NCBI GenBank assembly: GCA_022424955.1
Contig: JAKMGK010000060.1
Span: forward strand, 1 to 44,115
Direction of reading: 5' to 3'
Origin: Flavobacteriaceae bacterium
GTDB lineage: Bacteria; Bacteroidota; Bacteroidia; Flavobacteriales; Flavobacteriaceae
DNA: 44,115 nucleotides
Made by a program: the position numbers and the translations under genes. The stretch's first letter is position 1. Each line of letters begins with the position of its first letter. Below are positions 1 through 44,115 of the stretch, one piece after another. The notes below the pieces were generated by a model. It saw only the letters and a list, made by a program, of their open reading frames with translations, was not told the origin of the DNA and searched no databases.

Positions 1-1179
1 AAACAATACACTAAATCTTTACAGGACAGCGATTCAACTAACATTGTCTTATTTATTCTTGAAAGTTTTGGAAAAGAATACTGGGGCGCCTTTAACGAAG
101 AAACTAAAATACCAAATTATGTTTCCTACACTCCCTTTTTAGACTCTCTAGCACAGCACAGTTTACGTTTTACAAACTTTTTTGCCAATGGCCGTAAATC
201 CAATCATGCCATGCCCTCTATTTTAGCGGGGGTTTCGACCTTTAAAACAGCCTACACCACCTCGCCGTATGTATTGCAACCATTAGAATCTGCCCTTTCT
301 GTCTTAAATGAACAAAACTATGACACTTCTTTTTTTCACGGGGCTCCAAATGGCTCCATGGGCCTATTAGGCTTTTCTTCGGTTTTGGGCTTTGATCACT
401 ATTATGGAAAAGACGAATATGGGAATGACGATGAATTTGATGGTTATTGGGGTATTTGGGACGAACCCTTTTTAGCTTATGTGAAAACTGTTTTAGACAC
501 AAAAAAACCGCCGTTTTTTAGCACCATTTTCACGGTCACTTCTCATGAACCGTATAAGATCCCAGCAAAGTATAAAGGGAAGTTTCCCAAAGGGAATATC
601 CCCATGCATCAATGCGTGGGATATACCGACTATGCCATTCAACAATTTTTTATGCATGCCAAAGAAGAAGGCTGGTTTGAAAACACCATTTTTCTCTTTA
701 CAGCAGATCACAGTAATCAAAGTGATTATGATTATTATGAAAAGCCCATTAATCGATTTGCTAATTCTTTTATGATCTATTCGCCTAAAGGGACCTTTAA
801 AGGGGTTAATGAGCAATTGTCACAGCATATCGATATTTATCCCACCCTAGTGGACTTAGTCGACTATGACAAGCCATTTAGAAGTTGGGGGCAAAGCCTC
901 CTTTCAACTCCAGTACAAGCACCCTATGTTGTGGACTTTTTTGGAGAAAATTATTTTATCATGGACGATCAATACATTTTAATTTCAGACGGGGAGCGCA
1001 TATTAGGAATGTATCAAGAAGAAGACCGCGGGCTTAAAAACAATTTAAAAGATCAAAACCTCCCTGAGATGAACCCCTTAAATGAAAAGCTCATGATGTT
1101 TATACAAGACTATATGAATCGTATTACCTCAGGAGAGATGTCTTACAAAGAAGGGTCGGTAAATACGATTGCGAAGTAA
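1..1179 (+). CDS. LTA synthase family / sulfatase-type phosphoglycerol transferase, C-terminal part (5' truncated by window edge)
   Basis: Frame 1 is open from base 1 (KQYTKSLQDSDSTNIVLFILESFGKEYWG...) into the 211..1179 ORF; ESFGKEYWG, SHEPYKIP and FTADHSNQ motifs are typical of LTA synthase-like sulfatases. Confidence 0.85.
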   Translation, partial: KQYTKSLQDSDSTNIVLFILESFGKEYWGAFNEETKIPNYVSYTPFLDSLAQHSLRFTNFFANGRKSNHAMPSILAGVSTFKTAYTTSPYVLQPLESALSVLNEQNYDTSFFHGAPNGSMGLLGFSSVLGFDHYYGKDEYGNDDEFDGYWGIWDEPFLAYVKTVLDTKKPPFFSTIFTVTSHEPYKIPAKYKGKFPKGNIPMHQCVGYTDYAIQQFFMHAKEEGWFENTIFLFTADHSNQSDYDYYEKPINRFANSFMIYSPKGTFKGVNEQLSQHIDIYPTLVDLVDYDKPFRSWGQSLLSTPVQAPYVVDFFGENYFIMDDQYILISDGERILGMYQEEDRGLKNNLKDQNLPEMNPLNEKLMMFIQDYMNRITSGEMSYKEGSVNTIAK

Positions 1180-1184
1180 TTGTT

Positions 1185-2180
1185 TTATAAGCTGCCTTTG
1201 TAGGCAGTAAAAGTTTGTTCTGCGATGTTTTTTATGTCCCATTTACCTATAGATTTTCTCAACGCTTCTGCTGGGAAAAATTGGCTGTTTTCTACTATAT
1301 TTTCTACAATTTGAGCAAGGGATTCTTTATCTCCTGTATCAAAAAGATAGCCGTTTTTACCAGATTGTATAAGGCTAGAATGAACCCCTACATTTTTTGT
1401 AGCAATAACAGTGCATCCACTGGCGATGGCCTCTAAGGGGACTAAAGAAAAGCCTTCTGAAAAAGAGGGAACCACCACAAGCGCGCAACGCCGATAAAAC
1501 GCATTGATTTGCTCTGTTTGTGTTAAAAAGGAAAGTTGCTGTGTTACCCCTTTTGATCGAGCGAGCTCTTTTATCTTTTGGGCATATTGTTTTTGATCTA
1601 CCTTCCCAATAAAAGATAAATGCCAGTCAGGATGAGTTTTTAAAAAAGACGCAAGGCCAGCTAAGGCGACTTTTTGTCCTTTGGTTTTTCTTATGCGACC
1701 AACTACTCCGATTAATTTTTTTTCACCTATAGCTGAAGCCGAAGGGCTAAAAGTTGTTAAATCAACCCCATGGGGGATCACGCTATTTTTTGGCGAAGCA
1801 TCAAAAGGAGCTTCTTCTGTTAGAAATATTTTTCGATCTGCTTGACGCATCAAAAAGCGGGTTAAACCAGAGGGGGGTGTCGCAGCATGCCTTGTGGTAA
1901 AAAGGCTAAAGTGTCCGCCCAATAAACGCAAGAGCAGAGCAAGCATCATTTCTTTATTTCGATGGACATGAACCACCGTTTGTGATTTAGAAAAAAGTTG
2001 TTTTAACAACTGCCTTGGTCCTATTTTGTTAGCATCTATCCCATAACCAAAAACAGCCGAAGAAGTTTTAGCTTCAAGAAAAGGCAATAATTGTTCAATA
2101 CTTTTAGTCACCCCTGTTTTACGGCGGTGGAAATGAAAATGAATAATGTTAAAGTCTGTCTTAGACATTTTATGGATCAA
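1185..2180 (-). CDS. Glycosyltransferase family 4 (GT-B fold)
   Basis: GVVGRIRKTKGQ, LVVVPSFSEGFSLVPLEAIASGCTVIATKNVG signature. Confidence 0.88.
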   Translation of the reverse strand: MIHKMSKTDFNIIHFHFHRRKTGVTKSIEQLLPFLEAKTSSAVFGYGIDANKIGPRQLLKQLFSKSQTVVHVHRNKEMMLALLLRLLGGHFSLFTTRHAATPPSGLTRFLMRQADRKIFLTEEAPFDASPKNSVIPHGVDLTTFSPSASAIGEKKLIGVVGRIRKTKGQKVALAGLASFLKTHPDWHLSFIGKVDQKQYAQKIKELARSKGVTQQLSFLTQTEQINAFYRRCALVVVPSFSEGFSLVPLEAIASGCTVIATKNVGVHSSLIQSGKNGYLFDTGDKESLAQIVENIVENSQFFPAEALRKSIGKWDIKNIAEQTFTAYKGSL

Positions 2181-2186
2181 ACAGGG

Positions 2187-3230
2187 TTATACGTCGTCAT
2201 AATCAATGGCAATAGAAGCAGAAGTAGGGAAGGCTTGGCAGGTAAGTACTAGGCCTTCTTTAATTTCTTCATCGGTTAAGATTTGATTGTTTTCCATGGC
2301 TGCGCTTCCTTCGGTCACTTTAGCAATACAGCTACAACAAACGCCTCCTTGACAAGAATAAGGCACATCGATTTTTTGCTGTAAGGCTGCATCTAAAATT
2401 GTTTTATCGGCCGAAGATTCAAGGGCATAGTTTTCTTCATCTGCCTTGATAGAGAGGGTAATTTTTCCCTTTGCTTTTTCGCCTGCTGGAGCGGCACTTT
2501 CACTTGCGGTAAACAACTCAAAATGGATAGAGCTTTGGTCTACACCTTCGTTAATCAATGTTTCTTGAGCGGCTTTAATCATAGCTTCTGGTCCACAGAG
2601 ATAAGTGTGATCTGGCGTTGTGTCACATTGCTTTAAGCCGTATTTTACAATGCTCTGGTCTATGCGACCAAAGAGGGCGTTAGATTCGTTACTTTGCGAG
2701 TAAATCCAGCTTATTTTTAAGCGGCCCTTGTATTGCTCCTGTAGCGCGACCAATTGGCCTTGATACATTGTTTCTTGAGGAGATTTATTCCCATAGATAA
2801 GTTGTACTGTGGTCGAAGCGCTTTTTTCTAAACTTGTTTTAAGAATAGATAAAATTGGCGTGATTCCACTTCCAGCCGCAATTAAGAGGAGTTGTTGGGT
2901 CGCGTGGTTGGGGACATAAACAAAGCGCCCTTCAGGGGGGGCAACTTTTAGGGTATCCCCTTCGGCTAAAATAGTATTGGCATAACTTGAAAAGAGGCCT
3001 TGATCAATTTTCTTAATCCCCACTGTTAAACGGTTTTCGTGTGGGGCAGATGAGAGAGAATAAGAGCGCCTCTCGGCTGCTCCGTTAATCGTTGCTTCTA
3101 AACTTAAATATTGTCCAGCTTTAAAGGCAAAGTCTGCTGCTAATGCAGAAGGAACTTTAAAGGATATTGCTACAGATGAGGGGGTAAGACGTTTGATTTC
3201 TTCAACAGCGAGAGAATGTAATGCGCTCAT
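2187..3230 (-). CDS. paaE: Ferredoxin-NADP reductase / 2Fe-2S ferredoxin fusion, PaaE-like
   Basis: FAD-binding RSYSLSSAP, GSGITPILSIL, and C-terminal plant-type 2Fe-2S motif CQGGVCCSCIAKV..C. Confidence 0.75.
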   Translation of the reverse strand: MSALHSLAVEEIKRLTPSSVAISFKVPSALAADFAFKAGQYLSLEATINGAAERRSYSLSSAPHENRLTVGIKKIDQGLFSSYANTILAEGDTLKVAPPEGRFVYVPNHATQQLLLIAAGSGITPILSILKTSLEKSASTTVQLIYGNKSPQETMYQGQLVALQEQYKGRLKISWIYSQSNESNALFGRIDQSIVKYGLKQCDTTPDHTYLCGPEAMIKAAQETLINEGVDQSSIHFELFTASESAAPAGEKAKGKITLSIKADEENYALESSADKTILDAALQQKIDVPYSCQGGVCCSCIAKVTEGSAAMENNQILTDEEIKEGLVLTCQAFPTSASIAIDYDDV

Positions 3231-3314
3231 TTTTTTGATAAAAATAAGGATTTAATTCACGTTAAGTGTAACGATTTGTATCTTAGATTCGTCTAATTAC
3301 CATAGATCAATCCT

Positions 3315-4775
3315 ATGAATTTATTTTCTCTCCAGTGGAAAGAGACTTTTCGAGCCCCACAATGGGAAGCAAAACTTTCTATTAAAATCATCATGGCCCT
3401 TGTCATGATTTATTTTCTGGGGGCTTTTGTTTTTGGGGCCAGCATGGCCTATCCAATACTATACGAAAAAGTGCTTGATCGTGAGCCTGTTGAGGTTTAT
3501 AATGGAGTTTTATTGTATATCTTCTTTTTTGAGTTGGTGTTGCGCTTTTTTCTTCAGCAACTTCCGGTCACCAATATTCAAGCTCTTATTTTATTGCCGT
3601 TTAAGAAGCGAAAGATTATTAATCACGTTTTATTGCGCTCTATTTTTTCTGGCTTTAACACCAATCCTTTAATTATTTATCTTCCTTTTGCGATTTCGAT
3701 GTATCGCGCCGATTATTTAGGGAGTCAGGTGGTGGCTTGGTGGTTTGCTCTTGTTTTGGTCACACTTTGTTTGAACTTTTTGATCTATATCGTGAACAAA
3801 AATAATGTTTACTTTGTTTTATTACTGGCCGTCATCGTTGGAACCATAGCATTAGATGTTTATACTCAGATTGATTTAGGGCACATTACTGGTGCACTAT
3901 TTGACGCGGTAGTAGCGCAACCACAAAAGGCGGGATTATTTATTTTCCCACTCCTTTTAAGCTATGCACTTGTCTTTTATTTTTTAAAACGCGGTTTTTA
4001 TATGGACGCGGGCTTATCTAAAAAGAAAGCAGCCGTTAGAACGGGAGACTATTCTTTCCTCAACTTCTTAGGAGAAGACGCCATGTTTTTAAAGAACGAT
4101 CTACGAATGATTATACGCAATGTTCGACCTAGACAAATCGTTTTGATGTCATTTCTCTTTTTGTTTTACGGCTTGATTTTCTTTACGCAAGACATTTACC
4201 GCAATCAAGATTTTGTGATGGTTTTTGCCGGCTTATTTGTTACTGGAGGATTTAGTTTAACTTTTGGGAATTATGTTCCGGCATGGGATAGTAGTTATTA
4301 TAAATTATTGATGACACAGAATATTTCATATAAAAAGTATTTGCTTTCTAAATGGAATTTAATGGTTTTTGTCACAGCGATATCAACGGTACTATCGCTT
4401 CCTTATCTCTATTTTGGCTGGGAGGTAATGGGAATTATTTTGGCGGGCTCTTTTTTTAATATGGGTTTAAATACCTGGACGACCTTATTTGGAGGTTTAT
4501 TGAATAAAACTCCCATGAAGCTAAATGTAAAAGCAAAAGCCTTTGAAAACACCCAATCTTTCTCGTTAAATCAGTTTTTATTGATTATCCCTAAAATGGT
4601 CTTGCCCGTTTTTCTGTATTGGTTTCCTGCAAAATTTTTAGGTCCAACAGCAGGCTATTTCTCCTTAGCGGGAGCAGGAATACTGGGCATTATTTTTAAA
4701 CATCAAATTGCAAATAGAATCACAGCGCTATACCTCAAACAAAAACACGAAACCATAGAAGCATTTAACAAATAG
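3315..4775 (+). CDS. Multi-TM ABC transporter permease-like protein (DUF5687 family)
   Basis: Hydrophobic 486 aa ORF immediately upstream of an ABC ATPase; overall composition matches DUF5687 membrane proteins. Confidence 0.75.
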   Translation: MNLFSLQWKETFRAPQWEAKLSIKIIMALVMIYFLGAFVFGASMAYPILYEKVLDREPVEVYNGVLLYIFFFELVLRFFLQQLPVTNIQALILLPFKKRKIINHVLLRSIFSGFNTNPLIIYLPFAISMYRADYLGSQVVAWWFALVLVTLCLNFLIYIVNKNNVYFVLLLAVIVGTIALDVYTQIDLGHITGALFDAVVAQPQKAGLFIFPLLLSYALVFYFLKRGFYMDAGLSKKKAAVRTGDYSFLNFLGEDAMFLKNDLRMIIRNVRPRQIVLMSFLFLFYGLIFFTQDIYRNQDFVMVFAGLFVTGGFSLTFGNYVPAWDSSYYKLLMTQNISYKKYLLSKWNLMVFVTAISTVLSLPYLYFGWEVMGIILAGSFFNMGLNTWTTLFGGLLNKTPMKLNVKAKAFENTQSFSLNQFLLIIPKMVLPVFLYWFPAKFLGPTAGYFSLAGAGILGIIFKHQIANRITALYLKQKHETIEAFNK

Positions 4776-4779
4776 AAAG

Positions 4780-5475
4780 ATGATACAACTCAATAACCTT
4801 TCAAAGAAATACGAAGAAACAATCGTCTTAAACGTAGAGGACTTATCTGTTAATACTGGAGAACATTTTGGATTAGTCGGAAATAACGGCGCGGGAAAAA
4901 CAACCCTTTTTAGTTTGTTGTTAGACCTTATTCAAGCAACAAGCGGCACTGTGTTGATAAACGAAATTGAAGTCGCTAAAAGTGAAGCATGGAAGAAAGA
5001 AGTAGCCGCTTTTGTCGATGACAAGTTTTTAATCGACTATTTGACTCCAGAAGAATACTTTGCTTTTATAGCCCAATTGCGCCATGTTGATAAGCCGAAA
5101 TTAAAGGACTTTCTTCAACAGTTTGAGGACTTTTTTAATGGAGAAATTTTAGACCAAAAAAAGTATCTCAGGGATTTCTCAAAAGGAAACCAAAAAAAGG
5201 TTGGCCTTGCCGCTTCTTTTATTGGCGACCCCTCTATTGTTGTCCTTGATGAACCCTTTGCTAATCTTGATCCTAGCTCACAAATAAGGCTTAAATCTTT
5301 TTTAGCAAGCGACTTAAACAAAGATAAAACGCTATTGATCTCATCTCATGATTTAAATCACGTGACAGATGTTTGCGAACGCATCGTACTCCTTGAAAAA
5401 GGGAAGGTGATCAAAGACACCCCAAAAAGTCCAGCAACATTAAAAGAGTTAGAAGCGTATTTTTCGGGTCAGTAG
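4780..5475 (+). CDS. ABC transporter ATP-binding protein
   Basis: Walker A GNNGAGKTT, signature FSKGNQKK, Walker B IVVLDEPFANLD. Confidence 0.93.
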   Translation: MIQLNNLSKKYEETIVLNVEDLSVNTGEHFGLVGNNGAGKTTLFSLLLDLIQATSGTVLINEIEVAKSEAWKKEVAAFVDDKFLIDYLTPEEYFAFIAQLRHVDKPKLKDFLQQFEDFFNGEILDQKKYLRDFSKGNQKKVGLAASFIGDPSIVVLDEPFANLDPSSQIRLKSFLASDLNKDKTLLISSHDLNHVTDVCERIVLLEKGKVIKDTPKSPATLKELEAYFSGQ

Positions 5476-5520
5476 CATACTAAAACAGCGGTTTTTTAGT
5501 TATAATACAAAAGCTTTTTT

Positions 5521-7983
5521 TTGAAACTTCAAAACGCCTCTTTTCTACTCACTTTTTTGGGCTTAATTGTCATAAGCTGTTCTACCCAAAAGAACAATCT
5601 CTTCAACAGGGAATATCACGCGCTCAACACAAAATTTAATGTGCTTTTTAATGGAAAAGAAGCCTTAGCTATAGGTGAGGCGATCCTTTACCAAAACAAC
5701 CAGGATAATTTTCTGGAAGTATTACCGGTTGAACCTATTTTATTGAGAGGAGAAGATCAAGAAAATCGCGCCAGTATCCCCAGTTTTTCTGTTGCTGAAG
5801 AAAAAGCGGTTAAAGCCATCCAGAAGCATTCCATGAAAATCGCTGGTCAACAGCGAAATCGGCAGATTCAAGACGCCTATTTGTTGCTGGGAAAAGCGCG
5901 TTATTTTGACCGTCGTTTTCTACCAGCATTAGAAGCATTTAACTTTCTGCTTGAGGGTTATTACGGAAACGAAAAGGTTTATTATGAGGGGAAACTATGG
6001 CGAGAAAAAACAAATCTTCGCCTAGGAAATTATGCCTTAGTAGTAGATAACTTAAAACCCCTTGCACAGCGCATTCCTTTTGGGGCAAAACTTTATCCAG
6101 AAGTCAATGCAACTGTTGCACAAGCCTTTCTTAATTTAAAGAACGAAGACTCTGCCAGAGTTTATATTTCTAAGGCGGCCTTAGCCGAAAAAGATAGAAC
6201 GGCCAAGGCGCGCTACAGGTATATCGAAGCCCAATTGCTTGAAAAGGCTCATTTGCTAGACAGTGCCAGACAGGCTTTTCAATCAATCGTTAATTGGAAA
6301 CGCAAATCACCCCGTATTTTTTGGATGCAGGCGAAATTACAAGCCATTCGTTTAAAGGCTGCTTTAGACAGTGTGAGTCCTCGACCTATCCTTGAACGAC
6401 TGGCAAAACAATTTGAAAATCAACCTTACTTACACCTCATACATCAACAAGAAGCCCGCTATTTACTTTCACAAAAAGAGGATAGTTTAGCCATTGAACT
6501 TTACAATAAGTCTCTTCAAAGCCCTGGAGTCGACCCAGCAACCCGCATGGCGAACTATAGAGAATTAGCCGATCATTATTTTGAAAACGGCGTATATCTT
6601 AATACTGGCGCCTATTTAGATAGTCTTTTAAGGGTCATTCCAGAAGAAGGGAGATTAAAGAAAACGATTCAAAGAGAACGCGATGGCTTAGACGAGGTGA
6701 TTGCATTAGAAACCATTATCCGCTCAACAGACAGTATCTTGACCTTAACGGCCTTGTCAAAAGAAGAACAATTCGAATATTATCAACAACATATTGATCG
6801 CAAAAGAGCAAAAGAACTTGCGGCAATTGAAGAAGAAAAAAAGGGACTTTTTAGCTTTAATACAAATGCATCAAACAACTTTTATTTCTACAACAATCGT
6901 CTTCTAGTCTCAGGGAGACAGGCGTTTTTATCTAGCTGGGGAAATCGTCCTAATGCTGACAACTGGAACAGATTATCTACCGTTAATCAGCTGACCCAGA
7001 ATGAAACCGCCGAAGAAAAGCAAGAGGATAAGGCAGGGTTTTTTATTGACACCCCTTCCTTTTTTGTAGATCAACTTCCTACAGACAGTCTTGCCATTGC
7101 GGCTCTGGAAAATGACAGAAAACAGGCCTATCTAGATGTGGGAATTTTATACAAAGAAAAGTTTGACAACCCTAGGCTTGCCTTTAATAGGCTTAAAAAG
7201 GTATTTACATTAGACCCAACAGAGAATCAAGAGGTTAGCGCATTATACCATTGTTTTAAATTACTTGAGCAATCAGATACCGTAGCAGCAAATGGATACA
7301 AGACAAGGCTGTTAGAGCAATATCCAGACTCTCCTTTTGCACAAATTGTACGAGATCCAGAGAATTTTTCTCTGGCAGAAAATCAAACTCCAGCATCGGT
7401 TTATGAACGTTTATACAAAGCCTTTGAACGACAAGAATTTCAAAAAGTATTAGAAGAGGGCGAAAGCTTAAAAATCGTTGTGAGCGGAACAAAGCTATCT
7501 CCAAAAGTGGCCTATTTACAAGCACTTGCAACTGGAAGACTTCAAGGCGAAATTGCCTTTATCGATGCTTTGCAAAAGGTGATAAAACTTCACCCCAATT
7601 CAAGTGAGGCACAGTTAGCAAAACTGGCCATCAAACAATTAGATCAAGAAGAGCAATTAAAGCACAAACGCTTAACATTGAAAAGTTATAAATGGGTCTT
7701 TTCTTTTGAAGAAGATGCATTGCTTTTAGACCGTTTAGCGAAACAAATGCAAGACGCCATAAAAGCAGATCAAAAAGCCTGGAAATTTACCCGAGATGTC
7801 TATAACAAGACCACAAATTTTATCGTGGTTCACACCAAAGAAGAACAACCCAATCAGGCCTATTTTTTAGAAAAGTGGCGACAACTAGCTGATTTTGATA
7901 AAAAAACAAATAATTTTGTACTTTTATCTGCTCAATATGAACAAGTTCAGCGTTTAAAAACCTGGGAAACAATAGCAAAATAA
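5521..7983 (+). CDS. porW: Gliding motility / type IX secretion TPR lipoprotein, PorW/SprE-like
   Basis: Lipoprotein signal (LIVISCSTQ), N-terminal NLFNREYHALNTKFNVLFNGKEAL, long TPR-like helical body; TTG start; sits next to the bactofilin and atp genes. Confidence 0.8.
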   Translation: MKLQNASFLLTFLGLIVISCSTQKNNLFNREYHALNTKFNVLFNGKEALAIGEAILYQNNQDNFLEVLPVEPILLRGEDQENRASIPSFSVAEEKAVKAIQKHSMKIAGQQRNRQIQDAYLLLGKARYFDRRFLPALEAFNFLLEGYYGNEKVYYEGKLWREKTNLRLGNYALVVDNLKPLAQRIPFGAKLYPEVNATVAQAFLNLKNEDSARVYISKAALAEKDRTAKARYRYIEAQLLEKAHLLDSARQAFQSIVNWKRKSPRIFWMQAKLQAIRLKAALDSVSPRPILERLAKQFENQPYLHLIHQQEARYLLSQKEDSLAIELYNKSLQSPGVDPATRMANYRELADHYFENGVYLNTGAYLDSLLRVIPEEGRLKKTIQRERDGLDEVIALETIIRSTDSILTLTALSKEEQFEYYQQHIDRKRAKELAAIEEEKKGLFSFNTNASNNFYFYNNRLLVSGRQAFLSSWGNRPNADNWNRLSTVNQLTQNETAEEKQEDKAGFFIDTPSFFVDQLPTDSLAIAALENDRKQAYLDVGILYKEKFDNPRLAFNRLKKVFTLDPTENQEVSALYHCFKLLEQSDTVAANGYKTRLLEQYPDSPFAQIVRDPENFSLAENQTPASVYERLYKAFERQEFQKVLEEGESLKIVVSGTKLSPKVAYLQALATGRLQGEIAFIDALQKVIKLHPNSSEAQLAKLAIKQLDQEEQLKHKRLTLKSYKWVFSFEEDALLLDRLAKQMQDAIKADQKAWKFTRDVYNKTTNFIVVHTKEEQPNQAYFLEKWRQLADFDKKTNNFVLLSAQYEQVQRLKTWETIAK

Positions 7984-7991
7984 CCACAATA

Positions 7992-8372
7992 ATGAAAAAT
8001 AACGAACTCAACGGACACCCTAATAGAATAGAAAGAAGCACTAAAATTACTGGAGAAATTGTCTCTGAAGCAGATTTTAGAATTGATGGAACCTTAGAGG
8101 GAACGATCACTACTAGTGGAAAAGTTGTCATTGGAAAAGAAGGCGTTATAAACGGGAACGTTAACTGTTCCTTTGCAGATGTTGAAGGCAAGTTTAGCGG
8201 AAAGATAGAAGTTAAAGAAAGTCTTTCGTTAAAATCTACTAGTTCTGTTGAAGGGGAAGTGATTATTGGGAAATTGATTGTAGAATCTGGCGCAAGTTTT
8301 AACGCAAAATGTTCAATGAGATCTGCTAAAGAAGTAAAATCAATTTCAGGAAAACATGAAAAAACAGCCTAA
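7992..8372 (+). CDS. Bactofilin family polymer-forming cytoskeletal protein
   Basis: TKITGEIVSEADFRIDGTLEGTITTSGKVVIGKEGVINGNVNC repeat pattern. Confidence 0.9.
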   Translation: MKNNELNGHPNRIERSTKITGEIVSEADFRIDGTLEGTITTSGKVVIGKEGVINGNVNCSFADVEGKFSGKIEVKESLSLKSTSSVEGEVIIGKLIVESGASFNAKCSMRSAKEVKSISGKHEKTA

Positions 8373-8556
8373 CTCCTGGCTTGTTTTTTTTTCCCTTGCG
8401 ATTCAGATTGGTCTAACGATGTTTCTGGCGGTTAAAGCTGGAGAATACCTCGACACAAAATATACTACGTCTAAGCCTTGGTTTACCCTTGGCCTCTGCC
8501 TTTTTGTACTTCTAGCGGTACTGCGCCTTATTATCCATCAAACAAAAAATCTTTAA
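8356..8556 (+). CDS. AtpI/AtpZ-like F0F1 ATPase-associated small membrane protein
   Basis: Two-TM 66 aa ORF with GEYLDTKYTTSKPWFTLGLCLFV, upstream of atpB; 17-nt overlap with the bactofilin gene. Confidence 0.75.
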   Translation: MKKQPNSWLVFFSLAIQIGLTMFLAVKAGEYLDTKYTTSKPWFTLGLCLFVLLAVLRLIIHQTKNL

Positions 8557-8558
8557 CA

Positions 8559-8930
8559 ATGCGACTGCAATTAGGTTCATTTACATTGTTCTACCTTATC
8601 GTTGCCTTAGTTCATTTTTTTATACTTTATTTTTTAGAAATAAGCCTCTCACAAGCCCTTTTTTTTGAAGTATATATAAGCGTCTTTTTAATTACACTTT
8701 TACTCTTATTCGGTTTACTTCGTGCGTTTAGACGAATGAGCAACTATGTAGCATGGCTCTATTCTGTGGGGAGTGTAGTAAAGTTTGGACTATTCATGTT
8801 GTTGTTGTGGCCAGTATTTAAAGCAGACGGCCAGTTTAGTGCTTTAGAAAAAACAACCTTCTTAATCCCCTACTGCTGTAGCCTTATTTTAGAAACCAGA
8901 ATTTTAATTGTAAGATTGAATAAAATATAA
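8559..8930 (+). CDS. Small multi-TM protein, ATP-synthase-operon associated
   Basis: Open frame from ATG 8559 (MRLQLGSFTLFYLIVALVHFF...), hydrophobic, between atpI-like and atpB. Confidence 0.6.
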   Translation: MRLQLGSFTLFYLIVALVHFFILYFLEISLSQALFFEVYISVFLITLLLLFGLLRAFRRMSNYVAWLYSVGSVVKFGLFMLLLWPVFKADGQFSALEKTTFLIPYCCSLILETRILIVRLNKI

Positions 8931-8963
8931 GCAAGAACTATTTCCCCTTTTCTTTTAAAGCAC

Positions 8964-8993
8964 TACATTTGCATTCGAATTTTAGTTCGAATG
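8964..8993 (+). promoter_or_regulatory. atpB promoter -7 box (TACATTTG) with adjoining palindrome CATTCGAA-TTTTAG-TTCGAATG
   Basis: TACATTTG at 8964-8971; perfect 8-bp inverted repeat 8972-8979/8986-8993 that contains the atpB ATG. Confidence 0.6.
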
Positions 8994-10100
8994 AAGAGGA
9001 AATCAACTATTCTAATCAGCGCAAAAAAATGCGTCGCTTTACTGGCCATCTTATTTGCCAGTTTTGCTTTTGCGAACAATAAAGAAGACGCTAATGGGGG
9101 CGACCTCAAAACCGAAATCAAAGAATATATTGCACATCACTTGCTGGACTCTTATGACTTTAGTTTGTTTTCATATACAAACGAGGCGGGAGAGCATGTT
9201 TATGTAGGGGCTCCATTACCAATTATTTTATGGGATAATGGCCTCAAAGTTTTTTCTTCTTCTAAATTCCATCACGGAGAAACAGTAGCTGCAGTCGACG
9301 GTAATTACTATGCCCTCTACCACAACAAGATTTATAAGACAGATGCAGAAGGAACGATAAACTTAGACGAGACAAATCATCCCACTAACCTTAAGCCTTT
9401 AGACTTGTCTATTACAAAAAGCGTTGTAAGTATGATTTTAGTCTTCGCTTTAATGTTTTTCTTATTTAAGAGTTTAGCAGATTCTTATGCAAAGAACGGG
9501 GGTGTTGCCGCAGGAGTTGGACGTTTCTTTGAACCCATTGTTTTATATGTTAGAGATGATATTGCAAGACCAAATATTGGGGAAAAGAAATACAAAAAGT
9601 ACATGAGTTTTTTGCTAACGGTTTTTTTCTTTATTTGGTTCCTTAATATTTTAGGCTTAACCCCGCTAGGAGTGAATGTTACCGGAAATATTGCTGTGAC
9701 CTTTGGGCTAGCACTATTGACTTTTTTAATCACAAATCTTACAGGAACAAAAGATTACTGGTTACATATTTTTGATCCATTAGGCAGTAGTATGGCATGG
9801 TATGCTAAAGTGCCGCTTTACATTATATTGATTCCTATTGAAGTACTTGGGGTCTTTATTAAACCGTTTTCTCTATTGATTCGTTTATATGCGAATATGC
9901 AAGCAGGTCATATCGTTTTGATGAGTTTAATTGGGCTAATGTTCATATTTAAAAGCTGGTTAGGAAGCCCCTTGTCTTTTGGACTTGCTTTTGCTATATC
10001 GTTAATTGAAGTTTTAGTTGCCTTATTACAGGCATATATATTTACGATGCTTTCTGCACTTTACTTCGGCTTTGCCGCCGAGGAGCATGAGCATCATTAA
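8991..10100 (+). CDS. atpB: F0F1 ATP synthase subunit a
   Basis: LLIRLYANMQAGHIVLMSLIG and C-terminal LQAYIFTMLSALYFGFAAEEHEHH; extended periplasmic N-terminus as in Bacteroidota. Confidence 0.95.
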   Translation: MKRKSTILISAKKCVALLAILFASFAFANNKEDANGGDLKTEIKEYIAHHLLDSYDFSLFSYTNEAGEHVYVGAPLPIILWDNGLKVFSSSKFHHGETVAAVDGNYYALYHNKIYKTDAEGTINLDETNHPTNLKPLDLSITKSVVSMILVFALMFFLFKSLADSYAKNGGVAAGVGRFFEPIVLYVRDDIARPNIGEKKYKKYMSFLLTVFFFIWFLNILGLTPLGVNVTGNIAVTFGLALLTFLITNLTGTKDYWLHIFDPLGSSMAWYAKVPLYIILIPIEVLGVFIKPFSLLIRLYANMQAGHIVLMSLIGLMFIFKSWLGSPLSFGLAFAISLIEVLVALLQAYIFTMLSALYFGFAAEEHEHH

Positions 10101-10156
10101 ACCAAAAGCTATGCATGTGTATAGTTATAATGATTGTCTAATTTAAATCAAACACT

Positions 10157-10348
10157 ATGGAAATTCCAGTAATGGTAGGAGCAGGATTAGTTGTAATTGG
10201 TGTCGGAATGGGGATCGGTCGTATCGGTGGATCTGCAATGGACGCAATTGCTCGTCAACCTGAAGCTTACGGAAAAATTCAGACAGCAATGTTAATCGCT
10301 GCTGCCTTAATTGAAGGAATTGGTTTTGCTGCATTATTCGCAGTATAA
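10157..10348 (+). CDS. atpE: F0F1 ATP synthase subunit c
   Basis: Two-helix hairpin with GMGIGRIGGSAMDAIARQPEAYGKIQ and essential Glu in ALIEGIGFA. Confidence 0.95.
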   Translation: MEIPVMVGAGLVVIGVGMGIGRIGGSAMDAIARQPEAYGKIQTAMLIAAALIEGIGFAALFAV

Positions 10349-10361
10349 CTAAATCATTTAG

Positions 10362-10401
10362 AAACAAAGCTGCACGCGGTTGGCGGTAGCTTTGTTTTTT
10401 T
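10362..10401 (+). terminator. Terminator-like hairpin between atpE and atpF
   Basis: AAACAAAGCT (10362-10371) pairs perfectly with AGCTTTGTTT (10388-10397), then TTTT. Confidence 0.7.
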
Positions 10402-10423
10402 CGATTGAATAACTCAACAGAAT

Positions 10424-10924
10424 ATGGAAAAATTATTAGAAGAATTTTCGTTAGGTTTATTTTTTTGGCAAACACTACTGTTTGTGGGGCTTTTATTACT
10501 CTTAGCTAAATACGCTTGGAAACCTATTTTGTCTGCTGTAGAAGAACGCGAAAATACCATTAAAGATTCCCTTGAAGCAGCCGAAAAGGCGAAAGCAGAC
10601 ATGGAAGCGGTGCAAGCAGATAACAAACGTATCTTAAAAGAAGCGAGAGTAGAACGCGATGCCCTTTTAGCAGAGGCAAAGAAAACAAGCACTCAAATTG
10701 TGAACGATGCTAAAGAAGCTGCTCAAGCAGAAGCAGATAAAATTGCTGCAGCGACACAAGAGGCAATTCAGCAAGAAAAAAATGCCGCAATCAACGATAT
10801 AAAAGCTCAAGTAGCTGGATTATCTGTGGATATCGCGCAAAAAGTTTTACAAGGAGAATTAGCCGATCAAAAGAAACAAGAACAACTGGTTGAAAAACTA
10901 GTGAACGATATAGAGATTAAATAA
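10424..10924 (+). CDS. atpF: F0F1 ATP synthase subunit b
   Basis: N-terminal TM followed by charged coiled coil; WKPILSAVEERENTIKDSLEAAEKA. Confidence 0.95.
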   Translation: MEKLLEEFSLGLFFWQTLLFVGLLLLLAKYAWKPILSAVEERENTIKDSLEAAEKAKADMEAVQADNKRILKEARVERDALLAEAKKTSTQIVNDAKEAAQAEADKIAAATQEAIQQEKNAAINDIKAQVAGLSVDIAQKVLQGELADQKKQEQLVEKLVNDIEIK

Positions 10925-10927
10925 GCG

Positions 10928-11476
10928 ATGAAAAACACGCGTGCCGCATTACGATATGCAAAAGCAGCCCTAAATCTTTCTTTAGAACAAAAGAAAGAAG
11001 AAGCTGTTGTAAAAGATATGCAAGAAATTGTTGCCGTGTTCGAGGCAAATAAAGAGCTGTCGGTTTTTTTAGAAAATCCTGTTGTGGCAAACCAAGCAAA
11101 ACAAGACGCCTTAGTAAACGTGTTTTCTGCCTTGCAGCCTCTCAGCAATCAGCTTATTGCCCTTTTAGCAAACAATAACCGTATTGATTTGCTTGCTCAA
11201 GTTGCTACGGCATATTTGTCTTTATTAAAAAAACATCAAGGTAAAGAAACCGCGGTTGTCACAACAGCTGTTGCTTTAACCCCTGATTTAGAAAAAGTAA
11301 TCTTAGCTAAAGCAAAAGAGATGTCTTCTGCTCACATTAGCCTAGAAAACAAAATTGATCCATCCATTACGGGAGGATTTATCCTTCGAATTGGCGATTT
11401 GCAATACAACGCAAGTGTTGCCCATCAATTAGATCAATTGAAAAGAGAATTGACACAAACGAATTATAGCGCATAA
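10928..11476 (+). CDS. atpH: F0F1 ATP synthase subunit delta
   Basis: RAALRYAKAALNLS start; IDPSITGGFILRIGDLQYNASV C-terminal motif. Confidence 0.93.
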   Translation: MKNTRAALRYAKAALNLSLEQKKEEAVVKDMQEIVAVFEANKELSVFLENPVVANQAKQDALVNVFSALQPLSNQLIALLANNNRIDLLAQVATAYLSLLKKHQGKETAVVTTAVALTPDLEKVILAKAKEMSSAHISLENKIDPSITGGFILRIGDLQYNASVAHQLDQLKRELTQTNYSA

Positions 11477-11486
11477 ATAAAAAACT

Positions 11487-13064
11487 ATGGCAGCAATTAA
11501 ACCCGCTGAAGTTTCAGCAATCTTAAAAGACCAACTAGCAGGAATGGACATGACTTCTTCTTTAGACGAAGTGGGAACAGTATTGGAAGTTGGAGATGGA
11601 ATCGCCCGTGTATATGGCCTTTCTAACGCACAATACGGAGAATTAGTTCGCTTTGACTCTGGCTTAGAAGGAATGGTCTTAAACCTTGAAGAAGACAATG
11701 TAGGGGTGGTATTATTAGGCCCTTCAAAAGGTTTAAAAGAAGGTGACACCGTAAAACGCACCGATACCATTGCCTCTATTCAAGTGGGTGAAGGAATTGT
11801 GGGACGAGTAGTTAATACATTAGGAACCCCAATTGATGGTAAAGGCGCTATTGAAGCAGACCTGTTTGAGATGCCATTAGAGCGTAAAGCGCCTGGGGTA
11901 ATCTATCGTCAACCCGTAAACGAACCCATGCAAACTGGAATTAAATCGATCGATGCGATGATTCCTGTAGGGCGTGGACAGCGTGAATTAGTGATTGGTG
12001 ACCGTCAAACTGGAAAAACAACCGTTTGTATTGATACTATTTTAAATCAAAAAGAATTTTATGATGCCGGCGAGCCTGTGTACTGTATCTATGTTGCCAT
12101 TGGACAGAAAGCATCTACAGTTGCTGCCATTGCAAAAACATTAGAAGATAAGGGAGCACTAGCCTATACAACCATTGTTGCCGCTAACGCATCAGACCCA
12201 GCACCAATGCAGGTATATGCCCCTATGGCAGGAGCGGCTATTGGAGAGTACTTTAGAGACACGGGTCGTCCAGCTTTAATCATCTATGATGATTTATCTA
12301 AACAAGCTGTTGCTTACCGTGAGGTATCTTTATTATTACGTCGCCCACCGGGACGTGAAGCTTATCCTGGAGATGTATTCTACTTACACTCGCGTTTATT
12401 AGAGCGTGCTGCAAAAGTGATTGCCGATGACGATATCGCAAAAGGAATGAACGATCTTCCTGACGCTTTAAAAGACAAAGTAAAAGGAGGAGGTTCTCTA
12501 ACCGCTTTACCCATTATCGAAACACAAGCAGGAGACGTTTCTGCTTATATCCCAACGAATGTAATTTCGATCACAGATGGGCAGATTTTCTTAGAATCCG
12601 ACTTATTTAACTCTGGGGTTCGTCCAGCGATTAACGTGGGAATTTCGGTTTCTCGTGTTGGAGGTTCAGCACAGATTAAGTCGATGAAAAAAGTATCAGG
12701 GACCTTAAAACTAGACCAAGCACAGTTCCGCGAACTAGAAGCTTTTGCAAAGTTTGGTTCAGACCTTGATGCAGCGACCCTTAATGTAATTGAAAAAGGG
12801 CGCCGTAATGTTGAAATCTTAAAGCAAGCTCAAAATGATCCCTATACGGTAGAAGATCAAACAGCCATCATCTATGCTGGATCAAAAAACTTATTGAGAA
12901 ATGTCCCTGTTGATCAAGTAAAAGCCTTTGAAACAGCTTATTTAGAAGAGCTTAATGCAAAACATCGCGAAACCTTAGACACCATAAAAGCAGGTAAATT
13001 AACAGACGAAGTACTCGACACCCTCAATGCAGTGGCGAAAAGTATTTCTGCTCAATTTGAATAA
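11487..13064 (+). CDS. atpA: F0F1 ATP synthase subunit alpha
   Basis: [15 protein letters not shown]-loop, [24 protein letters not shown]. Confidence 0.98.
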
Positions 13065-13070
13065 ATCGCT

Positions 13071-13931
13071 ATGGCGAACTTAAAAGAAATACGTAATCGG
13101 ATTGCCTCGGTCTCCTCGACCATGCAGATCACTTCTGCCATGAAAATGGTTTCAGCTGCAAAGCTTAAAAAAGCGCAAGATGCGATTACCGCTATGCGAC
13201 CGTATTCAGACAAGTTAACAGAGCTGATCCAAAACCTAAGTGGCGCAATTGATGGTGATACGCCCAACCCTTACACGCAGGTTCGTCCTGTAAAAAAGGC
13301 CTTGTTAGTTGTCATTACCTCTAATCGCGGTTTATGTGGTGGGTTCAATTCTAATATCATTAAAGCGACGAATAGTTACCTTGCAAAGCATGCAAACGAA
13401 AGCGTTGACCTTATCACGCTAGGAAAAAAAGGAAACGATATTCTTGCTAAAAACAACAACATCAACGCAAATAATAATGCGATTTTTGATGACTTAAGCT
13501 TTAATAATGCCAGTGATATCGCAGAGGCCTTTATGGAGGCATTTGCCCAGAAAGAATACGACCGTGTGGATGTGGTTTACAACCGTTTTAAAAATGCCGC
13601 AACACAGATTGTTACTTCAGAAACTTTATTGCCTATCTCTGCAGAAACAGAAGACAGCAATAGCGCAACGGCAGACTATATCTTTGAGCCTACGCAAGAA
13701 GAAATAGTTAACGAACTATTGCCTAAGAGTGTCAAGATGCAACTCTTTAAAGCCTTAAGGGATTCTTTTGCCAGTGAACATGGAGCTCGAATGACTGCCA
13801 TGCACAAAGCCACAGATAACGCAACAGAACTAAGGGACCAACTTAAATTGACCTACAATAAAGCACGTCAAGCTGCCATTACAAATGAAATTTTAGAAAT
13901 CGTTGGTGGTGCAGAAGCCCTCAACAACTAG
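13071..13931 (+). CDS. atpG: F0F1 ATP synthase subunit gamma
   Basis: MANLKEIRNRIASVSSTMQITSAMKMVSAAKLKKAQ; C-terminal YNKARQAAITNEILEIVGGAEAL. Confidence 0.97.
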   Translation: MANLKEIRNRIASVSSTMQITSAMKMVSAAKLKKAQDAITAMRPYSDKLTELIQNLSGAIDGDTPNPYTQVRPVKKALLVVITSNRGLCGGFNSNIIKATNSYLAKHANESVDLITLGKKGNDILAKNNNINANNNAIFDDLSFNNASDIAEAFMEAFAQKEYDRVDVVYNRFKNAATQIVTSETLLPISAETEDSNSATADYIFEPTQEEIVNELLPKSVKMQLFKALRDSFASEHGARMTAMHKATDNATELRDQLKLTYNKARQAAITNEILEIVGGAEALNN

Positions 13932-13961
13932 TACTTTTTAGATTATCATTTTTAAGGCCTC

Positions 13962-13986
13962 TATCTAATGTAGGGGCTTTTTTTAT
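13962..13986 (+). terminator. Terminator at the end of the atp operon
   Basis: AAGGCCTC...GGGGCTT followed by a T-run, just after the atpG stop. Confidence 0.65.
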
Positions 13987-14083
13987 ACATTTATTCCTGT
14001 AATAACACCCCAAGTCATATCTATAAGAATCTTCTCCCTACCAGAAGTAGCCTGTATTGGCTTGTGGCATAACCCATTCTGCC

Positions 14084-15076
14084 ATGAAAAATCTCTTTAG
14101 CAACTATACCCTTTTGTTTCTTTGCTGTGTCCTTTTTGCCTGTAAAAAAGACAAAACCCCATCGGACATAATGACTGAAACTCCGCAAACAAGTATTATT
14201 TCACCCACTACTGCTGTTACCAACACAACTAATGGTGGAACTACTGTAGCTACAACTACAACAAGCATTTCAAGTAGCACAGGGGGCGATGCTTTTCCCA
14301 TAGACGCTCCGGTAATTCTTGCCTATTTTCCTTCCTGGTCAGAAAACTGGGTTAGTATAGGACAAGAATCTAAATTAAGAGATGCTCCGGCTTTTGTAAA
14401 CCACCTTTTTTTAGGGTTTGCTAAGCCAAATTCACAATACGAAAAAGGCAGTTATGATCTTTCTGGCACAGGAATAGAAGTCCTCTATGACGGCTGTACT
14501 TTAAAGGAGAGTGTTGCCGCTTTGAAAACGAAGGGGATTAATGTGATTCTCTCTTTTGGTGATGAAACTTATTGAAGAGATGAAAACTCCTATAATATTG
14601 ATTGCCAACAAATTAAAGATTTAGTAGATGATATTGGCTTTGCTGGAATTGACTGGGATTTTGAACCAGATGGATCATTCCAACAAATCGGCGGTACAAT
14701 CAACGTAAACTGCTTTATAACTTTTTTTACGGAATCTCGAAAGTTAATGCCCCGAGAAGAGGGCTATTTGTTAGCCTGTGCCCCGGCGGGGGTTGGTGCC
14801 TTAGGAGGTCAATTTAATGATGATCCTTCTTCTCCTAATCGATACGATCAACGAAACGTTCTCACGGGAGAATCAGACGCCATCTTGTTTCAAGGAATGC
14901 AACCCACTAACGGGATCAATCTTTTTGGTTTTGGCTCTACGGGACATATGATCCCTGTGATCGAGGCAGTAGGAGACGAAATTGACCAACATTTTACTTA
15001 TATTGAATTGGGCTTTGAAATAATCGCTTTAGTGATCATTATCATTTTCTATATCTCAAGCAGGCGAATTAAATGA
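14084..15076 (+). pseudogene. GH18 chitinase-like lipoprotein, interrupted by one in-frame TGA (14573-14575), with an atypical hydrophobic C-terminal tail
   Basis: Lipoprotein signal (LLFLCCVLFACKKDK); reading continues in the same frame through TGA into RDENSYNIDCQQIKDLVDDIGFAGIDWDFEPDG (GH18 DxxDxDxE-type motif) and the 14747..15076 ORF. Confidence 0.75.
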
Positions 15077-15627
15077 AAGTAATAATTAAATTCCATTCAG
15101 AAAACATTTCTTTTATTCCTTTAAAAGAAGAACATATTGCGCCAATTAATGTCTTACATTCCTTTCCAGAAGTCGCTCGAAACAACACCATTGGCCTCCC
15201 GAAGGACTTAGCAACTACCGCTGAAATCTTAGCCGACAAACTCTCGCCCCTTCATGAAGAGGCCCTGGGATGGGCTCTATATAACAAGGAGAATATTTTT
15301 ATCGGCGAAGCCGGAATAAGCCTTGCTCCGCAACGATTTAAAAAGGCAGAAATAAGCTACTCCCTTCAGCCTAATCAATGGAATAAAGGCTTGGGGACCG
15401 AACTTGTAAAACAACTTATCAAACACTGTTTTAACGCCTTAGATTTACATCGTGTAGAAGCAGGAGTAGCGGTTCATAATCACGCTTCTATTCGGGTGCT
15501 AGAAAAAGCAGGAATGATTCGGGAAGGAATTCATCGAAAGATCCTCCCATTAGCTTCTGGGTGGACAGACAACTTTTCTTATGCCATTTTAAAAGAGGAA
15601 TGGAATACACTAGACGGTAACGTCTAG
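15073..15627 (+). CDS. GNAT family N-acetyltransferase (RimJ/RimL-like)
   Basis: EISYSLQPNQWNKGLGTELVKQLIKHCF...RVEAGVAVHNHASIRVLEKAGMIREG. Confidence 0.9.
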   Translation: MKVIIKFHSENISFIPLKEEHIAPINVLHSFPEVARNNTIGLPKDLATTAEILADKLSPLHEEALGWALYNKENIFIGEAGISLAPQRFKKAEISYSLQPNQWNKGLGTELVKQLIKHCFNALDLHRVEAGVAVHNHASIRVLEKAGMIREGIHRKILPLASGWTDNFSYAILKEEWNTLDGNV

Positions 15628-16584
15628 TAGCTGGGCCTTGCCTTGGAAAACAACCTCATTTAAAGCTGCAGGAATTAACACACACTGCCCCTTTTCTAAA
15701 GACAAGATGTGATCATTTGACGTTACAGTAAGCGTCCCATCAATACAAATTAAAATACTAAAGGCCGCTCTTTTCGAATAATCCATGGGGTAAGCCCCCT
15801 CAATGGGTAAGAAAGCGGTTGTAAAATAAGCAGTTTTGAGGATAGTATTGACTCGGTTGAGGTCTTTAGAATAGTTTATTTTGTGTTTTTTATGTGCAGA
15901 AAAATCCAGCGCATCAATGGCTTGCTGTGTATGTAATTCGCGTGTTTCACCAGTTTTAGTATCAATGCGGTTAAAATCATACACCCGATAGGTTACATCA
16001 GACGATTGTTGTATCTCGGCTAGAAGTACACCTCCACCAATGGCGTGAATTAACCCTGCTGGCACATTGACCACATCTCCAGCGGTTACTTTTTCACGGT
16101 GGAGCACCTCTTCAATGCGGTCCTCGGCCAATAATCCTGCATATTGTTCGGCATCAATATTTTGATTAAACCCCAGGATCAATTCAGCATCGGGGTCAGC
16201 ATCAAGGATATGCCACATTTCATTTTTTCCACTTGCGTTGTGTCGCATCTTTACCAACTAATCATTGGGGTGTACTTGAACTGAAAGCGGTAAAAGTGCA
16301 TCGATAAACTTGATCAATAAAGGAAAGGTGTTCCCATAGCTAGCGATACATTTTTTACCCAAAATTGCTTCGGGAAATGCGGCGTTCATTTCGGGGAGCG
16401 TTTTCCCTTTCCACTGCCCATCTTCGATTACAGAGGGGAAGCCATCAACAGCAGAAATTCTCCAAGACTCACCAATACCTTCGTCTTTGCAGTTTTTATT
16501 TAGTTTTGTTTTCAATTTTCCTCCACCCAAAAGGCGATATTGGAATTGAGGCTGAAAACGAAAAGGAGGAATGTTTTTAGACAT
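15610..16584 (-). pseudogene. manA: Class I mannose-6-phosphate isomerase with a single in-frame TAG (16258-16260)
   Basis: Two adjacent minus-strand ORFs in the same frame: ...LSVQVHPND-TAG-LVKMRHNASGKNEMWHILDADPDAELILGF...; metal-site motifs are split across the stop. Confidence 0.85.
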
Positions 16585-16639
16585 ATTTTATAAATGTAAA
16601 TCTAGAGGATTCGTTCTTGATAGGGTAGATTTTTACGAA

Positions 16640-17758
16640 TTATCTATTAAAGGCTCTAAAAACATTTTGTGCAGCAGTTTCAAGAAGTTTTTTAACTTCG
16701 GCTTTAGACTCTTTCATTGACATGGGTCTATCTTGAATTGGAAAAACTGCCGTGAAACCTTCTTTATAAAAGGATTCATGAGGCCCTTGTAAATTAGCCG
16801 TCAGTCCAATGATTGGGATTTTGTGGTTTTTGGCCATACGTGCTATTCCTACCGTGAGTTTTCCATTGATAGATTGTGTGTCCATTTTTCCTTCTGCGGT
16901 AAAGATCAGATTTGCATTGGCAACGAATTTTTCAAGCTGAATCATCTCTGCCAAATGAGAAAACCCAGGTTCCAAAGTTGCATTAAAAAAGCCAAACATA
17001 CCTGCAGCAGTGCCTCCAGCAGCTCCACCTCCTTCAACACCTTCCATATTTCGATCAAACTTTTTTTGACAACACTTAGACAAATTGGACAAGCCATTTT
17101 CTAACATTTGGATGTCAGTAGCAGACGCCCCTTTTTGCGGACCATAAACAGCAGTAGCTCCGTTTTTCCCCAATAAAGGGTTGTTAACATCGCAAGCAAT
17201 TTTCCATTTAATTTTTGCGTCAATAGGGGCAGCAACAATACTGTCTAGATCGTTAAGAGCACCGCCTCCCAAAGCTATTGCTTTTCCGTTCTGATCTAAA
17301 AGCTGTCCGCCCAATGCTTGAAAAATTCCAGCACCTCCATCATTGGTAGCACTTCCACCTATTCCCAAAATAATTTGGGTGCATCCCTTTACTATAGCAT
17401 CTTTGATTAAAATTCCTGTCCCAAAGGTAGAGGCGCGAAGAACATCGCGTTGTTCTAACGGGATTTGAGCTAGACCAGAAGCTTGAGACAATTCTATCCA
17501 TGCACATTTTTCCTTTTCGAACATGAAATAGTTTGCCCAAATTTTTCCTCCTATAGCATTATATGTTTCACATTCCACCAGTTTTCCGTCTGCATGCGAA
17601 CATAAAACATCAAGCGCACCCTCGCCACCATCTGAAAAGGGGATATTTACTACTTCTGCAGTTGAAAGACAATTTTTAATTCCTCTTTTTATTGCTTTGC
17701 CTACGTCGCGGGCAGATAAACTTTCCTTAAATGAATCGGGTACAATTAGTATTCGCAT
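16640..17758 (-). CDS. Glycerate kinase (GlxK/GarK type)
   Basis: MRILIVPDSFKESLSARDVGKAIKRG, GIGGSATNDGGAGIFQALGG, GGGAAGGTAAGMFGF. Confidence 0.95.
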   Translation of the reverse strand: MRILIVPDSFKESLSARDVGKAIKRGIKNCLSTAEVVNIPFSDGGEGALDVLCSHADGKLVECETYNAIGGKIWANYFMFEKEKCAWIELSQASGLAQIPLEQRDVLRASTFGTGILIKDAIVKGCTQIILGIGGSATNDGGAGIFQALGGQLLDQNGKAIALGGGALNDLDSIVAAPIDAKIKWKIACDVNNPLLGKNGATAVYGPQKGASATDIQMLENGLSNLSKCCQKKFDRNMEGVEGGGAAGGTAAGMFGFFNATLEPGFSHLAEMIQLEKFVANANLIFTAEGKMDTQSINGKLTVGIARMAKNHKIPIIGLTANLQGPHESFYKEGFTAVFPIQDRPMSMKESKAEVKKLLETAAQNVFRAFNR

Positions 17759-18033
17759 TGATCAAAATAGTTTAGGTAAAATATAACTAATCTCTAAGAT
17801 AAAGACAAAATAACCCAATAAAACACCAATCTCCTCGTCAAATTTTAAAAAATATAGGATCGAAAGAACGTTGGTTTTAATACTTTTTTTCTGGTGGAAA
17901 TATGTGTGCGATAAATATGGTAAAGTCAGTTATTCGCGATGAAAAAAACCGTTAATAACCTAAGGATATCTCCTTTATAAGGAGGTTATTCTTGCGCACA
18001 CATTTTGTATTTTTAAAAAAAGAAAATTTTGAT

Positions 18034-18471
18034 ATGATTCAACTTCCTGTGATTAACGATAGCCCTTATGATTTGCCGGCCTATGCCACGGTATCTTCTG
18101 CAGGGCTAGATCTAAAAGCTGTTTTAGATCAGCCCATTAGCTTGCAACCATTAGAGCGTAAAATAATTGGTACAGGCCTTAAAATTGCCCTTCCAGAGGG
18201 GCATGAAGCCCAAGTTAGACCTCGTTCTGGTCTAGCCGCAAAATACGGGATTACTGTTTTAAACGCTCCGGGAACGATTGATGCAGATTATCGCGGTGAA
18301 ATTGGGGTCATTTTAGTAAACCTTTCTAATGAGGCCGTAGAAATAGCACCAGGAGAACGTATTGCTCAACTAGTCGTTGCACAATATACCCAAGTGGACT
18401 GGGAGCTTGTATCAACCCTTGATACTACCGCCCGTGGGGAAGGAGGATTTGGAAGCACAGGGAAAAAATAA
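18034..18471 (+). CDS. dut: dUTP diphosphatase
   Basis: [38 protein letters not shown], and [11 protein letters not shown] motifs. Start chosen at ATG 18034; the ORF extends to TTG 17992. Confidence 0.95.
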
Positions 18472-18480
18472 AAAGATTCG

Positions 18481-19497
18481 ATGAAAATAATTGTTCCCAT
18501 GGCGGGTCGAGGTTCGCGACTTAGACCCCATACTTTAACCGTCCCTAAACCGCTCGTTCCTGTTGCAGGAACCCCCATAGTTGAACAGTTGGTTAATGAT
18601 ATTGCAGGGGTGGTCAATCAACCCATAGAAGAAGTGGCTTTTATTTTAGGGGATCCAGCCTTTTTTGGCGACGAAATAGTTGCTCACCTAGAAAAGATTG
18701 CTCAAAATCTGGGAGCTAAAGCTAGTATCTACCGCCAATTAAACCCTTTGGGTACGGGCCATGCAATTATGTGTGCAGCCCCATCCTTAAGCGGGCCTGC
18801 CGTTGTGGCGTATGCCGATACCCTAATACGAGCAGATTTCCATATTGACCCTGCTGCAGATGCACAAATCTGGGTTAAAAAAGTCGATAATCCATCGGCT
18901 TATGGGGTGGTCCAGCTCGATACAACAAACGCCATTACTGAACTAGTTGAAAAGCCAGCACAATTTGTTTCAGACCTTGCCGTGATAGGGATTTACTACT
19001 TTAAGGCCATTGAAGACTTAAAAATAGAACTTCAGGCAGTGATTGATCAACAACTCACCCATGGGGGTGAATATCAAATCAACGATGGGATAAAAGGAAT
19101 GATGCGTAACGGAAAACGTTTTGTTCCTGGAGAAGTGACCGAATGGATGGATTGTGGTAACAAAGAGATAACAGTCGCCACAAATACTAAAATGCTTCAC
19201 TTCTTAGCAGCAGAAGGGAAAGATTTAATCGATCCTAGCGCGACCCTTGAAAACAGCACAATTATACCCCCTTGTTATATTGGCAAGAATGTTGTGTTAA
19301 AGCATAGCACTGTGGGCCCAGGGGTTTCTATAGGAGAAGGAAGTCAATTGATTAACGTTAGTGCGAAAGATTCTATGATTCAAAAACAAACGATTATTGA
19401 GAATGCAAGCCTGAACAAGGCAATGATAGGCAATCATGTGCGTTATAATGGAGAGTACACAAGTATAAGTTTAGGAGATTATTCCGTTTTAAATTAA
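18481..19497 (+). CDS. Sugar-phosphate nucleotidyltransferase with left-handed beta-helix tail
   Basis: MKIIVPMAGRGSRLRPHTLTVPKPLVPVAGTPIVEQL; hexapeptide-like C-terminus. Confidence 0.92.
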   Translation: MKIIVPMAGRGSRLRPHTLTVPKPLVPVAGTPIVEQLVNDIAGVVNQPIEEVAFILGDPAFFGDEIVAHLEKIAQNLGAKASIYRQLNPLGTGHAIMCAAPSLSGPAVVAYADTLIRADFHIDPAADAQIWVKKVDNPSAYGVVQLDTTNAITELVEKPAQFVSDLAVIGIYYFKAIEDLKIELQAVIDQQLTHGGEYQINDGIKGMMRNGKRFVPGEVTEWMDCGNKEITVATNTKMLHFLAAEGKDLIDPSATLENSTIIPPCYIGKNVVLKHSTVGPGVSIGEGSQLINVSAKDSMIQKQTIIENASLNKAMIGNHVRYNGEYTSISLGDYSVLN

Positions 19498-19498
19498 A

Positions 19499-20275
19499 AT
19501 GAAAAAAACCAGCCCATATTTTTATTTGATTTTGTTTTTAGTTTTTACGACTGCTTGTAAATCAGTGCGGGTTTTACCCAACAAAGCGCCTGTTAAACGA
19601 GTCGAATTAAAAGCATTGACAGCAGAAATTCTTAAAGCAGAAGAAAATATAAGCACCTTTAGGGCACGTATTAAAGCAGAATACAATGACCAAAAGCGCA
19701 AACAAAGTGTTAATGTCAATTTTCGCTTAGAAGACAACAAAACTTTTTGGATGAGCGCAAACATGCTTATTCCTATCGCAAAAGTATTGATTACGCCAGA
19801 AGAGATTAAGTTCTATGAAAAGTTCCAAAAAACCTATTATAAAGGCGATATAGCCTTTATCAATCAACAGCTAGGAACAAACTTTAGCTTTAATGATTTA
19901 CAGAATATCTTTTTGGGCTATCCTATTTCTGATTTTAGAAATGAAAAATTTGATCGCATTTCTCACCCTCAATATTATGTGTTAAGCCCAAAAACCAAAG
20001 GACTTCGTTTTCGACCCACCTATTTTTATGACCCCGTTAATTTTCGTTTAAAGGAACAGCGTTTCCTGGTCGCAGCAAGTGGTCAAAGTTTAAGCATTAA
20101 ATACACACAATATCAACAAGTAGAAGGAAAAATAGTTCCAAAAAAAATCGAAGTTTCTACTTTTGACGGAACCAATTTTTTACAGATTTCACTGGATTAT
20201 CTCAGGGTGGATTTCCCCAAAAAACTAACCGTTCCTTTTAGTATTCCCGCTGGATATAAGAAAATTGAGTTATAA
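19499..20275 (+). CDS. DUF4292-type lipoprotein (LolB-like fold family)
   Basis: Lipoprotein signal LVFTTACKSVR; NISTFRARIKAEY...FWMSANMLIPIAKVLITPEEIKFYEKFQKTYYKGD. Confidence 0.8.
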   Translation: MKKTSPYFYLILFLVFTTACKSVRVLPNKAPVKRVELKALTAEILKAEENISTFRARIKAEYNDQKRKQSVNVNFRLEDNKTFWMSANMLIPIAKVLITPEEIKFYEKFQKTYYKGDIAFINQQLGTNFSFNDLQNIFLGYPISDFRNEKFDRISHPQYYVLSPKTKGLRFRPTYFYDPVNFRLKEQRFLVAASGQSLSIKYTQYQQVEGKIVPKKIEVSTFDGTNFLQISLDYLRVDFPKKLTVPFSIPAGYKKIEL

Positions 20276-21487
20276 ATGTTTCTTAAAAAAAGCCTTAGTA
20301 TTTTCTTATTTCTTCTCCTAGCCATAGCATGGGGCCAAGATAATAGACAGGCGAAATTAGAAGCTCAGCGAAAACAACTTCGGGCCGAAATTAAACAGAT
20401 TAACACCCTTTTGTTTACCAATAAAAAGCAAAAGAAAAATGCTTTGACCGAGATAGAAGATCTTGCCGTCAAGATCGGCTTAAGGCAACGATTGATCAAG
20501 GTCACAAACGAAGAAGCCAATCGTTTGACTCAGCAAATTAGCGTGAATCAAAGAACCATTACTCGGCAAGAAAAAGAACTCAAGGATTTAAAAGCAGATT
20601 ATGCAGAAATGATTCGCTATGCTTATGCAAGTAAGTCTGCAAAAAGCAGATTGATGTTTTTATTTTCCTCAGAAAGTTTTTTACAGGCCTATAAACGATT
20701 TCAATACCTCAAGCAATACGCTGCCTTTAGAAAAAAACAAGGCCTTATGATTGCAGAAAAGACAAAGGCTTTAGAGGCTTTAAATGTAAGCCTGGCCATT
20801 CAAAAGCAAAAGAAGGACACGCTTATCAAAGAAAACAGGATAGCGCAAAATGAACTTACAGGTGAAAGACTTGAACAGAAAGAACGCATTACTGCCTTAA
20901 AGAAGAACGAACGGTCTTTATCGAGACAAATTCAAAAGAAACAACGTCAAATAGCGGCCTTTGATAAAGAAATACAACGCTTAATTAGGGCAGCTATTAC
21001 CGCCTCAAATAAGGCAGCAGCGGGTAAAAACAAGGCAGTTTTCACTTTGACCCCAGAGGCACAATTAATCGGGAAAAACTTTACTGCAAATAAAGGGAAA
21101 CTTCCCTGGCCAGTAGAACAAGGGGTGGTGACCCTTGGTTTTGGAACACAAACTCATCCGGTGGTTAAAACCACAAAAATCCAAAGCAATGGGGTAACTA
21201 TAGCTACACCTGGAAACGCAAAAGTGCGCTCTGTTTTTAAAGGAAAAGTTATGCAGGTTTTTTCGTTTAAAGGCAGTAATCCAGGGGTGTTAATCCAGCA
21301 CGGGAATTATATCACTAGCTATTCAAACCTTGCGGTGGTCTATGTTAAAAAAGGAGAAACGATTGATGCAAAACAAGCCATAGGGGAGGTTTTTACGCAT
21401 CCCACAAGTGGAAAAAGTGAACTAAAGTTTTCTGTTTTTCAAAACACCACACCCGTTAACCCAAAGAGCTGGGTCTATCGCATGTAG
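20276..21487 (+). CDS. Murein hydrolase activator, EnvC-like (coiled coil + M23 LytM domain)
   Basis: Signal peptide, long coiled coil, C-terminal GVTIATPGNAKVRSVFKGKVMQVFSFKGSNPGVLIQHGNYITSYSNL. Confidence 0.9.
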   Translation: MFLKKSLSIFLFLLLAIAWGQDNRQAKLEAQRKQLRAEIKQINTLLFTNKKQKKNALTEIEDLAVKIGLRQRLIKVTNEEANRLTQQISVNQRTITRQEKELKDLKADYAEMIRYAYASKSAKSRLMFLFSSESFLQAYKRFQYLKQYAAFRKKQGLMIAEKTKALEALNVSLAIQKQKKDTLIKENRIAQNELTGERLEQKERITALKKNERSLSRQIQKKQRQIAAFDKEIQRLIRAAITASNKAAAGKNKAVFTLTPEAQLIGKNFTANKGKLPWPVEQGVVTLGFGTQTHPVVKTTKIQSNGVTIATPGNAKVRSVFKGKVMQVFSFKGSNPGVLIQHGNYITSYSNLAVVYVKKGETIDAKQAIGEVFTHPTSGKSELKFSVFQNTTPVNPKSWVYRM

Positions 21488-21488
21488 T

Positions 21489-22499
21489 TTAGTAGCCCTC
21501 TACTAAATACCAGGCTTCTTCTTCTAAGCTATTATTGATAAAACTAAGCAGGGAATAGGCTTGTCTTTTTGATTCAAAACGGCCATAAGCCACACGAATT
21601 AAACCGTCTGGGCTTTGCGCTGCATAAGTGGCCTTTTCAAAACCTTGTTCTTTTAAAGCGGCTAATTTGCGTTCGGCATTGGCTTGATCGCGAAAACTTC
21701 CAGCAATAACACTGTAAAACTGACCACTTTCGACCGTGATGGTATTGTCTTGTACAGTTTCAACCTTTGCTTCGGTTTCATAAGAGATAGCAGCGATTGA
21801 ACCTAGATCAAAAGACGCTTCTTCAACATTTTTAGCAATGCGTTGTTCTGCAAGTTGGGTTGATTTTAAGCGTTCACTTTCCAGGTATTGGTTCCCCAAA
21901 TAATAGGCTGCGCCAAGAATGGCCACTGCAATTACACCGATAACAGCGTATTTTGCAAAAGGGGAACGATCATCTTCTTTTTTTTCTGGCGTAAAGGCGA
22001 GAGATTCTTTGTTGTCTTGCATAGGGCTTGATTTAGATGAAGCATTAGAAACGGGAGGCACTACAGATGCCGCTTTAATTTGAGCTTTAAGCGGTGTTTT
22101 TTGAAAAGCCTTTAATCCCAAAGCTGTGGCATCAAAGTTGATTTTTCCATGGGGTAAAAAGCGTAATTTATTTTCAGCATTCAAAGAAAATTCCCCTATT
22201 CCAGGAAGGATAAGAGAGTCTTTGTCAAGACGTTTATTCCATTGAGCACATTCTTTTTCAATCTCAACAAGTGCATCGTTGTAAGCGATATTTTCTCTTC
22301 TAGCGATATAGCTGGCTAAAAGACCGTCGTTCTCTTGAATCAATCGATTAAAAGAAATTGTTCTTAAGGGCGGCGTAAATTCACCTGTAAAGCGGTTCAC
22401 TTTAATGGGATGATTTTGGGAAACAAAAGAGCCAAACCCTGGAAGGGTGACGCATTCCTGTTGAAAAAGCAATTCTTTGATGTATTGTGTCAAAATCAT
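21489..22499 (-). CDS. SPOR-domain protein with N-terminal HU/CCDC81-like domains
   Basis: N-terminal LLFQQECVTLPGFGSFV; single TM; C-terminal FYSVIAGSFRDQANAERKLAALKEQGFEKA SPOR motif. Confidence 0.85.
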   Translation of the reverse strand: MILTQYIKELLFQQECVTLPGFGSFVSQNHPIKVNRFTGEFTPPLRTISFNRLIQENDGLLASYIARRENIAYNDALVEIEKECAQWNKRLDKDSLILPGIGEFSLNAENKLRFLPHGKINFDATALGLKAFQKTPLKAQIKAASVVPPVSNASSKSSPMQDNKESLAFTPEKKEDDRSPFAKYAVIGVIAVAILGAAYYLGNQYLESERLKSTQLAEQRIAKNVEEASFDLGSIAAISYETEAKVETVQDNTITVESGQFYSVIAGSFRDQANAERKLAALKEQGFEKATYAAQSPDGLIRVAYGRFESKRQAYSLLSFINNSLEEEAWYLVEGY

Positions 22500-22571
22500 G
22501 AACCAAAGATAGCAAATAATATTTTCTTCCTATTTTGAAGCTGTAAAAACCCCCAAATAAACCCGGAAACT

Positions 22572-23650
22572 ATGACCTTAACGTCTCAACAAGCCGTTTT
22601 ATTGCTTTGCTGTATCCCCAACTTAGGCCCTCGCAGAATTAAAAAGCTCATCGACCATTGCAATGGCGCAATTAATGCACTTGAAGCACCTATAGATAAA
22701 TTGTTAGAAATTAATGGAATAGACCCTTCTCATCTTAAACATATAAGGTCGTGGAAACCGTATTTAGCCGACCTAAAAAAGAGGGAAAAAGAATAAAAGA
22801 ACAGGACTTAGAGCTCTTTATTTATGGGGAAGAGAACTATCCACTCGCATTATCACATACAGCAGACCCTCCGATTGTTTTTTTTCAAAAAGGGGAAGTT
22901 AATTGGAAAACCCCCCGTATCATAAGTATTGTTGGGACCCGAACACCTACTAGGGCAGGGATTCGTCTTTGTGAAGGTTTGTTAGTCGATCTTGCGCCAT
23001 ATAATCCAATAATTATTAGCGGTTTTGCCCATGGAATTGATATTACTGCCCATAAAAAAGCGATCGAGTTAGGTTTAGAAACAGTAGCGGTATTAGGACA
23101 TTCTTTTGGTCAATGGTATCCCGCTAGCCACAGCAAATATGTTGCGTCATTATTAAAACAGGGGGCTTTTATCACAGAGTTTTGGTCAAAGGATCCATTT
23201 GAACGGCCTAATTTTTTAAAACGCAATCGTATTATTTCTGGTGTAGCACATGCTACTGTTGTTATTGAGTCAGGAGAAAAAGGCGGAAGTCTTGTTACCG
23301 CAGATCACGCTTTAGCTTATGGCCGGAAGGTTTTTGCTTTTCCTGGACGTCCTACAGACTCTAAAAGTTTGGGTTGTTTACGGTTGATTAAAAACGACCA
23401 GGCACGCATGATTCGTCATGGAAAGGATTTATTTCAATGGATGAATTGGGAAGAAAGAAAAACGAAAAGTGTGCAAAAGCCTCTTTTTCTCGACTTGTCA
23501 GAGACAGAAGAGCAACTCTTTTCCTGTCTCGAAGAAGCGTCTACTTTAGATGAATTATCCTTGAAATCTAAGCAACCCATTGCCACAACAGCCGAATTAT
23601 TACTTCAATTGGAATTAAAGGGAGCAATTCGTTCTATAGGGGGGGAATAA
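22572..23650 (+). CDS. dprA: DNA processing protein DprA, split in two frames; -1 shift at A_AAA_AAG (22775-22781) would join them
   Basis: 22572..22796 (SQQAVLLLCCIPNLGPRRIKKLI, HhH-like) and 22751..23650 (IISIVGTRTPTRAGI, ISGFAHGIDITAHKKA, RNRIISGVAHATVVIESGEKGGSLVTADHALAYGRKVFAFPG). A -1 shift after AAG yields ...LADLKK-EGKRIKEQDLELFIYGEENYP.... Confidence 0.85.
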
Positions 23651-23666
23651 ATTTGAGCGGTCCTAG

Positions 23667-24635
23667 TTAGTAGCCTATTTTGTTGCGTACTCTTAATAAA
23701 ACTTCATGGGCTATTTCACGGGCTTTTTTGGCACCTTTGGTCAAAGCAATGGTGACCTCGGCAGGATTTGCTTGATAGTAATCATAGCGTTTTCGCGGCT
23801 CTTCAAAGGTTTCCATGATAAGGTCAAACAAGGCTTGCTTTGCATGCCCATACCCCATTCCGCCAGCGAGATATTGCTGTCGAAGTGCCTCAATTTGAGC
23901 AGGATTGGCCAAAAGGGAATAAAGCGCAAAGACATTACACTTCTCGGGATCTTTTGGGTCTTCAAGGGGAGTAGAATCTGTTTTAATTCCCATGATTTGT
24001 TTGCGCAGCTTCTTTTCGGCTAAGAAAACATCAATGATATTATTTTTTGATTTAGACATTTTTTCACCATCAGTACCAGGGACATATTGCGTAGCCTCTT
24101 GAATTTTAGCCTGTGGTAAAACAAAGGTTTCTCCCTGTTGATTATTAAATCTCGCCCCAACATCTCTAGTCATTTCTAAATGTTGTAGTTGATCTTTTCC
24201 TACTGGGACGATATCTGCGTCATACAATAAAATATCTGCTGCCATCAACATGGGATAACTAAAAAGACCCGCATTGACGTCCTGTAAACGATCTGCTTTA
24301 TCTTTAAATGAGTGGGCTAAAGTGAGGCGTTGATAGGGGTAGAAACAATTGAGATACCAGGCTAATTCGGTGACTTCACTTACATCACTCTGTTTATAAA
24401 AAACGGTTTTATCTGTATCTAAACCACAGGCTAGCCACGCTGCTGCAGTGTTAAAGGTGTGTTGTCTTAAGGTAGTACCGTCTTTGATTTGTGTCAAAGA
24501 ATGTAGGTCTGCGATAAAGAGAAAGGATTCATTTTCTGCCTCTTCTGCCATGGCAATGGCAGGGAGAACAGCGCCTAATAAATTTCCTAAGTGGGGGGTG
24601 CCTGTACTTTGTACACCGGTTAAGATTCTGGCCAT
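23667..24635 (-). CDS. trpS: Tryptophanyl-tRNA synthetase
   Basis: MARILTGVQSTGTPHLGNLLGA (HIGH-like), KMSKSKNN; start chosen at ATG 24635. Confidence 0.97.
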   Translation of the reverse strand: MARILTGVQSTGTPHLGNLLGAVLPAIAMAEEAENESFLFIADLHSLTQIKDGTTLRQHTFNTAAAWLACGLDTDKTVFYKQSDVSEVTELAWYLNCFYPYQRLTLAHSFKDKADRLQDVNAGLFSYPMLMAADILLYDADIVPVGKDQLQHLEMTRDVGARFNNQQGETFVLPQAKIQEATQYVPGTDGEKMSKSKNNIIDVFLAEKKLRKQIMGIKTDSTPLEDPKDPEKCNVFALYSLLANPAQIEALRQQYLAGGMGYGHAKQALFDLIMETFEEPRKRYDYYQANPAEVTIALTKGAKKAREIAHEVLLRVRNKIGY

Positions 24636-24650
24636 GGAAAATGTTTTCCA

Positions 24651-24658
24651 CAAATGTA
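24651..24658 (-). promoter_or_regulatory. Bacteroidota -7 box TACATTTG upstream of trpS
   Basis: CAAATGTA on + strand; 15 nt upstream of ATG 24635; divergent to the plsC box. Confidence 0.55.
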
Positions 24659-24689
24659 CTTTATTTCCCCAAAACTAATTCCAAATTGC

Positions 24690-24697
24690 TACATTTG
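24690..24697 (+). promoter_or_regulatory. Bacteroidota -7 box TACATTTG upstream of plsC
   Basis: Exact TAnnTTTG, 5 nt before the GTG start at 24703. Confidence 0.55.
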
Positions 24698-24702
24698 AAA
24701 CT

Positions 24703-25485
24703 GTGAAAAAAATACTTACTCGCTTGTGGCGGATATGGTTTTATCTCTTGGCCGCGATTCCCGTTCCTTTTTTATTCCCTTTTTTAGCCATTGCTTTATT
24801 ATTTCCAAAAGGGTACACTTTTGTGTTTTGGGTTGCTCGAAATATCTGGGCGCCAATCATTTTGGGCGGAAGTGGGTTTTACACAAAAATTCGATATGCT
24901 AAGCCTTTACCTAAAAGAACCTCTTATGTTTTAGTAGCGAATCATACCAGCTATATCGATCCATTCGTTATGCTAAGGGTGTCAAAAAATCCCTTTGTAT
25001 TTGTTGGAAAAAAAGAGCTGGTAAAGATTCCCATCTTTGGTTATCTCTACAAGCGTGCAGCGATTATGGTTAATCGCAGTGACAAGAAAAGTCGCTGGGA
25101 GGTATATGGCCGGGCCGAAAAGAAACTTGCCTTAGGCTACAGTATCTGTGTTTTTCCAGAGGTTTCCTATGAGGATGATACCGTCTTTCTCAATCCATTT
25201 AAAAGAGGGGCTTTTAAAATTGCCATTGACCATCAATTACCCGTGGTACCCATGGTCTTTTATGATTGTAAACGAAAGCACCCCTGGTATCCAAACTTTG
25301 GTTACCCAGGCGAATTAAGGGTACAAACTTATTCAGAAATACTGCCTCCCAAGGCCATTGAAGAATTAGAAGGCTTACAAGATGCTGCTCGAAAGATCAT
25401 TGACAAAGGTTTGCGCGATGATCCTAAAGGGCTTCAATTTGAAGCTGTTGCCTTGGAAAAAGCCATTGCACAAGCAAACGCTTAA
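24703..25485 (+). CDS. plsC: 1-acyl-sn-glycerol-3-phosphate acyltransferase (PlsC family)
   Basis: VANHTSYIDPFVM (HX4D) and FPEVSYEDDTVFLNPFKRGAFKIA; GTG start. Confidence 0.88.
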   Translation: MKKILTRLWRIWFYLLAAIPVPFLFPFLAIALLFPKGYTFVFWVARNIWAPIILGGSGFYTKIRYAKPLPKRTSYVLVANHTSYIDPFVMLRVSKNPFVFVGKKELVKIPIFGYLYKRAAIMVNRSDKKSRWEVYGRAEKKLALGYSICVFPEVSYEDDTVFLNPFKRGAFKIAIDHQLPVVPMVFYDCKRKHPWYPNFGYPGELRVQTYSEILPPKAIEELEGLQDAARKIIDKGLRDDPKGLQFEAVALEKAIAQANA

Positions 25486-26190
25486 TTATTGTCGAATCCT
25501 TACGGCTTCTTCCATTAAGGCTTGATAAGCAACTTGCGCATCATCCGATAGATTGGCATTCATAAGATTATTACTTTCATAAGGATCATTTTCTAGATTA
25601 TACAAAGCTTGATTACCATTGTCAAAAACAATTAATTTATATGAGCTGTTGCGCAGGGTATAGCCCGATTGATTCGGGCGGTTCCCAAAATATTCGGTAT
25701 AATTAAAGTTTCGTGTACCAGCTCCTGCTGTAGTAAGTAGAGGGAGAAAATTTTGACTGTCATGACTTTCATGCTGTGTGTTTCCAGTAATCGTTAGAAA
25801 GGTGCTGAAGAGATCAACAGAAGTAATGAGAACGCCTGTCCTGTAACCGAACTTACCCGTGAGTATTGCTGCTCTGGTGGGGGAACAAACCGGATTGGTC
25901 CATACATTTGAAAAACGAATTCCATTGTCCATCCAAGAAGTCAGTGTAGGCATAGAAGGAAGGTTGCTTCCAATACCATAGCGGGGAGTAGCATCAATGC
26001 CCATATCGTCGGCAATAATAAACAAAATATTGGGTGTATCACCTGCTGGATCACTTGATGGAGGTGTCGGCGATGGATCTACGTGGATGATTTCTTCTAC
26101 GATTTCGGCGGGTTCAGGAGTTTTTTTGGAACAAGCCAAAATCAAAAAGTAAAAACCTACTAGGTAAATTTTATTCAGATTTCTAAGCAT
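25486..26190 (-). pseudogene. Arylsulfatase-family lipoprotein with apparent in-frame internal deletion
   Basis: N-terminal NILFIIADDMGIDATPRYG and CSPTRAAILTGKFGYRTG are followed directly by ITSVDLFSTFLTITGN and C-terminal LYNLENDPYESNNL; only 234 aa, much shorter than normal sulfatases. Confidence 0.75.
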
Positions 26191-26326
26191 GCTTAAAGTT
26201 AATTAAGATTTTCAATTTAGGAGTTAGGGGTTGAAGTCTTGTCTTGGAGAAGCCCAAAAAATGGCTTTTTTTCAGTTGCCATCCATTGTTCTTAATTTAT
26301 TTGGATTATTTTGGTTCTTTATATAA

Positions 26327-27190
26327 ATGAAATCTATGGATTCTTCTGCATCGATTATTCTTGCGATTGCGATCATGGTCATCATGATGGGAATGGGATT
26401 AACCCTTACCCTTGCCGATTTTAAACGAGTAGCTCAAAACCCTAAGCCTGTTCTTTTGGGGTTGACCAATCAAATTATTTTGTTGCCTTTAGTCGCCTTG
26501 GGCTTGGTTTATCTTTTTGAGCCACCTGCTTTTATCGCGATTGGGATGATACTATTAGCCGCCTGTCCAGGCGGAACATCTTCTAATTTAGTCACTTTAT
26601 TGGCCAAAGGAGATTTAGCCCTTTCGGTCAGTATGACGGCCATCAATAGTGTGATAACGATTGTAACCATTCCTTTTTGGGTGGGTTATGCCTATACAAA
26701 TTATTTAGCCGAAGCGGCTAATATGGCCTCTCCCACAGCAGATATTTTTAAAACGTTAATTGTTGTTTTAGCGATCCCTTTAAGCATAGGGATGCTCGTA
26801 AAACAACGCGCCCCTGAGTTTGCAGACAAAATGGAGCGCCCTGTTCGCATCGCTTCTTCTGTTTTCTTGGCCGTGGTAATTCTGGGTCTTTTAGCACGCG
26901 AATTTAACCTATTTCAGAAGCATGTAGGAGATACCATAGCTATTGTTGTGGCTTTAAATGCCATCACTATGGGAATGGGCTATGCCTTAGCAAAAGCGTT
27001 TGGTTTAAACCTTAAACAGGGTTTAACAATTGCGATAGAATCTGGGATTCAAAATGGGACATTAACCATTAGTTTGGCGGTGATTACGCTAAACCAACCT
27101 GATTTTGCCATTGTTGCGGCGATTTATTCTTTGGGGATGTATGCTTTGTCGAGTGTGCCGATTTACTTTGGGCTGAAAGCCTCAAAATAA
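26327..27190 (+). CDS. Bile acid:sodium symporter family (BASS) transporter
   Basis: MGMGLTLTLADFKRV, AACPGGTSSNLVTLLAKGDLALSVSMTAINS, ESGIQNGTLTISLA. Confidence 0.93.
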   Translation: MKSMDSSASIILAIAIMVIMMGMGLTLTLADFKRVAQNPKPVLLGLTNQIILLPLVALGLVYLFEPPAFIAIGMILLAACPGGTSSNLVTLLAKGDLALSVSMTAINSVITIVTIPFWVGYAYTNYLAEAANMASPTADIFKTLIVVLAIPLSIGMLVKQRAPEFADKMERPVRIASSVFLAVVILGLLAREFNLFQKHVGDTIAIVVALNAITMGMGYALAKAFGLNLKQGLTIAIESGIQNGTLTISLAVITLNQPDFAIVAAIYSLGMYALSSVPIYFGLKASK

Positions 27191-27214
27191 AAAACCCCCA
27201 AATCTCTTTGGGGG
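27188..27214 (-). terminator. recA terminator (minus strand)
   Basis: CCCCCAAA-TCTC-TTTGGGGG (27195-27214) with an A-run on its left, i.e. a T-run on the minus strand after recA. Confidence 0.75.
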
Positions 27215-27239
27215 CAATGCAATTAAAATGTTAAAAGCA

Positions 27240-28247
27240 TTATTCGTTAACCGCTTTAAGGGTTGCCATGATTTTTCCTTCAAGCTCATCCATTAGATCT
27301 GGATTGTCTTGTAAGAGGGTTTTAACCGCATCACGGCCTTGGCCTAATTTGGTATCACCATAGCTAAACCAAGAGCCTGATTTCTTGATGATTTCATAAT
27401 TTACTCCCAGGTCAATGATTTCTCCAATTTTTGAAATCCCGTCTCCATACATGATGTCAAACTCGGTTGTTTTAAACGGAGGAGCCACTTTGTTTTTAAC
27501 CACTTTTACCCTTGTTTTATTTCCTAATACCGCTGCATCAGCATTTTTAATTTGCGTTGAACGGCGAATATCTAAGCGCACAGAAGCATAGAATTTTAAA
27601 GCGTTCCCCCCTGTGGTAGTTTCGGGGTTTCCAAACATTACTCCGATTTTTTCTCTCAACTGATTGATAAAGAATACGGTACAATTAGTTCGAGAGATCG
27701 AACCAGTTAGTTTACGCAAAGCTTGTGACATTAGGCGTGCATGAAGTCCCATTTTTGAGTCCCCCATTTCACCTTCAATTTCACTTTTAGGGGTAAGTGC
27801 CGCGACCGAGTCAATCACAACGATATCGACTGCTCCAGAGCGGATGAGGTTATCAGCGATTTCAAGGGCTTGCTCTCCGTGATCGGGTTGTGAGATGATT
27901 AATTCTGAAATATCTACCCCCAATTTTTCAGCATAAAAACGGTCAAAAGCGTGTTCTGCATCAATAAAAGCGGCAATGCCCCCTTGTTTTTGACATTCTG
28001 CAATGGCATGCAAGGTCAGGGTGGTTTTACCAGAAGATTCTGGCCCATAGATTTCAATCACTCGCCCACGAGGATATCCTCCCACGCCTAAGGCGATATC
28101 AAGGCCTATTGACCCAGAGGAGATCGCTTCTACTTCTTCTACCGCTTCGTCGCCCAGTTTCATCACTGAACCTTTACCGTAGGTTTTATCGAGTTTGTCT
28201 AATGTTAATTGGAGTGCCTTTAATTTGGCGGCTTTATCGTCGGCCAT
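27240..28247 (-). CDS. recA: Recombinase RecA
   Basis: [70 protein letters not shown]; start chosen at [12 protein letters not shown]. Confidence 0.98.
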
Positions 28248-28363
28248 AATCGTTTCTTTTTCGTTTGTGCATAAAAATAAGACTTTCTGCCTTTTACTTA
28301 AACTTCCTCCTAAAGAGGTTATGAACAACTTTTTCTCCTATGTTATTAAAGGGAGAAAAAAAA

Positions 28364-29524
28364 TCAATACCGCCGCTTTAACCTTAGTTGAACAATGCCT
28401 AGAGCGATCCCTAAAGAAAACAATAAAAAGAGATAACTGTAGATCAAGGTCGTCCAATTCGCAATAAAGCCTAGAAGTACTGGGCCAATAAGAAAACCTA
28501 CAAAACCAATACCAGAAACAGTAGAAATCGCTTGAGAGGTGTCAAGTTGCTTATTTCGTCCCGCTAAACGAACAATTTCTGGGACGACTACAGAGAGCCC
28601 CAGTCCTAAAAGACCAAAACCAAGGATACTCCACAAAATCTGAGCTGTTAAAATTAAACCATAGCCTGCCATTGCTGCAATAAATCCATAAGTCAAGGTT
28701 TTGATAGCTCCTATTTTTTGACTTATGCCGTCTCCTAAAAAACGTCCTAAGGTCATGGTAAGAGAAAACAACACAAAACCAAAACCTGATTGGTTTTCTG
28801 GTAGTTCTACCACTTCAAATAAGAATAAATTACTCCAATGTTCTACTGCTCCTTCGTTAAATAATACAATAAAAGAAATCATGGATAAACCTAAAACGGG
28901 AAGGATGTTTTTCAAGCGTGAGGGGCTTGTTGCAGGCCCAGCTTTTATGGGCTCAGTAATTTTAGTGTAGTGATGAGCTAAAGCGAGGTTTGTAATTAAA
29001 ACAACAGAAGTAATAAGGAGCATATGAATGCTAGGGGGGGTGATTTGCCCAATGAGAAAACTTCCTAGGCCGGCACCTAAAAACCCGCCTAGACTAAAAA
29101 AACCGTGAGCGGCAGACATAAGGTTTTGTTTTTCGTTTTTCTCAATAATCGAGATGACAGCATTCATGGAGATATCGGTAAAACCAGAAAAGACGCCTAC
29201 TAAAAACAAACTTCCACAAAGGGTAGAATAGCTTGGCGCAACTAGTGGGAGGTTAAAGGCCAATGATAAAAGTACTATCCCAATTTGAGTACAGCGTCCC
29301 ACCCCAAAGGCTTTATTGATTTTTGGAACTAGCGGAATAGAAAAGAGTAACCCACAAGCGGTAAAAAAAAGGGCACTGCCTACTTCAGCATCATTGAGCA
29401 GAAACAGCTTTTTAATATAAGGCAGGTATAGAATCCATGTTCCTACCATAATGTTGATGGAAGCAAAGACCCATGCAGGAGAAAAATAGCGCCGCTGGCT
29501 AAGCATTAACCACAATGATTTCAT
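28364..29524 (-). CDS. MFS transporter
   Basis: About 12 hydrophobic segments; GCLLFSIPLVPKINKAFG, SGFTDISMNAV. Confidence 0.88.
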   Translation of the reverse strand: MKSLWLMLSQRRYFSPAWVFASINIMVGTWILYLPYIKKLFLLNDAEVGSALFFTACGLLFSIPLVPKINKAFGVGRCTQIGIVLLSLAFNLPLVAPSYSTLCGSLFLVGVFSGFTDISMNAVISIIEKNEKQNLMSAAHGFFSLGGFLGAGLGSFLIGQITPPSIHMLLITSVVLITNLALAHHYTKITEPIKAGPATSPSRLKNILPVLGLSMISFIVLFNEGAVEHWSNLFLFEVVELPENQSGFGFVLFSLTMTLGRFLGDGISQKIGAIKTLTYGFIAAMAGYGLILTAQILWSILGFGLLGLGLSVVVPEIVRLAGRNKQLDTSQAISTVSGIGFVGFLIGPVLLGFIANWTTLIYSYLFLLFSLGIALGIVQLRLKRRY

Positions 29525-29677
29525 TTCCGTATTTTTATAAAGGGATTAAGATACCGTATTCTTATCAAAAGTAGAATCGATCAAGAGAAAGAAATTTCTT
29601 GTTCCTCTCTTCATGAATAAAGCGAAAGGAATCTATAATTTTAATTAACTTTGCTCCTCACTTAAAACGTTTATAGC

Positions 29678-30712
29678 ATGCAACTGTACAACAAATTGAG
29701 TGCGCAAGAAAGAGCGGCGATGCTAGAAGAAGCAGGGACAGAACGTCTCACTTTATCGTTCTATCAATATGCGCATATTGGTAATCCACAACTTTTTAGA
29801 GATCACCTATTTCTGGCTTGGGACAAGCTAGAAGTATTAGGGCGTATTTATGTGGCCAAAGAAGGGATCAATGCCCAGTTATCTGTTCCGGCGCCAAGAT
29901 TTGAAGCGTTTAAAGCCCATTTAGACAGCATTGATTTTCTAGAGGGGATTCGTTTGAATATTGCCGTTGAGCAAGACTTAAAGTCTTTCTTAAAACTCAC
30001 CATTAAGGTGCGTCATAAAATTGTGGCAGACGGCTTAGAAGACGATTCCTTTGATGTCACCCAAAAAGGAAAGCACGTCAATGCAGAAGAATTCAATCAA
30101 TTATTAGCCGACCCTAGCACTGTTTGTGTAGACATGCGCAACCATTATGAAAGCGAAATAGGTCACTTTAAAGGTGCAGTTACGCCAGATGTTGACACTT
30201 TTAGGGAGTCCTTACCCATTATTGAAGAAGACCTTTCTGAACACAAAAAGGACAAAAAACTTTTGATGTATTGTACGGGAGGAATTCGTTGTGAAAAGGC
30301 TTCGGCTTACCTTAAACACAAGGGTTTTGAAAACGTTTATCAGTTAGAGGGCGGGATTATTGAATATACTCGTCAAGTCAAAGACAAGGCATTAGAAAAT
30401 AAATTTATTGGAAAAAATTTCGTTTTTGATGAACGCCGTGGAGAACGTATAACAGAGGAGATCATTGCGCAATGCCACCAATGTGGTGCCGCTTGTGACA
30501 CCCATGTCAATTGTGCTAACGAAGCCTGTCATTTACTTTTTATTCAATGTGAGGCTTGTGGAGAAAAAATGCAAAGTTGTTGTTCAGACCCTTGTAAAGA
30601 AGTTATTCAGCTTCCCATAGAAGAACAACGTGCCTTGCGAAAAGGAACGCATAACAGTAATAAAATCTTTAAAAAGGGCCGTTCTGAGGTTTTAAAATTT
30701 AAGGTGCATTAA
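29678..30712 (+). CDS. trhO: tRNA uridine(34) hydroxylase / rhodanese-related protein (TrhO/YceA family)
   Basis: Rhodanese active site MYCTGGIRCEKASAYLKHKGFENVYQLEGGIIEY; C-terminal Cys-rich region. Confidence 0.93.
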   Translation: MQLYNKLSAQERAAMLEEAGTERLTLSFYQYAHIGNPQLFRDHLFLAWDKLEVLGRIYVAKEGINAQLSVPAPRFEAFKAHLDSIDFLEGIRLNIAVEQDLKSFLKLTIKVRHKIVADGLEDDSFDVTQKGKHVNAEEFNQLLADPSTVCVDMRNHYESEIGHFKGAVTPDVDTFRESLPIIEEDLSEHKKDKKLLMYCTGGIRCEKASAYLKHKGFENVYQLEGGIIEYTRQVKDKALENKFIGKNFVFDERRGERITEEIIAQCHQCGAACDTHVNCANEACHLLFIQCEACGEKMQSCCSDPCKEVIQLPIEEQRALRKGTHNSNKIFKKGRSEVLKFKVH

Positions 30713-30732
30713 CCTTTTATTGGTAGGTCAGT

Positions 30733-30761
30733 TTTGTTAAAACCTCCTATCTTTACGTTTG
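30733..30761 (+). promoter_or_regulatory. Bacteroidota promoter TTTG-N17-TACGTTTG upstream of the PSP1 gene
   Basis: TTTG 30733-30736 and TACGTTTG 30754-30761. Confidence 0.55.
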
Positions 30762-30779
30762 AACCAAAAAACTAAACAT

Positions 30780-31955
30780 ATGGCATGTGCTTCTTGTACT
30801 TCTGCAGATGGAACCCCTAGAGGGTGTAAAAGCAATGGCACTTGTGGCACTGACAGCTGTAATAAGTTAACCGTCTTTGATTGGCTGGCAAATATGCAGT
30901 TAGCAGGTGGAGAAGTCGCTTGTGATTTAGTTGAGGTTCGGTTTAAAAATAGCCGAAAAGAATACTTTCGCAACGAAGAAAGACTGTCTTTAAAAATAGG
31001 AGATTTAGTCGCAACGCAAGCCCAAAGTGGCCACGACATTGGGATGGTTACCTTGACAGGAGAACTGGTGCGTTTTCAGTTGCGAAAAAAGAAAATTAAA
31101 GAGGACAGCGAGGAGATTAATAAGATTTATCGCCTAGCGACCCAAAATGATATCGATAAATGGCAAGCAGCCCGCGACCGGGAGGCCGAAGTGCAAAAAC
31201 GCGCGAGAGAAATGGCCATTTTTTTGCGTTTAGAGATGAAAATTTCCGATGTAGAATTTCAAGGAGATGGGTCAAAAGCGACCTTCTATTACACGGCAGA
31301 AAATCGTGTTGACTTTCGTCAGCTCATTAAAGACATGGCCCAGGCATTTAGTATTCGTATTGAAATGCGACAGATTGGCCTTCGACAAGAAGCTTCTCGC
31401 TTAGGTGGAGTAGGATCTTGTGGGCGTGAACTGTGTTGTTCAACATGGCTAACCGACCTTAGAACTGTCTCAACCGCTGCAGCACGTTACCAGCAGTTGT
31501 CTTTAAACCCTCAAAAATTAGCTGGGCAATGTGGAAAACTAAAATGCTGCCTTAATTTTGAACTTGACGCTTATCGAAAAGCCTTAAAATCTTTCCCTAA
31601 AACAGAGACAAAACTCCACACTGAAAAAGGAATTGCCGTTTGCCAAAAGGTAGATATTTTTAAAGGGTATATGTGGTATGCTTATAAGGGAGAATGGATG
31701 ACTTGGCATTTATTGAGCAATGAACAAGCCAGTGAAATTGTTCGAAAGAATAAAGCGAAGGAACCCGTGGTTAGTTTAGAAGAATACACTTTAGACCTTA
31801 CCCCTAAGCAGGAAGAAAAGGTTTTTGAAAATGTTGTAGGACAAGATAGTCTTAATCGATTTGATCGCCCCAAAAACAAGAAAAATAATCGAAACAAAAA
31901 CCGCAATCGCAATCGCAACCGCAATAGAAAAGCGCCTCAAAAAAATGGACAATAA
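30780..31955 (+). CDS. PSP1-domain (RicT-like) protein with Asn-Arg repeat tail
   Basis: MACASCTSADGTPRGCKSNGTCGTDSCNKLTVFDWL; RQIGLRQEASRLGGVGSCGRELCCSTWL; GQCGKLKCCLNFE. The listed upstream TTG start (30759) overlaps a promoter-like box, so ATG 30780 is preferred. Confidence 0.92.
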   Translation: MACASCTSADGTPRGCKSNGTCGTDSCNKLTVFDWLANMQLAGGEVACDLVEVRFKNSRKEYFRNEERLSLKIGDLVATQAQSGHDIGMVTLTGELVRFQLRKKKIKEDSEEINKIYRLATQNDIDKWQAARDREAEVQKRAREMAIFLRLEMKISDVEFQGDGSKATFYYTAENRVDFRQLIKDMAQAFSIRIEMRQIGLRQEASRLGGVGSCGRELCCSTWLTDLRTVSTAAARYQQLSLNPQKLAGQCGKLKCCLNFELDAYRKALKSFPKTETKLHTEKGIAVCQKVDIFKGYMWYAYKGEWMTWHLLSNEQASEIVRKNKAKEPVVSLEEYTLDLTPKQEEKVFENVVGQDSLNRFDRPKNKKNNRNKNRNRNRNRNRKAPQKNGQ

Positions 31956-32433
31956 CCGTTTCTTTATTAGCCTATTGATCTTATTATTATTATGCGCTTC
32001 CTGTGGAGGTAAAGAAACTCTGTTTAGAGAAGACCAAAACACGCCTAATGGGTGGAGATTAGACCAGCCAGCCGTATTTACAATTCAAGAGAATTTAACC
32101 GTTCCTGTAGATTTATATATTCACTTGCGCAATGATCAAGCGTATCCTTTTTCGAATATATTTTTAGTAGCAACAGTAAAAAGTAAAGATTCATTAATTG
32201 AAAGCGACACCTTAGAATATGCGATGGCTAAATCTAATGGAGAATGGTTGGGGACTGGCTTTAGTTCGGTAAAAGAAAGTAAATTATGGTGGAAAGAAAA
32301 TTGGCAAACGCAAGCAACTTTTCCTCTAACAATTGAAATTGCACAAGCCAATCGAGTGAGTGGAAGAGAAAAAGCCGCAGCTCAATTAGCAGGGATAGTA
32401 TCGTTAGGTTTATCTATTAATGCAAGAGAATAA
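31945..32433 (+). CDS. gldH: Gliding motility lipoprotein GldH
   Basis: Lipoprotein signal LLLLCASCGGK; VDLYIHLRNDQAYPFSNIFLVATVKS...; immediately upstream of PBP1A. Confidence 0.88.
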   Translation: MDNNRFFISLLILLLLCASCGGKETLFREDQNTPNGWRLDQPAVFTIQENLTVPVDLYIHLRNDQAYPFSNIFLVATVKSKDSLIESDTLEYAMAKSNGEWLGTGFSSVKESKLWWKENWQTQATFPLTIEIAQANRVSGREKAAAQLAGIVSLGLSINARE

Positions 32434-32436
32434 TTC

Positions 32437-34761
32437 ATGGCAAAAAAGGTAAAAAAGAAGAGTAAATCAATTGATTTTCGCGGTCCAATCAAGGTTTTTT
32501 GGTTATGCTTTTTCATTGGCAATATGTTCGTTGCTGGGATTTTTGGAAGTGCTGCTTTAGGTCTTTTTGGTCCTATGCCTCCATTGGAACAGCTCGAAAA
32601 TCCCAAAACAAATTTAGCGACGCAAATCATCTCTTCTGATGGGGAAATTTTAGGAAAATTCTTTTACAATGACAATCGTACTCCGATAGCGTTTGACGAA
32701 CTTCCAGATCATTTGGTCAACGCCTTAATTGCAACAGAAGATGAGCGTTTTTATTCCCATTCAGGGATTGATTTCCGTGGGACTTTTCGTGCCATTGCTT
32801 ATTTAGGAAGCCGTGGAGGGGCAAGTACCATTACCCAACAACTCGCCCGACAATTATTTGTTGGAGTTCGTTCGCGTAATAAAGTACAAGCCATTACGCA
32901 AAAATTCAAAGAATGGGTGCTAGCCGTTATGCTAGAAAGACGCTATACTAAACAAGAAATCATCGCCATGTATCTCAATATATATGATTTTGGTTATCAA
33001 GCAGACGGGATCAAGTCTGCGGCAAAAATATACTTTAATAAAACCCCTATGACCCTTTCTGTAGAAGAAGGAGCCACCTTAGTGGGGATGTTAAAAAACT
33101 CTTCTTTATTTAATCCTAAAAGGCGGCTTGAAATGACGCAAAAGCGACGGAATGTTGTTTTCCAACAGATGTATCGCAACGATTTTATTACAGCAGAAGA
33201 AAAAGATTCTTTACAAAATATTCCGTTAGAATTAGAATTTACTCCTGACTCACACCGTGAAGGACTCGCCACCTATTTTCGTACTTATGTCAAGCAGTTT
33301 TTGCAAAACTGGGTAAAAGAAAATCCAAAATATGATGGGGAAAAATATGATATTTATCGTGATGGACTTCGCATTTACACTACCATTGATTCTCGCCTGC
33401 AAGCCATGGGAGAGCAGGCAGTAGAGGCGCACATGAAAAATTTACAAGAAGAATTTTTCAAGCAAAATACTAAAACCTTAAACCCTACTGCTCCCTTTTT
33501 AGAATTACGTGAAGGGGAAATAGACACCCTTTTAGAGCGTTCTGCTCGCAGATCTGAGCGCTGGAGGGCCATGCGTGCCTCAGGGAAAGACGAAGAAGAT
33601 ATATGGGATTCTTTTAAGGTTCCTACCCCCATGACAGTGTTTAGCTGGAAAGGAGATATCGACACGGTGATGAGTCCTTTAGATTCCATGCGGTATTACA
33701 AGCATTATTTACGCGCTTCGATGATGTCGATGGATCCCACTAATGGACATGTAAAGAGTTGGGTGGGAGGATTTAATTACAAGCACTTCCAGTATGACCA
33801 AGTTCGTCAGGGCAGAAGGCAAATAGGGTCGACTTTCAAGCCGTTTTTATATGCCACGGCGGTCGATCAATTGCGTTTGTCTCCATGTGATATTTTACCC
33901 GATGCTCTTTTCTGTATTGAACCCATGAAATTTGGAAATGTTGAGGCTTGGTGTCCCAAAAATTCTGGCGATAAATATGGACAAATGCGGACCCTTAAAA
34001 ATGCTTTGGCCAATTCTGTGAACACTGTGAGTGCCCGTCTAATGGATAAAGTTGGCCCAGCTCCCGTAGTAAATCTCGCAAAAAAAATGGGGATTACCTC
34101 TTATCTTCCTAAAGTCCCTTCCATCGCTTTAGGAACACCAGACATTAGCCTTTTTGAAATGGTAGGCGCATACAGTACCTTTGCCAATAAGGGAATTTAT
34201 GTCAAGCCTATTACCATCACCCGTATTGAAGATAAAAATGGGACAGTGCTTTTTGAGGTCGCACCAGAAACCAAAGATGTTTTGAGTGAAGAGTCGGCCT
34301 ATGTTACTTTAAGCTTATTAAAAGGGGTTACAGAAGGAGGTTCTGGACAACGTTTAAGGCACAATGTCGCTACAGAAAATTATGCCTATCAAGCAGTTGT
34401 TACCGGTTATCCTTATGAATTTGATAACCCCATAGCAGGAAAAACAGGAACAACCCAAAATCATTCTGACGGATGGTTTATGGGAATGGTCCCTAACCTT
34501 GTCACAGGTGTATGGGTAGGAGGAGAAGATCGTGCGGTTCACTTTGATGATATTGCCTATGGACAAGGGGCGAGTATGGCCTTACCTATCTGGGCATTGT
34601 ATATGAAAGCGACCTATGCGCACCCCGATTTAGGGATTTCGTTAGAAGATTTTGAAGCGCCAGAGTATGTTGGGATACCATTAGATTGTCAACCCATTGA
34701 CCCTAATGCCATTAATCCATTAGAAGAAAAAGAAGACGATTTAGACGAGCTGGGCTTTTAG
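32437..34761 (+). CDS. Penicillin-binding protein 1A (transglycosylase/transpeptidase)
   Basis: ATEDERFYSHSGIDFRGTFRA, GASTITQQLARQLF, GSTFKPFLYA (SxxK), AGKTGTTQNHSDGWFMG (KTGT). Confidence 0.97.
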   Translation: MAKKVKKKSKSIDFRGPIKVFWLCFFIGNMFVAGIFGSAALGLFGPMPPLEQLENPKTNLATQIISSDGEILGKFFYNDNRTPIAFDELPDHLVNALIATEDERFYSHSGIDFRGTFRAIAYLGSRGGASTITQQLARQLFVGVRSRNKVQAITQKFKEWVLAVMLERRYTKQEIIAMYLNIYDFGYQADGIKSAAKIYFNKTPMTLSVEEGATLVGMLKNSSLFNPKRRLEMTQKRRNVVFQQMYRNDFITAEEKDSLQNIPLELEFTPDSHREGLATYFRTYVKQFLQNWVKENPKYDGEKYDIYRDGLRIYTTIDSRLQAMGEQAVEAHMKNLQEEFFKQNTKTLNPTAPFLELREGEIDTLLERSARRSERWRAMRASGKDEEDIWDSFKVPTPMTVFSWKGDIDTVMSPLDSMRYYKHYLRASMMSMDPTNGHVKSWVGGFNYKHFQYDQVRQGRRQIGSTFKPFLYATAVDQLRLSPCDILPDALFCIEPMKFGNVEAWCPKNSGDKYGQMRTLKNALANSVNTVSARLMDKVGPAPVVNLAKKMGITSYLPKVPSIALGTPDISLFEMVGAYSTFANKGIYVKPITITRIEDKNGTVLFEVAPETKDVLSEESAYVTLSLLKGVTEGGSGQRLRHNVATENYAYQAVVTGYPYEFDNPIAGKTGTTQNHSDGWFMGMVPNLVTGVWVGGEDRAVHFDDIAYGQGASMALPIWALYMKATYAHPDLGISLEDFEAPEYVGIPLDCQPIDPNAINPLEEKEDDLDELGF

Positions 34762-35273
34762 GCTTGTTCTTCTGCTATCCATTCGGCAAAAGAAGTTTCT
34801 GTTTCCCGTAATTTAAGTGCGACCAAAGCAATATTCGCAGGTAAACGCATCTTGATTTTTTCAGCAAAATCAATGACCATCATTTCACTGGTGGGTTGAT
34901 AATTTACCCGTAAAACCTTGTGACCTCTTTTCTCCATTTCATCGGCAAGGTCTTTATGTGGCGTGCTTATATTTAAAACGGTGGCATGATCAAAGGGATA
35001 GACAATCTCCTCTCGCACAATTTTTTTTAAGTCACTAAAGTCAATTACCATGCCGTTTTTTACATGAGAAGGGTCATTAATTGGCTGTCCTTTTACCGTG
35101 ACCGAAAGTTTATAACTGTGTCCATGAACGTTTTTACAAAGCCCATCGTAGCCGTGAAGGGCGTGACCGGTTTCAAAAGTAAACTCTTTGGTAATTCGAA
35201 TTGTTGATGACATAAGGCGCGCGGCATTGTTTCGACCTGCAAGTTCTGTAATTTTTTGCAATTGCATGTCCAA
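34758..35273 (-). CDS. 6-pyruvoyl-tetrahydropterin synthase / 6-carboxytetrahydropterin synthase family
   Basis: FTFETGHALHGYDGLCKNVHGHSYKLSVTVKG, FDHATVLN; the start could be ATG 35213 instead. Confidence 0.92.
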   Translation of the reverse strand: MDMQLQKITELAGRNNAARLMSSTIRITKEFTFETGHALHGYDGLCKNVHGHSYKLSVTVKGQPINDPSHVKNGMVIDFSDLKKIVREEIVYPFDHATVLNISTPHKDLADEMEKRGHKVLRVNYQPTSEMMVIDFAEKIKMRLPANIALVALKLRETETSFAEWIAEEQA

Positions 35274-35343
35274 AGGAACAATTTCTTAAGTCTTCGAGTC
35301 AGAATATTTGAATCCTTCTTACCTTTGTGCCATAATTGTCAAT

Positions 35344-36138
35344 ATGAAAAACATCTTAGTTCCTTTAGGGGTTTCTGAAAATGCAGAAAGCACCCTAACC
35401 TATGCGATTGAATTAGCTGGTGTGACCAATTCGACCTTGTACGTAATGGATTCTTTTAACCCTAGTTTCCACAATGCACATTTGCTTAATGCAAAGCAGG
35501 CTGTAAAAAACAACAATGCCAAAAGAATAAAAGAATTAGTTCATAAGATTGACAATAAGAATATTGATATTCAGATAGTTCGATATGAAGGAGATGTTTT
35601 AAGTGCGATTGCTTCTTTAGACCAAAAAGTAAGGCTAGATTTAATTCTTTCTGGTCCAATGCCTAATGCAGATAACGAGGCAGTATTTTTAGGTCCAACG
35701 GCAGGGAAATTAGTCAAGAAGACAGATATTCCTGTATTGATTGTACCAGAAGGTTTTGCTTTTGCTATACCAAAGAAAGCATTATTTGCTTTTAAAAGAG
35801 GAAGGGTTAAAGGTGATCGCTCTTTAGCCCCTATTCATTTTTTCCAAAAAAAATTCGCCACAGAAATGAATCTTCTTCTTGTAAAAGTCCCTGGGCAAGA
35901 GCGAAAGGATCGACAAATTGACCATGAAATAGTAGAACTGTCTAATACCATGATATCAACAGAGAACGGGACGGTTTATCAAGGAGTTTTAGAACACTTT
36001 AGAACGGTAGAACCTGACTTATTAACGGTATTTGCTCGCAAGCGCGGCTTTTTTGCTAAGCTGATTGAAACGGATGTTGTATTGAAGAAAGACTTTTATA
36101 CCAAAACACTCCTATTGGTCCTTAAAAACCGCAAATAG
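35344..36138 (+). CDS. Universal stress protein family
   Basis: MKNILVPLGVSENAESTLTYAIELAG...; tandem USP-like halves. Confidence 0.8.
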   Translation: MKNILVPLGVSENAESTLTYAIELAGVTNSTLYVMDSFNPSFHNAHLLNAKQAVKNNNAKRIKELVHKIDNKNIDIQIVRYEGDVLSAIASLDQKVRLDLILSGPMPNADNEAVFLGPTAGKLVKKTDIPVLIVPEGFAFAIPKKALFAFKRGRVKGDRSLAPIHFFQKKFATEMNLLLVKVPGQERKDRQIDHEIVELSNTMISTENGTVYQGVLEHFRTVEPDLLTVFARKRGFFAKLIETDVVLKKDFYTKTLLLVLKNRK

Positions 36139-37035
36139 TTGAAGAAGCTTCTTCTTTTAGTGGTTTTTTTGTGGGGCACAACTCCCCTCTTGGCGCAAAG
36201 CCGTTATTTCAATTTAAATGTAGATAACGACCTCTTTTTTGTCACCGATTATTTTTACTCTAGTGGGATCTTTTTACAGTACGGAAAAGAAATTCTTACA
36301 GAAGAGAACGACAGTTTAAGAAAGTTTAGATTGTTTGAATTAGGGCAAGAAATTTACACTCCTTCAGACCGTTATACTATTGACCCACAAGAATATGATT
36401 ACCCCTATGGGGGCTGGACTTATTTAAAGATTAGTCAGCAAAAGGAGATCACAACAAATAAACAGTTTGAAGTGGGTCTACAACTTGGGGTAACGGGAGA
36501 TTGGTCGCTAGCTAGATGGATGCAAAACACCTATCATACCAATGTTTTAGGACTACCAGAAAACGCCTGGGTGGATCAAGTTCCAGCGGCCATTCACTTC
36601 AATATATTTGGACAGTATTTTTATCAAAAGCAAGTGGGGAAATACCTGCTTTATATTAGTCAAAGCTATGGTAGTCTAGGGACACAACACACCCATTTAG
36701 GGAGTAGAATGGGACTCAATATTGGCAATGGAAATGTTTTTGGCCTGGGCGCAAATACACTCTACAATCAACGAGACGGAGATGCAATGTATATAGGGTT
36801 AAACAGCAGTTATGTTTTCCATGATTATATGATTGAAGGTAGTTTATGGAATGACAATGCCCCTTTTATCGCAGACAATATTCCTTTTAGATTTGAGATC
36901 GAAGTGGGTTTTGCACTGCAAAGTAATCGATGGAAATTTTTATTTCTCTACAAGAATCGATCTCGCGATAACACATTACAACCTAAAGAATCTCATCATT
37001 TAATGAATATAACTTTGAGTCGTTTTTTTGATTAA
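36139..37035 (+). CDS. Lipid A deacylase LpxR-like outer membrane protein
   Basis: Signal peptide; FNLNVDNDLFFVTDYFYSSGIFLQYGKE, QEIYTPSDRYTIDPQEYDYPYGGWTYL, LGSRMGLNIGN. Confidence 0.85.
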   Translation: MKKLLLLVVFLWGTTPLLAQSRYFNLNVDNDLFFVTDYFYSSGIFLQYGKEILTEENDSLRKFRLFELGQEIYTPSDRYTIDPQEYDYPYGGWTYLKISQQKEITTNKQFEVGLQLGVTGDWSLARWMQNTYHTNVLGLPENAWVDQVPAAIHFNIFGQYFYQKQVGKYLLYISQSYGSLGTQHTHLGSRMGLNIGNGNVFGLGANTLYNQRDGDAMYIGLNSSYVFHDYMIEGSLWNDNAPFIADNIPFRFEIEVGFALQSNRWKFLFLYKNRSRDNTLQPKESHHLMNITLSRFFD

Positions 37036-37078
37036 TGCGGCTAAGAATGTATTTTGCATTTGATTTTAAATATTTAAA

Positions 37079-37807
37079 ATGAAAAAAATAATTTTCTCTC
37101 TATCTGTAGCATTTTTGATGTCTTCTTGTATTGTGATCAAGGTATATGATACCCCAAAAAGCGAGGAAGAACAACCCAAGCTAACTGCAACTAAACGCAT
37201 GATGCTTCCTTCAGATCGACATATCCCTCTGCCAAATGGGGAGCAAGAAATCTTGTTTTTTGGAGAAGGTTTTCCACCAAGCCCAGAAGTATTTCATGTT
37301 GAAATAGAAGACAGCTTAGTGGGAGAAATGGTTGGAGACAGCATTAATCATAAAGGGATTTTTATTTTCAAGATGGATCAAGCAGACAGCTTGCCCAATG
37401 GAATGAAATTTAAATGGAAATCAAAAGCACCGACGCACCACAGCATGCCTCATAAAATGATGAAAGCATGCTGTATGATGTCTCCAGAAGACTGTGCTAA
37501 AAAAGACAGTATTTGTGTGCCCATGACTGGCGAAGCCAAAGGAGAAAAAAGTATTCAGATTATCAAGATCGATAAAAAAGAGGCAAACGATAAGAACACC
37601 TTTGTGATCAAAACCAAAGGAGGAGAGGATAAAAAGGCTCCTTTAATTATCATAGATGGGGAAGAAAAAGCAGCCGGCTTTGACCTGCAAGCGATCTCTC
37701 CAGATCAAATTGAGCGCATTGATGTTTTAAAAGACGAAGCTGCTTTTAAAATGGTAGGTGAGAAAGGTGCAAATGGCGTTATTCTTATCACGATGAAGAA
37801 GGAGTAG
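37079..37807 (+). CDS. Secreted protein with Met/His/Cys-rich segment and C-terminal TonB plug-like motif
   Basis: Lipoprotein-type N-terminus MKKIIFSLSVAFLMSSCIV; THHSMPHKMMKACCMMSPEDCAKKDSICVPM; DQIERIDVLKDEAAFKMVGEKGANGVILITMKK. Confidence 0.75.
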   Translation: MKKIIFSLSVAFLMSSCIVIKVYDTPKSEEEQPKLTATKRMMLPSDRHIPLPNGEQEILFFGEGFPPSPEVFHVEIEDSLVGEMVGDSINHKGIFIFKMDQADSLPNGMKFKWKSKAPTHHSMPHKMMKACCMMSPEDCAKKDSICVPMTGEAKGEKSIQIIKIDKKEANDKNTFVIKTKGGEDKKAPLIIIDGEEKAAGFDLQAISPDQIERIDVLKDEAAFKMVGEKGANGVILITMKKE

Positions 37808-38248
37808 GGTTCTCCCAATAATAGAAATTGTGTTCCTGGTCAAGGGCAAATCCCATTTTAGGGTAAAGGGCATTTCCAGGAACATTGCTCTTTTCGGTCT
37901 CAAGACTAATTCCGTTCGCTTTAGTGATTTTGCAGTGCTCTTGCGCGGCTCTAATCAAACCTTTACTAATTTGTTTGCCTCGATGCTCTTTAGCGACAAA
38001 CAAATCGTTTAACAGCCAGATGGGCATCATATTAGTCGAAGAAAATAAGGGATATCTGGGTAAATCCCACAAGTTTTTCTTCCAGTAAGGCTACAAAAAT
38101 TATCGATTCTTTCTGTTGCATTCTTTCGCTTAAAAAGTGTTTTGCACCGTCTAAATTGCTTTCTTTTTTATAAAATATGCTTATAGGCGTCAAATAGGTG
38201 TACGAGTTCGTTGAGGTGGCCCTGGTGGGCCCGTTTAATCTGGATCAT
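37788..38248 (-). pseudogene. GNAT acetyltransferase remnant (premature stop plus frameshifts)
   Basis: From ATG 38248, MIQIKRAHQGHLNELVHLFDAYKHIL* then, in another frame, KESNLDGAKHFLSERMQQKESIIFVALLEEKLVGFTQ, then frame change to YPLFSSTNMMPIWLLNDLFVAKEHRGKQISKGLIRAAQEHC. Confidence 0.8.
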
Positions 38249-38898
38249 TTTTTGGGTTGATTAGGGTTTAATAGGGTATAGGCAACACCTATGGAAAAGC
38301 CTTTAAAATTTTGACTTAGTCTGTCTATAGGATTGCTACTTGTTTTTTGAAAATGAAAGCCTAAAGAGGCCGAAAACTTTCGATAGACCCTATAGTGTGC
38401 ACTGGCCATTACCCCAATACTATTGATAAAACTTCGACTGGGATAAGGAAGAGGTTCTGTCGCTGGAGGAGGTTGCCCAGTTGCCGAAAGAAAGAACTGA
38501 TAACTTCCTCCTAAAGACAAGCGCAGTCGCTTGACGGGGCATATGCTTAACAACAAGGGTAGGCGTAAAAAATTCAAATGATCCACACTATTATCGCTTT
38601 CATAAGCGTACTGGTATTTTATACGATGAAAGTCTACTCCGCTAGTTAATCCAAAGGATTTGGTCATGCGGTAGTGCACCCTTCCACCCAGATTTAACTG
38701 AAGTTTTCCCTTGCTTTCTCGGTTAGAAGGTTTTGACAAATGTGGCTGCAAGAAAACGTCAAAATTCCATTTGCGGTAATATTCTAAATCATAAGAGGCT
38801 TTGCTGTATTGCTGAATTAGCAGTCCAGGTCCTTGCGCAACGCTAGACCATAAACTCCCAAAGCATAAAAGGAATAATAAGCAAAGGTACCGCATCAT
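38245..38898 (-). CDS. Outer membrane beta-barrel protein
   Basis: Signal peptide; alternating Gly/aromatic pattern (GGRVHYRMTKSFGLTSGVDFHRIKYQYAYE). Confidence 0.7.
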   Translation of the reverse strand: MMRYLCLLFLLCFGSLWSSVAQGPGLLIQQYSKASYDLEYYRKWNFDVFLQPHLSKPSNRESKGKLQLNLGGRVHYRMTKSFGLTSGVDFHRIKYQYAYESDNSVDHLNFLRLPLLLSICPVKRLRLSLGGSYQFFLSATGQPPPATEPLPYPSRSFINSIGVMASAHYRVYRKFSASLGFHFQKTSSNPIDRLSQNFKGFSIGVAYTLLNPNQPKK

Positions 38899-38952
38899 AT
38901 CGTTTGGTTTTAGTTAAAGATACACAAAGCCAAAGGATCTACTTTTTGCTTT

Positions 38953-39153
38953 TTAAAAGCGAAATATTTTCTTTAAGCCATAAAGTAACCAAAAGAAAAA
39001 TACGATCCACCAGAGGATAAAAAACCAATCATTTTTAGTGGTGCCGTTCCATTCAAGGGCCTCAAACACCACTGCCTCCATCAAGAGGTTAAAAAGGGAC
39101 CAAAGCAGAACGCCTAAAAGCCATTTGATGAGCCAGTTTCTACTTTGATTCAT
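38953..39153 (-). CDS. Small two-TM hypothetical protein
   Basis: 66 aa ORF with two hydrophobic segments, just downstream of the acyl-CoA dehydrogenase. Confidence 0.55.
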   Translation of the reverse strand: MNQSRNWLIKWLLGVLLWSLFNLLMEAVVFEALEWNGTTKNDWFFILWWIVFFFWLLYGLKKIFRF

Positions 39154-39161
39154 TTTAAGTG

Positions 39162-40976
39162 CTATACGATATATTCTTTTTCCTTTTTAATGGTCACGGT
39201 AGAAGGATGCATCAAAATTTCTGCTTGACTTATTGTTTTAGGCATCTCATAAGCAAAGAAATACTCTAGGGTTTCCAGTTTACTTTCATAAAATTCGTCG
39301 CTGTAATTTCCATTGCCGTTGATCAAGGTTTGTTTTGCATTAACTCCTATGTCTAACCAAGTCCAGCCAATGATGACTAAGCTAAAGAACTCCATAAAAA
39401 TGGTGGCATCGGCTAGAAAACGTTCGTAGTCTCCTTTCATGGCAAAAGGCATGAGTTCCCCCAGAATCTTTTGGGTCAATTGGAGTTTATCGCCTAATAC
39501 TTTGGCATAGCCTTTTAAGGCATCAATTTGTCCTGCCGCTTGAATGGTTTCCATCATTTCTGCCATAAGGAGTTGTGCTCCCTCGCCGTTACCCATGGTT
39601 AATTTTCTCCCTAATAAATCTTGGGATTGAATTCCAGTGGTTCCTTCATAAATAGCAGAGATGCGGATATCACGGTAATATTGTTGCAAGATAAAGTCTG
39701 AACAAAATCCATAACCCCCCAGGATTTGAAGGCCGTTGTTTACGGCATAACTTCCTGCTTCAGAAGGATAAGTTTTCACGACCGGAATAATCATCTCGAG
39801 CAGGGTATTGTATTTTTTCTTCTCTTCTGGAGAGCTGGCAGTGTTTTCTAGATCATAGTATTTTGACGCAAGCATCACTAAACTCATTGATCCTTCTACC
39901 ACGGCTTTTTGCAAGAGAAGCATTCTGCGTACATCAGGGTGTTCAACGATTAAAGCTTGCTTTTCATTGATATCCTTTGTTCCATCGCTGGTTAGTTTTC
40001 TTCCTTGAGGACGTTCGTTAGCATATTGCAAAGAGGCTTGGTAGGCTGCAGATGCGATGGCCGATGCGCCACGTCCAACGCCAATTCTTGCAGCGTTCAT
40101 CATTAAGAACATATAACTCAAGCCTTTGTTTGCTTCTCCTACTAAATAGCCTTCACAGTCTCCTGCGTCGCCAAAGCCAAGGTGGGTGGTACAGTAACCG
40201 CGTTGCCCCATTTTTTGAAAATCTGCGACAGTGGTAACATCGTTAGGAACAAGACCGCCTTTTCCGTCGGGACGATTTTTAGGAACAATAAAAAGCGAGA
40301 TCCCTTTGGTTCCCTTTGGCGCTCCCTCGATTCGAGCTAAAAGGAGATGAACAATGTTTTCAGAAAATTGATTGTCCCCTCCAGAGATAAAGATTTTTTG
40401 TCCGCTAATGTGATAGTGACCGTTTTCTGTGGGTGTAGCTTTGGTCACAATATCAGATAAAGAACTCCCTGCTTGTGGTTCTGTCAAGCACATGGTGCCG
40501 CCCCAGCGTCCCGAAAGCATGTGAGGAACATAAGTGTCTTTTAAGGCTTGACTGGCAAAATGAATGATTAATTCTGCCGCCCCTTGTGTTAGTCCAGCAT
40601 ATCCAGGCAGGTGATTGTTTGCAGCATCGAGGATGTAGTTAGAAGCTGTTTGTGCTAATAAGGGAATTTGCATTCCGCCATCTTCATAGTCAAAAGGACC
40701 AGAAATCACTCCAAGATCTCCCCCTTCTTCCATCATTTTTTTTACTTGGTCGTGGACAAAAACTTTCCCGTCTTTATGGTAAGCGGGTTTTTCGTCCATT
40801 TCTTTGATGTATGGGAATAGCTCTTTATCTGCAAAGCTTTTTGTAGCATCAATAAAGAGATCTAAAGATTCCTTATCATGATCTTGAAAACGTTCGCGGG
40901 TGAGCAATTCTTCTAAGTTGTGTACATCATAAAGCATGTACTTGAGCGTGTCTATATCGACGTATTTATCGGCCAT
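39162..40976 (-). CDS. Acyl-CoA dehydrogenase (long, C-terminally extended type)
   Basis: MCLTEPQAGSSLSDI, GQKIFISGGDN, NARIGVGRGASAIASAAYQASLQYANERPQGR, ILGGYGFCSDFILQQYYRDIRISAIYEGTTGIQ. Confidence 0.95.
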   Translation of the reverse strand: MADKYVDIDTLKYMLYDVHNLEELLTRERFQDHDKESLDLFIDATKSFADKELFPYIKEMDEKPAYHKDGKVFVHDQVKKMMEEGGDLGVISGPFDYEDGGMQIPLLAQTASNYILDAANNHLPGYAGLTQGAAELIIHFASQALKDTYVPHMLSGRWGGTMCLTEPQAGSSLSDIVTKATPTENGHYHISGQKIFISGGDNQFSENIVHLLLARIEGAPKGTKGISLFIVPKNRPDGKGGLVPNDVTTVADFQKMGQRGYCTTHLGFGDAGDCEGYLVGEANKGLSYMFLMMNAARIGVGRGASAIASAAYQASLQYANERPQGRKLTSDGTKDINEKQALIVEHPDVRRMLLLQKAVVEGSMSLVMLASKYYDLENTASSPEEKKKYNTLLEMIIPVVKTYPSEAGSYAVNNGLQILGGYGFCSDFILQQYYRDIRISAIYEGTTGIQSQDLLGRKLTMGNGEGAQLLMAEMMETIQAAGQIDALKGYAKVLGDKLQLTQKILGELMPFAMKGDYERFLADATIFMEFFSLVIIGWTWLDIGVNAKQTLINGNGNYSDEFYESKLETLEYFFAYEMPKTISQAEILMHPSTVTIKKEKEYIV

Positions 40977-41113
40977 AACAGTAATTTTTTAGTAGTTTTT
41001 CGTCATCAATCCTCTTCATGGAAGAAGTCAAATATACATATTTCTTGAAGAGAAAAAGAAGTTTTGCTTACTTAAGCGACTAAGGGTCAAAAAGAAAGCC
41101 CAAAAACAGCTAT

Positions 41114-42178
41114 CTAAGAGCGGTAAATAACGGCATTACAGTGCATTCCTGCCCCTACAGAAGCAAAGACATAGGTTTGCCCTTTTTTGAGCGGGAAACC
41201 GTCTATTTCTTTCTTTTGGACTAAATCATAAAGGGTGGGAATTGTCGCGACTGAAGTATTGCCTAGAAACGAAATGCTGCTTGGGATTTTATGTTCATAG
41301 GCTACATCTGTGATTTCAAAAACCTTCATTAAATTCCCTGCAATGGCTTTAAGCATTTTTGCATTGGCCTGATGAAAGAAAAAGTAATCGACCTCATTAA
41401 GTGTCATACCAATTTTATCCATGGCCTTTTTGATTACTAGTGGTAATTGAGCCGTGGCATATTTATAGACCTTGTTGCCCTGCATTTTAAAAAAGAGATT
41501 GCCCTCTTTTTCTTGGTTTAAAGAGCGGTCGAGTATGATGCTGTCTAAATCTTCTTGGGCATGTGAAAAGGTTGCATGAGAAAGGACACCTTCGGTCAAA
41601 TCATCTGAAGAAATAACTGTTGCGCCACATCCATCTGCCATTAACATAGAATCCACGTCGTGGGGATCGAGAAAACGAGAGGCTACTTCAACTCCGGCCA
41701 CAAGGACGTGTTTGACTTCGCCTAGTTGAATCATTCTATGGGCTTGAATAAAGCCTTCTACCCAGCCAGGACAACCAAAAAGGATATCATAAGAAGGGCA
41801 GTCTTTGTTGATGATTTCTAGTTGATTTTTTAAGAGCGCAGCGACATTGGGGACAGGGTGGAAGCAGGAGCCTAAATTGGCTCGAACATTTGCCGTGTTA
41901 TGGGCGATAATAATCCCATCTAAATCATTTGGATGGAGCCCCGCATTTGCTATGGCCTTTCGCGAAGCATCTTCTAGAAGTTCAATGGATTCTTCGTCTT
42001 CTCCAATAAAGCGGCGTTCGGTTATTCCAGAAATGTCTTCTAATTTTTGAATGATCTCTTTGGGGTCTTTAGGATTCTTCTCTCCTTTTTTGGTGTAAAA
42101 ATCATTTTGTAGAAAATAATCGTTTTTGATGATACGCTTTGGCATGGCGCTTCCTGATCCTGAAATACTGCTCCCCAT
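41114..42178 (-). CDS. 3-oxoacyl-ACP synthase III / thiolase-like (KASIII) family
   Basis: DILFGCPGWVEGFIQA active-site Cys region, FFFHQANAKMLKAIA, LGNTSVATIPTL. ATG 42178 (MGSSISGSGSAMPKR) is preferred over the ORF's 42220. Confidence 0.9.
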   Translation of the reverse strand: MGSSISGSGSAMPKRIIKNDYFLQNDFYTKKGEKNPKDPKEIIQKLEDISGITERRFIGEDEESIELLEDASRKAIANAGLHPNDLDGIIIAHNTANVRANLGSCFHPVPNVAALLKNQLEIINKDCPSYDILFGCPGWVEGFIQAHRMIQLGEVKHVLVAGVEVASRFLDPHDVDSMLMADGCGATVISSDDLTEGVLSHATFSHAQEDLDSIILDRSLNQEKEGNLFFKMQGNKVYKYATAQLPLVIKKAMDKIGMTLNEVDYFFFHQANAKMLKAIAGNLMKVFEITDVAYEHKIPSSISFLGNTSVATIPTLYDLVQKKEIDGFPLKKGQTYVFASVGAGMHCNAVIYRS

Positions 42179-42654
42179 AATAGTGTTTTGTGGGAGGGGT
42201 CTACCCCTCCACTTATGCAAAGGGGTGAAGGTAGGAATTATGTTTTACTTATGGAAAGAAATCAGAGAAGGCAATCTTTATTAGAGTAAAATATCTTCTT
42301 AAAAAATCGTTCTAACTTGAGATTTTTTTAATTTGATATACCGATAATTTAGTTAAGTTTTCTTAGTGGTCTTATCACAAATTAAAGCTCCAAAATTCTC
42401 CCATTATTATTGACTCATAAACAAGAGTGGGGTTTTTAATGAATGTTTTCTGTAGTGGTTTAGAGATGTAAAATAGTGAATAACCCAACCGCTGTTGGCT
42501 TCAAATATTTTTGCAGGCTTGCCCACAAATGAAATCAACCAGAAACCGCTGCTATGATTGGCCTAAGGCACAATTCACGATGGAGTAAAATGGGGTGCTT
42601 TGTAGGGGCATAAAGGGGGATAGAGGGGTGTAAAGAATTGTTATGTTATTCATT

Positions 42655-42698
42655 CTCTGTATATTGTAGGTAATGTTAACCATAAATCAATTAAAATG
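42655..42698 (+). promoter_or_regulatory. Module leader copy A: promoter-like CTCTGTATATTG plus TTAACCATAAATCAATTAAAATG
   Basis: 23-nt TTAACCATAAATCAATTAAAATG (42676-42698) is identical to copy B; TTG at 42638-42640 lies 19 nt upstream of TATATTG. Confidence 0.75.
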
Positions 42699-43382
42699 AG
42701 AAAACTAATTTTATTAGTAACATTAATTTGTAGTGTTACTCTATCAGCACAAACAATGGCTTTTACTGCAATAGAGGTGAAAGTTAAGCCCTACACTCAA
42801 GACAATATTGCTGAAGCTTTTGACAAGGTATTTGAAGATGTAAAAATGAATCAAGGAGGAGTTGTATTAGAAAGGTTTTGGAATGGACGAACTAAGGGTA
42901 TGACACACAGAATTGTGTTTATGAGAACTTTAGGTGTAGATCTTGTTGACGAAGGTTCAATTAGTCCAGATAAAAATGAAGCTTTTTGGGCAAAAATGAA
43001 TAATTATATAGATGAATGGGGGTCAAGTTATTCGGGCAGAATACTAAGCTGGCAAGAAGGAGACACTGAAAAAAATCCAACAGTGCATATTTGGGATATC
43101 AAAGCTCAAGATCAAAATCAGTTTAAAAAAGGTCATGATAACATTGTTAAATCATTTAAAAAAGATTTTGAAGGAAGAGTGGTAGGATTCGGAACCTATG
43201 ACATAGGAAGACCAAATGGAGCAACACACTGGGTTGTAGTAACTGGAAAGGATAGAAATGATCATCTAATGCTTTACGACAAACTTGAAAAGTCTAGTAA
43301 ATTTACACAACTAATCAAAGAAAGGGGCGCAGCAGAAGACGTTAGAGATTATGAAGTAGAAATCTTGAGAAGAAAACAATAA
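42696..43382 (+). CDS. Secreted 228 aa protein of unknown function with apparent internal duplication
   Basis: Sec signal MRKLILLVTLICSVTLSAQ; two repeats sharing GxVVxxxxxxxGxxxGxTHxxV spacing. Confidence 0.7.
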   Translation: MRKLILLVTLICSVTLSAQTMAFTAIEVKVKPYTQDNIAEAFDKVFEDVKMNQGGVVLERFWNGRTKGMTHRIVFMRTLGVDLVDEGSISPDKNEAFWAKMNNYIDEWGSSYSGRILSWQEGDTEKNPTVHIWDIKAQDQNQFKKGHDNIVKSFKKDFEGRVVGFGTYDIGRPNGATHWVVVTGKDRNDHLMLYDKLEKSSKFTQLIKERGAAEDVRDYEVEILRRKQ

Positions 43383-43392
43383 TTTTTTATTT

Positions 43393-43414
43393 CCCTCCCA
43401 TTCAGAGGTTTTTT
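43393..43414 (+). terminator. Weaker intrinsic terminator (4-bp core stem) homologous to 44046-44067
   Basis: CCTC...GAGG with T-tract; same loop CATTC. Confidence 0.5.
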
Positions 43415-43472
43415 CTTATACTCACATCCTCTGTATTTTAGAAGTATTATTAACCATAAATCAATTAAAATG
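43393..43472 (+). repeat. Intergenic spacer module copy B (terminator + promoter + leader)
   Basis: Positions 43393-43462 align without gaps to 44046-44115, 59 of 70 identical by eye; ends in the 23-nt leader 43450-43472. Confidence 0.85.
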
Positions 43473-44021
43473 AAGAAATTATTATTATCACTTTTTGTTA
43501 TAAGCTTAGTTAGTTGTCAAAACCCTAAAGACCAAAAATCTGAAGAATCACCAACCGAAAAGGCAATTGGTTCTGCTCTAATGGATGGTACATCGAAGAT
43601 GACCTCAATAATTCCTGGAGAAGTTTCGAATCAAACCTTATGGTTAGATTATATTCAAGCGCACAATGATAGAGACCTGGATAAAATTGCTGAAATCAAT
43701 GCAGAAGATTGGGAAGGGTATACTGCTGATGGTAGTGTTGTTAAAGGTAACTCCTCACACATAGAAATACTTGATAATTGGTTTAAAACAGCATCTCCTA
43801 AATGGGAAGTAAAATGGATGATTGCTAATGCAGCGAAAAATAAAGATGGAGTGATTGAACAATGGCTTACAACGGGCAACGACTATACTGATGTTGATCC
43901 TGATGGAAATCCTATTTTTGAACATAATGTACACGACATCTTATTTGTCAATGGAAAGATTAAAAAGATAAATGTTTATAAGAGAGCTAAAGCAGAAGAG
44001 TCTTCGGATTTTTCTTATTAG
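43470..44021 (+). CDS. Lipoprotein with SnoaL/NTF2-like domain
   Basis: Lipobox LVSCQ; LDYIQAHNDRDLDKIAEINAEDWEGYTADGSVVKG...HNVHDILFVNGKIKKINVYKR. Confidence 0.75.
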   Translation: MKKLLLSLFVISLVSCQNPKDQKSEESPTEKAIGSALMDGTSKMTSIIPGEVSNQTLWLDYIQAHNDRDLDKIAEINAEDWEGYTADGSVVKGNSSHIEILDNWFKTASPKWEVKWMIANAAKNKDGVIEQWLTTGNDYTDVDPDGNPIFEHNVHDILFVNGKIKKINVYKRAKAEESSDFSY

Positions 44022-44045
44022 AAAATAATATTCGAATTCTAACTA

Positions 44046-44067
44046 CCCTCCCATTCGGAGGGTTTTT
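44046..44067 (+). terminator. Intrinsic terminator
   Basis: CCCTCC-CATTC-GGAGGG followed by TTTTT. Confidence 0.75.
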
Positions 44068-44115
44068 CTTTTACTCCCATTTTATGTATCTTAATAGTAT
44101 TAATAACCATAAATC
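44046..44115 (+). repeat. Intergenic spacer module copy C (truncated by window end)
   Basis: Gap-free 70-nt match to copy B, including CCCTCCCATTC(A/G)GAGG and AACCATAAATC. Confidence 0.85.

Follow-up and report, generated by a model that had tools for sequence, protein, structure and literature searches.

Results

We conclude, with a probability of roughly two-thirds, that the end of the window (the whole stretch of 44,115 nucleotides analyzed here, i.e., the entire contig C97 of a 1.8-Mb, 114-contig Flavobacteriaceae MAG, with the contig end at 44115) is an island of the tRNA-targeting integrative-element type whose cargo consists of interchangeable promoter-leader-gene-terminator cassettes, most likely joined by homologous recombination in the spacer. 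By comparison of sequences among genomes, we show that the array is modular, that this anatomy recurs across genera, that one-gene units are shared at high identity, that cargo is exchanged at the ATG behind a constant HUH-promoter-leader, and that an HUH gene lies beside tRNA ends.

A Modular Array at the End of the Contig

The island and its modules comprise the following features (window coordinates):

42191-42260, no strand: left boundary of the island, where synteny with G315 (83% DNA identity from 36778) ends
42430-42484, + strand: remnant of post-HUH sequence as in C83 (match to C83); the HUH gene is absent from the window
42485-42626, + strand: G-rich 145-bp repeat (GRICH), ending in GGGGGATAGAGGGG; several arrays have it at their edges
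42650-42675, + strand: module 1 promoter-like block, around TTCTCTGTATATTGTAGGTAATG (alignment; anchored consensus of 64 sites)
42676-42698, + strand: module 1 leader, overlapping the ATG
42696-43382, + strand: ORF1, 228-aa secreted protein whose family has leader-preceded members in other genomes too
43393-43417, + strand: module 1 terminator (CCCTCCCATTCAGAGGTTTTTTCTT)
43425-43449, + strand: module 2 promoter-like block (alignment; consensus of 64 sites)
43450-43472, + strand: module 2 leader
43470-44021, + strand: ORF2, 183-aa NTF2/SnoaL-like lipoprotein, from the largest cargo cluster (30 proteins)
44046-44070, + strand: module 2 terminator
44078-44101, + strand: module 3 promoter-like block
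44102-44115, + strand: module 3 leader, truncated by the contig end

The 23-nt leader TTAACCATAAATCAATTAAAATG is present in two exact copies (42676-42698 and 43450-43472), as the original prediction had it, and the third leader that it placed at the window edge is there in part (AATAACCATAAATC), cut off by the contig end at 44115. Spacers 43393-43462 and 44046-44115 are identical at 59 of 70 positions without a gap, which reproduces the reported match, and the runner-up among 70-nt matches within the window, on both strands, reaches 35-36. ORF1 and ORF2, whose products had been called unrelated, share no similarity and belong to different cargo families. A signal peptide in ORF1 and a lipobox in ORF2 were recognized by eye; ORF2 matches SnoaL_2 weakly (E = 5.7e-4, under the Pfam cut-off). 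ORF1 gave no convincing match to PDB sequences, and a low-confidence model (pLDDT 55.6) suggests a fold resembling a tandem dimeric alpha/beta-barrel (NIPSNAP/ABM-like). The terminator claimed for both spacers forms a strong hairpin in copy B (−12 kcal/mol, z −3.4) but a weak one in copy A (−3.8 kcal/mol, z −1.8), and the spacer lies between ORF1 and ORF2 and again after ORF2. ORF1 itself is preceded by the G-rich repeat (42485-42626) instead of a terminator spacer.

Elsewhere in the same genome, exact leaders are found on contigs C83 (two) and C100 and near-exact ones on C39 and C108; those on C83, C97, C100, and C39 sit close to contig ends, as expected for variable or repeated DNA. The order on C83 is tRNA-Pro, tRNA-Arg, a 126-aa ORF (the HUH gene), the 145-bp G-rich repeat, a leader-gene unit, a spacer, a second leader-gene unit, a terminator, and the repeat again. 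Positions 42430-42718 of the window match C83 955-1241 at 75.5% over 290 bp, the HUH stop codon of C83 being at 895. On the window contig, no HUH gene, integrase, or tRNA adjoins the array, and no tyrosine integrase was seen beside the arrays of C83, C97, and C100; the membership of the window array in the element type described below thus rests on the 290 bp over which its flank is homologous to C83. Although HUH gene and tRNA are not on the contig, the window island would once have been such an element.

On the left flank, the relative G315 carries a 91%-identical fabH-like gene, but the DNA beyond it bears an HxlR-type gene, tRNA-Ala, and a further mobile element and is unlike that of the window, which disposes of the idea that the array genes are fixed in synteny. 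Since synteny with G315 stops at 42191, the window island is absent from the corresponding site of this relative. As a bracket for the far side, the G315 HxlR gene has only a 42% homologue, on another contig. A different mobile element occupies the G315 site syntenic to the window edge (L165, 6468-11235): by eye, a Rep-like ORF of 435 aa and a long ORF of BspA-like repeats lie behind tRNA-Ala.

The Promoter-Leader Recurs across Genera in Front of Different Genes

Among 400 genomes of the family, 18 (12 genera) carry the 28-nt promoter-leader with ≤3 mismatches, compared with 0/400 for the reversed pattern; the carriers have genomes of about 1.2-2.2 Mb, and exact 28-nt copies occur in four genera. 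The 21-nt leader, again with ≤3 mismatches, gave 45 matches in 19 genomes of the genus and four for the reversed pattern. Loci in other genera hold the same cargo families again, in part beside tRNAs. These loci, with the further spacer and leader copies on C83, C100, and C39, bear out the predicted cassette array, in which the spacer is constant and the genes differ.

The 64 leader genes, together with 14 added neighbors, fall into 22 clusters (phmmer), among them 30 NTF2/SnoaL-like proteins, 15 members of the ORF1 family, and seven small membrane proteins; the remaining cargo, in small clusters or as singletons, includes alpha/beta hydrolase, SCO4226-like, DUF1059, and DUF3303 proteins. The notion that the modules serve secreted proteins holds for ORF1 and ORF2 but not for the alpha/beta hydrolase, small membrane, and DUF1059/SCO4226-like cargo elsewhere. 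Spacers recur at other loci with unrelated genes on either side, and in the clearest array, L202 of a relative, 12 ORFs in 8.2 kb have nine leader sites. That many cargo genes come from two large families (30 and 15 members) would be in line with tandem duplication of paralogous genes that retained their upstream regions, the outcome that had been named as contrary to a cassette array; however, ORF1 and ORF2 are unrelated and come from different cargo families, and neighboring modules of L202 likewise lie in different clusters, which leaves this explanation extremely improbable.

Units Are Shared between Genomes One Gene at a Time

The alignment of HUH gene, promoter, and leader is continuous across C100, L175, L182, L184, L192, and L196 and ends no more than ~10 nt past the ATG, beyond which the genes are unrelated. 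Over 546 bp of HUH-promoter-leader sequence, C100 has 90.8% identity to PL36323bin_8, which is of another genus, and the two diverge just past the ATG; for comparison, a housekeeping PBP gene is 69% identical between the C100 genome and G345, taken to be PL36323bin_8. The tRNA-Ser(tga)/ribBA site holds three different cargo sets in L177, L184, and L116. Units common to different genomes extend in most cases from a point 20-98 nt ahead of the ATG to one 0-230 nt past the stop codon, and include those shared by C83 and G316 (1184 bp at 93.5%, beginning 43 nt ahead of the ATG and taking in the repeat), by G315 and G316 (97.4% over 351 bp), and by PACB and G138 (85% over 809 bp); the housekeeping PBP gene of G000 and G316 has 75% DNA identity. 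At an identity threshold of 70%, single-gene islands make up 95% of leader-gene pairs and 46% of other ORFs; with the threshold at 80%, the shares are 88% for leader genes and 47% for other ORFs. These figures come from non-independent pairs and a control set that includes unverified ORFs. This comparative evidence, in which movement itself was not observed, indicates that the units are probably mobile one by one between genomes. It should be noted that misassembly at repeats is possible in many of these loci, which come from MAGs; the records AG-892-D16, AG-319-F16, and AG-901-E05, whose names are of single-cell style, share the anatomy, which argues against an assembly artefact.

The same data bear on the possibility that the promoter-leader marks a regulon, i.e., that one regulator or translation feature conserves it in front of many secreted-protein genes, which would cluster at tRNA hot spots as acquired genes generally do. 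The leader is indeed conserved beyond the needs of a promoter, and leader genes also occur outside recognizable islands (L110 and L114; neither there nor at L113 was a tRNA, HUH gene, or integrase found nearby in the stretch read). However, one-gene units of high identity with sharp ends in promoter and terminator would need recombination as well, as would cargo exchange at the ATG behind a constant HUH-promoter-leader, and we regard a regulon as an unlikely explanation for the arrays.

A Small HUH Gene Lies behind tRNA 3′ Ends

The HUH gene, the tRNA 3′ ends and fragments, the tyrosine integrases, and the G-rich repeat are context that the original prediction had missed. The 126-aa ORF of C83 weakly matches PF23343 (REP_ORF2-G2P), below the Pfam cut-off, and 11 divergent homologues have an invariant HxH (H65, H67) and an invariant Y105 and K108 (YxxK). 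In a Foldseek search with the predicted structure (AF2, pLDDT 91.6), the best match was 2x3g (SIRV1 ORF119; E = 4e-5), followed by pMV158 RepB and CRESS Reps; the sequence match to 2x3g has an E value of 0.0013. From this motif and the Rep-like fold of the model, the ~122-aa ORF is predicted to be an HUH (Rep-type) endonuclease. A scan of 84,980 species returned 33 loci, every one of them from a MAG or single cell of Flavobacteriaceae/Bacteroidetes. There were no relatives in viral contigs or plasmid collections and a single weak Microviridae match among phages, and on these grounds a phage or plasmid origin was set aside.

Three further observations concern the gene itself. At 19 loci (L175-L207), a block, CCTTAATCCCTGCTATTGCATAAACTTAA, is conserved in the ~60 bp that precede the HUH start, often behind a short hairpin, GGCAT-AGC-ATGCC (by eye); this block may serve as nick site, operator, or promoter. 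HUH genes of a second subfamily, at about 30% identity (L102 4480-5129 and L119 5284-5933), lie beside a short ORF with GRKKGTPNRLTKE, whose place is taken by a DUF5681 protein at the related locus L091. Finally, C100 (L010) has a decayed tandem unit: at 10989-11191 lies another HUH gene, which is broken, and behind it come a promoter-leader and a further lipoprotein gene.

The upstream side was usable at 27 HUH loci, and 16 of these carry an intact same-strand tRNA (His, Met, Ser of three kinds, Asn, or Ala) 204-300 bp before the HUH gene, where 0.8% is expected by chance. Several other loci have a tRNA 3′ fragment beside the gene instead: 25 nt of tRNA-Met in C100, 35 nt of tRNA-Ala in L183, and, by eye, a tRNA-Ser piece in L182. 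In both L183 and L182, the fragment has an integrase on its other side. In L101, a tRNA-Met piece precedes the HUH gene (by eye) and tRNA-Arg follows the G-rich repeat. Tyrosine integrases of the Phage_int_SAM_5/Arm-DNA-bind types are present in L094, L096, L097, L099, L182, and L183, and in more distant relatives the HUH gene sits within plain integrase elements. Among these, L097 is complete, with integrase, HUH gene, and a 35-nt stretch of tRNA-Ala directly repeated at its two ends. Most HUH-tRNA loci have no matching attR within 8 kb, and complete elements of the close HUH subfamily are thus undelimited. A leader lies within 400 bp of the HUH gene in only 11 of 35 HUH loci; it starts 120-124 nt past the end of the HUH match in C100, L175, L182, L184, L192, and L196.

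Behind the tRNA 3′ ends upstream of HUH genes (e.g., in L178, L175, and L189), there are paired short direct repeats that differ with the tRNA (such as GTTGCC-N-GTTGCC, TTGCCC-N-TTGCCC, or TGTCCC-N-TGTCCC) and look like integrase core or arm sites. L097 (4293-12967; G202, tRNA-Ala) also contains large ATPase-like and restriction-like ORFs (by eye), which are possibly anti-phage cargo.

The G-Rich Repeat Marks the Edges of Arrays but Not the Inner Spacers

The 145-bp repeat with its abrupt G-rich end is found at 42485-42626 of the window, twice in L009 (1008-1152 and 2844-2965), and in L102 (7760-7879), with more copies in L106 (7555-7674), L107 (7612-7717), and L108 (7889-7972). In G307, the G-rich repeat lies ~170 bp inside the 3′ ends of tRNA-Arg and tRNA-His, which again places one end of an element at a tRNA 3′ end. 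The repeat has no match in Rfam, and a known RNA element was set aside on that basis.

The repeat and the HUH gene invite the alternative of a site-specific or HUH-driven cassette system, in which the HUH protein or an integrase would insert modules at one of two places, the promoter-leader or the G-rich repeat, in the manner of an integron or an IS91/ISCR-type element. Many arrays have the HUH gene directly upstream of the first module, and the C83 array is flanked by G-rich direct repeats (1030-1152 and 2844-2965; 94%) with abrupt ends. Yet the repeat is missing from the inner spacers (by alignment), no conserved target motif follows its G-rich end (by eye), nothing attC-like was noticed, and the length of the spacer suffices for homologous recombination; such a system is, in our estimation, quite unlikely. 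We give similarly little credence to an undescribed integron analogue built on single-strand endonuclease chemistry, in which the HUH protein or a partner integrase would insert or exchange units at the constant joint and the G-rich repeat would be the array terminus, so that modules of one expressible gene each would be put together behind tRNA genes of ocean flavobacteria. Separately, one-ended, IS91/ISCR-like transposition from the G-rich repeat was considered and rejected: its ends are abrupt, yet there is no common target motif by eye.

Discussion

The reading that we favor, tRNA-targeting islands loaded with interchangeable cassettes, would work as follows. Each cassette holds a promoter-like block of ~25 nt, then a leader of ~20 nt, a single gene, and its intrinsic terminator, and would give rise to its own transcript; with its own promoter, leader, and terminator, the gene would be expressible alone wherever it landed. 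The islands would belong to a type of small integrative element that pelagic Flavobacteriaceae carry behind tRNA 3′ ends, with the ~122-aa HUH gene at the tRNA-proximal end, followed by ~120 bp and then by the promoter-leader and first cargo gene. Integration and tandem accretion would show in the tyrosine integrases and in the duplicated 3′ fragments of tRNAs; integrase and tRNA ends could account for the entry and stacking of whole islands, and the placement of the HUH gene suggests that its product may replicate or mobilize the excised element. Modules would be swapped mainly via homologous recombination in the 45-95-bp spacer. Near-identical DNA of 45-95 bp is sufficient for homologous recombination, and because spacer and promoter-leader are near-identical over this length, homologous recombination is the simplest joint.

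Integron gene cassettes are serial single-gene units in which constant joints separate variable genes. The arrays described here resemble them in these respects but differ in that each unit has its own promoter and leader and that the integrases seen are of the phage type. The alignment of the inner spacers revealed terminator, promoter, and leader only, and integron attC arrays were set aside, nothing attC-like having been noticed there.

The elements also have points in common with the tRNA-associated elements and flexible islands of marine bacteria, namely insertion behind a tRNA, variable cargo, and tyrosine integrases at part of the loci. A tRNA-Arg variable region has been reported for MS024-2A-like Flavobacteriaceae of the same clade (PMC4164334), and tycheposons (Hackl 2023, as cited in PMC12324425) are tRNA-associated elements with cargo in other ocean bacteria. 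Here, in contrast, the cargo is organized as one-gene cassettes with near-identical promoter-leader and terminator, and a small HUH gene is tRNA-proximal. Rep-encoding integrative and mobilizable elements (reviewed in PMC5704250) likewise combine an integrase, a Rep/HUH-type protein, and a tRNA attachment site, of which L097 is a complete example here, whereas in the present elements no conjugation or mobilization gene was identified and the HUH protein is only ~122 aa. With the HUH Reps of the PF23343 REP_ORF2-G2P/SIRV1 ORF119 type, our protein shares the fold and the HUH and tyrosine motifs, but the sequence match is weak and the gene is chromosomal rather than viral. Charybdis elements (PMC12324425), which have archaeal hosts and are without replication genes, were set aside. 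In the open-licence literature, we found no description of promoter-leader-delimited cassettes or of the present HUH-tRNA association.

The recurrence of one-gene units in varied combinations among marine relatives suggests an interchangeable kit of add-on genes. If this is true, ocean bacteria with small genomes would share a pool of ready-to-express single genes under a common promoter-leader, such that a newly acquired gene would work at once, providing streamlined genomes with a simple route of gene gain. The minimal HUH protein at tRNA islands would be directly testable, and the promoter-leader would be a sequence tag for the flexible gene pool of marine flavobacteria, a pool mainly of small NTF2-like and dimeric alpha/beta-barrel-like proteins.
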